Assembly (NCBI GenBank): GCA_019313915.1
Contig: JAFDAJ010000028.1
Span: 1-42,450, forward strand
Source: Deltaproteobacteria bacterium
GTDB lineage: Bacteria > Myxococcota_A > Polyangia > Polyangiales > Houyiibacteriaceae
Length of the DNA stretch: 42,450 nucleotides
Reading direction: 5' to 3'
Within the stretch, counting starts at the first letter, position 1, and the number at the start of each line of letters is the position of its first letter. The translations under genes were made by a program, and so were the position numbers. The notes beneath the pieces are model-generated. The model did not search any database, had not been told where the DNA came from, and saw only the letters and a list, made by a program, of their open reading frames with translations. This document shows, in pieces, positions 1 to 42,450 of the stretch.

Positions 1-717
1 GACGAATGTGCAGGCCCCGGTTGGCGACTCCCCTGCGACGGCGACGCTAGCAACGACGGGATCTATCAAACCCTCTTCTTCAAGTCGGACCAGGAGGCGA
101 CCGTACAGGCCGAGCTGGCCATCAGCGGATCGATCACGAGCGCCGACGCCTATATCTTGATGGACGCGACCGGCTCGATGACCGGCGAGCAGGTCCAGCT
201 GCTCAAAGACTTGTCCTCGGGCACCTTCGTCGACCCGTCGGGCTGCGCGCCAGGCGCGGGCACCGGCATCGTGGGAGCTTTGAAGTGCGCGGTTCCCGAT
301 CTTTGGCTCGGTGTCGGCGACTTCAAGGAAGTGTCGTACCTCCCGCACAACGACCGGTACGACATGGCGCCATATCATCACTACCTCGACATGACCGATG
401 ACGTGCAACACATAGTCGATGCGGTGGCCCAGATGGTAGCCGACTTCAACCTAGATACACCGGAGGCGGCGACTCAGGCGATCTACTCGGTCCGACTCAG
501 GCGATCTACTCGGTCATCACGGGCAGCGGCTTGGGCGATTTGGTCCCGAACCGTGGCGCGTGCCCTTCGACGCCCGCCGGACGCTGGGGATATCCCTGCT
601 TCCGCTCCGGTGTCCTTCCGATCATCCTGCTGTTTACCGACGCCGAGATGCACAACGGCCCTCTCCTCTCTAGCCCAACCTACGGGAATCCACCGTATAA
701 TGGGATCTTGGGTTTAG
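1..717 (+). CDS. vWA-domain secreted protein, 5' part (cut by window edge, frameshifted)
   Basis: This reading frame is open from the first base, so the gene starts upstream of the window. The MIDAS motif DATGSM (D encoded near 160) and the later TPEAATQAIYSV stretch are typical of von Willebrand factor A domains, which bind metal and ligands at the cell surface. The authentic frame ends at about 492-515, where a perfect 23-bp tandem duplication shifts it; the Arg-rich translation from there to the stop at 717 is out of frame. The natural continuation is the entry at 531-2153. The role is probably surface adhesion or recognition, but without the N-terminus no signal peptide can be seen. The vWA call is firm; the substrate is unknown. 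Confidence 0.75.
   Translation, partial: DECAGPGWRLPCDGDASNDGIYQTLFFKSDQEATVQAELAISGSITSADAYILMDATGSMTGEQVQLLKDLSSGTFVDPSGCAPGAGTGIVGALKCAVPDLWLGVGDFKEVSYLPHNDRYDMAPYHHYLDMTDDVQHIVDAVAQMVADFNLDTPEAATQAIYSVRLRRSTRSSRAAAWAIWSRTVARALRRPPDAGDIPASAPVSFRSSCCLPTPRCTTALSSLAQPTGIHRIMGSWV
470..515. repeat. Perfect 23-bp tandem duplication that breaks the vWA gene
   Basis: Bases 470-492 and 493-515 are identical and directly adjacent; each copy begins cgactcaggcg and ends ctcggtc. Since 23 is not a multiple of three, the second copy throws the vWA gene out of frame. Removing either copy joins the upstream frame (...TQAIYSV) to the downstream one (ITGSGLGDLVPN...) exactly. Confidence 0.95.
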
Positions 718-2153
718 GCACCCGATTGCCGCCGGTCGAGCAGTCCCCGAACGTCCTTTATTCGAGTGACCCGTTTACGGCCTGGGATCTGGGCGACCTC
801 AGCAACAAGTCGATGACGGTGATGGGGAGTAACAAGAACTTCGGCAACGACGCCACGACATGGGACAAGGGTGTCTGTAAGCGCGGCAGTGCTTGGTCGG
901 GCTACTGGGGCGATGGACGCGACGCGTTCCTCAAGTTCTCACTGAGCGCCCCAACCGACATGTTCGTGAGCGGCGAAGGGAGCGCCTACCACACAACCAA
1001 CGTCGCGCTCTTCGATGGAGCGCTCGGATACGTCGACTGCAATGGCGGGCCTGGCGGCGGTGATTACTGGGGGCGCCTCACGCGGTCTCTTCTACCGGGA
1101 GACTGGTACGCCGTGTCCGATGGAGCGGTCGACACCAGCTCGTCGGTTGCCGATAGGCTGGGGAACTTCCAGCTGAGGTTTCACAATCTGACCGCCGATC
1201 CCGGCGGCTACCCGAGCTGGCAAACCGCCGACCTTCCCATCCCATGGACGACCGTGGAGACGGAGCTGTTGGCCCGTAACGTGAATATTGTCAGCGTCAT
1301 CAGCCCAGGCGACGGCGGCACCTTGCGCGGACTCCCAGATGCCACCGAGCTTGCCAACATCACAGGCTCGGTCGATCAATTTGGAAATCCATACATACAG
1401 ACGATCGCCGCCGATGGCTCGGGGCTCTCGACCGCTCTTCTTGATGCGGTGCGGGCGCTGATTGGCAACACCCGCCGCGACATCTCGTTCGTGGCCGAGG
1501 ACAACCCGGCAAGCGGCGCCGTCGACGAAACCGAGTTCGTGAAGAACGTGACCTCCGTCAGCTGCCCAACGACCGGTATCAACAATTGTTTGGGTGGGGT
1601 GGGCACCAGCATCTGCGACGGCTGCCTACAGGGCGCCGAGGTCGCGTTCCAGTTCCGTTTGGGCAACACTTCGGTCGCGCAGACCGCGACGGCCCAGGTC
1701 TTCGACTTCGATATGGTGGGCTTCGCCGGTGCGGCCGAGATCGGTCGCGTTCCGATTCGAGTCATGGTTCCCGAGGCGGGCGGATCGTACGGGTCTGGTT
1801 TTTACCAGAACAGCTACGACTCCGATGTCGTTTGCGAGATCCCCCCGGAGCGACCCAACTGGGGGACGCTCACCTGGATCGGCTCGACGCCATCGGACAG
1901 CTCGGTTGAGTTCGAGATCTATACAGCCAACACGCTCGCGGAGCTGGACACGGTCATCCCGGTGTCGATTCTCTATCCCGCTGGCACGACCGCACAGTCC
2001 TACGACATCGGCGACGAGCTCATCGCGGGAGGTGAGCCGAACTTCCTGCCCTTCCTTCGCGTGCGCGCCAAGCTCAACGCGTCGAGCGACAGCCTGAGCA
2101 CCCCAACCTTCGTAGGCTGGTCGATGGAGTTCCACTGCGAGCCAATCGAGTAG
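531..2153 (+). CDS. vWA-domain secreted protein, 3' part (after frameshift)
   Basis: This is the continuation of the gene that enters at base 1. The nominal start is a TTG at 531, but coding similarity in this frame begins inside the second copy of the 23-bp duplication (about 494). The start of this piece contains LPIILLFTDAEMHNG, the strand and aspartate motif that completes the MIDAS site whose first part lies in the other frame. The rest is a long Gly/Ser/Asp-rich extracellular-type region with several cysteines and a beta-sandwich-like C-terminus ending CEPIE. If the frame were restored, the product would exceed 680 residues within the window alone. Whether the duplication is real, phase-variable or an assembly error cannot be decided here. 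No ligand can be assigned. Confidence 0.75.
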   Translation: MGDLVPNRGACPSTPAGRWGYPCFRSGVLPIILLFTDAEMHNGPLLSSPTYGNPPYNGILGLGTRLPPVEQSPNVLYSSDPFTAWDLGDLSNKSMTVMGSNKNFGNDATTWDKGVCKRGSAWSGYWGDGRDAFLKFSLSAPTDMFVSGEGSAYHTTNVALFDGALGYVDCNGGPGGGDYWGRLTRSLLPGDWYAVSDGAVDTSSSVADRLGNFQLRFHNLTADPGGYPSWQTADLPIPWTTVETELLARNVNIVSVISPGDGGTLRGLPDATELANITGSVDQFGNPYIQTIAADGSGLSTALLDAVRALIGNTRRDISFVAEDNPASGAVDETEFVKNVTSVSCPTTGINNCLGGVGTSICDGCLQGAEVAFQFRLGNTSVAQTATAQVFDFDMVGFAGAAEIGRVPIRVMVPEAGGSYGSGFYQNSYDSDVVCEIPPERPNWGTLTWIGSTPSDSSVEFEIYTANTLAELDTVIPVSILYPAGTTAQSYDIGDELIAGGEPNFLPFLRVRAKLNASSDSLSTPTFVGWSMEFHCEPIE

Positions 2154-2193
2154 CTAGGCGATAGCGTGGGGGCGGTGGGGCGGGCCCAACTGA

Positions 2194-2208
2194 CGGGCCC
2201 CGGGCCCG
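2194..2208. terminator. GC-rich hairpin between convergent genes
   Basis: Two 7-base arms (CGGGCCC and GGGCCCG) flank one base, between the stop of the vWA gene and the stop of the convergent PQQ-like gene. It could end transcription from either side, but there is no T-run, so this is weak support. Confidence 0.3.
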
Positions 2209-2231
2209 ACCGGGATCACCCAAGCAGTCGG

Positions 2232-4463
2232 TTACCGGGCGCCGCCCTTGACCAGCGTGAGCATGGGCTTCGGCGCGTAGGCGGCGAGGTAACCGCTTTC
2301 CTCTGCGATGTAGACCCAGCCGCGTTCGTCGACCCGCATGAGATCGGGGACGAGGTCACAGGGTAGGCTCGCGGAAAGTTTCTGGCCGTCGGCCGGGCGT
2401 ACCACGTGGACCGAGGACGCGGGGACGAAGAGCGCACCGCCGCGAAGCACGGGCTCGAGTCGGCGTGGGATTTCGTCTGCCAGTGCATCGGCAAGGTTCG
2501 TGTTCCAGCGAATGTTCCCCGAGTGCACGTCGAGCGCGCTGAGCTGGCCGAACGGGGCGTTGACGATCCAGGTGTCGTCGAAGGTCAGCCCGGCGCCGCC
2601 AATGCCGAGGCCCGGGTCCTTGGTGTCCCAAAGGGCCCTGCCGGTTTGCAGGCAGTGCGCCGAGAGGATGGCTTCTTCGCCGGCCGTCGAAACGAGCGCC
2701 ACGTTGGCTGCAGCGCAAGGGTCGGACGTCGGCGGGCCCTGAAGCTCGCGTTGCCACCGTGGTTGCCCGCTGTAGAGGTCGATTGCGAACAGAGCGCCCT
2801 CACGCCGGCCTCGAACGGACGCAGCGATGACCGTCTCGTTGCTGACGAGAGGCTTGAACTGAAAGCACCCGCGCTCGGCGAAACGCCAGACGTCTTCGCC
2901 GGTGGCAATGTCGAGCGCGTGAATCGCCTCCTCGCCGCACGTCACCAAGAGCACCCGGCCGACCTTGGTCATGCGGAACTCACCGCCGCTTCGCGAGGCA
3001 AACCGCCAGCGGGGCTCGCCGGTCCGGACATCAATTGCGACGAGGCGGTGGCTGCCTTCGGTGACCACCGCCACGGGTGGCATCTTGTCGCCCCCGGCCA
3101 TCAACCCGACGGGCGGGCCTCCAATGCGAGGCGTGATTTGGGTCGAGCAGTACGGCTCACCGTCTTCCACGTTGCAGAACTCGACCTCGCCGTCGGCCGA
3201 AAGGCGAATCAAGACCGAGCCGGCCATCAACGTCGTCGATGCTTGGCCCGGGCGAGCCCACAACACCTTGCCGTCGTCACGGGAGACCGCGACCACATGG
3301 GTTTGAGTCGCGATCACCAAACGGTCGCCGCACATGAACACCGAGTTTGCGTCGAGCCCTTCGAGACAGATGCGCCAACGCTCATCGAATTGTAGCGAGG
3401 GCAGCCGGCCGGGCGCCGCGGTTTCTTCTGATTCGCCGCTGTGGTGAATACGCAGGCGGTCGGGGTCGAGGTTGACGAAGCTGTCGGCGCTTCGCCGGGC
3501 GCGGATCTCGCGGCGGAGCGCCCGAACCTCTTGACGGAGGGCACGGACGCGAAGGTTTCGGCTCTGGCCACGGTCTGCGCTGACCAGGCTTCTGAGCAGG
3601 TCGCCCGCGAGCTTGAGGATCGGCAGCGCGGCCTCCGCGATCGTCAGCGAGGTTGCAGTCAGGTCGCCGCCCCCGTCTGAGGAGAGTTCGATGGTGACCA
3701 GTTGGTGAGTTGACTTGCGCATGGCGACCTGAAAGCCGCCTGCTCGAAGGCGCACATGCGTCGGACGGGCGCTGTCCCAAGAATCGATGAGGGTTCGCAC
3801 CGCGACCACCATCCGGTGCGCTGCCAGCATGATCGGGCCTCGGACCAGCGAAAGCCGGCGTCCTCGAACGAAGGCCCACAAGTGCCCTTCGAAGAGCAAC
3901 GCATGCACATCGGCCCGCGCTGATCGACCCTGAGCGGACGACGAAGAGGGATAGACCGCGGCCTCGTATCCAAAGGCAAGTGGCACGTGCTCGCCTGGCG
4001 TGTCGAGCTCCCCACCGCGCTGGTTCATGGGCACGACGAGGCCCTCGGGGTCGGGCGTGATCTTGGTAGCTAGCGCTCGCTCGGCGACGCGAACTGCGAT
4101 CTGACGGGCGGTCGGGTCGAGCTCCTGACCGGCCATTTCGAGCATCGACTGTGCGCAGGTGTCCAGCAATCGGCGAAGAGGGACCGCGCGATCGAGTTGG
4201 TAGACGACCGGCGCGCTTGCCGTGCCGTAACAGCTGACCAGCACCGAGTCGCCGCGGCGAACCAATGCGTACTCGACCGCGGCCGTGGCTAACGGCAAGA
4301 GGGCTTTGCGTTTTGCACCGATCGCGAGCGCAGCCGCGGCTGCGGTGAGCTCGGCCAACGCCGGGGTTTCCACGTCGAGCCCCCTGCCGAGGAGGAGATG
4401 TGGAACGCCGGAACTAGTGCGTTTTTGGGCGTATGAGAGCGATTCGTCCAAAGGGGCGACCAT
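2232..4463 (-). CDS. PQQ-like beta-propeller protein
   Basis: A 743-residue protein. The C-terminal half carries repeated propeller blades of the PQQ/quinoprotein type, each with an aspartate-x-x-x-G-x-x-x-W signature: DGKVLWARPG, DVRTGEPRWRFA, DIATGEDVWRFA, DLYSGQPRWQRE, DVHSGNIRWNT. An Arg-rich coiled-coil stretch (RALRQEVRALRREIRARR) links it to an N-terminal region I do not recognise. The start chosen is the ATG at 4463, preceded by GGAAAG seven bases upstream; a longer reading to 4619 would run into the upstream glycosyltransferase gene. No signal peptide or membrane segment is visible, so it is probably cytoplasmic despite the fold being common in periplasmic proteins such as BamB. It may act as a scaffold; enzymatic activity is not supported. 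Confidence 0.8.
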   Translation of the reverse strand: MVAPLDESLSYAQKRTSSGVPHLLLGRGLDVETPALAELTAAAAALAIGAKRKALLPLATAAVEYALVRRGDSVLVSCYGTASAPVVYQLDRAVPLRRLLDTCAQSMLEMAGQELDPTARQIAVRVAERALATKITPDPEGLVVPMNQRGGELDTPGEHVPLAFGYEAAVYPSSSSAQGRSARADVHALLFEGHLWAFVRGRRLSLVRGPIMLAAHRMVVAVRTLIDSWDSARPTHVRLRAGGFQVAMRKSTHQLVTIELSSDGGGDLTATSLTIAEAALPILKLAGDLLRSLVSADRGQSRNLRVRALRQEVRALRREIRARRSADSFVNLDPDRLRIHHSGESEETAAPGRLPSLQFDERWRICLEGLDANSVFMCGDRLVIATQTHVVAVSRDDGKVLWARPGQASTTLMAGSVLIRLSADGEVEFCNVEDGEPYCSTQITPRIGGPPVGLMAGGDKMPPVAVVTEGSHRLVAIDVRTGEPRWRFASRSGGEFRMTKVGRVLLVTCGEEAIHALDIATGEDVWRFAERGCFQFKPLVSNETVIAASVRGRREGALFAIDLYSGQPRWQRELQGPPTSDPCAAANVALVSTAGEEAILSAHCLQTGRALWDTKDPGLGIGGAGLTFDDTWIVNAPFGQLSALDVHSGNIRWNTNLADALADEIPRRLEPVLRGGALFVPASSVHVVRPADGQKLSASLPCDLVPDLMRVDERGWVYIAEESGYLAAYAPKPMLTLVKGGAR

Positions 4464-4514
4464 GTTGTCTTTCCAACGCGAGCTGGGATGAAAATGGTAC
4501 TTGGTGCCTTCAAT

Positions 4515-4524
4515 TTGGATCCAA
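4515..4524. promoter_or_regulatory. Short palindrome between GT4 gene and PQQ-like gene
   Basis: A perfect TTGGATCCAA palindrome in an AT-rich patch, just past the stop codon of the glycosyltransferase gene and about 50 bases before the PQQ-like start. It could be an operator, but ten bases can arise by chance. Confidence 0.2.
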
Positions 4525-5712
4525 TTAAAGGCGCGTTGGCGCGTATATTGACAGTTCGGGACGCGTGGCCTGCGGGCTAACTTCGCATGCACCGAGAAGC
4601 TGGCGCATCGCGGCGGCATATGCCTCGGCGGAGTGGTGCGTTACGAGGTATCGGCGGGCTTCTTTTCGCAGCGTGACCGCTAGGCGATCGTCCTCGATCA
4701 GACGCCTTGCGCCGGCGGCCAGCGCGTGGGCGTCGTCGTTGGGAACGCTGATGCAGGCATCCTGAACCGGAAGCGCCGCCGTGGCTCGATCGACGGCGAC
4801 CACGGGGAGCTCCCGGGAGAACGCATCGAGCATCTTGATCGGGAGCCCGCCTTCGGTCTTCCTCGGGACCCAGGCCAGGTCGCTTGCTGCGTGTACGAGC
4901 TGGCGAGCCCGTTCTCCGTCGATACGACGGTAGTGAATCGAATAGGACACTCCCAGGCGCTCTGCGTGTTGGCGGGCGGGCGCGGGGTCGGATTCCGTGG
5001 CTACGAGGAGACACGCCACGGGGTTGGTGCGACGTAAGATCATCAGGGCCTCCAACAGGTGCTCCCACCCCTGATAGCGATCGAGGTTGCCAGCATAGAG
5101 GCAAACGTCTGCGTCGGCGGGGAGGCCCAGCGCGACACGGGCTTCACCCCGGGTCGGGCGAAGCGCGGTCGATGGTGCCCAGGGGACTGGCAGATAGCGC
5201 GCGCCTCGTCCGAGGAGTCGGGAAAGCGATGGCGCGACAGCCGCAACACCGGCAGCGCGCGTGCATACGCTTTCTTCTATCTGCCTTGCGACTCCACTGA
5301 CGAGACGTACCGGCAGGGAAGGGAAGTACGCCGGGAGCTCGCGGCTGAGGCTTGTGTGCGCGACGTAATAGACGGGTGCGACCCGCGCTGCGAGCGCGGC
5401 GAGCGCCGCTTCGATGTGATGGGCGACGATGACTGTGGGCTGGAAACGTCGCGCTAGCCGGCGCGTTTCGACGATGCACCGCGCGTCGAGCGCGACCTTA
5501 CCCCACGAAGGCCCGGAGCGAAGCGAGCGTACCTCGGGGGAGTTTGGGATGCGGTGGATCGGGTAGGGCGCGTCGATTTCGTATGCGGCTTGTGCGTAGG
5601 TCAGCAAATGCGTGGGGTGGCCGGAATTCGCGGACGCCTCCAGCATGGCAGCGAGCGCCGCTTGGGTGCCCTGATAGCTAGGGAAGGGGAGGCAAGCGAC
5701 GTGGAGAATCAC
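4525..5712 (-). CDS. Glycosyltransferase family 4 protein
   Basis: A 395-residue GT-B fold glycosyltransferase. The N-terminal acceptor domain starts MILHVACLPFPSYQGTQAAL. The C-terminal donor domain shows VCLYAGNLDRYQGWEHLLEAL and then EGGLPIKMLDAFSRELPVVA, the position of the family's E-x7-E sugar-nucleotide site, with the second Glu replaced by Asp. Such enzymes transfer a sugar from a nucleotide donor to a lipid or glycan at the inner membrane face. Its ATG overlaps the stop of the upstream phosphodiesterase gene by four bases (ATGA), so the two are translationally coupled. The donor and acceptor cannot be told from sequence. Context suggests an envelope glycopolymer. Confidence 0.85.
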   Translation of the reverse strand: MILHVACLPFPSYQGTQAALAAMLEASANSGHPTHLLTYAQAAYEIDAPYPIHRIPNSPEVRSLRSGPSWGKVALDARCIVETRRLARRFQPTVIVAHHIEAALAALAARVAPVYYVAHTSLSRELPAYFPSLPVRLVSGVARQIEESVCTRAAGVAAVAPSLSRLLGRGARYLPVPWAPSTALRPTRGEARVALGLPADADVCLYAGNLDRYQGWEHLLEALMILRRTNPVACLLVATESDPAPARQHAERLGVSYSIHYRRIDGERARQLVHAASDLAWVPRKTEGGLPIKMLDAFSRELPVVAVDRATAALPVQDACISVPNDDAHALAAGARRLIEDDRLAVTLRKEARRYLVTHHSAEAYAAAMRQLLGACEVSPQATRPELSIYAPTRL

Positions 5713-7376
5713 TCGATGTACCCCAGTGCGCGAAGCCGCGATTCAACCAAGCCTTCATTTCGGGTCGCGCGTGACGCGACCGGACCGACTTCTGGGAGCG
5801 CCTGCGCGGATGCGCCCCGGTCGTTGCGCAGCGCCTCCCAAAGAACGCGCCCCGCAAACGAAGGTGGCACCGAAAGGCCGAGCCGCGAAAGCAGTGTTGC
5901 GCTCAGATCCGCGATGTGTGCATCGACCCGGCCTGCGGATTGCACGCTCGGCCCGGCGATCGTCATGAATCCATGTGAGCGGTGGCTTCCGGGGAGGCTT
6001 CGGCCCTTCTTGCCGAGCTTTTCGCTGTCGGTGAGCTTACGAAACGGGCCACGGACTGGTTCGCTCGGCATCAGGTTGTACGAGTAGCCGTCATCGAGGT
6101 GGAGATCGAGGAGGAGGTCCGGAGCGCGCTCCAAGTGAGGCCCTTCGAACAGCTCCTCGCGAGGCACGGCGTCTCGAAACACGGGCTTTCCGCTCCACGG
6201 GTCGCGCGCGTCGAGCAACGCGGCGCGTATTCGGAGAATCGTGTCGCGTTTGTGCTCCTGTCGAACGGTACCGCGCGGTTCTCGGCCGGCCATGTTGACA
6301 TAGATGCCCGGGAAGTAGTTGAGCTCGTCGCTAAACGCGACCGTGTTTCTCATATCGATGGCGCCGAATCGCACGTTCGACTCCAACCGACTCGGGAGCC
6401 AAGCGTTCCCCAGCCGAAAGAGTCGCTCGCGCAGACGCGGGGGAAACCGTCGCAGCGCGATCTCTTTGAGTCGAGCGCCGGCCCCGCCCCGCTGTTTTCT
6501 GAATTGAAGCAAGCCGTGCTCCGCCAACAGGCGATTCAGGTACAGGACCTTGTCCGACGACCCGCCCGACCCGTGGTCGCTAAGCACCGTGATTTCGGTC
6601 TCATTGCCGCCCGCAGCCCCGAGGAGCGAGCCGACCGCCTCGTCGAGCGCTTCATAGACACGCAGGAGCCCACGTCTTTGCTCAGCCGACACATTCGCCG
6701 GCCGGCGCGGTGATTCCGGGTCGTGATGCGCCCACAAGTAGTGCGACGCCGTATCGCTTTCGCCGAAATAGACCGCGAACACATCCCAGTCCTGCCGCTC
6801 CAACAACCACCGAGCCCACTCGGTCTTGCGTGCGACCCGGCGCTCCAGTGCACCCGGTAGCCGGTCGATCCAGCCCGGGGCATCGGCGTGAAACTCATCG
6901 ACATCGTCGAAGGTCGGAGCACCAAACCTGCGTACGGTCTCGTCATAGAGTGACGGCGGCCACATGAAGGAGCGGTCCGCTTCAAACGCCACCGGGGCGT
7001 CCCACCCGCTCGCGAAGATCCCGTGCTCGAGCTCTTCGGGAGGCCACGTCGCCGGGAAGCTCAGGCACGCACACCGAAGTCCGAGCCGATCGAGCTGGCT
7101 GAACACCGTAGGAACTTCCCGCGCCGTCCCCGCAGTGAACCGCACCTGGTACCCCTTGCGCGTCGTGAAATCGAACACCCCGTGGCGAGCAGGATCGACG
7201 CCGGTGAGGAACGTGGTCCAGTTGGGCAGGGTAGCCGGTGGCTGCACCGACTCGAGCGCCGCGAAGACCCCGCGCGCCATCAGGGCGTGCAGCTGAGGGA
7301 GATGCACAGGCCCAAACTGCTCGACGAGACCCAGATCGAAGCCATCGAGTCCGATGACGAGTGCGCGAGTGGCCAT
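5709..7376 (-). CDS. Alkaline-phosphatase-superfamily phosphodiesterase (copy 1)
   Basis: A member of the type I phosphodiesterase/nucleotide pyrophosphatase branch of the alkaline phosphatase superfamily, 555 residues from this start. Visible metal and catalytic motifs are VIGLDG near the N-terminus, NWTTFLTG (nucleophile Thr), GESDTASHYLW, LSDHGSG and the late GSHRSHGF. There is no signal peptide, so a cytoplasmic location is likely. The start at 7376 puts the VIGLDG strand right at the N-terminus as in relatives; an upstream ATG at 7412 with GAGG eight bases before it would add 12 residues. Its stop overlaps the start of the GT4 gene, and a second enzyme of the same family lies directly upstream. 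The substrate is unknown and could be a nucleotide-sugar, a lipid-linked intermediate or a glycan phosphoester. Confidence 0.85.
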   Translation of the reverse strand: MATRALVIGLDGFDLGLVEQFGPVHLPQLHALMARGVFAALESVQPPATLPNWTTFLTGVDPARHGVFDFTTRKGYQVRFTAGTAREVPTVFSQLDRLGLRCACLSFPATWPPEELEHGIFASGWDAPVAFEADRSFMWPPSLYDETVRRFGAPTFDDVDEFHADAPGWIDRLPGALERRVARKTEWARWLLERQDWDVFAVYFGESDTASHYLWAHHDPESPRRPANVSAEQRRGLLRVYEALDEAVGSLLGAAGGNETEITVLSDHGSGGSSDKVLYLNRLLAEHGLLQFRKQRGGAGARLKEIALRRFPPRLRERLFRLGNAWLPSRLESNVRFGAIDMRNTVAFSDELNYFPGIYVNMAGREPRGTVRQEHKRDTILRIRAALLDARDPWSGKPVFRDAVPREELFEGPHLERAPDLLLDLHLDDGYSYNLMPSEPVRGPFRKLTDSEKLGKKGRSLPGSHRSHGFMTIAGPSVQSAGRVDAHIADLSATLLSRLGLSVPPSFAGRVLWEALRNDRGASAQALPEVGPVASRATRNEGLVESRLRALGYIE

Positions 7377-7426
7377 TTGGCGGAGCGTAGCCAACCGGAC
7401 CCCACCGCGCATACCCCAGTCCTCGA

Positions 7427-7518
7427 TTGGAGGTTGAGGGTTGGAGGCTGGAGTCTTGAGCCCGTAGGCCCGAGGCCCGAGGATCAGGGGTCAGTCTCTG
7501 AGGCCCCGAGGCCCGAGC
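7427..7518. repeat. Simple-sequence spacer between the two phosphodiesterase genes
   Basis: The spacer is built from short imperfect direct repeats: TTGGAGG(T/C)TG(A/G)GG twice, then several AGGCCCGAG units that run into the 3' end of the upstream phosphodiesterase gene. It looks like slipped-strand filler and contains no recognisable gene. Confidence 0.6.
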
Positions 7519-8893
7519 CCCAGTCCCTTCCCAGAATATCCGGTGGCCTCGGCACGCCGAATGCACCTAGGATCGTCGGTGTGACGTCGTAAATCTCCGC
7601 GCCCTCCACACGTCCCCGCCCCAACGTCCCCCCGCCGCTCATCACGAAGATCCCATCCCAATCGTGGTTGCAGCTGTCGGGCCCGGTGTCGTTCTCCGTG
7701 ACGATGATGCGACCGCCGCCGATCGAGCCGATTGCGCGTAGCTTGAGGTCGTCGAAGTAGACCATCAGGTCGGGCGGGAAACCTCGGGCTTGGCGGTAAT
7801 GTTCTTCGGGGACTCGCACCGATGTTGGGACGCGGTTGCCTTCGTCGTCCTTCGCGTTGTTGAGCTCGTCGCGAAGCCGGTCGCGATATGTGAGGACCTC
7901 GGTGGGCTGAATCGCGCCGTTTGGCTCGCGGCCCGCGACATTCAGAAAGACCCTGGCGTAATAGCCGCCCTCGGCCCAGGCCTTCGTGCGTTTCCAATCG
8001 ACCACCCCGTGGTCCAGCGGTGAAACTGCGCCGGGCGGCTCTCGAAGCACGAGGTATCCCTTGCGCACCAGCCATTCGTTGATGCAGAAACCGCCGTGCA
8101 TCGCGCGTGCTCCGTGGTCGCTGACCACCAACACTGTGGTGTCGTCGTCGCCCAGGGCGCAAAGTCGTCCGATCCGGGTATCGAGCAACCGGTAGTACTC
8201 GCGCCCTAGGTGTTTCCACCGGTTGCCGGCTTCGTGCCGTGGGTGGTCGGGATCAATGTGCCGCCAGAACGCATGATGGAAGCGATCGACGCCGATCTCC
8301 ACCAGCATCATGAAGTCCGGCTGCTTCTCTTTCCAAAGATGCTCCGCGATATCGAGATGCTGCTCGGTCATCATCACGATGTCCTGGTAGATGCGATCGA
8401 GATCGTTGGCGCGGAAGTTCTCTACGTCGGCGCGATAGGGGCCAAAGCGGTCTGCAATCTCGGTTTCGAGCCCTCTTGGAAAGCACCAAGGGGCATCGCC
8501 ACCGGGCCACATGAACCCGGACACCATCTGGCCGTGCACCGGCGTCGGCGGCGAGGTGAGCGGAACGAAAAGCGGGGCCACTCGGTAGCCGTGCTCGCCG
8601 AGCCAATCCCAGACCCGCTTCACGCGAACGTCGCCGCCGCCCGCCAAACGCAGCCGGGTCTCTCCCGCAACGCGGTTTCGAAATCCGTATAGCCCGAGCT
8701 CACCGGCATCGCGTCCCGACACCATGCAGGTCCATGCGGGCACAGTGATCGGCGGCTCCGAGCTTCGGAGGTTTCCCCAGGTGCCGCGGTCCATCAACGC
8801 CGACAGGTTCGGCATCGCGTCGCGGTATCGATCGAACACCAACTGAGGTGCGGCGCAATCGAGCCCAATGACCATCATGCGGTGCCTGCCCAT
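7484..8893 (-). CDS. Alkaline-phosphatase-superfamily phosphodiesterase (copy 2)
   Basis: A 469-residue relative of the next gene downstream. Family motifs are MVIGLDCAAP at residues 7-16, PAWTCMVSGRD (nucleophile Thr), EIGVDRFHHAFW, VVSDHGARAM and CNHDWDGIFVMSG, so all metal-binding positions appear to be present. No signal peptide is seen. The start at 8893 has AGGA just upstream; MMVIG at 8878 is an alternative. The sequence differs substantially from copy 1, so these are old paralogues with probably different substrates. The C-terminal tail (SGLGASETDP) is encoded inside the repeat-rich spacer and may have been lengthened or cut by repeat slippage. Confidence 0.85.
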   Translation of the reverse strand: MGRHRMMVIGLDCAAPQLVFDRYRDAMPNLSALMDRGTWGNLRSSEPPITVPAWTCMVSGRDAGELGLYGFRNRVAGETRLRLAGGGDVRVKRVWDWLGEHGYRVAPLFVPLTSPPTPVHGQMVSGFMWPGGDAPWCFPRGLETEIADRFGPYRADVENFRANDLDRIYQDIVMMTEQHLDIAEHLWKEKQPDFMMLVEIGVDRFHHAFWRHIDPDHPRHEAGNRWKHLGREYYRLLDTRIGRLCALGDDDTTVLVVSDHGARAMHGGFCINEWLVRKGYLVLREPPGAVSPLDHGVVDWKRTKAWAEGGYYARVFLNVAGREPNGAIQPTEVLTYRDRLRDELNNAKDDEGNRVPTSVRVPEEHYRQARGFPPDLMVYFDDLKLRAIGSIGGGRIIVTENDTGPDSCNHDWDGIFVMSGGGTLGRGRVEGAEIYDVTPTILGAFGVPRPPDILGRDWGSGLGASETDP

Positions 8894-8915
8894 TAGTCCT
8901 GGTCTTAACCCTTAT

Positions 8916-8939
8916 AAAAAGAGGACTGTCCCCTTTTTT
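8916..8939. repeat. Near-perfect palindrome covering the stop codon of the hybrid kinase gene
   Basis: An A-run, GAGGAC, GTCCCC and a T-run form arms of about 11 bases around the centre, with one G-T or A-C mismatch depending on strand. On the minus strand it sits at the end of the histidine kinase gene, whose TAA begins the element, and just upstream of the phosphodiesterase start. It resembles both a rho-independent terminator and REP-type extragenic palindromes. Confidence 0.6.
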
Positions 8940-10572
8940 ATTTGGGGTCGATTATGTCGGCGGCTTCGTAGATGGTGCGCTCGAGGTGGGTGAGGTCAAA
9001 AGGCTTTTCAATTCGGAGGTTTGGGACGCTTTGAAGGAAATCGCGGGCGCGTTGGGTGAAGGCGCCCCCGGTCATGAACACGATGCGGTCGTTGACCGGG
9101 GTTGCTCTCTGGAGGGCGGCTCGGTAGACGTCCATGCCTGTCATCTCCGGCATGATCAGGTCACATAGAATGACGTCATACGCGTGCTGCCCCATCAAGG
9201 CGACGGCTTCCCGTCCATCATGGGCCGTCGTCACGTCATGGTCGACGAGGGCTTTCTGAATGAGCCGTGCGATGACCGGTTCGTCGTCGACCACCAAGAC
9301 CGACAGCTTTCCCCGCGCCGCGCGGCGGATTGCGCTCATCGACGGAGGTGGGACGGTCAACGGGCGCTGCGCCCGTGCGGCTCTCGGCAGCACGACGCGA
9401 GCCACGGTGCCCTGTCCTGGGTGACTTTGGATTTCGATCGTGCCCTCGAGCGAGTGCACGATTCGGCGACAGATCGACAGCCCGAGACCCGTTCCTCGCC
9501 CGGCGGGCTTCGTGGTCACGAATGGGTCGAAGATACGGCGCAGAAGCTGCGCGGAAATTCCGGGGCCAGTGTCCTGCACTTCGATGCACACGCGATCCTC
9601 GTCGGTACTCCGCGCTCGAATGGTGATCGTGTTCTGCATGCGGTCGCCCGGATCGATCGCCTGCGCGGCATTGACGATCAGATTCAGGAAGACCTGACTG
9701 ACACGCGTCCGCGAGCCGCGAATGTAGAGGTTGCCGTCTTCGTACTCCCGCACAATCGTCGCCCGGTGTTGCAGCTCGGGCTGGGCCATTCGGATCACCG
9801 AATCGAGGACCTGCTTCAAGTTGACCGTCTCGACCTCGGCGCCGTCTCCGCCATGCGATAACGATGTGATTTCATTGGATATTACACGAATTCGCTCCGC
9901 GCCCTCGTAGGCCTCGCGAACCAACTCGGCGGTTTCGCTGGATGACGGACCGAGCGAATCCTGCAGGGAACGCAGGTGGTTCCAAACGAACGTGAGCGGG
10001 TTCTTGATCTCGTGAATGATGCTTGCGGTCAGCGTGCCGATTGCGGACATGCGTTCCGCCAACAACAATCGTTGCTGCAGCTCACGCTCCGCGGTCATGT
10101 CGACAACCGAGGCGATCGCGCGTTCGAAGCGGCCCTCGTCGTCCTCCACGAAACGCCAATGCACGCGAACATCCCTCGGCTCGCGCGAGCAGGTCATGAT
10201 CGCCGTTTCGAGATGGACGTCGCGTTCGTTGCGAAAGGCCGCCATCAACACGCGCAGGAAATCCGCCTTCGACTCGGCGGTCAGCAACTCCAACGAGCGG
10301 CGGATGCACTCCTCTTCGCTTGCAGCACCAACCAACGAAACGGCGCCCGCGCTCACCCGATGGATCCGCGTTCGATTGAGGCACTCCGTGAGTGCGCTGG
10401 GGTCGTTCCGAACCAAAGCCTTGAACTCGTCCGCGTCGTGGCAACCCTGCGCTTCGATCCACTCGAGCGGGCCCCGAAAGTCGAGGTCCCAAAGGGCGCT
10501 CGGGAGTAACTCCCAGCCGCGGTCATCGCGTTCCGGTGCCGGTGCTTTCGATTGGCGGATCAGACGAACCAT
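8938..10572 (-). CDS. Hybrid histidine kinase with C-terminal receiver domain
   Basis: A soluble 544-residue kinase without membrane segments. Residues about 75-165 look like a PAS sensor ending in the PAC-type stretch AIASVVDMTAERELQ. The phospho-accepting His is H187 in IIHEIKNPL, followed by the ATPase boxes NLIVNAAQAI (N), DTGPGIS (G1) and GRGTGLGLSICRRI (G2). A complete receiver domain covers about residues 420-540, with VLVVDDE, the phosphorylatable Asp in VILCDLIMPEMTG, the Thr in VFMTGG and the Lys in IEKPF. It probably senses a cytoplasmic cue and passes phosphate internally or to a partner not in this window. It follows plsC on the same strand with a 76-base gap. Confidence 0.93.
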   Translation of the reverse strand: MVRLIRQSKAPAPERDDRGWELLPSALWDLDFRGPLEWIEAQGCHDADEFKALVRNDPSALTECLNRTRIHRVSAGAVSLVGAASEEECIRRSLELLTAESKADFLRVLMAAFRNERDVHLETAIMTCSREPRDVRVHWRFVEDDEGRFERAIASVVDMTAERELQQRLLLAERMSAIGTLTASIIHEIKNPLTFVWNHLRSLQDSLGPSSSETAELVREAYEGAERIRVISNEITSLSHGGDGAEVETVNLKQVLDSVIRMAQPELQHRATIVREYEDGNLYIRGSRTRVSQVFLNLIVNAAQAIDPGDRMQNTITIRARSTDEDRVCIEVQDTGPGISAQLLRRIFDPFVTTKPAGRGTGLGLSICRRIVHSLEGTIEIQSHPGQGTVARVVLPRAARAQRPLTVPPPSMSAIRRAARGKLSVLVVDDEPVIARLIQKALVDHDVTTAHDGREAVALMGQHAYDVILCDLIMPEMTGMDVYRAALQRATPVNDRIVFMTGGAFTQRARDFLQSVPNLRIEKPFDLTHLERTIYEAADIIDPK

Positions 10573-10648
10573 GGCCAGCCGATCCTAGCGAAGAGCGGGC
10601 CGCGCGCCCAAAAGCCAGCAGACCCCCCGCGGAACACCCCTGAATTCA

Positions 10649-11398
10649 TCAGTGGTCCCGCCCGGCCAGCTCGCGTCGGGCGTCTGCCACCAACCCTTCC
10701 ACCCGAACTCGGGCGGCCTCCGCAGTGGAGCGCGCGTCGAGGTCCGATGGCAGGGGCTCGCCGAGGTGGACCGCGATTCGAGTGCTCGGGCGCGCCGCGA
10801 TGCTGGTGAGGTGCTTGGCGAACGACTCCTTCTCGTAGGGAACCGCGGGCGCGTAGGCGAGGCCCACTGGGATGATCGGAATACCGAGCGACCGAACTGC
10901 GGCAAAGACGCCCGGGTGAAACTCGTGAACCGAGTCGCCCGGGAAAGTTCCCCCCTCGGGGAAGGCAACGACCGTTCGTCCTTCCTTAGCGCGCCGGCGG
11001 ATCTCGCGAAGTGCAGCAGCCCCGCTTCGTCGGTCTTCACGATCGACGAAGATGGTGTCGCCGTGCTTAGCCAAGCGACCGAGCAACGGCCAATCTGCGA
11101 TGTCGTGCCGGCTCAGCAACACGCCTCGAAAAACAGAGAGCATGACGCCGATGTCGAGCGCGCTTTGGTGATTGGCTACGACCAGCGCTCCCCCGTCGTA
11201 CGTTGGTTCCCCGTGTACCAAGAGCTCTGCGCCAAAGACCCGCAGCAGGCCATCCGTCAAACGCGCGAGGTATCGGCTTCCGAGCTGCTCCTGCCCCGAC
11301 ACGGAGGTCATGGCACGCCTCGTCTCATAGGCAGCGAGGATGCCCGCGGAGAATCCGACGAAGGCTCCGATGCGCAAGACTACGCGCACTTGGCTCAT
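10649..11398 (-). CDS. plsC: 1-acyl-sn-glycerol-3-phosphate acyltransferase (PlsC family)
   Basis: A 249-residue acyltransferase that should acylate lysophosphatidic acid to phosphatidic acid at the inner membrane. The family motifs are clear: NHQSALD (the HX4D catalytic pair), VDRED, VAFPEGGTF and IPVGLAYAP. A hydrophobic N-terminal segment (VVLRIGAFVGFSAGILAAY) probably anchors it. The start at 11398 follows GGGAGG at ideal spacing; a longer reading to 11521 would overlap the divergent yqgE gene and has no family support. It is transcribed divergently from yqgE across a spacer of roughly 60 bases. Confidence 0.9.
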   Translation of the reverse strand: MSQVRVVLRIGAFVGFSAGILAAYETRRAMTSVSGQEQLGSRYLARLTDGLLRVFGAELLVHGEPTYDGGALVVANHQSALDIGVMLSVFRGVLLSRHDIADWPLLGRLAKHGDTIFVDREDRRSGAAALREIRRRAKEGRTVVAFPEGGTFPGDSVHEFHPGVFAAVRSLGIPIIPVGLAYAPAVPYEKESFAKHLTSIAARPSTRIAVHLGEPLPSDLDARSTAEAARVRVEGLVADARRELAGRDH

Positions 11399-11456
11399 TT
11401 TCGGGCCTCCCGACTTTGGGCTCGCGAGGCTTTGGATTTGGTGGCAGTCTCGGCTC

Positions 11457-12029
11457 GTGGCGGCATCACTTGCACCGGGATTCATCGTCGCAGCACCTTC
11501 GATGCGGTGCCCGTTTTTCAATCATACGCTGGTGTTGCTGATCGATCACGGCGACGAAGGTTCTTTTGGCTTCGTCCTCAACCGTATGACCGATCTGGAC
11601 ATCGAAGATGTCTTCAAGGAAGTCGGCGTTTCAGGCGAAGCGGCCACCTCGGTCCGCGCACCCGTCATGCTCGGTGGGCCGGTTTCGCCTGAATCTGGTT
11701 GGATCCTCTACGACCCCGAGGGAGTTCCCCAGCCGTCGTCTGGCCAAACGATCGCGGTCGGCCAACGCATCGCATGCAGCGCCTCCATCGAGCTGTTGGA
11801 GCGCATCGCGCGAGGTGACGGCCCCGACACCTGCGCCATGATGCTTGGCTATGCCGGCTGGGGCGAGGGCCAGCTCGAGAGCGAGATGAAGCAGGGCTCG
11901 TGGATTCCGGTCGACCTCGAGTACGACCTCGTGTTCGACACGCCGATCGAGGACCGCTGGGAAGCGGCACTCGCGACGCTGGGAATCGACCCCGCCCGGC
12001 TCATCGACAATCAAATCGCAAGCGCGTGA
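11457..12029 (+). CDS. yqgE: YqgE/AlgH family protein
   Basis: The protein begins LAPGFIVAAPSM and continues with LVLLIDHGDEGSFGFVLNR, the diagnostic opening of the YqgE/AlgH (DUF179) family, followed by VMLGGPV and MLGYAGWGEGQLESE. Members are small cytoplasmic proteins of poorly defined function, linked by some reports to regulation of transcription or cell surface products. With the GTG at 11457 the length is 190 residues, the usual family size. ATGs at 11340 or 11370 would add residues with no family match and overlap the divergent plsC start. The start is therefore the uncertain part; the family is not. Confidence 0.88.
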   Translation: MAASLAPGFIVAAPSMRCPFFNHTLVLLIDHGDEGSFGFVLNRMTDLDIEDVFKEVGVSGEAATSVRAPVMLGGPVSPESGWILYDPEGVPQPSSGQTIAVGQRIACSASIELLERIARGDGPDTCAMMLGYAGWGEGQLESEMKQGSWIPVDLEYDLVFDTPIEDRWEAALATLGIDPARLIDNQIASA

Positions 12030-12096
12030 ACACGCCCAGGTCCCCTGTGGGTCCGTCGCCTTGTTTCGACTCGTGTCAGAGGCTACTTCCCGGGCG

Positions 12097-12897
12097 ATGG
12101 GCTTTCGGCTCGACAGCTTGGTGTGGATCGCTCTGCTTGCGCTCGCGATGGCGTGTGGTGGCGGCTCCGGCTCCCTCTCGGGCGGCGGAAAGAGGATGCT
12201 CGACGCCGACGACGATGCGCGCACCGGCTACGAGAAGGCGCTGCTTGATTTCCGCCGAGGCGATTGCCTCTCTGCCGAGCCCATGTTTCGCGAGATCCGC
12301 CGCGAGTTCCCCTACAGCCGTTTCGCAGCGTTGGCGGAGCTTCGCATCGGCGATTGCCAGTTCAAGAACGAGGCGTATCCCGAGGCGATTCAGACCTATC
12401 GGCAGTTCGTTCGCATCCGCCCGTCGCACAAAGAGATCCCCTACGCGCGATTCCGAATCGCCGAGGCCTATTACAACCAGATCCCCGGCGGTTGGTTCAT
12501 GACGCCCCCCGCTGCCGAGCGCGATCAGAGCGCTGCACGCGATGCGCTCATCCAGCTGCGCCGGTTCGTGGTCGACTACCCCGACGACCACCGAGTTCCG
12601 GACGCCAACGAGCTCATGGAGAAATGCATGGGCCTGCTCGCTGCGCACGAGTTCTACGTCGCGCGCTTCTACCTCAAGCGGGACGCGTACCGCGGCGTGA
12701 TTTCGCGGCTCAAAGGGCTGCTCACTTCGTATCCCGGCAGCGGGGTGGAGCGCAAGGCTCTGCTTCTACTTGGGGAGGTTTACTTGAAAACGCACGAGCT
12801 CGAGGCGGCCCGGCAGACCTTCAACGAGATCGTCCAACGCTTCCCGGAAAGCGGTGAAGCCAAGAAAGCACGAGCCCTGCTGGGCAGGATCGGCTGA
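12097..12897 (+). CDS. bamD: BamD-like outer membrane assembly lipoprotein
   Basis: A 266-residue lipoprotein: a short hydrophobic signal (LVWIALLALAMAC) with a LAMAC lipobox, then a mature region made of TPR-like repeats (SRFAALAELRIGDCQFKNEAY, PYARFRIAEAYYNQIPG, KALLLLGEVYLKTHELEAA). This is the layout of BamD/ComL, which docks under BamA and helps insert beta-barrel proteins into the outer membrane. The ATG at 12097 places the signal peptide at the N-terminus; a TTG at 12061 is possible but less apt. The neighbours do not include other Bam genes. Another TPR lipoprotein function cannot be excluded. Confidence 0.83.
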   Translation: MGFRLDSLVWIALLALAMACGGGSGSLSGGGKRMLDADDDARTGYEKALLDFRRGDCLSAEPMFREIRREFPYSRFAALAELRIGDCQFKNEAYPEAIQTYRQFVRIRPSHKEIPYARFRIAEAYYNQIPGGWFMTPPAAERDQSAARDALIQLRRFVVDYPDDHRVPDANELMEKCMGLLAAHEFYVARFYLKRDAYRGVISRLKGLLTSYPGSGVERKALLLLGEVYLKTHELEAARQTFNEIVQRFPESGEAKKARALLGRIG

Positions 12898-12951
12898 GCC
12901 GCGCGCGCGGATTTCTGGCCACGGATCCGGCCGATCGCTACCTTCGGGCCC

Positions 12952-13659
12952 ATGGCTCCTTGGGCTCAACAGATTCTGGACGCGGCGAACGAGCACTACG
13001 ACCGCGCCGAGTACCCACTGGCTCAACCTTACTACGAGAAGCTCGTGCAGCAGGGGCTGCGCTATCCCGACGTGTTCAATCGACTCGGGGTCATTTATCA
13101 CTTGGGCGGGCGGCTTCCCGAGGCACGCTGGTGTTTCGAGCAGGCTCTGGAGGTAAACTCCGGCTATCTGGAGGCCGCGCTCAACCTCACTGTGACCTGC
13201 AATGAGCTCGGCGAGTACGGCTCCGGTGTTCGCACGCTCCAGCAGGCTCAGCGTCACTCGGATTCATCGAACGACGCTTACCGTCGTGGAAAAGTCGCGA
13301 ACCTCCACCGATCACTCGGCCGGGCGTACCTCGACCTGGACCGTCCGGAGGACGCGATGCACGAGTTCGGGCGGGCGCTTCGGCTCTGTCCGAAGTTTCA
13401 CGACATCCGGCTCGAGCTGGCCAAATTGCTCAGACTCCGTGGCAATGCCCACGGCGCGCGCGAGGAGTTGACCCTCATCCTACAGCTGGACCCAGACCAT
13501 CACGACGCCCGCGCGTTGTTGGGTGTGATCGAGATCGACACCGGAGACCACAAAGAGGGCCTCCAGCACTTGCGGGCCGTGGTCGAACAGTGCGCGGACC
13601 ACCCCATCGCCCGAGCCTACCTGCAGCAAGCCGATTCGGATTACCGGCGAGCGTCCTGA
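12952..13659 (+). CDS. TPR-repeat protein
   Basis: A 235-residue protein made almost wholly of tetratricopeptide repeats, for example PDVFNRLGVIYHLGGRLPEA, KVANLHRSLGRAYLDLDRPE and DARALLGVIEIDTGDHKEG. There is no signal peptide or membrane segment, so it is probably a cytoplasmic scaffold for protein-protein contacts. It lies 54 bases after the bamD-like gene and 56 before the receiver/HPt protein on the same strand. The partner is unknown, though the multi-domain signalling protein next door is a natural candidate. Confidence 0.85.
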   Translation: MAPWAQQILDAANEHYDRAEYPLAQPYYEKLVQQGLRYPDVFNRLGVIYHLGGRLPEARWCFEQALEVNSGYLEAALNLTVTCNELGEYGSGVRTLQQAQRHSDSSNDAYRRGKVANLHRSLGRAYLDLDRPEDAMHEFGRALRLCPKFHDIRLELAKLLRLRGNAHGAREELTLILQLDPDHHDARALLGVIEIDTGDHKEGLQHLRAVVEQCADHPIARAYLQQADSDYRRAS

Positions 13660-13715
13660 GTCTGCCAGCCTGATCGCTTTGTCGCCGCTGCAAAGGGTGC
13701 CACACTGCCTGAGAC

Positions 13716-15752
13716 GTGCCCCCGACCGTCCTCCTGCTTGACGACGACACTCAGTTTCGATCGAGTGTCACTCCCGCGCTCGAAGCTTTCGGCCTTCGCG
13801 TATTGAACGCGACCAAAGGCAGCATCGCGCGCGCGTTGCTCGAAGAAGAAGAGCCTTCGTTGCTCATCGTCGACGGATTGCTCCCTGACATCAATGGCAT
13901 CGTCTGGATCGAGAACCTCCGCGGCGACGGCATCAACATCCCGATCATTTTCGTTTCGGCGTTCTACAGGGACCTGACGACGTTCAAGCACCTCACCCAC
14001 GATCTCGACGTCATCAAGGTGTTCCACAAGCCGATCGCAGTGGAACGATTCGCCCGTGAAGTGGCCAACGCCGTCTCAGCGCCGATGAGCTTGACGCCGG
14101 CTGCGAATCGTCCGGACGAGGACCTGGCCGATCGCGTCCTCTTCCCCGACGAGTCTTCCGAGCCCGGGGTCGACGCCGAGAAGGCCAAGCAGTCGTATAC
14201 GAGTCTGCTTCCGATTGCAGCCGACAACCTGACGGGAGCGATTCGGCGGGTGCACTCCGACGCCGACCGAACCAGTGTGGTAGCAGAGGCGTTGCGCCAG
14301 GCGCATGACCTGCACGGTGCTGCGCAGACGCACGGATTCGCCGAGATCTCTGAGGCAGTCGGCCGCATCGAAACTCAGCTTCGACACCTTCAGAAATCGG
14401 GACGTCTCGATTGGTCGACCATGTTCGAGTCGATCGACGCGGTTCGGATGCACGCGGCGGACGCAGTGGGTCATCCGGTCGACACAGGGTCGATGGCGGC
14501 AGCTCCGCCCTCGGTGACGCCGGCGGCGACGTTCTTCCTGCACCGCCCGGTTCCAAAAGATTTCGTCCCGACCGTGCTGGTGCTCGAAGACGACCCGGCG
14601 ATGATCGCCTATCTGCGCTCCGCCTTCGATGAGGTGCTGGTCCATCTGAGGCCCGTTTCGACGGTCGACGAGGCACTCAAGATCGCCGGCCGTAATCCGC
14701 CTACCGCCGTGCTCGTGGGTTGGCCACTGGAGGATCGCGAGGCGCTCCCTCGGTTTCTTCAGATGTTCCGCAGCCTGAATGGCTGCGCCGAGGCGCCGGT
14801 GATTCTCCTCTCGGTCGACGACGACCCCCACACCCGGGCTCTTGCTGCGCAGCTTGGTGTGGACATCTTTTTGCCACACCCGATCGAGCTCGTCCGTCTT
14901 CACCACGCGATCAGCACCGCCGTCGAGCGTGCGATGACTCCGCGCCCCCAAGTTGCCGTGCTCCGCGACCCCGATGCGGCACGACAGATCGAAGAAGCCG
15001 GCATCGAATGCTTCCTCTATTTCAGTTTCGATGAGCTCTTGCGCGAGATCGACGTCCAGTGTCCGGATGCGATCTTGTTGGGGTCCGGGGTGACCGGAAA
15101 GCAGGTCCCCGCGATCATTCGTATGTCGGCGTGGGATTCGGACTTCGCTCTGCTGTGCTTCGACGACTCGCCGATCGCAACGGAAACCGAGATCACCGAG
15201 CGACTCGCCCACGCCGGGGGGTGGCTGGTGAACCTCCACCGCGAGGCCGAGCGGATGGCGCGACTCAAGCGGCAGCAGCTGCGTTGCAGTCAGACCGGGT
15301 TGCTCGCGCGCTCAGGGGCGGTCGCCGCGCTCGAAGCCAGTTTATCATCCGCTCAGCGCAACGGGCGCACGTACTCCATTGGTCTCATCCAAGCCACGGG
15401 GCTCGACGGCCTCGATCACGTCAAGGGGCGGCGCCTGCGCACTCACTTGGGCCGGTTGATCTACGGCAGGTTCCGCCGCGAAGACGTTCGAGGGCGCTGG
15501 GATGGGGACACCTTTGTCGTCGGATTTGATGGCGCCAGCGCACGTGCGGTCGTCGAGGTCGTCCGCAGGCTCCAAGAGGACCTCGATGCGCAGCGAACCA
15601 GGAATCCGGACGAACTTTCGTTTCTGCACTTAGCGGTTGGCCTGGCGTCGTATCCGCTTGATGGGGATACGACCCGTTCCCTCATACTCGCGGCCCACGA
15701 GCGTCTCGAAACTGCCATGGAACGCGATCCGGGCGCCCTGGTTTGGCGATAG
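13716..15752 (+). CDS. Multi-domain signalling protein: REC-HPt-pseudoREC-pseudoREC-GGDEF-like
   Basis: A 678-residue cytoplasmic protein starting at GTG. Residues 3-115 form an intact receiver: D9-D11, phospho-Asp D53 in IVDGLLPD, S81 and K105 in HKPI. Residues about 160-250 look like a histidine phosphotransfer domain, with H197 in AHDLHGAAQTHG. Two further receiver-like segments follow: the first (PTVLVLEDDP...) has VLVGWPLED where the phospho-Asp should be and HPI instead of KPI; the second (QVAVLRDPDAARQ...) is more degenerate. The C-terminus resembles a diguanylate cyclase, but the signature reads WDGDTF rather than GGDEF, so catalysis is doubtful. A phosphorelay scaffold or c-di-GMP-linked regulator is likely. 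Confidence 0.85.
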   Translation: MPPTVLLLDDDTQFRSSVTPALEAFGLRVLNATKGSIARALLEEEEPSLLIVDGLLPDINGIVWIENLRGDGINIPIIFVSAFYRDLTTFKHLTHDLDVIKVFHKPIAVERFAREVANAVSAPMSLTPAANRPDEDLADRVLFPDESSEPGVDAEKAKQSYTSLLPIAADNLTGAIRRVHSDADRTSVVAEALRQAHDLHGAAQTHGFAEISEAVGRIETQLRHLQKSGRLDWSTMFESIDAVRMHAADAVGHPVDTGSMAAAPPSVTPAATFFLHRPVPKDFVPTVLVLEDDPAMIAYLRSAFDEVLVHLRPVSTVDEALKIAGRNPPTAVLVGWPLEDREALPRFLQMFRSLNGCAEAPVILLSVDDDPHTRALAAQLGVDIFLPHPIELVRLHHAISTAVERAMTPRPQVAVLRDPDAARQIEEAGIECFLYFSFDELLREIDVQCPDAILLGSGVTGKQVPAIIRMSAWDSDFALLCFDDSPIATETEITERLAHAGGWLVNLHREAERMARLKRQQLRCSQTGLLARSGAVAALEASLSSAQRNGRTYSIGLIQATGLDGLDHVKGRRLRTHLGRLIYGRFRREDVRGRWDGDTFVVGFDGASARAVVEVVRRLQEDLDAQRTRNPDELSFLHLAVGLASYPLDGDTTRSLILAAHERLETAMERDPGALVWR

Positions 15753-15836
15753 CGTTGCGGCTCGCGCCCCGCGCCCCGACAGGCTAAACTCCAGACATCG
15801 AACCGACCGCGCAGCGCGACCCCGCTGAGGCCCATG

Positions 15837-15842
15837 TAGGAG
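15837..15842 (+). promoter_or_regulatory. Ribosome binding site of phoH, overlapping an ATG-TAG minimal ORF
   Basis: TAGGAG lies five bases before an in-frame ATC codon at 15848. The same bases contain the TAG that ends a start-stop ATGTAG at 15834-15839. No ATG, GTG or TTG exists in the phoH frame between the upstream stop (15785) and the ATG at 15938. Confidence 0.45.
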
Positions 15843-15847
15843 CCGAC

Positions 15848-16801
15848 ATCGAAGTCGCCGATCCTGGGCTACTGCTCAAGCTCACGGGCACGGGTGGTTC
15901 GAACCTGCGTACGCTCGAAGCAGAGCTCGGGGTTTCGATGGGTCTGCGCGGCTCGACGATTCACATCCAAGGCCCGAACCGCGATGTCGAGCTCGTCGAG
16001 CGGGTGCTTCACGAGCTCATCGATGCGCTTCAATTTCGTGACCTCAGCTCGGTCGAGATCGCGCGCGCAGCGAGAACGCTTCGCTCCCATCCACAGATGA
16101 GGCTTCGTGCGCTACTGGACGACGTCGTGTTGACGACTTCCAACCGTCGCATCGTTTCGCCCAAGGGCGTCGCGCAACAGACGTACGTCCAGGCGATGCG
16201 CAGCCACGATATCGTCTTCGGCATCGGCCCGGCCGGCACCGGCAAGACCTACCTCGCCATGGCGATGGCGATTCGCGCGCTCGAGGAGCGGCAGGTCAAA
16301 CGCATCGTTCTGACGCGCCCTGCCGTCGAAGCTGGCGAGCGGCTCGGGTTCTTGCCAGGTGATTTGGCAGAAAAGATCAATCCGTACCTTCGGCCGCTCT
16401 ACGACGCGTTGCACGACATGATGGACCCCGGCCGCGTTGCCATGCTGCTCGAGCGCGGAACGATCGAGGTCGCGCCCTTGGCCTTCATGCGCGGCCGGAC
16501 GCTGAACGACGCCTTCGTCGTCCTCGACGAGGCGCAAAATACCACGGCTGAGCAGATGAAGATGTTCCTGACGCGCCTCGGGTTCGACTCGAAGACGGTC
16601 ATCACCGGTGACGTGACCCAGGTCGATCTCCCCGGCGGGGCGCGCAGCGGGCTTCGCCATGCCGAAAAGGTGCTCTCCAAGATCAAAGGCATCGAGTTCA
16701 TCTATTTCTCACATGCCGATGTGGTGCGACATCCGCTGGTGCAGGAGATCGTCCAGGCCTACGACGTCGATGAATCCGGCTCTTCCCACGGTGACATCTA
16801 A
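15848..16801 (+). CDS. phoH: PhoH-family ATPase (probable AUC start)
   Basis: A PhoH/YbeZ-type P-loop ATPase of 317 residues as annotated. Walker A is GPAGTGKTYLA, Walker B is FVVLDEAQN, and PGGARSGLRHAEKVL near the C-terminus is typical. Relatives associate with RNA and the YbeY rRNA-processing nuclease. The N-terminal family domain (LLLKLTGTGGSNLRTLEAEL, then GPNRDVELVERVLHELID) is encoded upstream of the first ATG at 15938, so translation must begin earlier. The best site is ATC at 15848, preceded by TAGGAG at a five-base gap; AUC initiation is rare but known, for example in infC-type genes. Starting at 15938 would remove part of the N-terminal domain. No YbeY gene follows; cysteine synthase lies 26 bases downstream. 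Confidence 0.88.
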   Translation: MEVADPGLLLKLTGTGGSNLRTLEAELGVSMGLRGSTIHIQGPNRDVELVERVLHELIDALQFRDLSSVEIARAARTLRSHPQMRLRALLDDVVLTTSNRRIVSPKGVAQQTYVQAMRSHDIVFGIGPAGTGKTYLAMAMAIRALEERQVKRIVLTRPAVEAGERLGFLPGDLAEKINPYLRPLYDALHDMMDPGRVAMLLERGTIEVAPLAFMRGRTLNDAFVVLDEAQNTTAEQMKMFLTRLGFDSKTVITGDVTQVDLPGGARSGLRHAEKVLSKIKGIEFIYFSHADVVRHPLVQEIVQAYDVDESGSSHGDI

Positions 16802-16827
16802 GCGCCGCCTGGTATGCTAGCCGCCAG

Positions 16828-17736
16828 ATGACAGATCGAATCTATGACGGCGCGTTGGACCTGATCGGCCACACGCCTTTGGTGCGCCTCGCGCGGATCA
16901 CGGGTGATAAGGGCGCCGAGCTCTGCGGGAAGCTCGAATCGAACAACGTGGCTGGTTCGGTGAAAGACCGCCCCGCGCTTTCGATGATCCTCGCGGCTGA
17001 AAAGTCCGGCGAGCTCGTGCCGGGGTCGACTGTCGTGGAGGCTACGAGCGGCAACACAGGCATCAGCCTTGCAATGATCTGCGCCGTGCGCGGATATCGT
17101 TGCGTCATCGTGATGCCTGAAGACATGAGTGCGGCGCGACGTCACCTGTTGAAGTCGTACGGCGCCGAGGTCGTGTTGACGGCCGCAGAGGACGGTATGG
17201 CCGGTGCGGTCGAGCAGGCCGAGCGCCTGATGAAGACGACACCCGGCTCACTGATGTGCGGTCAGTTCGAGAACCCCGCGAACCCGGACATTCACGCGAA
17301 AACGACCGCAGAGGAGATCTGGGCAGCTACGGGCGGGAAGGTCGATGCGCTCGTGGTGGGCGTAGGCACGGGCGGCACGCTGACCGGGGTCGGTCGCGTG
17401 CTCAAAGAGCGTAACCCGAACATTCGGATAGTCGCGGTCGAGCCACGGGCGAGCTCGGTGTTGTCGGGTGGGAAGCCTGGGCTGCACGGCATTCAAGGTC
17501 TCGGCGCCGGGTTCATCCCCGCCGTGCTCGATACCGAGCTGGTCGACGAGGTGATCACCGTGACCGACCTCGCAGCGGAGCGCATGACAAAGCGTCTTGC
17601 CCGCGAAGAGGGCTTGCTGCTCGGGCCCTCCTCTGGAGCGAACGTCCATGCTGCGCTCGAAGTGTCGCGCCGAATGCAAGCCGGAGAGCGAGTCGTCACC
17701 ATTCTATGTGATGGCGGCGAGCGCTATCTCTGCTGA
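16828..17736 (+). CDS. cysK: Cysteine synthase (O-acetylserine sulfhydrylase)
   Basis: A 302-residue fold-type II PLP enzyme that makes cysteine from O-acetylserine and sulfide. The PLP lysine is K46 in NVAGSVKDRPA; EATSGNTGIS (71-80) binds the substrate carboxylate, GVGTGGTLTGVGR is the PLP-phosphate loop, and the C-terminal ILCDGGERYL is typical. Length and motifs fit CysK or CysM; I cannot separate them with confidence. A short TATGCT box about 15 bases before the ATG could be a -10 element. The SMUG1 gene follows after six bases, probably in the same transcript. Confidence 0.93.
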   Translation: MTDRIYDGALDLIGHTPLVRLARITGDKGAELCGKLESNNVAGSVKDRPALSMILAAEKSGELVPGSTVVEATSGNTGISLAMICAVRGYRCVIVMPEDMSAARRHLLKSYGAEVVLTAAEDGMAGAVEQAERLMKTTPGSLMCGQFENPANPDIHAKTTAEEIWAATGGKVDALVVGVGTGGTLTGVGRVLKERNPNIRIVAVEPRASSVLSGGKPGLHGIQGLGAGFIPAVLDTELVDEVITVTDLAAERMTKRLAREEGLLLGPSSGANVHAALEVSRRMQAGERVVTILCDGGERYLC

Positions 17737-17742
17737 TCGCGC

Positions 17743-18456
17743 ATGCCGGAGCTCGTCAAAGTCTCGCGCTCGTTGAGCCGTGCGGTATCGAAGCTCGACT
17801 TCGGCCGGCCGGTGACCCACGTCTACAACCCCCTACAATACGCAAAGCGCCCCCATGAGCTCTACCTGAATCGTTTTGGCGCGAGCCCCAAGGAAGCGGT
17901 TTTCGTAGGCATGAACCCGGGGCCGTTTGGCATGGGGCAGACCGGCGTGCCGTTTGGTGACGTTGGCTTCGTTCGCGATTGGATGGGCATCGAGGCGCCG
18001 GTCGGCCGCCCGCCCGGTGAACACCCGAAGCGTCCCGTGCTTGGTTTCGCGTGCGAGCGGTCCGAAGTCAGCGGGTCGCGCCTTTGGGGATGGGCGCAGG
18101 ATCGCTTCGGCACGCCGGAGAAGTTCTTTTCACGATTTTTCGTCCTGAACTATTGCCCGCTGATCTTCATGGAATCGACGGGGCGCAACCGAACGCCCGA
18201 CAAGCTGTCTGCGGTCGAACGAGCCTTGCTCTTGTCCGCATGCGATGAGGCGTTGCGCGCTTCGATCGAGATCCTCGATCCAAAGCTCGTGGTGGGAGTA
18301 GGCGTGTGGGCGACGAAGCGTGCACGCGCGGCGCTTGGCAACGAAGGTCCGAAGGTCGGCACCGTCCTGCACCCGAGCCCCGCCAGCCCTAAGGCTAACC
18401 GCGGATGGGCCCCTCAGGCCGAGAGCGATTTGCGCGGCTTGGGCCTCGAGTTATAA
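17743..18456 (+). CDS. SMUG1-type uracil-DNA glycosylase
   Basis: A 237-residue single-strand-selective monofunctional uracil-DNA glycosylase, which removes uracil and oxidised pyrimidines in base excision repair. The catalytic motif GMNPGPFGMGQTGVPFG (56-72) includes the active-site Asn N58; HPSPASPKANRGW (from H210) is the second active-site motif; EHPKRP, RSEVSG and NYCPLIF are also diagnostic of family 3. The similarity to vertebrate SMUG1 is striking and runs through nearly the whole length. It follows cysK by six bases. The uvrC gene further along serves nucleotide excision repair and is not part of this unit. Confidence 0.93.
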   Translation: MPELVKVSRSLSRAVSKLDFGRPVTHVYNPLQYAKRPHELYLNRFGASPKEAVFVGMNPGPFGMGQTGVPFGDVGFVRDWMGIEAPVGRPPGEHPKRPVLGFACERSEVSGSRLWGWAQDRFGTPEKFFSRFFVLNYCPLIFMESTGRNRTPDKLSAVERALLLSACDEALRASIEILDPKLVVGVGVWATKRARAALGNEGPKVGTVLHPSPASPKANRGWAPQAESDLRGLGLEL

Positions 18457-18507
18457 GCTCTGTCTTGGGCGGGCATGCGGTATGCTTCGCGCCCGGGGGT
18501 CGAGCCG

Positions 18508-18801
18508 ATGCCGAAGAAAGTCGTTCAAGTTGCGGCCATCATGGCGCTCAGTCTGGTAGGCCTACTGGATTTGGGGTGCGGTCACGAGTCCGCGGCCACA
18601 CAGCAGGTGCGTAGCGCCGCAGCCGTTGATCTCGACTGTGACGCTTCGATGATCGAGTTCGTCGGTGACGAACCAATGGTCAAGCGCGTGAGTGGCTGCG
18701 GCCGGACGCTGACCTACATGTCCAAGTGCAACGCGGCAGCCGGCGGCGGCCAAACCTGCAGCTGGAAGCCCGTTCGGGACGAGAGCAACAAGCTCAACTA
18801 G
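18508..18801 (+). CDS. Small secreted lipoprotein
   Basis: A 97-residue protein with a short N-terminal positive patch (MPKKV), a hydrophobic stretch and a lipobox ending DLGC, so it is probably a lipoprotein. The mature part has six cysteines, including VSGCGRTLTYMSKC, which resembles a family of small Cys-rich lipoproteins of myxobacteria; function unknown. The ATG at 18508 follows GGGGGT closely; an upstream ATG at 18475 would spoil the signal peptide. Its TAG stop shares a CTAG with the convergent kinase gene. Confidence 0.75.
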   Translation: MPKKVVQVAAIMALSLVGLLDLGCGHESAATQQVRSAAAVDLDCDASMIEFVGDEPMVKRVSGCGRTLTYMSKCNAAAGGGQTCSWKPVRDESNKLN

Positions 18802-20030
18802 CCCCCGTCGGGCTGCGCTGCGGGAATTTGCTTCCGCAGTTCGGCGATATCGGGGTTGCTTGGGTCGAATGCGTTTGCGCGATCGAGCGCCGCGGCCGCT
18901 TCGGCCAGCTCGCCGCGATCGAGCGCCGCGCGGGCCCGTTCGAGCTCATCTTTGGAAGCCTCCTCGCGCTCGTGCGGGGAGAGAGAGTCGGGCCCTGCGT
19001 CGGTCTCGGGGACGGTGTTAGCGTCAGCGACAGGCGCAGAGTCGGTTCCAGCGTCAGCGTCAGCGACGGTGCTCGTTGGTTCGAAGTTTCCTACTGCGAC
19101 CCATAGGGCGACCAAGACTCCCATCGTCAAGGTCATCACGAACGGCAGGCTCGCGCGTTTGCGGCGGGTCTTTGATGGGCGCCGCCCATCGTAAGCCTCT
19201 CTGAGCGCGGACACGAACGTGCGTGCGCTGGCGTAGCGGTCGGAGGGTTTCTTGCGGAGCGCCCTGAGGATGGTGGCGTCGACGGCCGGTGGAATGGCAG
19301 CGCCTCGATTCGCCTCGCTTGGCGGCACCGGGTCACGGTTCATCACTTGGTGCGCAACGGCCATCGCCTCCATGCCCGGGAATGCGCGTTCGCCACATAC
19401 GGCTTCGTAGATGACGGCGCCGAATGAAAACAAGTCGCTTTGCTCGCTGTACTCGCCGCTACGCAGGGTTTCCGGTGCCGCGTAGCAAGGGGTGCCCAAG
19501 AACTGCCCTTCCTTGGTGAGGTCGGCGTTCGGTACGCGGGCGATGCCGAAGTCCGCGAGCTTCACCTGCCGATTGTTGGTGATCAGCAGGTTCTCCGGCT
19601 TGAGATCTCGATGGATCACGCCGGCGAGATGTGCCGTGGCAAGCGCATCGCCCACCTGCTGGGCAACGTCGAGCAGGTGGTCCCGGGACAGACAGCCTTC
19701 TTTCTTGAGCTCCTCCTTGAGCGTGTGTCCGCGGACGTACTCGAACACCAGGTAAGGGCCGACTTTTGGGTCGTCACCGACGTCGAATATCTGAACGATA
19801 TTGGGATGTTGAAGCAGAGCGGCAGCACGCGCCTCATTCTGAAAGCGGCTCAGGAAGACCTCGCGCATCTCCGCATCGAGCGCGAGGTCGCGGAGCGTCT
19901 TGACCGCCACCGGCCGGTCGAGATCCGCGTCGTGGGCCAGATAGACATTCCCCATCGAACCCGACCCGAGTAGTCGTTCGATTCGGTAGCGGCCGATCTG
20001 TTGCGGCAGTTCTTCCATGAGCGCGTTCAT
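18798..20030 (-). CDS. PknB-like Ser/Thr protein kinase with transmembrane anchor
   Basis: A 410-residue Hanks-type kinase. Visible elements are the glycine loop GSGSMG (22-27), VAVK with K44, αC Glu E67, HRDLKPEN (catalytic D142), DFG (160-162) and APE (185-187), so it should be active. A transmembrane helix spans about 296-314. It is followed by an Ala/Asp/Thr-rich linker (about 319-350, slippage-prone in DNA) and one TPR-like motif (ELERARAALDRGELAEAAAA) outside the membrane. Substrates are unknown; the outer tail could sense an envelope signal. It lies downstream of pyruvate kinase on the same strand. Confidence 0.93.
   Translation of the reverse strand: MNALMEELPQQIGRYRIERLLGSGSMGNVYLAHDADLDRPVAVKTLRDLALDAEMREVFLSRFQNEARAAALLQHPNIVQIFDVGDDPKVGPYLVFEYVRGHTLKEELKKEGCLSRDHLLDVAQQVGDALATAHLAGVIHRDLKPENLLITNNRQVKLADFGIARVPNADLTKEGQFLGTPCYAAPETLRSGEYSEQSDLFSFGAVIYEAVCGERAFPGMEAMAVAHQVMNRDPVPPSEANRGAAIPPAVDATILRALRKKPSDRYASARTFVSALREAYDGRRPSKTRRKRASLPFVMTLTMGVLVALWVAVGNFEPTSTVADADAGTDSAPVADANTVPETDAGPDSLSPHEREEASKDELERARAALDRGELAEAAAALDRANAFDPSNPDIAELRKQIPAAQPDGG
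18990..19076. repeat. Hexanucleotide-like low-complexity tract in kinase linker
   Basis: Repeated AGCGTC/AGCGAC units encode the Asp/Ala-rich linker of the Ser/Thr kinase beyond its membrane helix. Such runs are prone to slippage; here the frame is intact. Confidence 0.55.
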
Positions 20031-20055
20031 CTACCGCATCGGGGAGGGCGGGGCC

Positions 20056-20085
20056 AGAGACCACCAGAGACCACCAGAGACCATC
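20056..20085. repeat. Three tandem 10-bp units between kinase and pyruvate kinase genes
   Basis: AGAGACCACC occurs twice exactly and once with one change, ending at the TGA stop codon of the pyruvate kinase gene. The downstream kinase starts about 25 bases further on. Confidence 0.8.
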
Positions 20086-21493
20086 ACAGACGGTGGAGCT
20101 TGAGCGTGTTGGTGCGGCCGGAGGGGGGCCATCCCACCACCATCGCGAACGCCTCCCCTCGTTGACAAAGCTTCTCCCGCACCAGTAACGCGGTCGCGAT
20201 TCGCAGCGTTTCATCAAGCGATTCGGGAGGCACCTCCAGTCGCGGGATCACCCCCCACTCGAGCGCGAGCCGTCGCGCGACGCGCACGTCGCTGGTGATG
20301 GCCAAGATCGGCGCTCGTGGCCGATGCTCTGAGAGCAGCCCTGCGGAGCGACCGTCTTGAGTGAACACCACAACGGCTTTCAGGGGTAGGTGAGTCGTCA
20401 ATACGGCGGCAGCGCGCGCCGCCGCGTTCGAGAACGGCCAGTCTTCGTCGCCCACACTCTTGAGCTCTCTGACCTCCCGCGCCAGATCTTCGACGTAGTC
20501 CGACTCGACCTCCCGAATGATCGCGTCCATCATCTCGACGGTCTGCACTGGATAGAGGCCCGCCGCGGTTTCGCCGCTGAGCATGACCGCGTCGGTGCCA
20601 TCCATCACCGCGTTCGCGACATCGGCCGCCTCCGCGCGCGTCGGGCGAGGGTTTCGGATCATCGAATCCAACATCTGAGTCGCCGTGATCACGACTTTGC
20701 CGGCCGCGTTAGTCTCCCGAATGATCCGCTTTTGAATGAGAGGCACTTTCTCGGCGCCGAGCTCCACGCCGAGGTCTCCTCGGGCGATCATGATGCCATC
20801 GGCGACGTCGACTATCTCCGTGAGCGCCGCAATTGCTTCGGGACGTTCGATCTTCGCGATGATTGGCACGTCCCCGGCGAGGACCTTCGCCTCTTTGACG
20901 TCGTCCGCAGATCGCACGAACGAGAGCGCAATGTAGTCCGCCTCGAGGACGGAGATCGCGAAGGCCAAGTCGTCACGGTCTTTGTCGGTCAGCGCGGGCG
21001 CGCTGATGGACACCCCCGGTAGGTTCAGCCCCTTGTTGTTGGAAAGCTCGCCGCCATCTTCGACGATCGTGTGGACGGTGTCGCCCTCGACGGCGTCGAC
21101 GCGGAGGCGGATCAGGCCGTCATCCAGGGCGATGGCGTCGCCGGGGTTCACATCGGTGGCGAGCGAAGCGTACGTCACCGAGACGATCTCTTGGTTGCCC
21201 TCGACCTTGGCGGTCGTCAGGGCGAAGCGATCGCCGGGCGAAAGCTCGATCGGACCTTTGGCGAATCGGCCGATGCGCATTTTCGGCCCCTGCATGTCCG
21301 CCAAGATCGCCATCGGGGTCCGCGCTTCCGCCGCTGCTTCACGCACTAGCTTCGCTACCGCGGCGTGTGACTCATGGTCGCCGTGCGAGAAATTGAGCCG
21401 CGCGCAATTCATGCCCGCCCTGACGAGCTCACCGACCTTCGCTTTGGTGTCGCTGGCGGGTCCAAGCGTGCACACGATTTTCGTGCGTCTCAC
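20084..21493 (-). CDS. pyk: Pyruvate kinase
   Basis: A 469-residue pyruvate kinase, making ATP and pyruvate from phosphoenolpyruvate and ADP. Signatures include RTKIVCTLGPAS at the N-terminus, NFSHGDHESH, the MIARGDLGVELG region and ATQMLDSMIRNPRPTRAE with DGTDAVMLSGETAAG. The C-terminal allosteric-type domain is present. The start is GTG at 21493. It sits between an outer-membrane-type gene 36 bases upstream and the Ser/Thr kinase downstream, all on the same strand; co-transcription is possible. Confidence 0.96.
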   Translation of the reverse strand: MRRTKIVCTLGPASDTKAKVGELVRAGMNCARLNFSHGDHESHAAVAKLVREAAAEARTPMAILADMQGPKMRIGRFAKGPIELSPGDRFALTTAKVEGNQEIVSVTYASLATDVNPGDAIALDDGLIRLRVDAVEGDTVHTIVEDGGELSNNKGLNLPGVSISAPALTDKDRDDLAFAISVLEADYIALSFVRSADDVKEAKVLAGDVPIIAKIERPEAIAALTEIVDVADGIMIARGDLGVELGAEKVPLIQKRIIRETNAAGKVVITATQMLDSMIRNPRPTRAEAADVANAVMDGTDAVMLSGETAAGLYPVQTVEMMDAIIREVESDYVEDLAREVRELKSVGDEDWPFSNAAARAAAVLTTHLPLKAVVVFTQDGRSAGLLSEHRPRAPILAITSDVRVARRLALEWGVIPRLEVPPESLDETLRIATALLVREKLCQRGEAFAMVVGWPPSGRTNTLKLHRL

Positions 21494-21529
21494 AGCGCGG
21501 TTGTAGCTGGGTTCGGTGCGTCAGCCAAG

Positions 21530-22174
21530 CTACCGTTGACGGTACCGCTTGGGCTCCCAGCGGCTGAGCTTCGACTTGAAGCCCAAGCGCAAGACAAACG
21601 TCGCATAGAGTGTCCACCGTGTGCGATCGGAAGTGGGCTGCGTGTTCCGATATGATGGGTCCGCGTTCACGTAGCGGGTGGCGATACGCAGCCAGAGTCC
21701 GCGCACAGTGGTGAGAGGCCTGTACAGGGGGAGGGCAAACCCAAAGCCTACCCCGAGGGCGGCGCTTCGGTTGCCGTCCAGTAGAAATGCCGGCCCTATC
21801 TCGAGGAAGATCGATTGTAGGAGAAGATCGGCGAACTCGTTCCAGGTTTGTTTGTAGAGGAAGAAGAGCGCCGGGAAGAGGGGGCGGAGGTCGACGCCGA
21901 GAAACAAGTGCTGGCCGGAGTTGGGGCCCCATCGGCCGGAGAGCACTACGCCGGCAACATCGGCCACCAGGAACCGGGCCTCCCCGACGACATTGGCGTC
22001 GGCTGTGCCGTTGAGCCATGTCGCGCCTGGCCCTGCGCCAAACGAGAGCGTCAGCGCGCGATCCCAGCGGCCATAGAGCCCGTCTCCCTCACGTTGCGCG
22101 CTCGCAGAAGCACCAAACGACGAGAGGAGCAGGATCGAGCCGACGATCACCCCTAGACGGGCGCCCCGTGTCAT
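21530..22174 (-). CDS. Outer-membrane-type hypothetical protein
   Basis: A 214-residue protein with an N-terminal signal peptide (MTRGARLGVIVGSILLLSSF, cleavage probably after ASASA). The mature part alternates aromatic and small residues in strand-like blocks (LTLSFGAGPGATW, WTLYATFVLRLGF), which suggests a small beta-barrel or beta-sandwich. I do not recognise a named family. The ATG at 22174 has GGGGGA just upstream; the ATG at 22189 lacks a ribosome site and adds five residues before the signal peptide. It may share a transcript with pyk. The role is unknown. Confidence 0.7.
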   Translation of the reverse strand: MTRGARLGVIVGSILLLSSFGASASAQREGDGLYGRWDRALTLSFGAGPGATWLNGTADANVVGEARFLVADVAGVVLSGRWGPNSGQHLFLGVDLRPLFPALFFLYKQTWNEFADLLLQSIFLEIGPAFLLDGNRSAALGVGFGFALPLYRPLTTVRGLWLRIATRYVNADPSYRNTQPTSDRTRWTLYATFVLRLGFKSKLSRWEPKRYRQR

Positions 22175-22234
22175 GATTCCCCCATGCACTGGCCCGCGTG
22201 GCGGGTCAAGAGATTGAGGTTGTAGACTGTACGC

Positions 22235-23656
22235 ATGGGGCGTCCGTTCGGCTTAGGGCTTCGAAGCCAGCTCATGCTTGCGCTGATGGTGGCGTTTGGC
22301 GCGGCATTCGTGTTGCTGAGTGTCGTGACCGCGCGGCTGGACGAGAGCGAGAGCGTCGAGGAGCAGCGCACACGAGCCGTCGGGTTGGCCCAGGCCCTCG
22401 CGTCGGGGGCGGGTTCGCGAGGTGGGAGCCTAAGCGAGGAGGCGATCGCCGGCATGGTCGAAGAAGGTCTCGTCGAACGTGTCGAGGTCCACGCTGCCGA
22501 TGGCTCGCCGAGAACCTGGGGCGTGATCGATGGCGACCCCGACGCCACGGTCACGACCTCCAGCGGCGTCGAGCTGCGAGTGTGGGTGCCCGCGAGCGGA
22601 CGCGGTGACGCCGCGCGGCGAAGCCTGTTTCTATTCTACCTCGGCCTGACCGCGGCTACGGTGCTGTTGCTGACTTACGTTCTGCTGACGTACTTCATCG
22701 TGCGTCCGATCGATCAGTTGCGGCTGGCCTCTGAGCGCCTTGCTGCAGGACGATTGCGTACGAGCGTTCCCGTACGAGGTGCCGCTGAGGTCGCTCGTCT
22801 CGCCGCGACGTTCAACGAGATGGCGGCGCTGCTACGTGCAGATCGCGCGGCGCTTCAAGAACGATTGCAGGATCTAGAGCGCACAACCGCAGAGCTCACG
22901 ACCGCGCAGGAGCAACTGGTTCGCAGTGCGCGTTTGGCGGCCGTCGGACGACTATCGGCCGGCGTTGCTCACGAGATTGGCAATCCGCTTGCCGCGATTC
23001 GTGGCCTACTCGACTTGATGCAGAGTGGGGACCTCGACCCCGAGGAAGAAAAGGAGTTCGTTGGTCGCATTCAGGGCGAGGCCGAGCGAATCCATCACAC
23101 GATCCGCGATTTGCTGGATTTCTCGAGGAACGAGCCAGCTCGAGAGGGACAGATCGAAAGCTCGGCCGACCTTTCGCAAGTGGTTTCGGACACCATCAAG
23201 CTGATCGACCGCCAAACCCGCTTTCGCGACATCGACTTCGAGCTGGCGCTCGACGACGGGTTACCCCGAGTCCGCGGCGATCACGAACGCTTACGACAGC
23301 TGTTGCTGAACCTGCTGTTCAACGCCGCGGACGCGCTCGGAGGCAAGGGGCGGATCGAAGTCCGCGCGTCGAACGGCGGGGGTGTCGTGCAGCTGATCGT
23401 CGAAGACGATGGGCCCGGGATCGATCGGGAGATTATCGAGCAGGTGTTCGACCCGTTCGTGACGACCAAAGCAACCGGGCAGGGGACCGGGTTGGGACTT
23501 GCTGTTTGTCATACGATTGTCGAGCAACTCGGGGGGTCGATCGAGGCGGTGAATCGCGAGCAAGGCGGGGCGATGTTCGAGGTCCGGTTGCCTGCCGCGG
23601 CGTTCTCGATCGCCGTTTCCTCCGCAGTCTCTGCGTCCGCCCCAACCGCCCCGTGA
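22235..23656 (+). CDS. Membrane sensor histidine kinase (HAMP-HisKA-HATPase)
   Basis: A 473-residue inner-membrane kinase. Two membrane helices (about 11-31 and 131-156) flank a roughly 100-residue periplasmic sensor; a HAMP linker (about 156-205) and a coiled coil follow. The phospho-His is H246 in VAHEIGNPLAAIRG; ATPase boxes are NLLFNAADALGG, DDGPGID and GQGTGLGLAVCHTIVEQLGG. The signal is unknown, and no response regulator lies next to it. Its 3' end overlaps the end of the convergent uvrC gene by 148 bases, including the G2-box region. Confidence 0.93.
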   Translation: MGRPFGLGLRSQLMLALMVAFGAAFVLLSVVTARLDESESVEEQRTRAVGLAQALASGAGSRGGSLSEEAIAGMVEEGLVERVEVHAADGSPRTWGVIDGDPDATVTTSSGVELRVWVPASGRGDAARRSLFLFYLGLTAATVLLLTYVLLTYFIVRPIDQLRLASERLAAGRLRTSVPVRGAAEVARLAATFNEMAALLRADRAALQERLQDLERTTAELTTAQEQLVRSARLAAVGRLSAGVAHEIGNPLAAIRGLLDLMQSGDLDPEEEKEFVGRIQGEAERIHHTIRDLLDFSRNEPAREGQIESSADLSQVVSDTIKLIDRQTRFRDIDFELALDDGLPRVRGDHERLRQLLLNLLFNAADALGGKGRIEVRASNGGGVVQLIVEDDGPGIDREIIEQVFDPFVTTKATGQGTGLGLAVCHTIVEQLGGSIEAVNREQGGAMFEVRLPAAAFSIAVSSAVSASAPTAP

Positions 23657-25482
23657 TCCCCCAGCGCCTTCTTGATCGCCTCTGCCTGCCGCTTCGTGGC
23701 CCCGGCCTCGAGCAACTGCTCCTCTGTTGCGGCCAGCACTTCACGCAGCGATCCGAGACTCCGCAACAACTTCCCTCGCGTCTTGGGTCCAATCCCGGGC
23801 ACTGCGTCGAGCTCACTGCGCAGGCGCCTCTTGCGCCCGACCTTCTTTCGCAGCGTGTTCGATGCGCGGTGGGTTTCGTCGCGTGCCAGGAGCAGGAGCG
23901 ATAGCGCTGAGTGGGCTCTTACCGGTATCGCGTTCTTTTGCCCCGGTCGGAATACACGGTCGCCCTCTTCTTCGCCTGTCGCGGTGATCCGTGGTTTTGC
24001 GACCGAGGCAAGCTCGAGGTCGGGCACGCCGATGTCTTCGCGGGCGCGAACCGCGACGCCGAGCTGCCCTTTGCCGCCGTCGACGACCAACAAATCCGGC
24101 AGCTCCCAGCCTTCTTCTTGGTTCTTACCTCGCCGCAATCGGCGCATCAGCACTTCGTACATTGCCGCGTAGTCGTCGCCTCCGCTCACCCGTTTTACAT
24201 GGAAGCTTCGGTAGCGGTCTTTGGCGGGCGCGCCGTCTTGCAGCGCAACAAACACCGCGACCGTCTCTTCGCCTCCGGTGTGCGATATGTCGACACATTC
24301 GATCCGGCGGGGGAGCACCGACGAGCGGAGCTGTCTTTGAAGCTCTTCAAGCCGGGCTTCGAGGTCTTCGCGCGCGCGTTCCTTCTCGATGAAAGCGTGC
24401 TCGGCGTTCTCCCTTGCCAGTTCCAGGAGCTTGGCCTTGGCGCCCCGTTTCGGCTCGACGATCCGTACCCTGCGCTTTCGGTTCTCGCTGAGGAGCTCCT
24501 CGAGCGCTTCGCTCATCTCGATTGTCACCGGCACTAGAAGCTCGTCCGGCAGCGAAGTTCGATCGGTATAGTGTTGCCGGAGAAACGCACCAAGCATCTC
24601 GTCGTTCGGCACTGCGACCCGTCGCAACGGAAGTGTGCGTACGCTAAACAAGCGCCCACCACGCATGCTCAGCACCGCGACCTCCACCTGGTCGCCCTGG
24701 CGGTGAAATCCGATCACGTCTTGGTCCGACTTCTGGACGCCGGCGACACGCTGTTCTTCCTGTGCGCGCTCGACTGCGCGAAGCTGATCACGATACACGG
24801 CCGCGCGCTCGTACTCGAGCTCGCCCGATGCGCCTTTCATCCGCGCGTCGAGGTCGCTCACCAATTCTCCATGCCGCCCGTCGAGAAACCTCGCGACGTT
24901 GGCCACCTGCGAGTGGTACTCCACCTCATCGATGTCCAGCACGCATGGCCCTGGGCATCGTTTGATCTGATGCTGAAGGCAAGGCCGCGACCGCATCCGG
25001 AACTCGATGTCCGTGCACGTCCGTAGTTGGAAATACCGGTTCACCAGCCGCAGCGTCTGCCGGGCCGAGGTTGCCGAGTGGTAGGGCCCGAAGTACTGCG
25101 CGCCGTCGGGTTTCGGCAGGCGAACGACTTCGAGCCTTGGCCAACGCTTCTTCGCGTCGAGCCGCAACGACAAGTACTCCTTGTCGTCGCGAAGTTTCAC
25201 GTTGTACTTCGGCTGGTGCGACTTGATCAGTTGGTTCTCGAGCAGCGCAGCTTCCTTGTCGGTCTGCGTGACGAACGTTTCGATGTCGGTCAGCTCGCGT
25301 TCGAGACGGCTGACGAACGCGCGCAGGTCGCTCGACCCAGCTTGGAAGTAGCTCCGGACGCGGTTTCTTAGGCTCCGCGCCTTACCAACATAGAGAACCT
25401 TCCCGTCCGAGCCATGAAAGACATAGACCCCGGGTGACGCTGGAAGCTTGTCGAGCTTTCGCTGTGCTACGTCCGCAACCAC
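23509..25482 (-). CDS. uvrC: UvrABC system protein C
   Basis: Excinuclease subunit of nucleotide excision repair, 657 residues, making the incisions on both sides of a lesion. The N-terminal GIY-YIG nuclease is visible (LPASPGVYVF ... KVLYVGKARSLRNRV), then a UVR motif (EYERAAVYRDQLRAVE), the RNase-H-like nuclease domain (RIECVDISHTGGEETVA, LLVVDGGKGQL) and two HhH motifs (VPGIGPKTRGKLLRSLGS). The last 50 or so residues after KKALGDHG are unusual for the family and are encoded opposite the end of the histidine kinase gene. The start is GTG at 25482. It follows fthC by 43 bases on the same strand. Confidence 0.95.
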   Translation of the reverse strand: MVADVAQRKLDKLPASPGVYVFHGSDGKVLYVGKARSLRNRVRSYFQAGSSDLRAFVSRLERELTDIETFVTQTDKEAALLENQLIKSHQPKYNVKLRDDKEYLSLRLDAKKRWPRLEVVRLPKPDGAQYFGPYHSATSARQTLRLVNRYFQLRTCTDIEFRMRSRPCLQHQIKRCPGPCVLDIDEVEYHSQVANVARFLDGRHGELVSDLDARMKGASGELEYERAAVYRDQLRAVERAQEEQRVAGVQKSDQDVIGFHRQGDQVEVAVLSMRGGRLFSVRTLPLRRVAVPNDEMLGAFLRQHYTDRTSLPDELLVPVTIEMSEALEELLSENRKRRVRIVEPKRGAKAKLLELARENAEHAFIEKERAREDLEARLEELQRQLRSSVLPRRIECVDISHTGGEETVAVFVALQDGAPAKDRYRSFHVKRVSGGDDYAAMYEVLMRRLRRGKNQEEGWELPDLLVVDGGKGQLGVAVRAREDIGVPDLELASVAKPRITATGEEEGDRVFRPGQKNAIPVRAHSALSLLLLARDETHRASNTLRKKVGRKRRLRSELDAVPGIGPKTRGKLLRSLGSLREVLAATEEQLLEAGATKRQAEAIKKALGDHGAVGADAETAEETAIENAAAGNRTSNIAPPCSRFTASIDPPSCSTIV

Positions 25483-25525
25483 GTCGCACCTATACCACTG
25501 CGGCCGCCCCGGATCGCCCCGTGCT

Positions 25526-26128
25526 TCACTTCGTGCGAATCACGCGCTCATCGGTAATGACGACATCGACCGCAACGTCGAACGGGAGCTCTGGCACTTC
25601 AGCGATCAACTGAAAATCGTACGCAATCGCGCACGTGCATGCGCGTTGGAGCTGCGGGATCAGCTTATCGTAGTAGCCACCACCGTATCCGATTCGGTAG
25701 CCTCGCGGGTCGATTGCTAACGCGGGAATGAGGGCGACGTCCACATCACCGGGCTGCACCATCGCGGCGGTGGCCGGCGGTTCGGGAACGGAAAACGCCC
25801 CTTCGATGAGCATGGTTTCCGAATCGACGAGATGTAGTTGTAGCTCGTTTCCGACTACACGTGGCAAGGCCACGCGCTTACCCGCCGCCCATGCCGCTTG
25901 CATGCTTGCGCGCGTTCGCACTTCCTTGCGAATGGACGCAAACGCGAGAATCGTTGCCGCCTGTTCGACCTCCGCAAGCGCGAATAGACGCTGGGTGATT
26001 TCAGCGGAACGCGCATCGCACGCCGAGCCGGGAAGCGCTTCACGCACCGCGCGCATTCGAGCACGCAGCGCCTGCTTAGCACGTTGACGGAGCATGCTTT
26101 CGGCGTGCTCCAGCTCGTCCGCGCTCAC
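25526..26128 (-). CDS. fthC: 5-formyltetrahydrofolate cyclo-ligase
   Basis: A 200-residue enzyme that converts 5-formyl-THF to 5,10-methenyl-THF using ATP. Family motifs are FASIRKEVRTR, VPEPP and GYGGGYYDKLIP near the C-terminus. The GTG at 26128 overlaps the TGA of zapA as GTGA, suggesting translational coupling; the ATG at 26095 is an alternative and still leaves the whole conserved region. The zapA-fthC pairing is common in Proteobacteria, often with 6S RNA between; here there is no room for one. Any longer reading toward 27322 is antisense to other genes and not real. Confidence 0.9.
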   Translation of the reverse strand: MSADELEHAESMLRQRAKQALRARMRAVREALPGSACDARSAEITQRLFALAEVEQAATILAFASIRKEVRTRASMQAAWAAGKRVALPRVVGNELQLHLVDSETMLIEGAFSVPEPPATAAMVQPGDVDVALIPALAIDPRGYRIGYGGGYYDKLIPQLQRACTCAIAYDFQLIAEVPELPFDVAVDVVITDERVIRTK

Positions 26129-26442
26129 GGGTCGATTTGCTGAGCGAGCTCGGTGTCCGCTTGCAGGCGTTGATCGATGCGTCGAATGGCCGTGTCCACG
26201 ACTTGACGCGTCTTGGCCTCCAGGCTCTCGTGCCGTCGCTCGGACGCGTCGAGATCCTCGGCGAGGCTGAGCGCAACGACTGCAAGGAGCTGCGCGGGCG
26301 TTGCCGCGCGTGCCGCCTTGGGGCCGAGGGCCTCTACCCGTTGGTTCACGATATCGGCCAGTCGTTGTAGGTATGTTTCGTCGGCATCCGAGGACATTCG
26401 GTAACGGGCGCCGGCAATCTCGATCTGAACGTTTCGCTTCAC
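26125..26442 (-). CDS. zapA: Cell division protein ZapA
   Basis: A 105-residue small protein: VQIEIAGARYRMSSDADETY is the compact N-terminal domain of ZapA, and the rest is a long helix for coiled-coil tetramerisation. ZapA bundles FtsZ protofilaments at the Z-ring. The start is GTG at 26442; an upstream GGAGG is about 17 bases away, so the site is weak. It is first of a run with fthC and uvrC and is divergent from the zinc-ribbon/TPR gene across about 157 bases of spacer. Confidence 0.88.
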   Translation of the reverse strand: MKRNVQIEIAGARYRMSSDADETYLQRLADIVNQRVEALGPKAARAATPAQLLAVVALSLAEDLDASERRHESLEAKTRQVVDTAIRRIDQRLQADTELAQQIDP

Positions 26443-26599
26443 GGTTGACGGGAAGGTAGTCCTCCAGCTCCGTAGGCGTCAAGGTAGGACATACACACCC
26501 ATCGCCTCTAGGTTCCGCTGCGATCGGAATCGGACTACGAGGGTTTAGGGCGCGCGGGGCAGGCGTGTTATGTTTGATCCCCGGGGGACAGTAGGGGTC

Positions 26600-29500
26600 A
26601 TGATCAAGGTTAGTTGCCCGTCGTGTAATGCGGCTTACGACGTGGACGAGCACCGTTTGCCCGAGGACGGGCTGCGGATGCGATGCCCAAAGTGCAGTGA
26701 AAGCTTTCAAGTTCATCGGGATGGCTCGACTGCGAAGACCGGAGGGGGCTCCGCGCCAGGAGCGATGAAACGGCCGCGGCGAAAGCCGACGCAGGTCGGG
26801 ATGGGTCCGCAAGAACCGCCACCCCCGCCTGCAGCGGCGATCAAGTCGCCCCCTTCCGATTTGCCGGCGTCCCCCGGCGAAGTCGATCTTCCTACGCCTT
26901 TTTCCGGCGGTGAGCTCGTGGATCTGCCCGCGCCCCAGAAGGGCGGCCGTTCGCTCGACTTCGATCCGTTTGACGATCCTGGTGTTGCCGACCTTCCAGC
27001 CCCGAAGGCACCGGCAGGGCCTTCCGGCTTCGACCCGTTCTCCGACATGGACCTTCCTGCGCCGTTTGAGGCCCCGGGCGGCACCGACCTTCCCGCGCCG
27101 ATGGGCGCTGCACGGGCTCGTGAAATCAAGCCGATGGACGAGGAGATCGATCTGCCGATGGCGCTCACCGATGCCGAGCTGCCCACGCCGAAAACTGAGT
27201 CTGCCGTTCCGGCACCGATCTCCCTCGACTCCGAGTTGCCGATGCCGGGTGAGCAAGAAGATTTGCCCATCGCAAGGGACGACTTCATGGACCTCGACAT
27301 CGACGGTCCCGAGCGAATTCACGGGGGTGGGCCGATCGAGCTCGATCTCCCCGACGGCGCCGACATCGACCTCGAGATGGAGCTGGATGCCCCGCCGCGG
27401 GCGCCAGGCCCACCGCCACCCCTCGGGCAGCCCCTTGGCGCGCCCGGCGCTCCGCCTTTGGGCGGCATGCCGGGCTCAGACCGCATCAGCCGCGACTCCG
27501 CGGAGCTCAAGCTGCCGGAAGCCGACGGGCTGGAGTTCTCGGATCTCTCCGGGGAGGGCGACGATGGCGTGCACCACATGCCGAACCCTACCGGCTCGGG
27601 GCAGGACGTGGTTGCCGCGTCCAAGCGCAAAATCAAAGTCAAAGCGCTCTCGATCAAACGGCCACCGTGGCTGATGAAGGCCGCCGCTGCGATGGGGGCC
27701 ATTGCAGCGGTCCTTGGAGCGGGCTTCTATCTCGGAACCACCCAGTACGGCCTCTTTGGAATCCACCTCGTGGAGCCGCTTCTCCCCGCTTCGGGCGATG
27801 CAGTGATGGTCGCGCAGGCGGTCGAGGAAGCCGAGATGATTGCATCGTCGGACACGTATGAGGCCGCGCGGCGCTCGCTTGCTAGGCTCGAGGCCGCGCG
27901 CCGCGATGCCAGCCTCAATCGCTCGCTCGTCGCGAGGAGCCTCCTGCACGAGTCGTACTATCAGGCACGCTACGGACAAGAAGCCGAGAGCGCAGGCGCC
28001 GCGGACGCCCTCCGGTTGCACCTGCAGCGAAGGGGCGATGAAGCGCCGCGCGTTCATGTCGCGCTTGCAGCCGATGCGCTCCGCACCGCCGACACAGCCA
28101 CCGCGAATTCCGAGATCGCACTTGCCGTGCAAGACGACCCGACCGACGTGTATGTCGACTTGGTGGCTGGTGAGATCGCGCTCAAAGCCCGTGAAGGGCA
28201 AACCGCCGTCGACGCATTCGACCGCGCGATGAAGAAACACGACAGCGCCCGCGCCCAATGGGGCCTCGCCCGCGCGTATCGTATCCTCGGCGACCACGAC
28301 AAGGCCGCCACGGCCGCCAAGGCGACTCAGAAGCTCAGTCCGAATCACGCCGGCGCCCGCGTTGCCGTTTCAGGGTTGCTGATCGACGAGGGCCAGTTCG
28401 ACGAGGCCTATCAGCTTCTTCAAGCCCCTGCCGGCCTCACGCCGGTCAACGGCGCCACGCTCAAGGTCGCGCGCGCCGACAAGTCCTCGTCTCTCACGCT
28501 CATCGCGCGGATCGAGGAACACCGCGGACGTCTGGGTGCCGCTCGCGAAATGTACGAAAAGGGAATAGAGCTCGACACGAGCAATGCGGAAGCAGCGCTC
28601 GGGGCGGCGCGGCTCGTTCTGTTGGAGGGTGCCTATCCGGACGCCTACGCCCGCTTCCAGACCGTGCTCGGATCGGAGATTCGACCCGGGAGCGAGATGG
28701 ACGTAACGGGGAAGCCCAAAGTCGTGGTCGAGGCCAAGCTTGGTGGCGCCGAGGCGCTCCTCGCGATGGACAAGGCCGAAGACGCCCGGAAATTGCTCGC
28801 CGACCTCAAGACGCCCGAGCCAGTGAACGCCAACGTGGAACTCTGGCAGGGGATGGTGGCCGAGGGCCTGGGCAAGACCCAAGCAGCCGTGAAGCACTTC
28901 CGAAACGCGATCGCCCTCGAGCCGAAGTCGTTTCAGGCGTACATGGCGCTCGCACAACACTACAGGTCGACCAAGCGTCCGGGCGAGGCGGTTGGTGTTC
29001 TCGTCGAAGCGCAGCAGAACGTCGAGATCACCGCCCAGGTTCGGCGCTTGCTCGGTTGGGCCGAGCTCGACCGCAACCGCCTCGATGAGGCGATCAAGCA
29101 GTTCGGCCAGGCGCTCGAGATGGAGCCCCGAGATTCTGCAGCCCAGTTCGGCCTTGCCATAGCGTACCGACGCAAGGGCATGCTCGTCGAGGCCCATGCG
29201 GAGCTAGAAAAGGTTCAAGCGCTGGACGCCAAGTTCCCCGGCCTTCCGCTCGAGAAGGGCCGACTCGCCGAGGCCAGCGGCGACATGGACGCCGCGGTTA
29301 CCAGCTATCGCAAAGCCCTCGAAGAGGCGCCCAAGGACGCTGCACTGAAATCGCGCTTGGGCGCCGTGTTGGTTCTCACCGGTCAGTTCGACGAAGGAGA
29401 GAAGCTGTTGCTCGAGGTGATCGAAGCTCAGCCTTACTCCGCCGAGGCGGAGCACTATCTCGGCCGCATCGAGATGGAGCGGGGCCAGTTCGAAACCGCG

Positions 29501-30133
29501 CGGCAGCACTTCCTCCGCGCCGCGCGTCTCGAGTCCGACAATGGCCTCTATCGAATGTACGTCGCATGGGTGGCGCTCGAGTCGAACGAGATGACCACCG
29601 CGCTGCGGGACCTGGACAACGCGCTGAAGCTCGATCCGACCCTCGGTGACGCCTACTGGCTCCGGGCGCGGATTCGGATCCGTGCCGGCATCGTGCGGGA
29701 CGCCCTGGCCGATTTGCGCAAGGCGATCGAGCTCAATCCGGAACGGATCGATGCTTGGGCGGCCATGGGCGAGTGCCACTACCAATTGGGCCAGATGAAG
29801 GAAGCGATTGTCGCCTTCGAGAAGGCCGTCGCGGGTGATCCTGAGCGTGGTTACTGGTGGTACCGCTTGGGGCGCCTACAGCTCGACGAGGCCCGTAGCG
29901 CCGAGGCGCAGACGTCGCTCGGCACGGCAGTCTCTCTGGGTGAGCAGGCTTCCGGTCGTAAGGCGTGGCTCGCAGACTCGCATCGGCTGCGGGGCGACAT
30001 CTACTACGCACAGAAGAAACGTCAGGATGCTGTCGTGCAGTACGGGCGCTACCTGGAGCTGGCCGATCGTGAGGCGATCGACCGTGCAGACGTCGAAGCG
30101 AAGCTTCGTAAGATCGCTCAAGGCCGCAACTGA
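26600..30133 (+). CDS. Zinc-ribbon, DLPxP-linker, transmembrane, TPR-repeat protein
   Basis: A 1177-residue envelope protein. Residues 1-38 form an MJ0042-type zinc ribbon (C6, C9, C29, C32). A disordered Pro/Asp-rich linker (about 60-340) contains repeated (D/E)LP(A/T)P-like motifs such as DLPASP, DLPTP, DLPAPQ, DLPAPK, DLPAPF and DLPAPM. One membrane helix (about 357-378) follows, and then about 780 residues of TPR repeats outside the membrane. Similar zinc-ribbon/linker/TM arrangements occur in myxobacterial gliding-motility proteins, but orthology is not established. The ATG at 26600 follows AGGGG closely; the ATG at 26570 lies just upstream and adds ten residues. It probably links a cytoplasmic partner to periplasmic assembly. 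Confidence 0.85.
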   Translation: MIKVSCPSCNAAYDVDEHRLPEDGLRMRCPKCSESFQVHRDGSTAKTGGGSAPGAMKRPRRKPTQVGMGPQEPPPPPAAAIKSPPSDLPASPGEVDLPTPFSGGELVDLPAPQKGGRSLDFDPFDDPGVADLPAPKAPAGPSGFDPFSDMDLPAPFEAPGGTDLPAPMGAARAREIKPMDEEIDLPMALTDAELPTPKTESAVPAPISLDSELPMPGEQEDLPIARDDFMDLDIDGPERIHGGGPIELDLPDGADIDLEMELDAPPRAPGPPPPLGQPLGAPGAPPLGGMPGSDRISRDSAELKLPEADGLEFSDLSGEGDDGVHHMPNPTGSGQDVVAASKRKIKVKALSIKRPPWLMKAAAAMGAIAAVLGAGFYLGTTQYGLFGIHLVEPLLPASGDAVMVAQAVEEAEMIASSDTYEAARRSLARLEAARRDASLNRSLVARSLLHESYYQARYGQEAESAGAADALRLHLQRRGDEAPRVHVALAADALRTADTATANSEIALAVQDDPTDVYVDLVAGEIALKAREGQTAVDAFDRAMKKHDSARAQWGLARAYRILGDHDKAATAAKATQKLSPNHAGARVAVSGLLIDEGQFDEAYQLLQAPAGLTPVNGATLKVARADKSSSLTLIARIEEHRGRLGAAREMYEKGIELDTSNAEAALGAARLVLLEGAYPDAYARFQTVLGSEIRPGSEMDVTGKPKVVVEAKLGGAEALLAMDKAEDARKLLADLKTPEPVNANVELWQGMVAEGLGKTQAAVKHFRNAIALEPKSFQAYMALAQHYRSTKRPGEAVGVLVEAQQNVEITAQVRRLLGWAELDRNRLDEAIKQFGQALEMEPRDSAAQFGLAIAYRRKGMLVEAHAELEKVQALDAKFPGLPLEKGRLAEASGDMDAAVTSYRKALEEAPKDAALKSRLGAVLVLTGQFDEGEKLLLEVIEAQPYSAEAEHYLGRIEMERGQFETARQHFLRAARLESDNGLYRMYVAWVALESNEMTTALRDLDNALKLDPTLGDAYWLRARIRIRAGIVRDALADLRKAIELNPERIDAWAAMGECHYQLGQMKEAIVAFEKAVAGDPERGYWWYRLGRLQLDEARSAEAQTSLGTAVSLGEQASGRKAWLADSHRLRGDIYYAQKKRQDAVVQYGRYLELADREAIDRADVEAKLRKIAQGRN

Positions 30134-30140
30134 GCGCGAC

Positions 30141-30539
30141 TCAGTCGAGCTGATCACGACTAAACGCGTGGGGCAAGAGCGATGCGAGGTCGTATTCCGC
30201 GTGCGCGTCACCGGTGTAGCTTCGTATTGGAAGGCTCGGCGCGAGCTCCGACAGGCATTGGCGGCAGATGCCGCACGGTGGCGTAGGGCGCCGCGCCCCC
30301 GAAGCGATCACGAGCGCCGCCAGCTCCCGTTCTCCCGCAGCGACTGCAGCCGCCAATGCCGCACGCTCCGCGCAAATTGTGGCGCCGTAACTCGCGTTTT
30401 CGACATTGCACCCCGTGAACACCGCGCCGCTCTTGGTCCGGACGGCCGCCCCAACGGTGAATCCCGAGTAGGGGGCGTACGCGTGGCTGCGCGCGAGCCT
30501 CGCCGCTTGCTTCAACTCATCCCAAGCGCCTTCGTTCAT
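30141..30539 (-). CDS. cdd: Cytidine deaminase
   Basis: A 132-residue homotetrameric-type cytidine deaminase for pyrimidine salvage. Zinc ligands are C57 (in TICAERAAL), C89 and C92 (in PPCGICRQC), and the catalytic Glu is E59. The ATG at 30539 overlaps the purine nucleoside phosphorylase stop by one base (TGATG), so translation is probably coupled. An upstream reading to 30665 would only extend into that gene. Length and motifs fit the family with no oddities. Confidence 0.94.
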   Translation of the reverse strand: MNEGAWDELKQAARLARSHAYAPYSGFTVGAAVRTKSGAVFTGCNVENASYGATICAERAALAAAVAAGERELAALVIASGARRPTPPCGICRQCLSELAPSLPIRSYTGDAHAEYDLASLLPHAFSRDQLD

Positions 30540-31345
30540 CACATCGACTCCAGCACGCCCGACAACAGCGACTCGAACCGCGACCGCACACGCCCGGCAG
30601 TCTCTGTAACCTCTTCGTGGCTCAGCGGGCTTTTCGAGATCCCAGCCGCGAGGTTCGAGATGCACGAGATCCCTAGAACGCGAAGCCCCATGTGGCGCGC
30701 GGCGAGCACTTCGAGCACGGTGCTCATCCCCACCGCGTCCGCCCCGAGCGTCCCGAGCATGCGAACTTCGGCTGGAGTTTCGTAGGCCGGCCCCAACAGC
30801 CCGGCGTAGACACCTCGCTCGAGCTCGAAGCCTAGCGCAGCCGCCACGCTGCTTGCGGTTTCGATCAGCGACGGGTCGAACGCGGTCGTCATGTCGAGAA
30901 ATCGCGGACCCAGTTGCTCGTCGTTTGGGCCGACGAGGCTGCTCGAGCCCGTCAGGTTGAGCTGATCGGTGATCGCCATCAGGTCACCCGCCTCGAGCTC
31001 TGGCGAAATTCCTCCGGCGGCGTTGGTCACGATCAAGATCTCGGCGCCGAGCATAGCCATCAATCGGACGCCGAAGACGACCTCGCCGGGCGAGTTGCCT
31101 TCGTACAGGTGGGCGCGTCCCTGCATTGCGATGATCCGCTTGCCTGCCTTTCGCCCGGTCACGAGGTTGCCGGCATGCCCCGGCACGCTGGACAGCGGCA
31201 TGTGAGGGATCTCGCCGTATGGGATCGCGTGCGCGCCTTCCAGACTGTTGGCGTAGTCGCCGAGCCCCGACCCGAGGACCATCGCCACGTCGACCTTTCC
31301 CGTCCGATCGGCAATCGCTTCTTTGGCTTGGTTGAGTGCCTCCAT
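30539..31345 (-). CDS. punA: Purine nucleoside phosphorylase
   Basis: A 268-residue trimeric-type (low-molecular-mass) purine nucleoside phosphorylase, splitting purine nucleosides with phosphate to base and ribose-1-phosphate. Motifs include LGSGLGDYAN, MQGRAHLYEG, VTNAAGGI, AYETPAEVRMLG and GADAVGMSTVLEV. It forms a two-gene salvage unit with cdd. It diverges from the lipoprotein gene at 31391, with 45 bases between the start codons, so their promoters must be tightly packed or overlapping. Confidence 0.93.
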   Translation of the reverse strand: MEALNQAKEAIADRTGKVDVAMVLGSGLGDYANSLEGAHAIPYGEIPHMPLSSVPGHAGNLVTGRKAGKRIIAMQGRAHLYEGNSPGEVVFGVRLMAMLGAEILIVTNAAGGISPELEAGDLMAITDQLNLTGSSSLVGPNDEQLGPRFLDMTTAFDPSLIETASSVAAALGFELERGVYAGLLGPAYETPAEVRMLGTLGADAVGMSTVLEVLAARHMGLRVLGISCISNLAAGISKSPLSHEEVTETAGRVRSRFESLLSGVLESM

Positions 31346-31390
31346 TATCGCGCCCGCATTGTACGCTACCTCGACTATAGTGCCCGCCGG

Positions 31391-32032
31391 ATGACGAGAC
31401 GAGTCTTCATCGCCTGTTCGATCCTGCTACTCGGCTGCGCCAGCGGAGGCGCCGATGGACCCGTCAGCGAGACCGCTCGCGACGTCGCGGAGACAGACGA
31501 CATGCCGAGCGTCGTCGAGCCGCCTACTCTCGTGTCGATCGTCCCGATCGCCACGGCGGAGCAGATCCCGCGCGATTGTTCCAATCCCGTGGAAGAGTCC
31601 TGCAATGCGATTGACGATGACTGTGACGGCGTGATCGACGATGGCTGCGGGTACGGGGGCGGCCTGATGCAGGTCACCGCGTCGTGGGACACGGGAGCGG
31701 ACATCGACCTCTACGTCACGGGTCCCCTCGGCGACACGCTGAGCTTCCAGCGGACATCGACCCCCTTTGGTGCGCGTGTCGATCATTCGGGGCGTGGCGA
31801 CTGCGCGGGCGACATGCCCAACCCTCAGATCGAAAACATTCGTTGGGTCGGCACTCGACCGATGGACGGAATCTACGAAGTCGAGGTGCACTACTGGGGT
31901 GAGTGCGTAAGCAGTGGAGGTCCTACCTACGTGACCATCTCCGTTGCGGTCGGGCGCGAAATCGCAGGCCAGTACCGGCACAGCCTGTTGCCCGGCGAAC
32001 GGATTCGAGTCGTCCGGTTCGTCGTCCAATGA
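31391..32032 (+). CDS. YfaP/DUF2135-like lipoprotein with MopE-type metal-binding motif
   Basis: A 213-residue lipoprotein: signal MTRRVFIACSILLLGC, with C16 as the lipidated cysteine. Residues 71-86 are CNAIDDDCDGVIDDGC, the putative metal-binding motif of MopE-like proteins, likely binding calcium or copper. The C-terminal half (ASWDTGADIDLYVTGPLGD, then strands up to VRFVVQ) resembles YfaP/DUF2135, a beta-sandwich. It is expected at the outer or inner membrane facing the periplasm or the cell surface. Its stop overlaps the following glycosyltransferase start (ATGA). Function is unknown. Confidence 0.75.
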   Translation: MTRRVFIACSILLLGCASGGADGPVSETARDVAETDDMPSVVEPPTLVSIVPIATAEQIPRDCSNPVEESCNAIDDDCDGVIDDGCGYGGGLMQVTASWDTGADIDLYVTGPLGDTLSFQRTSTPFGARVDHSGRGDCAGDMPNPQIENIRWVGTRPMDGIYEVEVHYWGECVSSGGPTYVTISVAVGREIAGQYRHSLLPGERIRVVRFVVQ

Positions 32033-33333
32033 GCGCCCGCCGGGGCCGCGCACTTTTTGCCCTGAGCCTGGCGCTACAAGCGTGCATCGTTGCTGGGCTT
32101 GCGCTCGCTGCGCGGTCCGGCTGCTCGCCTTCCACCGTCGCCGCCGCGTTGGCGTTCTGCTTCATTCCCTACGCCGGCGCCGTCGTCTCCTCACGCTCCT
32201 TGCCCAGCAAGCGAGTCGTCGATCGGATTGCGATAGGAACGGCGCTGTTCTTCGGCGCAGCACTCGTCTTCGCACCACCGCTCCTGTCCGACGACGTCTA
32301 TCGCTATCTGTGGGAGGGGCGGCTCTGGCTCGAAGGGATCAACCCCTATCGACTCGCGCCCGATGACCCGGCGTTGGCGCAATTCCGCGATGAGCTCTGG
32401 GTCAACATCAACAACAAACCGCTTGGAAGTATCTATCCGCCGCTCGCGCAGCTCCTATTCGTCGCCGCACAATGGCTAGGCGGGAAAGTCTGGTCGGTCA
32501 AGCTCGTGGCGCTGCTCGCCCACGTGCTGTCGGTTGCCGCGGTTGCGCGTGTCTGCACGGAGCGAAGGGCGTCCCTGGCGCTCGCCATGAATCCGCTGCT
32601 CCTCAGTGAAGCGGCGCTCAATGGTCATTTCGACATCTCGTGTGGCGTTGCACTCCTCATCGCGGCATGGGCCCTGTCGCGGCATCGCTTCGTGCAGGCA
32701 GGTGTCGCGGCTTGCGCTGCGGTCGGGCTCAAAGTGGTGGGCCTGGTGTTGCTTCCCCTCATGGCGCGTCGGCCCAAGATGCTGGTTGCGACTGGACTGA
32801 CTTCGGCGCTCCTGCTCATGCCACTCGTTTGGTCGCGGGCGCTCGGGGATCCAGGTTCGGGCTTGGGACAGTTCGCGACCCGATGGCGTGGCAACGACAG
32901 CGTCTTTGCGCTGATCCACGCGCTGAGCGGAACGCTCTTCGGCGAAAGCCTGGCCGACCTCGCGGCGCGGTTGAGCGTTGCGGCGGCTCTGCTCTTGCTG
33001 TGCTTCCTGATCGTTCACCGGCGCCTGCACCCACTGCAGGCGACGCGCGCGCTGGTTTGGGCCGTCCTTCTTCTCTCGCCTCAGGTGCACCCTTGGTACC
33101 TCGCCTGGCTCCTGCCGCTCGAGGTCGCCGCGGGGGGCTCGGCCGGTCTGGTCTGGAGCGCGGCGGTCCTCGTTGCCTATGCGCCGCTGGACCAGTGGGT
33201 TACCGAACAGGTTTGGGAGCTCTCGCCCTCGCTACAGATCTTGGAGTACGCGGCGGTTGCGGTCGCCTTGATGCTCGACCCGCGGCGTCCCAGCCTCCGG
33301 AGACCGGCTTCTGAAGAGCTATTTCCTACGTGA
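32029..33333 (+). CDS. GT-C fold membrane glycosyltransferase (GT87/DUF2029-like)
   Basis: A 434-residue multi-pass membrane protein with about ten hydrophobic segments. After the first two helices comes LSDDVYRYLWEGRLWLEG, the Asp-rich periplasmic loop typical of polyprenol-phosphate-sugar-dependent GT-C enzymes, then GSIYPPLAQLLF and, near the C-terminus, LLSPQVHPWYLAWLLPLEV. Such enzymes add mannose or another hexose to lipid-linked glycans in the periplasm. Translation is coupled to the YfaP-like lipoprotein by a four-base overlap. Sugar and acceptor are unknown. Confidence 0.78.
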   Translation: MSARRGRALFALSLALQACIVAGLALAARSGCSPSTVAAALAFCFIPYAGAVVSSRSLPSKRVVDRIAIGTALFFGAALVFAPPLLSDDVYRYLWEGRLWLEGINPYRLAPDDPALAQFRDELWVNINNKPLGSIYPPLAQLLFVAAQWLGGKVWSVKLVALLAHVLSVAAVARVCTERRASLALAMNPLLLSEAALNGHFDISCGVALLIAAWALSRHRFVQAGVAACAAVGLKVVGLVLLPLMARRPKMLVATGLTSALLLMPLVWSRALGDPGSGLGQFATRWRGNDSVFALIHALSGTLFGESLADLAARLSVAAALLLLCFLIVHRRLHPLQATRALVWAVLLLSPQVHPWYLAWLLPLEVAAGGSAGLVWSAAVLVAYAPLDQWVTEQVWELSPSLQILEYAAVAVALMLDPRRPSLRRPASEELFPT

Positions 33334-33388
33334 TTCAAGGGGCTTAGCGTGCCATTTCGCTTCGAGGCTTCCGGCGCTCGGTTTTGGG

Positions 33389-33416
33389 TTGCAGGGAAGG
33401 CGCGAGCCCTTAGACT
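33389..33416 (+). promoter_or_regulatory. Possible promoter of rplU-rpmA
   Basis: TTGCAG (33389-33394), 16 bases, TAGACT (33411-33416), roughly sigma-70 like. A CCCTG...CAGGG hairpin lies between it and the start codon and could be part of a leader. The hexamers are weak matches. Confidence 0.3.
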
Positions 33417-33449
33417 ACGCGCCCCTGAAACCCAGGGACTGACGGATTC

Positions 33450-33761
33450 ATGATGTACGCGGTCATTCAAACAGGCGGAAAACAGTATCGAGTTGCCGAG
33501 GGCGACACGATTCGCGTCGAAAAACTAGTCGGCGATGTCGGCTCCAAAGTGGAGTTCAACGACATCCTCATGGTCGGTGGCGAGAAGGTCGAAGTAGGCA
33601 AACCGCATGTCGGTGGAGCCAAAGTCACGGCCGAAATCGTTGCGCAGGACCTCGCCAAGAAGATCATCGTCTTCAAGATGAAGCGCCGGAAGGGCTATCG
33701 GAACCGTCGTGGTCACCGGCAGCCGTACACCGAGCTCCGCATCGACAGCGTGAAAGGCTAA
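33450..33761 (+). CDS. rplU: 50S ribosomal protein L21
   Basis: A 103-residue protein with the L21 signature: [15 protein letters not shown] at the start, then [11 protein letters not shown] and [22 protein letters not shown]21 binds 23S rRNA and helps assemble the large subunit. Two ATG codons are adjacent (33450 and 33453); relatives start with the second, and the difference is one Met. It lies nine bases before rpmA, the usual partner. Confidence 0.97.
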
Positions 33762-33770
33762 GGGAGCGCC

Positions 33771-34031
33771 ATGGCACACAAAAAAGGTCAGGGCTCAACC
33801 CGCAACGGCCGCACTTCGAACCCGCAATACCGTGGCGTCAAGGTGTTCGGTGGCCAAACCGTCCCTGCAGGCAGCATCCTGGTTCGTCAGGTCGGCCAGA
33901 CATTTCACCCCGGTGCAAACGTGGGCGTGGGTAAAGACTATACGCTCTGGGCCAAGGTTGACGGTGTGGTGACGTTCGAGCGTCGCGGCCGCACCGGCAA
34001 GCGCGTCGCCGTTTACCCCGTTGACAACTGA
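33771..34031 (+). CDS. rpmA: 50S ribosomal protein L27
   Basis: An 86-residue L27 with the typical N-terminus [20 protein letters not shown] and core [23 protein letters not shown]27 lies at the peptidyl-transferase centre. In many bacteria obgE follows; here a nucleotidase gene does, after eight bases. Confidence 0.97.
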
Positions 34032-34039
34032 GCGACTCC

Positions 34040-35527
34040 TTGCAGGAGCGTTTCCCGGCGCCCGAGTTCGACTCCCCAACCGGGAGCGTCTTTCCTCCGC
34101 CCGCTGGGCGTAGGGTTTACTGCAACCGCAACCTGCGTCTCGACCAGGTCAAGGCCGTCGGCTTCGACATGGATTACACGCTTGCCGTCTATCGCCAGGC
34201 GGAGATGGATCGGCTCAGCATCGAGGCGACCGTCAGCAAATTAGTCGACCGCGGGTACCCTGAAGAGCTCCTCGCGATGAAGTACCGGACCGACTTCCCG
34301 ATCCGCGGACTGCTGATCGACCGGAAGCTTGGCAACGTGCTGAAGATGGACCGTTACCGGTACGTGAAGACCGCGTACCATGGGTTCCGCAAGCTCGGCC
34401 GTGAAGAGCGCCGTCGCGCGTACCACACAAGGCGTCTGCGTCCGGGCACCGGGCGCTATCACTGGGTCGACACTCTCTACTCGCTGTCTGAGGTGGCGGT
34501 CTACGCCGCCGTGATCGAGCATCTCGAGCCGCGCACAGACACGCTCGACCACGACCAGCTCTTCGCCGACATCCGGGAGTGCGCCGACCTTTCTCACCAG
34601 GACGGCTCGATCCTCGACGCGGTGCTGGACGATCTACCCCGGTACGTCGATCGTGACCCGGACCTCGGCCTGCTCTTCCACAAGCTTCGAAGCGCGGGCA
34701 AGCGCGTATTCCTGCTCACCAATTCCGGCCCCGAATACACCGACGCGGTGATGTCGTACCTTCTGAACGACGCGCTCGATGAGTATCCGAGCTGGAAGAA
34801 CTACCTCGACTACATCTGCACCTTCTCGAAGAAGCCGAGCTTTTTCACGGACAAGGCGCCCTTCGTCGACCTCGAAACCCAGGAGGAGAGCCGCGAACCC
34901 GTTCGTGGCCGGGTGTACACCGGGGGCAACATCGCTGGTCTCCAGCGGGCTCTGGGCTTTGCGGGCGATGAGGTGCTCTACGTCGGCGATCACATCTATG
35001 GTGACGTGCTTCGCGCCAAGAAGGAATCGACCTGGCGAACCGCCATGATCATCCAGGAGATGGACGACGAGCTCCGGGTGCTCCGCGAGCACGCCCTCAG
35101 CTTCGAGCGGTCCGACGCTCTCGACCAGATGCGGGACGCGGTGCAGGACGAGCTTCGCGAGCATCAAGCGCGTCTCAAGAAGGTCGAACGCACGCTAAAT
35201 GGTCACGAGTCCGGCCCACAGCGAGCCACCTGGGAAGCAAAGCGCGTCCGTCACAGACGTTCGATCGACCGCCTCCGGGCCCAGTTGAAGGACCTGGACG
35301 CCGAGCGGTCGTCGCTGCACGACGTTCTCGACGAAGCCTTTCACCCCTTTTGGGGCTCGGTTTTCAAGGCGGGCAACGAAGTGTCGAGCTTTGGCAGTCA
35401 GGTCGAGCAGTACGCCGGCCTGTACACATCCCGCGCGACCAACCTGATGCAGTACTCACCGATGCACTACTTCCAGAGCCCGCGCCACAGGATGCCGCAC
35501 GAGAACGGAAACGTACCGGGCGCGTAG
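34040..35527 (+). CDS. cN-II-type HAD 5'-nucleotidase (IMP/GMP-specific family)
   Basis: A 495-residue HAD-superfamily nucleotidase, probably dephosphorylating IMP, GMP or related purine nucleotides. GFDMDYTLAVYR carries the catalytic DxDxT; LLTNSGPEYTDAVM is motif II; FFTDKAPFVDLE and VLYVGDHIYGDVL form motifs III/IV. The C-terminus (FKAGNEVSSFGSQVEQYAGL, then NLMQYSPMHYF) matches cytosolic nucleotidase II of eukaryotes and its bacterial relatives, with a coiled coil (about 365-425) just before it. The start at 34040 is TTG, since no ATG exists before the conserved N-terminus; the ribosome site is weak. It is probably co-transcribed with rplU-rpmA and may help balance purine pools. Confidence 0.87.
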   Translation: MQERFPAPEFDSPTGSVFPPPAGRRVYCNRNLRLDQVKAVGFDMDYTLAVYRQAEMDRLSIEATVSKLVDRGYPEELLAMKYRTDFPIRGLLIDRKLGNVLKMDRYRYVKTAYHGFRKLGREERRRAYHTRRLRPGTGRYHWVDTLYSLSEVAVYAAVIEHLEPRTDTLDHDQLFADIRECADLSHQDGSILDAVLDDLPRYVDRDPDLGLLFHKLRSAGKRVFLLTNSGPEYTDAVMSYLLNDALDEYPSWKNYLDYICTFSKKPSFFTDKAPFVDLETQEESREPVRGRVYTGGNIAGLQRALGFAGDEVLYVGDHIYGDVLRAKKESTWRTAMIIQEMDDELRVLREHALSFERSDALDQMRDAVQDELREHQARLKKVERTLNGHESGPQRATWEAKRVRHRRSIDRLRAQLKDLDAERSSLHDVLDEAFHPFWGSVFKAGNEVSSFGSQVEQYAGLYTSRATNLMQYSPMHYFQSPRHRMPHENGNVPGA

Positions 35528-35540
35528 GCACGCGAATTTT

Positions 35541-35571
35541 TTGTTCGCAAACCGGTTTGCTTGTCTATACT
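35541..35571 (+). promoter_or_regulatory. Promoter and palindromic operator candidate of the histone-like gene
   Basis: A perfect 14-bp palindrome GCAAACCGGTTTGC (35547-35560) precedes TATACT (35566-35571), a good -10 box. A -35 would fall at about 35541-35548 (TTGTTC with a 19-base spacer), so the palindrome overlaps where RNA polymerase binds. Translation starts at 35599, giving a short leader. Confidence 0.5.
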
Positions 35572-35598
35572 GCGCGCTCACTCACAACGGAGCGTGCT

Positions 35599-36120
35599 AT
35601 GGCGAAAGCTGCCACAAAGAAATCCACCAAGAAGCGGGCGACGAAGAAGTCGGCGTCCAAGAAGACCGTGAAGAAGGCGGCCAAGAAGCGCGTAGCGCCG
35701 AAGAAGGCCGCCAAGAAGCGGGCAGCGCCGAAGAAGGCCGCCAAGAAGCGGGCAGCGCCGAAGAAGGCCGCACCAAAGAAGGCAGCCAAGAAGCGGACCG
35801 CAAAGAAGACGGTGAAGGCCGAAGCGGCCGCGCTGAAGAAGAAGGCCGCAAAGACGCGCGCTCAAGTTAAAAGGAAGCTGACCAAGGCCAAGAAGGACGC
35901 CCAAAAAGAAACGGCGGCTTTGAAGCGGAAGGCGAAGAAGACGAGCACCGACATCAAGCGCAAGTTCACGAAGGCGAAGAAGACCGCCGCCAAGACGAGC
36001 GCTGCTCAAAGGAAGCGCGCCACCAAGGCGATCGCCGATCTCGAGAAGAAGGTCGAGAAGGCGGCGAAGCAGCTGAAGTCGAAAACGTCGAAGAAGAAAG
36101 CGCCGGCCAAGAAGAAGTAG
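35599..36120 (+). CDS. Lysine-rich histone H1-like protein
   Basis: A 173-residue, extremely basic protein composed mainly of Lys and Ala with Thr/Ser/Arg, similar to the C-terminal tails of eukaryotic H1 and to bacterial AlgP/Hc1-type proteins. Positions about 25-54 are three KKAAKKR(V/A)AP repeats; the C-terminal two thirds (ALKKKAAKTRAQVKRKLTKA and onward) looks like a long helical basic stretch. It should bind DNA nonspecifically and compact the nucleoid or help regulate genes. The ATG at 35599 follows GGAG at eight bases. Several related AT-skewed repeats make length variation likely between strains. Confidence 0.88.
   Translation: MAKAATKKSTKKRATKKSASKKTVKKAAKKRVAPKKAAKKRAAPKKAAKKRAAPKKAAPKKAAKKRTAKKTVKAEAAALKKKAAKTRAQVKRKLTKAKKDAQKETAALKRKAKKTSTDIKRKFTKAKKTAAKTSAAQRKRATKAIADLEKKVEKAAKQLKSKTSKKKAPAKKK
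35671..35760 (+). repeat. Three tandem 30-bp units in the histone-like gene
   Basis: Copies 2 and 3 (35701-35730 and 35731-35760) are identical; copy 1 differs at three positions. Each encodes ten residues, so gain or loss would not break the frame. Confidence 0.9.
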
Positions 36121-36142
36121 GCCTCACCTCACTGGCAGCCGC

Positions 36143-36187
36143 GGGGGCGCAGCCCCGTGAGCGATGCATAGCATCGCTTTTACGGGG
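36143..36187 (+). terminator. Terminator region after the histone-like gene with competing hairpins
   Basis: AGCGATGC-ATA-GCATCGCT followed by TTTT (36160-36181) is a rho-independent terminator for the histone-like gene. An outer pair, CCCCGT (36153-36158) with ACGGGG (36182-36187), extends the stem, while GGGGC (36144-36148) can pair with the same CCCC instead, so the two structures compete. Confidence 0.65.
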
Positions 36188-36260
36188 TGGAGCCAAGGGG
36201 GATCGAACCCCTGACCTTCGCACTGCCAGTGCGACGCTCTCCCAGCTGAGCTATGGCCCC
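36188..36260 (-). tRNA. tRNA-Ala (anticodon GGC)
   Basis: The minus-strand sequence folds into a 73-nt cloverleaf: acceptor GGGGCCA/TGGCTCC, D-arm with AGCTGGGA, anticodon stem TCGCA/TGCGA with a seven-base loop whose anticodon is GGC (reads GCC, alanine), and T-arm with GGTTCGATCCC. The discriminator base is A; CCA is not encoded. It is convergent with the histone-like gene, 67 bases from its stop codon. Confidence 0.95.
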
Positions 36261-36353
36261 AAAGGGAGCCCGGCTTAGCACCCCTCGGGCGCTGCGCAAA
36301 CGCGCTCTCGGATTTCTTGACCTTTCCTGGTGCGCCGGCGAAACGGAAGGGCG

Positions 36354-37847
36354 ATGCGAGCGATCGTCTTCTTCGTCACGTTGCTCTGCGCGTGCAGCGG
36401 TTACGACGACCTCGCGCTGCTCGAAGTGGACACCATCGAGCCGTCGGAGATCGAACCCGGTGCAACGCTTCGAATTCATGGCCGGGGTTTCCCACTGGGG
36501 AGGGCGCCCGACATCGTGCTGCGCGGGTCGGTCTATCGCCCGGGAATGCCTGCGAGTACGGTGGACGCGCGTCTCGTCGGGGATGTGCAGTCTGAGTCGC
36601 TCATCGAGATCCCGATCGGGGAAGAGTTCATCAGCGCGCTCGGGGGCCGTGCCACGGTTGATGGAGAGCTCAGGGTTGGGTTCCGCGCGGCCGACAACCG
36701 CCGGGATGTGTTTTCTGCACAGCGGGTTCGAGTCGACTTCCTACCCGACACCTCCGCCCAGCTGCGCGCAGACAGCGTGCGCGAGGAGCCGACGGAGCCA
36801 GTCGGCGCGCAGAGCTTCGGTCTCGAGCTTTCCCGTGAGGAGCTTGGAACCGTGGGCGTTCGCGTGGTCGCGGTGGACCCGGACGGATTTGCGGCAATTC
36901 AGGGCTTGAAGCCGGAGGACACGCTCATCGGCCTCGACGGAATGAGCCTTTACAGCTGGCGCGACTTCGTCCCCGACCCAAGCAGGAGTGAGTCGATCGT
37001 GCTCGTCGCCCGGGACGGGCTTCGCGGGGTCCATGCACTGCGCTGGCCACACGAGGCTACCGAGCGCGCGGTAGACCCGATTGCGCTCGGGCTCTTCGTG
37101 CTCTTGGGGCTGCTCCTCGGCTGGGTTTCCCCAGCGGCGCTGTGCCTGCGCGCTCGGCCCTCGAAGGTCTCGCTATCGGCGTGGCTGACTCGTTCGAGCC
37201 TGGTGCTGATATTTGCCGCCCTGTTGCTCTGCGTTTCGGCCCTCCAATGGACCACCATGTGGATCTTGGGCTTGGGCACCTTTGCCGCGCTCTTCACGCT
37301 TGCGGCAAGGCATCGGGCTGGGGCCCTCAGCTTTGCGTTCGCCGTGGTTGCGACCCTGACGGTCATGCTCCTGGCGCGGACCGCCAGCATCGCGGCGATC
37401 GTTGCGGCGCAGAGCCCGCCGGTGCTGCGCTGGTATCTCTTTCAGTCTCCTGCTTCGTTCTTTGCGTTCGGCGCCTATCTCTATGCGCTCCAAACGGTGA
37501 GCTCACGCAATTCCGTTACCTCGTCGCTCTATTCGGCAGCGGCCGCCGTATTGGGGGCCGCCTTGTTTCTCGGCGGATGGCCGTTGGCAGATTCGGTTGC
37601 CGGAATCGCAGCGGTCGTTGGCAAAGCGGTCGTGATTCTCTTCGCCGCTCAAGTATTCGACATGAGCCAAAAGGCAGCCGTGGCCTGCGCAGGGTTGGGG
37701 CTCGGACTCGCCCTAGCCGGGCACCTCGTCGATTTCGGTGCGCTCTTTCCACAATGGAGCGCCCTCGCGGTGGGTTGCGTTTGCGCAGTTGCAGTGCGTG
37801 CCCTGGTGCCGCCGCTGCGCCGTGAGTCGGCCCCCGCGATGGCCTAG
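36354..37847 (+). CDS. PDZ-domain lipoprotein/membrane protein with NuoH-like transmembrane region
   Basis: A 497-residue protein. A hydrophobic start with a possible lipobox (LLCAC) precedes an extracytoplasmic segment of about 130 residues (IEPSEIEPGATLRIHGRGFP suggests an IPT/TIG-like fold), then a PDZ domain (about 160-235; VRVVAVDPDGFAAIQGLKPE). The rest has about eight membrane helices. One part (SIAAIVAAQSP, then LRWYLFQSPASFFAFGAYL) recalls helices of NuoH, the quinone-binding subunit of complex I, but the conserved NuoH acidic residues are not evident. The ATG at 36354 follows GGAAGG closely. The fusion is unusual; function unknown. Confidence 0.7.
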   Translation: MRAIVFFVTLLCACSGYDDLALLEVDTIEPSEIEPGATLRIHGRGFPLGRAPDIVLRGSVYRPGMPASTVDARLVGDVQSESLIEIPIGEEFISALGGRATVDGELRVGFRAADNRRDVFSAQRVRVDFLPDTSAQLRADSVREEPTEPVGAQSFGLELSREELGTVGVRVVAVDPDGFAAIQGLKPEDTLIGLDGMSLYSWRDFVPDPSRSESIVLVARDGLRGVHALRWPHEATERAVDPIALGLFVLLGLLLGWVSPAALCLRARPSKVSLSAWLTRSSLVLIFAALLLCVSALQWTTMWILGLGTFAALFTLAARHRAGALSFAFAVVATLTVMLLARTASIAAIVAAQSPPVLRWYLFQSPASFFAFGAYLYALQTVSSRNSVTSSLYSAAAAVLGAALFLGGWPLADSVAGIAAVVGKAVVILFAAQVFDMSQKAAVACAGLGLGLALAGHLVDFGALFPQWSALAVGCVCAVAVRALVPPLRRESAPAMA

Positions 37848-37872
37848 TCGCGCTCTTATCGTGTCTCGGGGG

Positions 37873-38223
37873 CTAGACGGCCTGCTTCAAGAAATCGTTG
37901 AGCAGCTCACGCTGCTGCGCCGATGGCGACAGAAACTGCAGCCCTGCTTCATGCATGCGATCACCGGCGGGATTGACCCAGCGAATCGAGGCGGCGCATT
38001 CGAACGGCGGTCGATCGGCGTCCTCGATCCCATCCTGCGTCAAGAAGAAGCTGACGGTCACGACCTCTCCGACAGTCAGGAGCCGCGCAAAACGGATCGC
38101 CGCGCCACCGCCGCTCAGGTTCTTGGTTTCCGCGTGGAGTGTCTGCCCTGAGATGGTGACCTCGCAAGAGATGCGGACCGGGTATCGGTCGTGTTGTCGC
38201 TGCTGAGTCCGAGGCTGCGTCAC
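37873..38223 (-). CDS. PilZ-domain c-di-GMP-binding protein
   Basis: A 116-residue protein that is just a PilZ domain. Both ligand motifs are present: RYPVR (R13 to R17, the RxxxR motif) and NLSGGG (N35 to G40, the (D/N)xSxxG motif), so c-di-GMP binding is expected. The strand pattern EVVTVSFFL ... IRWVNP is typical. The start is GTG at 38223. It lies downstream of the RhoN-like gene on the same strand and may control motility or surface functions. Confidence 0.9.
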   Translation of the reverse strand: MTQPRTQQRQHDRYPVRISCEVTISGQTLHAETKNLSGGGAAIRFARLLTVGEVVTVSFFLTQDGIEDADRPPFECAASIRWVNPAGDRMHEAGLQFLSPSAQQRELLNDFLKQAV

Positions 38224-38268
38224 GTCTTCATCATGCGGAAGATGGCGCGTCGAGCAAAATTGCTGGCA

Positions 38269-38985
38269 TCAGTGGGCTTGCGGACGACGTGCCCGCGAAC
38301 GCGCGCGAACGCCATCTGCTTCCGCGCTCAGCTCGCGATCCCCAGGCTCTTCGCGCAGCAACCCCGCGTAGATCGCAAGCGCCCGTTTGAAGTGGCCCTG
38401 CTCCGCAAGGATGCGCGCCATGGTCCGAGTCGGGAACGGCTCCTCGAACATTCCGACGCTCTTGGAAAAGACGCCGACGGGAGGCCGGCTTGAAGGCGCG
38501 GACTCCGTCGTCGGCTCAGACTCGCCCGCAGCCCCGGTCCCGAACGCGGTCCCGGTTCCCATGCTTTGCACACTCGCTGGCGCAGGCGCCGCCACTGGCG
38601 CAGGCGCCGACACCGGCCCAGGCGCCAACACTGGCACTGGCACCGACGCTGGCTCTGACGCTGGCTCTGACGCTGAGACTGGCCCTGACACTGGCTCTGA
38701 CGCCGGCCCTGACCCTGACCCTGTCTCCAACCCCAGCGCCTCGCCCCGCGGAGGGCTCGAAGCCTCGTCTTTGCGCGGGGCCTCTTCCTGTGCGGCCTGC
38801 AGCGCCCATTTCGCGAAGCCGACGACCTTGCCGAGAAAGCCCGTCGAGGGCTGCCCGCTCGCTTGGCCTCGGATGGCGTGAATCAGCTGGCCGCGGCTCA
38901 TCGCGTACGTGTCGCCCACGCCTAAGCGCTCGGCTTCTTCTCGAAGCTCTGGTGTCGTCAGATTGTAGAGTCGCGTTAGATCCAT
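38269..38985 (-). CDS. RhoN/SAP-like domain protein with low-complexity linker
   Basis: A 238-residue cytoplasmic protein. Residues 1-40 (LYNLTTPELREEAERLGV) match the Rho N-terminal/SAP-like helical domain that binds nucleic acid. About 90-150 is a Ser/Glu/Ala/Pro repeat tract (SEPVSGPVSASEPASEPASV). The C-terminal 60 residues (TRTMARILAEQGHFKRALAI) look like a TPR. It overlaps the end of ribF by ten bases. Function unknown; the acidic linker resembles that in the repeat-rich protein near 41000. Confidence 0.7.
   Translation of the reverse strand: MDLTRLYNLTTPELREEAERLGVGDTYAMSRGQLIHAIRGQASGQPSTGFLGKVVGFAKWALQAAQEEAPRKDEASSPPRGEALGLETGSGSGPASEPVSGPVSASEPASEPASVPVPVLAPGPVSAPAPVAAPAPASVQSMGTGTAFGTGAAGESEPTTESAPSSRPPVGVFSKSVGMFEEPFPTRTMARILAEQGHFKRALAIYAGLLREEPGDRELSAEADGVRARSRARRPQAH
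38576..38725. repeat. Hexanucleotide-like low-complexity tract in the RhoN-like gene
   Basis: Many CTGGC(A/T)C/CTGACGC-like units, with CTGGCGCAGGCGCC occurring twice. It encodes the Ser/Glu/Ala/Pro linker in frame. Confidence 0.6.
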
Positions 38986-39947
38986 CGAACCAAATCCGGG
39001 TTCCGTTGTTGTAGCGCGTTCTTGGCTTGGTCGCAGTCCCGATCGATCTGTTCGCGCAACGCCTCCAGACCATCAAATTTCGATTCGCCACGGATGCGAG
39101 CCACAAAGCCGACCCGCATGCGCTTTCCGTAAAGGTCTCCGTCAAAGCCGAACAAGTGCACCTCGACTGAACGTCCCGCTCCGAAGGTTGGCCGATTGCC
39201 CAAGTTGGCGACGCCGTGCAACAGCGGCGACCCGGTCTCGTCGAGCAACCGCGCGACGACCGCGTACACTCCGTCTTTCGGCAGCAGTAGCGGCCCCACC
39301 TCGAGGTTGGCCGTGGGAAACCCAAGCTCGCGGCCCCGCTGGTCACCCTGCACGATGAGCCCCGTCGTCTCGTGCACGCGTGTCATCATCACAGCGGCGT
39401 CCTCTACGTTGCCGTCTTCGCTCAAGATTCGGCGAAGCCGCGTCGAGGAGACCGCGTCGCCTTCAAACATGACCGGCTCGACGAGCTCGACGGAGAAGCC
39501 CTCCTGCTGGCCCCATTGCCGCAGTGTGACGATGTTGCCGGAGCGTTTGTGCCCAAAATGGAAATCTGGGCCCACGACTACGCCCTTGGCGTCGCAGGCA
39601 TCCAACAAGACCCGTTGAACGAACTGATCTGGAGTCATTTTGGAGAATTCGCTGTCGAACGGCAGGACCACCACATCGTCACATCCCGCCCCCTTCAGGA
39701 TCTCGACGCGCCGGTTCATGTCGGTGATCAACACCGGCGCCCGTTCCGGCGCCAGAACCGCCGTCGGGTGCGGCTCGAAGCACATGGCGAGCGTTTGCCA
39801 GCCGTGGGCGTCGGCGGTCCGTTTGGCAGCGTTGATGAGCGCCCTGTGACCCAGGTGAACGCCATCGTGATTGCCAGGGGTGACGACAGAGTGGGTTCGG
39901 CGCATCAGCTCAGGGGCCCGGGAGCGGTGGACGTGCTCCTCCTTCAC
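38976..39947 (-). CDS. ribF: Bifunctional riboflavin kinase/FAD synthetase
   Basis: A 323-residue RibF making FMN then FAD. The nucleotidyltransferase domain has GNHDGVHLGH (25-34, usually GNFDGVHLGH; the Phe is His here), HPTAVL, FGHKRSGN and SSTRLRRIL. The kinase domain has GRELGFPTANL and GVANLGNRPTF. The start is GTG at 39947; the next Met (39905) is possible. The stop overlaps the RhoN-like start by ten bases. Divergent from xseB. Confidence 0.94.
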   Translation of the reverse strand: MKEEHVHRSRAPELMRRTHSVVTPGNHDGVHLGHRALINAAKRTADAHGWQTLAMCFEPHPTAVLAPERAPVLITDMNRRVEILKGAGCDDVVVLPFDSEFSKMTPDQFVQRVLLDACDAKGVVVGPDFHFGHKRSGNIVTLRQWGQQEGFSVELVEPVMFEGDAVSSTRLRRILSEDGNVEDAAVMMTRVHETTGLIVQGDQRGRELGFPTANLEVGPLLLPKDGVYAVVARLLDETGSPLLHGVANLGNRPTFGAGRSVEVHLFGFDGDLYGKRMRVGFVARIRGESKFDGLEALREQIDRDCDQAKNALQQRNPDLVRWI

Positions 39948-40039
39948 TCACCTACAGCGCCCTCAGAGACACTTCAACTCGAATACGCCCGATAGACACG
40001 TTGGTGACGAAGGCCTTTTGGTGCTGTATGGTTGAAAAC

Positions 40040-40303
40040 ATGGGGAAATCAAAGGTGCGGGGCGCTTCCTCGGAGGAGACACCGTTCGAGGAGGTCATGG
40101 AGCGCCTCCAGACCGTTGTGGAGCAATTGGAAGAAGGAGATTTGCCTCTCGAGCAGTCTCTGGCGATGTTTGAAGAGGGAGTCCGCTTATCGCGGGCCGG
40201 AGCGAAACGACTGGATGAAGCCGAGCGTAGAGTAGAGGAGCTCCTCGCAGCTGGAGACGAGCTGCAAACGAGTCCTCTCGAAGAAAGCGAAGCGGGGGAG
40301 TAA
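40040..40303 (+). CDS. xseB: Exodeoxyribonuclease VII small subunit
   Basis: An 87-residue XseB: PFEEVMERLQTVVEQLEEGD and LPLEQSLAMFEEGVRLSRAG are the two conserved helices. It activates the large subunit XseA, which is not in this window. The ATG at 40040 was chosen by family length; upstream Mets at 40028 or 40001 would add residues. Its TAA shares one base with the next ATG (TAATG), so translation is coupled. Confidence 0.9.
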   Translation: MGKSKVRGASSEETPFEEVMERLQTVVEQLEEGDLPLEQSLAMFEEGVRLSRAGAKRLDEAERRVEELLAAGDELQTSPLEESEAGE

Positions 40304-41106
40304 TGAGCCAAGTCCTCACGGTACCGACACACTTCAACGACCTAGGAGAGCTCTCCGAAGGTTTTCTCGATCGGGTCGAACAAGACACGTTGATCCTGTA
40401 CGGGCCGGTCGCCTACGAAGACGGATCCCAGATCGAATTCGCGGTGCTGCTTGCCGATGGCTCGCCCGCTCTCGAAGGAACGGGACGCGTGCGCGCGGCT
40501 GTCGACGGTGGCGCCGAACGCCTGCCAGAGACTCGCTACGACGTCGTCGTCGAGGCGCTGCAACTCGAGGGTCGTTCCGAGGTCGTGTTCGAGCGCCTCG
40601 TTCTCGCGCGTCAGGCGGTTTCCGATCGCCCAGCAGCCCAGGAAGACGAGCCAGTCGTCAACGAGGCCGCGCCCACCAACGATGACATCGAGCTTATGGC
40701 CGACGAGGTGGTCTCACAGCCGCCCGAAGAAGACGCCCCCGTGACGGTTCCGCCGGATGAGGATGCGCCCGATACCGTGCCGCCGGAAGCGAGCGACGAA
40801 CAAGATGAGGACGAAGACCAAGACGACTACGATGATGAGCCAGCGACGGTCATTGCCGCGGTGGATGCCGAAGCGATGATGGCGGTGTCCGAGCCGCCAG
40901 TGCCGGAGACAGAGACAGAGGCAGCGTCAGAGACAGAGACAGCGTCAGAGACAGCGTCAGTGTCAGAGCCGGTGTTGGAGTCTGTGCCAGTGTCGGAGCC
41001 GGTGTTGGAGTCTGTGCCAGTGTCGGAGCCGGTGTTGGAGTCTGTGCCAGTGTCGGAGCCGGTGTGTCGGAGCCGGTGTTGGAGTCAGACGCCGATGATG
41101 TCGTAG
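40303..41106 (+). CDS. Acidic repeat-rich protein, 5' part (frameshifted)
   Basis: The N-terminal 105 residues (VQQ-free; begins MSQVLTVPTHFNDLGELSEG) contain AVLLADGSPALEGTGRVRAA, which resembles atypical PilZ-like domains of myxobacteria; the RxxxR c-di-GMP motif is absent. A strongly acidic linker follows (DEQDEDEDQDDYDDEP), then a SEPVLESVPV repeat array. The frame breaks at a 14-bp tandem duplication at 41051-41078, so the last residues (CRSRCWSQTPMMS) are out of frame; the true continuation is at 41064-41630. It is coupled to xseB by one base. Cytoplasmic, function unknown. Confidence 0.7.
   Translation: MSQVLTVPTHFNDLGELSEGFLDRVEQDTLILYGPVAYEDGSQIEFAVLLADGSPALEGTGRVRAAVDGGAERLPETRYDVVVEALQLEGRSEVVFERLVLARQAVSDRPAAQEDEPVVNEAAPTNDDIELMADEVVSQPPEEDAPVTVPPDEDAPDTVPPEASDEQDEDEDQDDYDDEPATVIAAVDAEAMMAVSEPPVPETETEAASETETASETASVSEPVLESVPVSEPVLESVPVSEPVLESVPVSEPVCRSRCWSQTPMMS
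40957..41084 (+). repeat. 30-bp tandem repeat array with out-of-frame 14-bp duplication
   Basis: Units of 30 bases encode SEPVLESVPV: one diverged copy at 40951-40980, exact copies at 40981-41010 and 41011-41040, then a partial copy. At the end, TGTCGGAGCCGGTG is repeated directly (41051-41064 and 41065-41078), which shifts the frame. Confidence 0.92.
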
Positions 41107-41630
41107 TCGAGGCCAGCATGGGCGAGGCTTCGGATTGGGATGCGGAGGCCGGGGCTGAGCTTTCTGTGGATGCGCAGTCGGCGCTCGAAGCGAACACCGA
41201 CCAAGAGGGCGGTTTCGACTCGGAGTACGCGTTTGAGCATGGCATCGCCGAAGAGCCGCAAGTCGGTATGCCAGTTCCCGTTCCTTCGATGGCTGCGCCT
41301 CCCGAGGCTCCGCCCGCACCGCCTACGCTTCGCCTGGCCGAACCTCCCGAGGGGCTCACGCGGCCGTCCTTGGCGCAGGCTGAGGAGTCGTTGTTCACGG
41401 CTGAGGGCGAGGTTAGCGACGTTCACACGACAGGCCTTTTCGTCTACGAAAACGGCCTTCCGATTCCCTCACGGCCCCCGCTTCCGGACCCCGACGGTCC
41501 TCGAGCCGCGGCCGCCGTTGAAGCTGTTGACGGTTACGACGTCGAAGATTCGGAGCCGCCGCAATCCAATGACGATGAATATGAAGAAGTTCGCCTCAGC
41601 GATTTTGCTGAGGCAGCCGAAGAAGGGTGA
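41064..41630 (+). CDS. Acidic repeat-rich protein, 3' part (after frameshift)
   Basis: This continues the gene at 40303. It starts inside the repeat (SEPVLESDADDVV) and stays acidic and disordered, with a Pro-rich stretch (PPEAPPAPPTLRLAEPP) and a short conserved-looking end (VRLSDFAEAAEEG). Removing one copy of the 14-bp duplication would give one protein of about 437 residues. The GTG/ATG-like start at 41064 has no convincing ribosome site, so independent translation is doubtful. Confidence 0.6.
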   Translation: MSEPVLESDADDVVVEASMGEASDWDAEAGAELSVDAQSALEANTDQEGGFDSEYAFEHGIAEEPQVGMPVPVPSMAAPPEAPPAPPTLRLAEPPEGLTRPSLAQAEESLFTAEGEVSDVHTTGLFVYENGLPIPSRPPLPDPDGPRAAAAVEAVDGYDVEDSEPPQSNDDEYEEVRLSDFAEAAEEG

Positions 41631-41636
41631 CGCCTG

Positions 41637-41945
41637 ATGAAACGCCTGGCCGCCATCCTCGTTTGTGCTCTGAGCCTTACGGTGACGACGCAGGTCAAGG
41701 CCGACGCCGTCGTCCACGTCAAGGTCCGTAGCTCGGACAACAAGCCGGTCGATGGCCGTGTCGAGCTGACTGGCGACGGTGGCACGTTTACCTGCACAAC
41801 CAGTCAGGGGACCTGCACGATGCGCGCGGTGCCCGGCGGCCGATACCTCGCCGTATTCAAGCCGAACAACGGCAGCGCCACCGCGCCCAAGAAGGTCATG
41901 ATCCCGCCGGACGGCAAGGCGGATCTGCACATCGCCGCCAAATAG
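41637..41945 (+). CDS. Small secreted protein with carboxypeptidase-regulatory-like fold
   Basis: A 102-residue protein with a signal peptide (MKRLAAILVCALSLTVTTQV, cleavage near VKA-DA). The mature part (VHVKVRSSDNKPVDGRVELT ... GGRYLAVFKPNNG) looks like a carboxypeptidase-regulatory or Cna-B-like beta-sandwich with two cysteines. It follows the acidic protein gene by six bases with GAAGGG upstream, so it is probably in the same transcript. Exported to the periplasm or beyond; function unknown. Confidence 0.7.
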   Translation: MKRLAAILVCALSLTVTTQVKADAVVHVKVRSSDNKPVDGRVELTGDGGTFTCTTSQGTCTMRAVPGGRYLAVFKPNNGSATAPKKVMIPPDGKADLHIAAK

Positions 41946-42010
41946 CCCCTCAAGTTGGCACTGGGCACCCCTTGAATGGCATCATTTCGGGTGGGGAACA
42001 CGCGAGGGAA

Positions 42011-42388
42011 ATGCGTAGAAACTGGATACTGCCCTGGTTGGGGGGCGTCATTGCATTGGCATGCGTTGCACCGGTCTACGCGCAAGCCGACCCAGCGTCC
42101 GACGCGAGCGAGCGGGAAGCTCGCCTAGCCGAGGTTCAGAACAGCTTCAGCGGACCGACGGGCGGCATTCGCATCATCGATGCCTCGTCCGGTCCCAAAG
42201 GCACATTTCGTCTCGCGCTGAACACTGAGTTCTTCATCATCGGTGACTTCTTCGTTCCAACCGACACGGCGCACTCCTTTGCGAGCAACCTCTCGCTGAG
42301 CATTACACCGACCGAGTACCTGGAGGTGTTTGCGGCGGCGGAAAAGCGACCCTCCGTGCGACGAGCTTCGGCTTTCGCGGAAACGTGA
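42011..42388 (+). CDS. Outer-membrane-type protein, 5' part (frameshifted, cut by window edge)
   Basis: A signal peptide (MRRNWILPWLGGVIALACVA, cleavage near VYAQA) is followed by strand-like segments (GTFRLALNTEFFIIGDFFVP, LSLSITPTEYLEVFAAAE) typical of a beta-barrel. GAGGGAA directly precedes the ATG. The frame ends at 42388, but the other frame just after an A-run continues naturally (KATLRATSFGFRGNVTLDF), so a one-base loss near 42342-42345 has probably truncated the gene. The rest lies beyond the window. Confidence 0.65.
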   Translation: MRRNWILPWLGGVIALACVAPVYAQADPASDASEREARLAEVQNSFSGPTGGIRIIDASSGPKGTFRLALNTEFFIIGDFFVPTDTAHSFASNLSLSITPTEYLEVFAAAEKRPSVRRASAFAET

Positions 42389-42450
42389 CCTTGGATTTTC
42401 GCAACTACCAGCGCCGCGAGCTCCCCCTGATCGCGCGCTTCAACGCGCAG
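42340..42450 (+). other. Continuation of the outer-membrane-type gene in a second frame
   Basis: Reading in frame 1 from about 42343 gives KATLRATSFGFRGNVTLDFR and then NYQRRELPLIARFNAQ to the window end, the strand pattern expected for the barrel started at 42011. One more A in the AAAA run at 42342-42345 would join the two frames. Confidence 0.55.

Follow-up and report, generated by a model that had tools for sequence, protein, structure and literature searches.

The locus and its repeat array

The DNA analyzed here (the window) spans the full length of a 42.45-kb contig (C13) in a 448-contig draft assembly. Within the same genus, every named record is a MAG, and the genome to which the window belongs is presumably a MAG as well. 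On the + strand of the window, the gene for the small subunit of exonuclease VII, xseB (40001-40303), lies immediately upstream of a gene that is split into two open reading frames (ORFs), and the xseB stop overlaps the start of this split gene. The 5' part (40303-41106, + strand; 267 aa) terminates at a TAG codon (41104-41106) and is comprised of a predicted PilZ-like domain (approximately residues 1-105), an acidic region, an SE/SP repeat array, and a set of aberrant codons that follow the frameshift. The 3' part (41064-41630, + strand; 188 aa) ends in ...YEEVRLSDFAEAAEEG. In comparison with three relatives, the dN/dS of this downstream half is 0.09-0.16, with differences occurring mostly at third codon positions; because the downstream half is under purifying selection, any break in the split gene would be either recent or spurious. 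An ATG at 41118, 12 bp past the premature TAG, shares the frame of the downstream half and is preceded by GAGG, and re-initiation at this codon is conceivable if the break is real.

The frame is lost within a region of nested repeats. A series of 6/12/18-bp in-frame repeats encoding (E/A)(T/S) stretches (40906-40968, + strand) occurs upstream of a 30-bp array (40960-41065, + strand), the units of which encode VSEPVLESVP. The array includes one unit with a single mismatch (40960-40989), two exact units (40990-41019 and 41020-41049), and a 16-bp partial unit; the unit comparison thereby agrees with the initial annotation, which had described two exact units and one diverged unit ahead of the shift. 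That annotation had also placed a 14-bp direct repeat inside the array, and this is found as a tandem duplication on the + strand at 41051-41078 (two exact copies of TGTCGGAGCCGGTG), after which the frame changes. Within the window, copies of TGTCGGAGCCGGTG start at 40991, 41021, 41051, and 41065, the last two being the tandem pair, and a period-14 exact match spans 41050-41079, such that the junction has a 2-bp (GT) ambiguity. When one of the copies is removed, SEPVLES is joined to DADDVVVEAS, as had been proposed, and the open frame, measured from stop to stop, is extended from 263 to 461 codons. Approximately 0.009 exact tandem duplications of at least 14 bp would be expected by chance in 0.8 Mb, and chance is no explanation for the one observed. 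Because 14 and 16 sum to the 30-bp unit, the apparent gain of 14 bp is equally well described as the removal of 16 bp from an array that had one more unit.

Other repeats were observed in the window and its genome. SE/SP-type arrays number in the dozens in the genome, and a second protein containing such repeats, in frame, is encoded in the window at 38269-38985 (- strand), adjoining a riboflavin-kinase/FAD-synthase-like ORF (38976-39947). Additionally, in-frame 30/60-bp Lys/Ala-rich repeats are located at 35670-35854, in an ORF with a histone-H1-like tail (KKAAKKR). On another contig (C301; L138:11148-11227), an exact 40-bp tandem duplication (AAAGGAGATCACTCATGGGACTC...) contains a start codon as well as a stretch resembling a ribosome-binding site.

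Homologues and the predicted protein

Queries from the N-terminal and the C-terminal portions of the split gene match one single open frame wherever the same-genus locus is complete. The 12 complete, gap-free homologues from the genus (333-437 aa) are uninterrupted from the N-terminal domain through the conserved C-terminus. A thirteenth (G003) likewise reaches the conserved C-terminal end, but holds a 100-N gap, and the remaining two are either cut at a contig end (G007) or divided over two contigs (G005); assembly has thus interrupted this gene in three further drafts. The initial annotation had raised the prospect that homologues might all stop where the 5' part stops, and all 12 complete, gap-free sequences were found to read through this point. 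Two separate genes with a normal boundary are ruled out by the homologues reading through, and, judged from these sequence comparisons, the ORFs at 40303-41106 and 41064-41630 are one gene. The frame break at 41051-41078 is private to the assembly of the window, given that 12 of the 12 complete, gap-free homologues are intact.

The first 110 residues (40303-40632, + strand) form a conserved N-terminal domain, with a mean column identity of 78% in an alignment from the genus and family, and are predicted to adopt a PilZ-like fold. Among solved structures, the best matches to the AlphaFold2 model of this domain (pLDDT 90.4) are PilZ chains from Xanthomonas (Foldseek E from 6e-4), and VIA-align comparison with Xanthomonas PilZ yielded Z values of 8.1-8.9 over 88-99 residues. 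By this modeling, the closest fold is that of the non-canonical PilZ proteins of type IV pili (Xanthomonas XAC1133/XC1028), although identity to these proteins is only 10-20%, the Pfam PilZ score is not meaningful (one of 21 homologues matched, weakly, with E 0.13), and the domain here is followed by a long, acidic tail of repeats and by a conserved segment at the C-terminus. A sequence search with the N-terminal domain against solved structures found nothing. An alignment of 21 homologues, read by eye, shows no conservation of either canonical c-di-GMP motif (RxxxR and [D/N]xSxxG), and one of the matched Xanthomonas PilZ structures carries a title of trivial c-di-GMP binding. The remainder of the protein consists of a variable, acidic, Ser/Glu/Pro-rich tail and the conserved C-terminal segment; the latter had no family match, and a Pfam search with the two split ORFs returned only a low-complexity match to Extensin.

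Between the conserved ends, the middle region differs greatly from species to species, and always in whole codons. The initial annotation had envisaged both length variation and on/off variation of this protein, and while the array does vary in length from species to species without loss of frame, on/off variation by out-of-frame slips is not supported: no relative has an out-of-frame array at the split gene, and, of 80 exact tandem duplications identified in 0.80 Mb of the window's genome, 72 are multiples of 3 bp. (This genome was searched by sampling, and approximately 33 kb of the short contigs sampled consist of N and are uninformative.)

These observations bear on reversible phase variation, in which out-of-frame slips would toggle the C-terminal half within the population while 30-bp steps tune its length. 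Phase-variable tandem repeats are known from other systems, in which repeat copy number varies (PMC12817950), and the split gene shares with such contingency loci a tandem array within the coding region, a change of frame, and, between species, a difference in array length. The repeat unit is a multiple of 3 bp, in contrast to what defines a contingency locus of this kind, so slippage by whole 30-bp units keeps the frame; only a rare intra-unit event would shift it, and reversal would require the exact inverse of that event. Furthermore, all 12 complete, gap-free homologues, from collections with one genome per species, are in frame, and the repeats of this kind in the genome keep their frame. 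We therefore consider phase variation very improbable on this evidence, and would be surprised if this uncultured myxobacterium toggled the conserved C-terminal segment of its PilZ-like protein by reversible intra-unit slippage.

Frame breaks in the contig and the assembly

A synteny scan against the homologous region of six relatives was used to locate the window genes in which matches to these relatives switch frame; a variant of the scan that also included antisense ORFs was too noisy and was replaced. Breaks backed by at least four relatives number exactly three, at approximately 493, 41060, and 42340, and each is at most 1.4 kb from a contig end. In the intervening 40 kb, the six-relative scan detected no window-specific break with support from at least four relatives. 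Random placement of three breaks so near the ends has a probability of approximately 3e-4, a value computed after seeing the data. At the opposite end of the contig from the split gene, a 23-bp exact, out-of-frame tandem duplication (470-515, + strand) shifts the frame of a gene with a DATGSM VWA-like motif, the open frame of which spans 700-854 codons in most relatives. The third break is a junction of a deletion of approximately 155 bp (42340-42345, + strand), 110 bp from the contig end, that causes a frameshift in an OmpA-family gene; the absent segment is present in every relative compared.

Similar breaks occur elsewhere in the assembly, away from contig ends. In rpsA, which encodes ribosomal protein S1, an exact, out-of-frame 10-bp tandem duplication (C208:37312-37332; L118:17312-17332) breaks the frame near residue 165, with 88-96% identity on both sides of the break, and no other full-length rpsA was found in the assembly. 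The gene for adenosine deaminase is also broken by an exact, out-of-frame 10-bp tandem duplication (C129:45461-45482; L131:5461-5482). When the synteny scan was applied to four more contigs, breaks were placed at C208:37323 (two relatives) and C129:45471 (one relative), and both coincide with these independently found duplications. The indispensability of rpsA is established for other proteobacteria, and it is not credible that a lineage would carry a frameshift in its sole S1 gene; at least the rpsA duplication is therefore spurious, and the assembly holds errors of the same form as the duplication in the split gene.

The repeat family of the split gene is also associated with the ends of contigs: 6 of its 29 arrays are located within 300 bp of a contig end, vs. 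0.7 expected. Two contigs each terminate in a Ser/Glu-type array (C335 at its right end and C129 at its left end), and since their flanking genes are neighbors in two other genomes (G014 and G018), the assembly apparently broke within one array. Exact ORF-breaking duplications number 5 in 0.84 Mb of this genome vs. 3 in 1.08 Mb of relatives (themselves metagenome drafts where named), and because this excess is not significant, the case for an artefact is based on which genes are struck and where, rather than on the rate. A scan for frame switches in codon usage revealed no clear enrichment at contig ends (100 per Mb at ends, 82 in interiors, and approximately 102 in controls) and was non-specific.

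The distribution of these breaks weighs on the possibility of a real, recent mutation, whereby slippage of the array in the sampled strain (a gain of 14 bp or a loss of 16 bp) knocked out the C-terminal half of the protein. In such a strain, the truncated protein of 267 aa would be made, possibly along with a separate C-terminal piece produced by re-initiation at the ATG at 41118. An exact duplication within a slippage-prone array that varies between species is consistent with this account, as is the intact C-terminal half, the low dN/dS of which is expected of a very young break. It would, however, require three independent breaks in one contig, all near the ends and with none equally supported in the 40 kb between them, as well as similar breaks in rpsA and the adenosine deaminase gene; moreover, slippage of a 30-bp array normally proceeds in steps of 30 bp, and the microhomology available for a 14-bp step amounts to only 2 bp. 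A real mutation thus appears rather unlikely, although a good deal less so than phase variation.

Origin of the frame break

Because the two ORFs belong to one gene, the break is private to this assembly, and similar breaks occur in rpsA and other genes, the frame break in the split gene is probably an artefact of assembly, with strain mixture included among its possible sources. In the organism, the gene most likely exists as one intact open frame, and would encode the PilZ-like domain, an acidic Ser/Glu/Pro-rich tail that varies by whole codons, and the conserved C-terminal segment. The error may have arisen as the assembler worked near a contig end, in an array of near-identical 30-bp units that short reads resolve poorly. 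A short overlap could have been left uncollapsed (+14 bp), or two repeat units could have been joined out of register (-16 bp), for example due to a mixture of strains, and either event would produce the frameshift. The assembly step responsible is inferred, as is the expectation that reads would contradict the duplication.

Several considerations count against an assembly artefact. The excess of exact ORF-breaking duplications over relatives is not significant, the codon-usage scan gave no clear signal at contig ends, and the breaks in rpsA and the adenosine deaminase gene are located away from such ends. Moreover, when assemblers collapse or expand an array, they usually do so by entire units, which in this instance would be 30 bp, and a tandem array is also a natural site of real slippage. 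Spurious pseudogenes are documented to arise from low-coverage assembly (PMC11017572), and that account has in common with the present one that otherwise conserved genes of a fragmented draft, a core gene among them, carry frameshifts. Its subject is the sequencing platform and the read coverage of public assemblies, whereas exact short tandem duplications are specific to the case described here.

Were the break both real and reversible, myxobacteria would have a PilZ-like protein subject to phase variation. In the likelier event of an artefact, the split gene serves as a caution against reading frame breaks in the repeat-containing genes of fragmented metagenome drafts as biology, and it offers a simple check, which is to seek similar exact tandem duplications in core genes (e.g., rpsA) of the same assembly.
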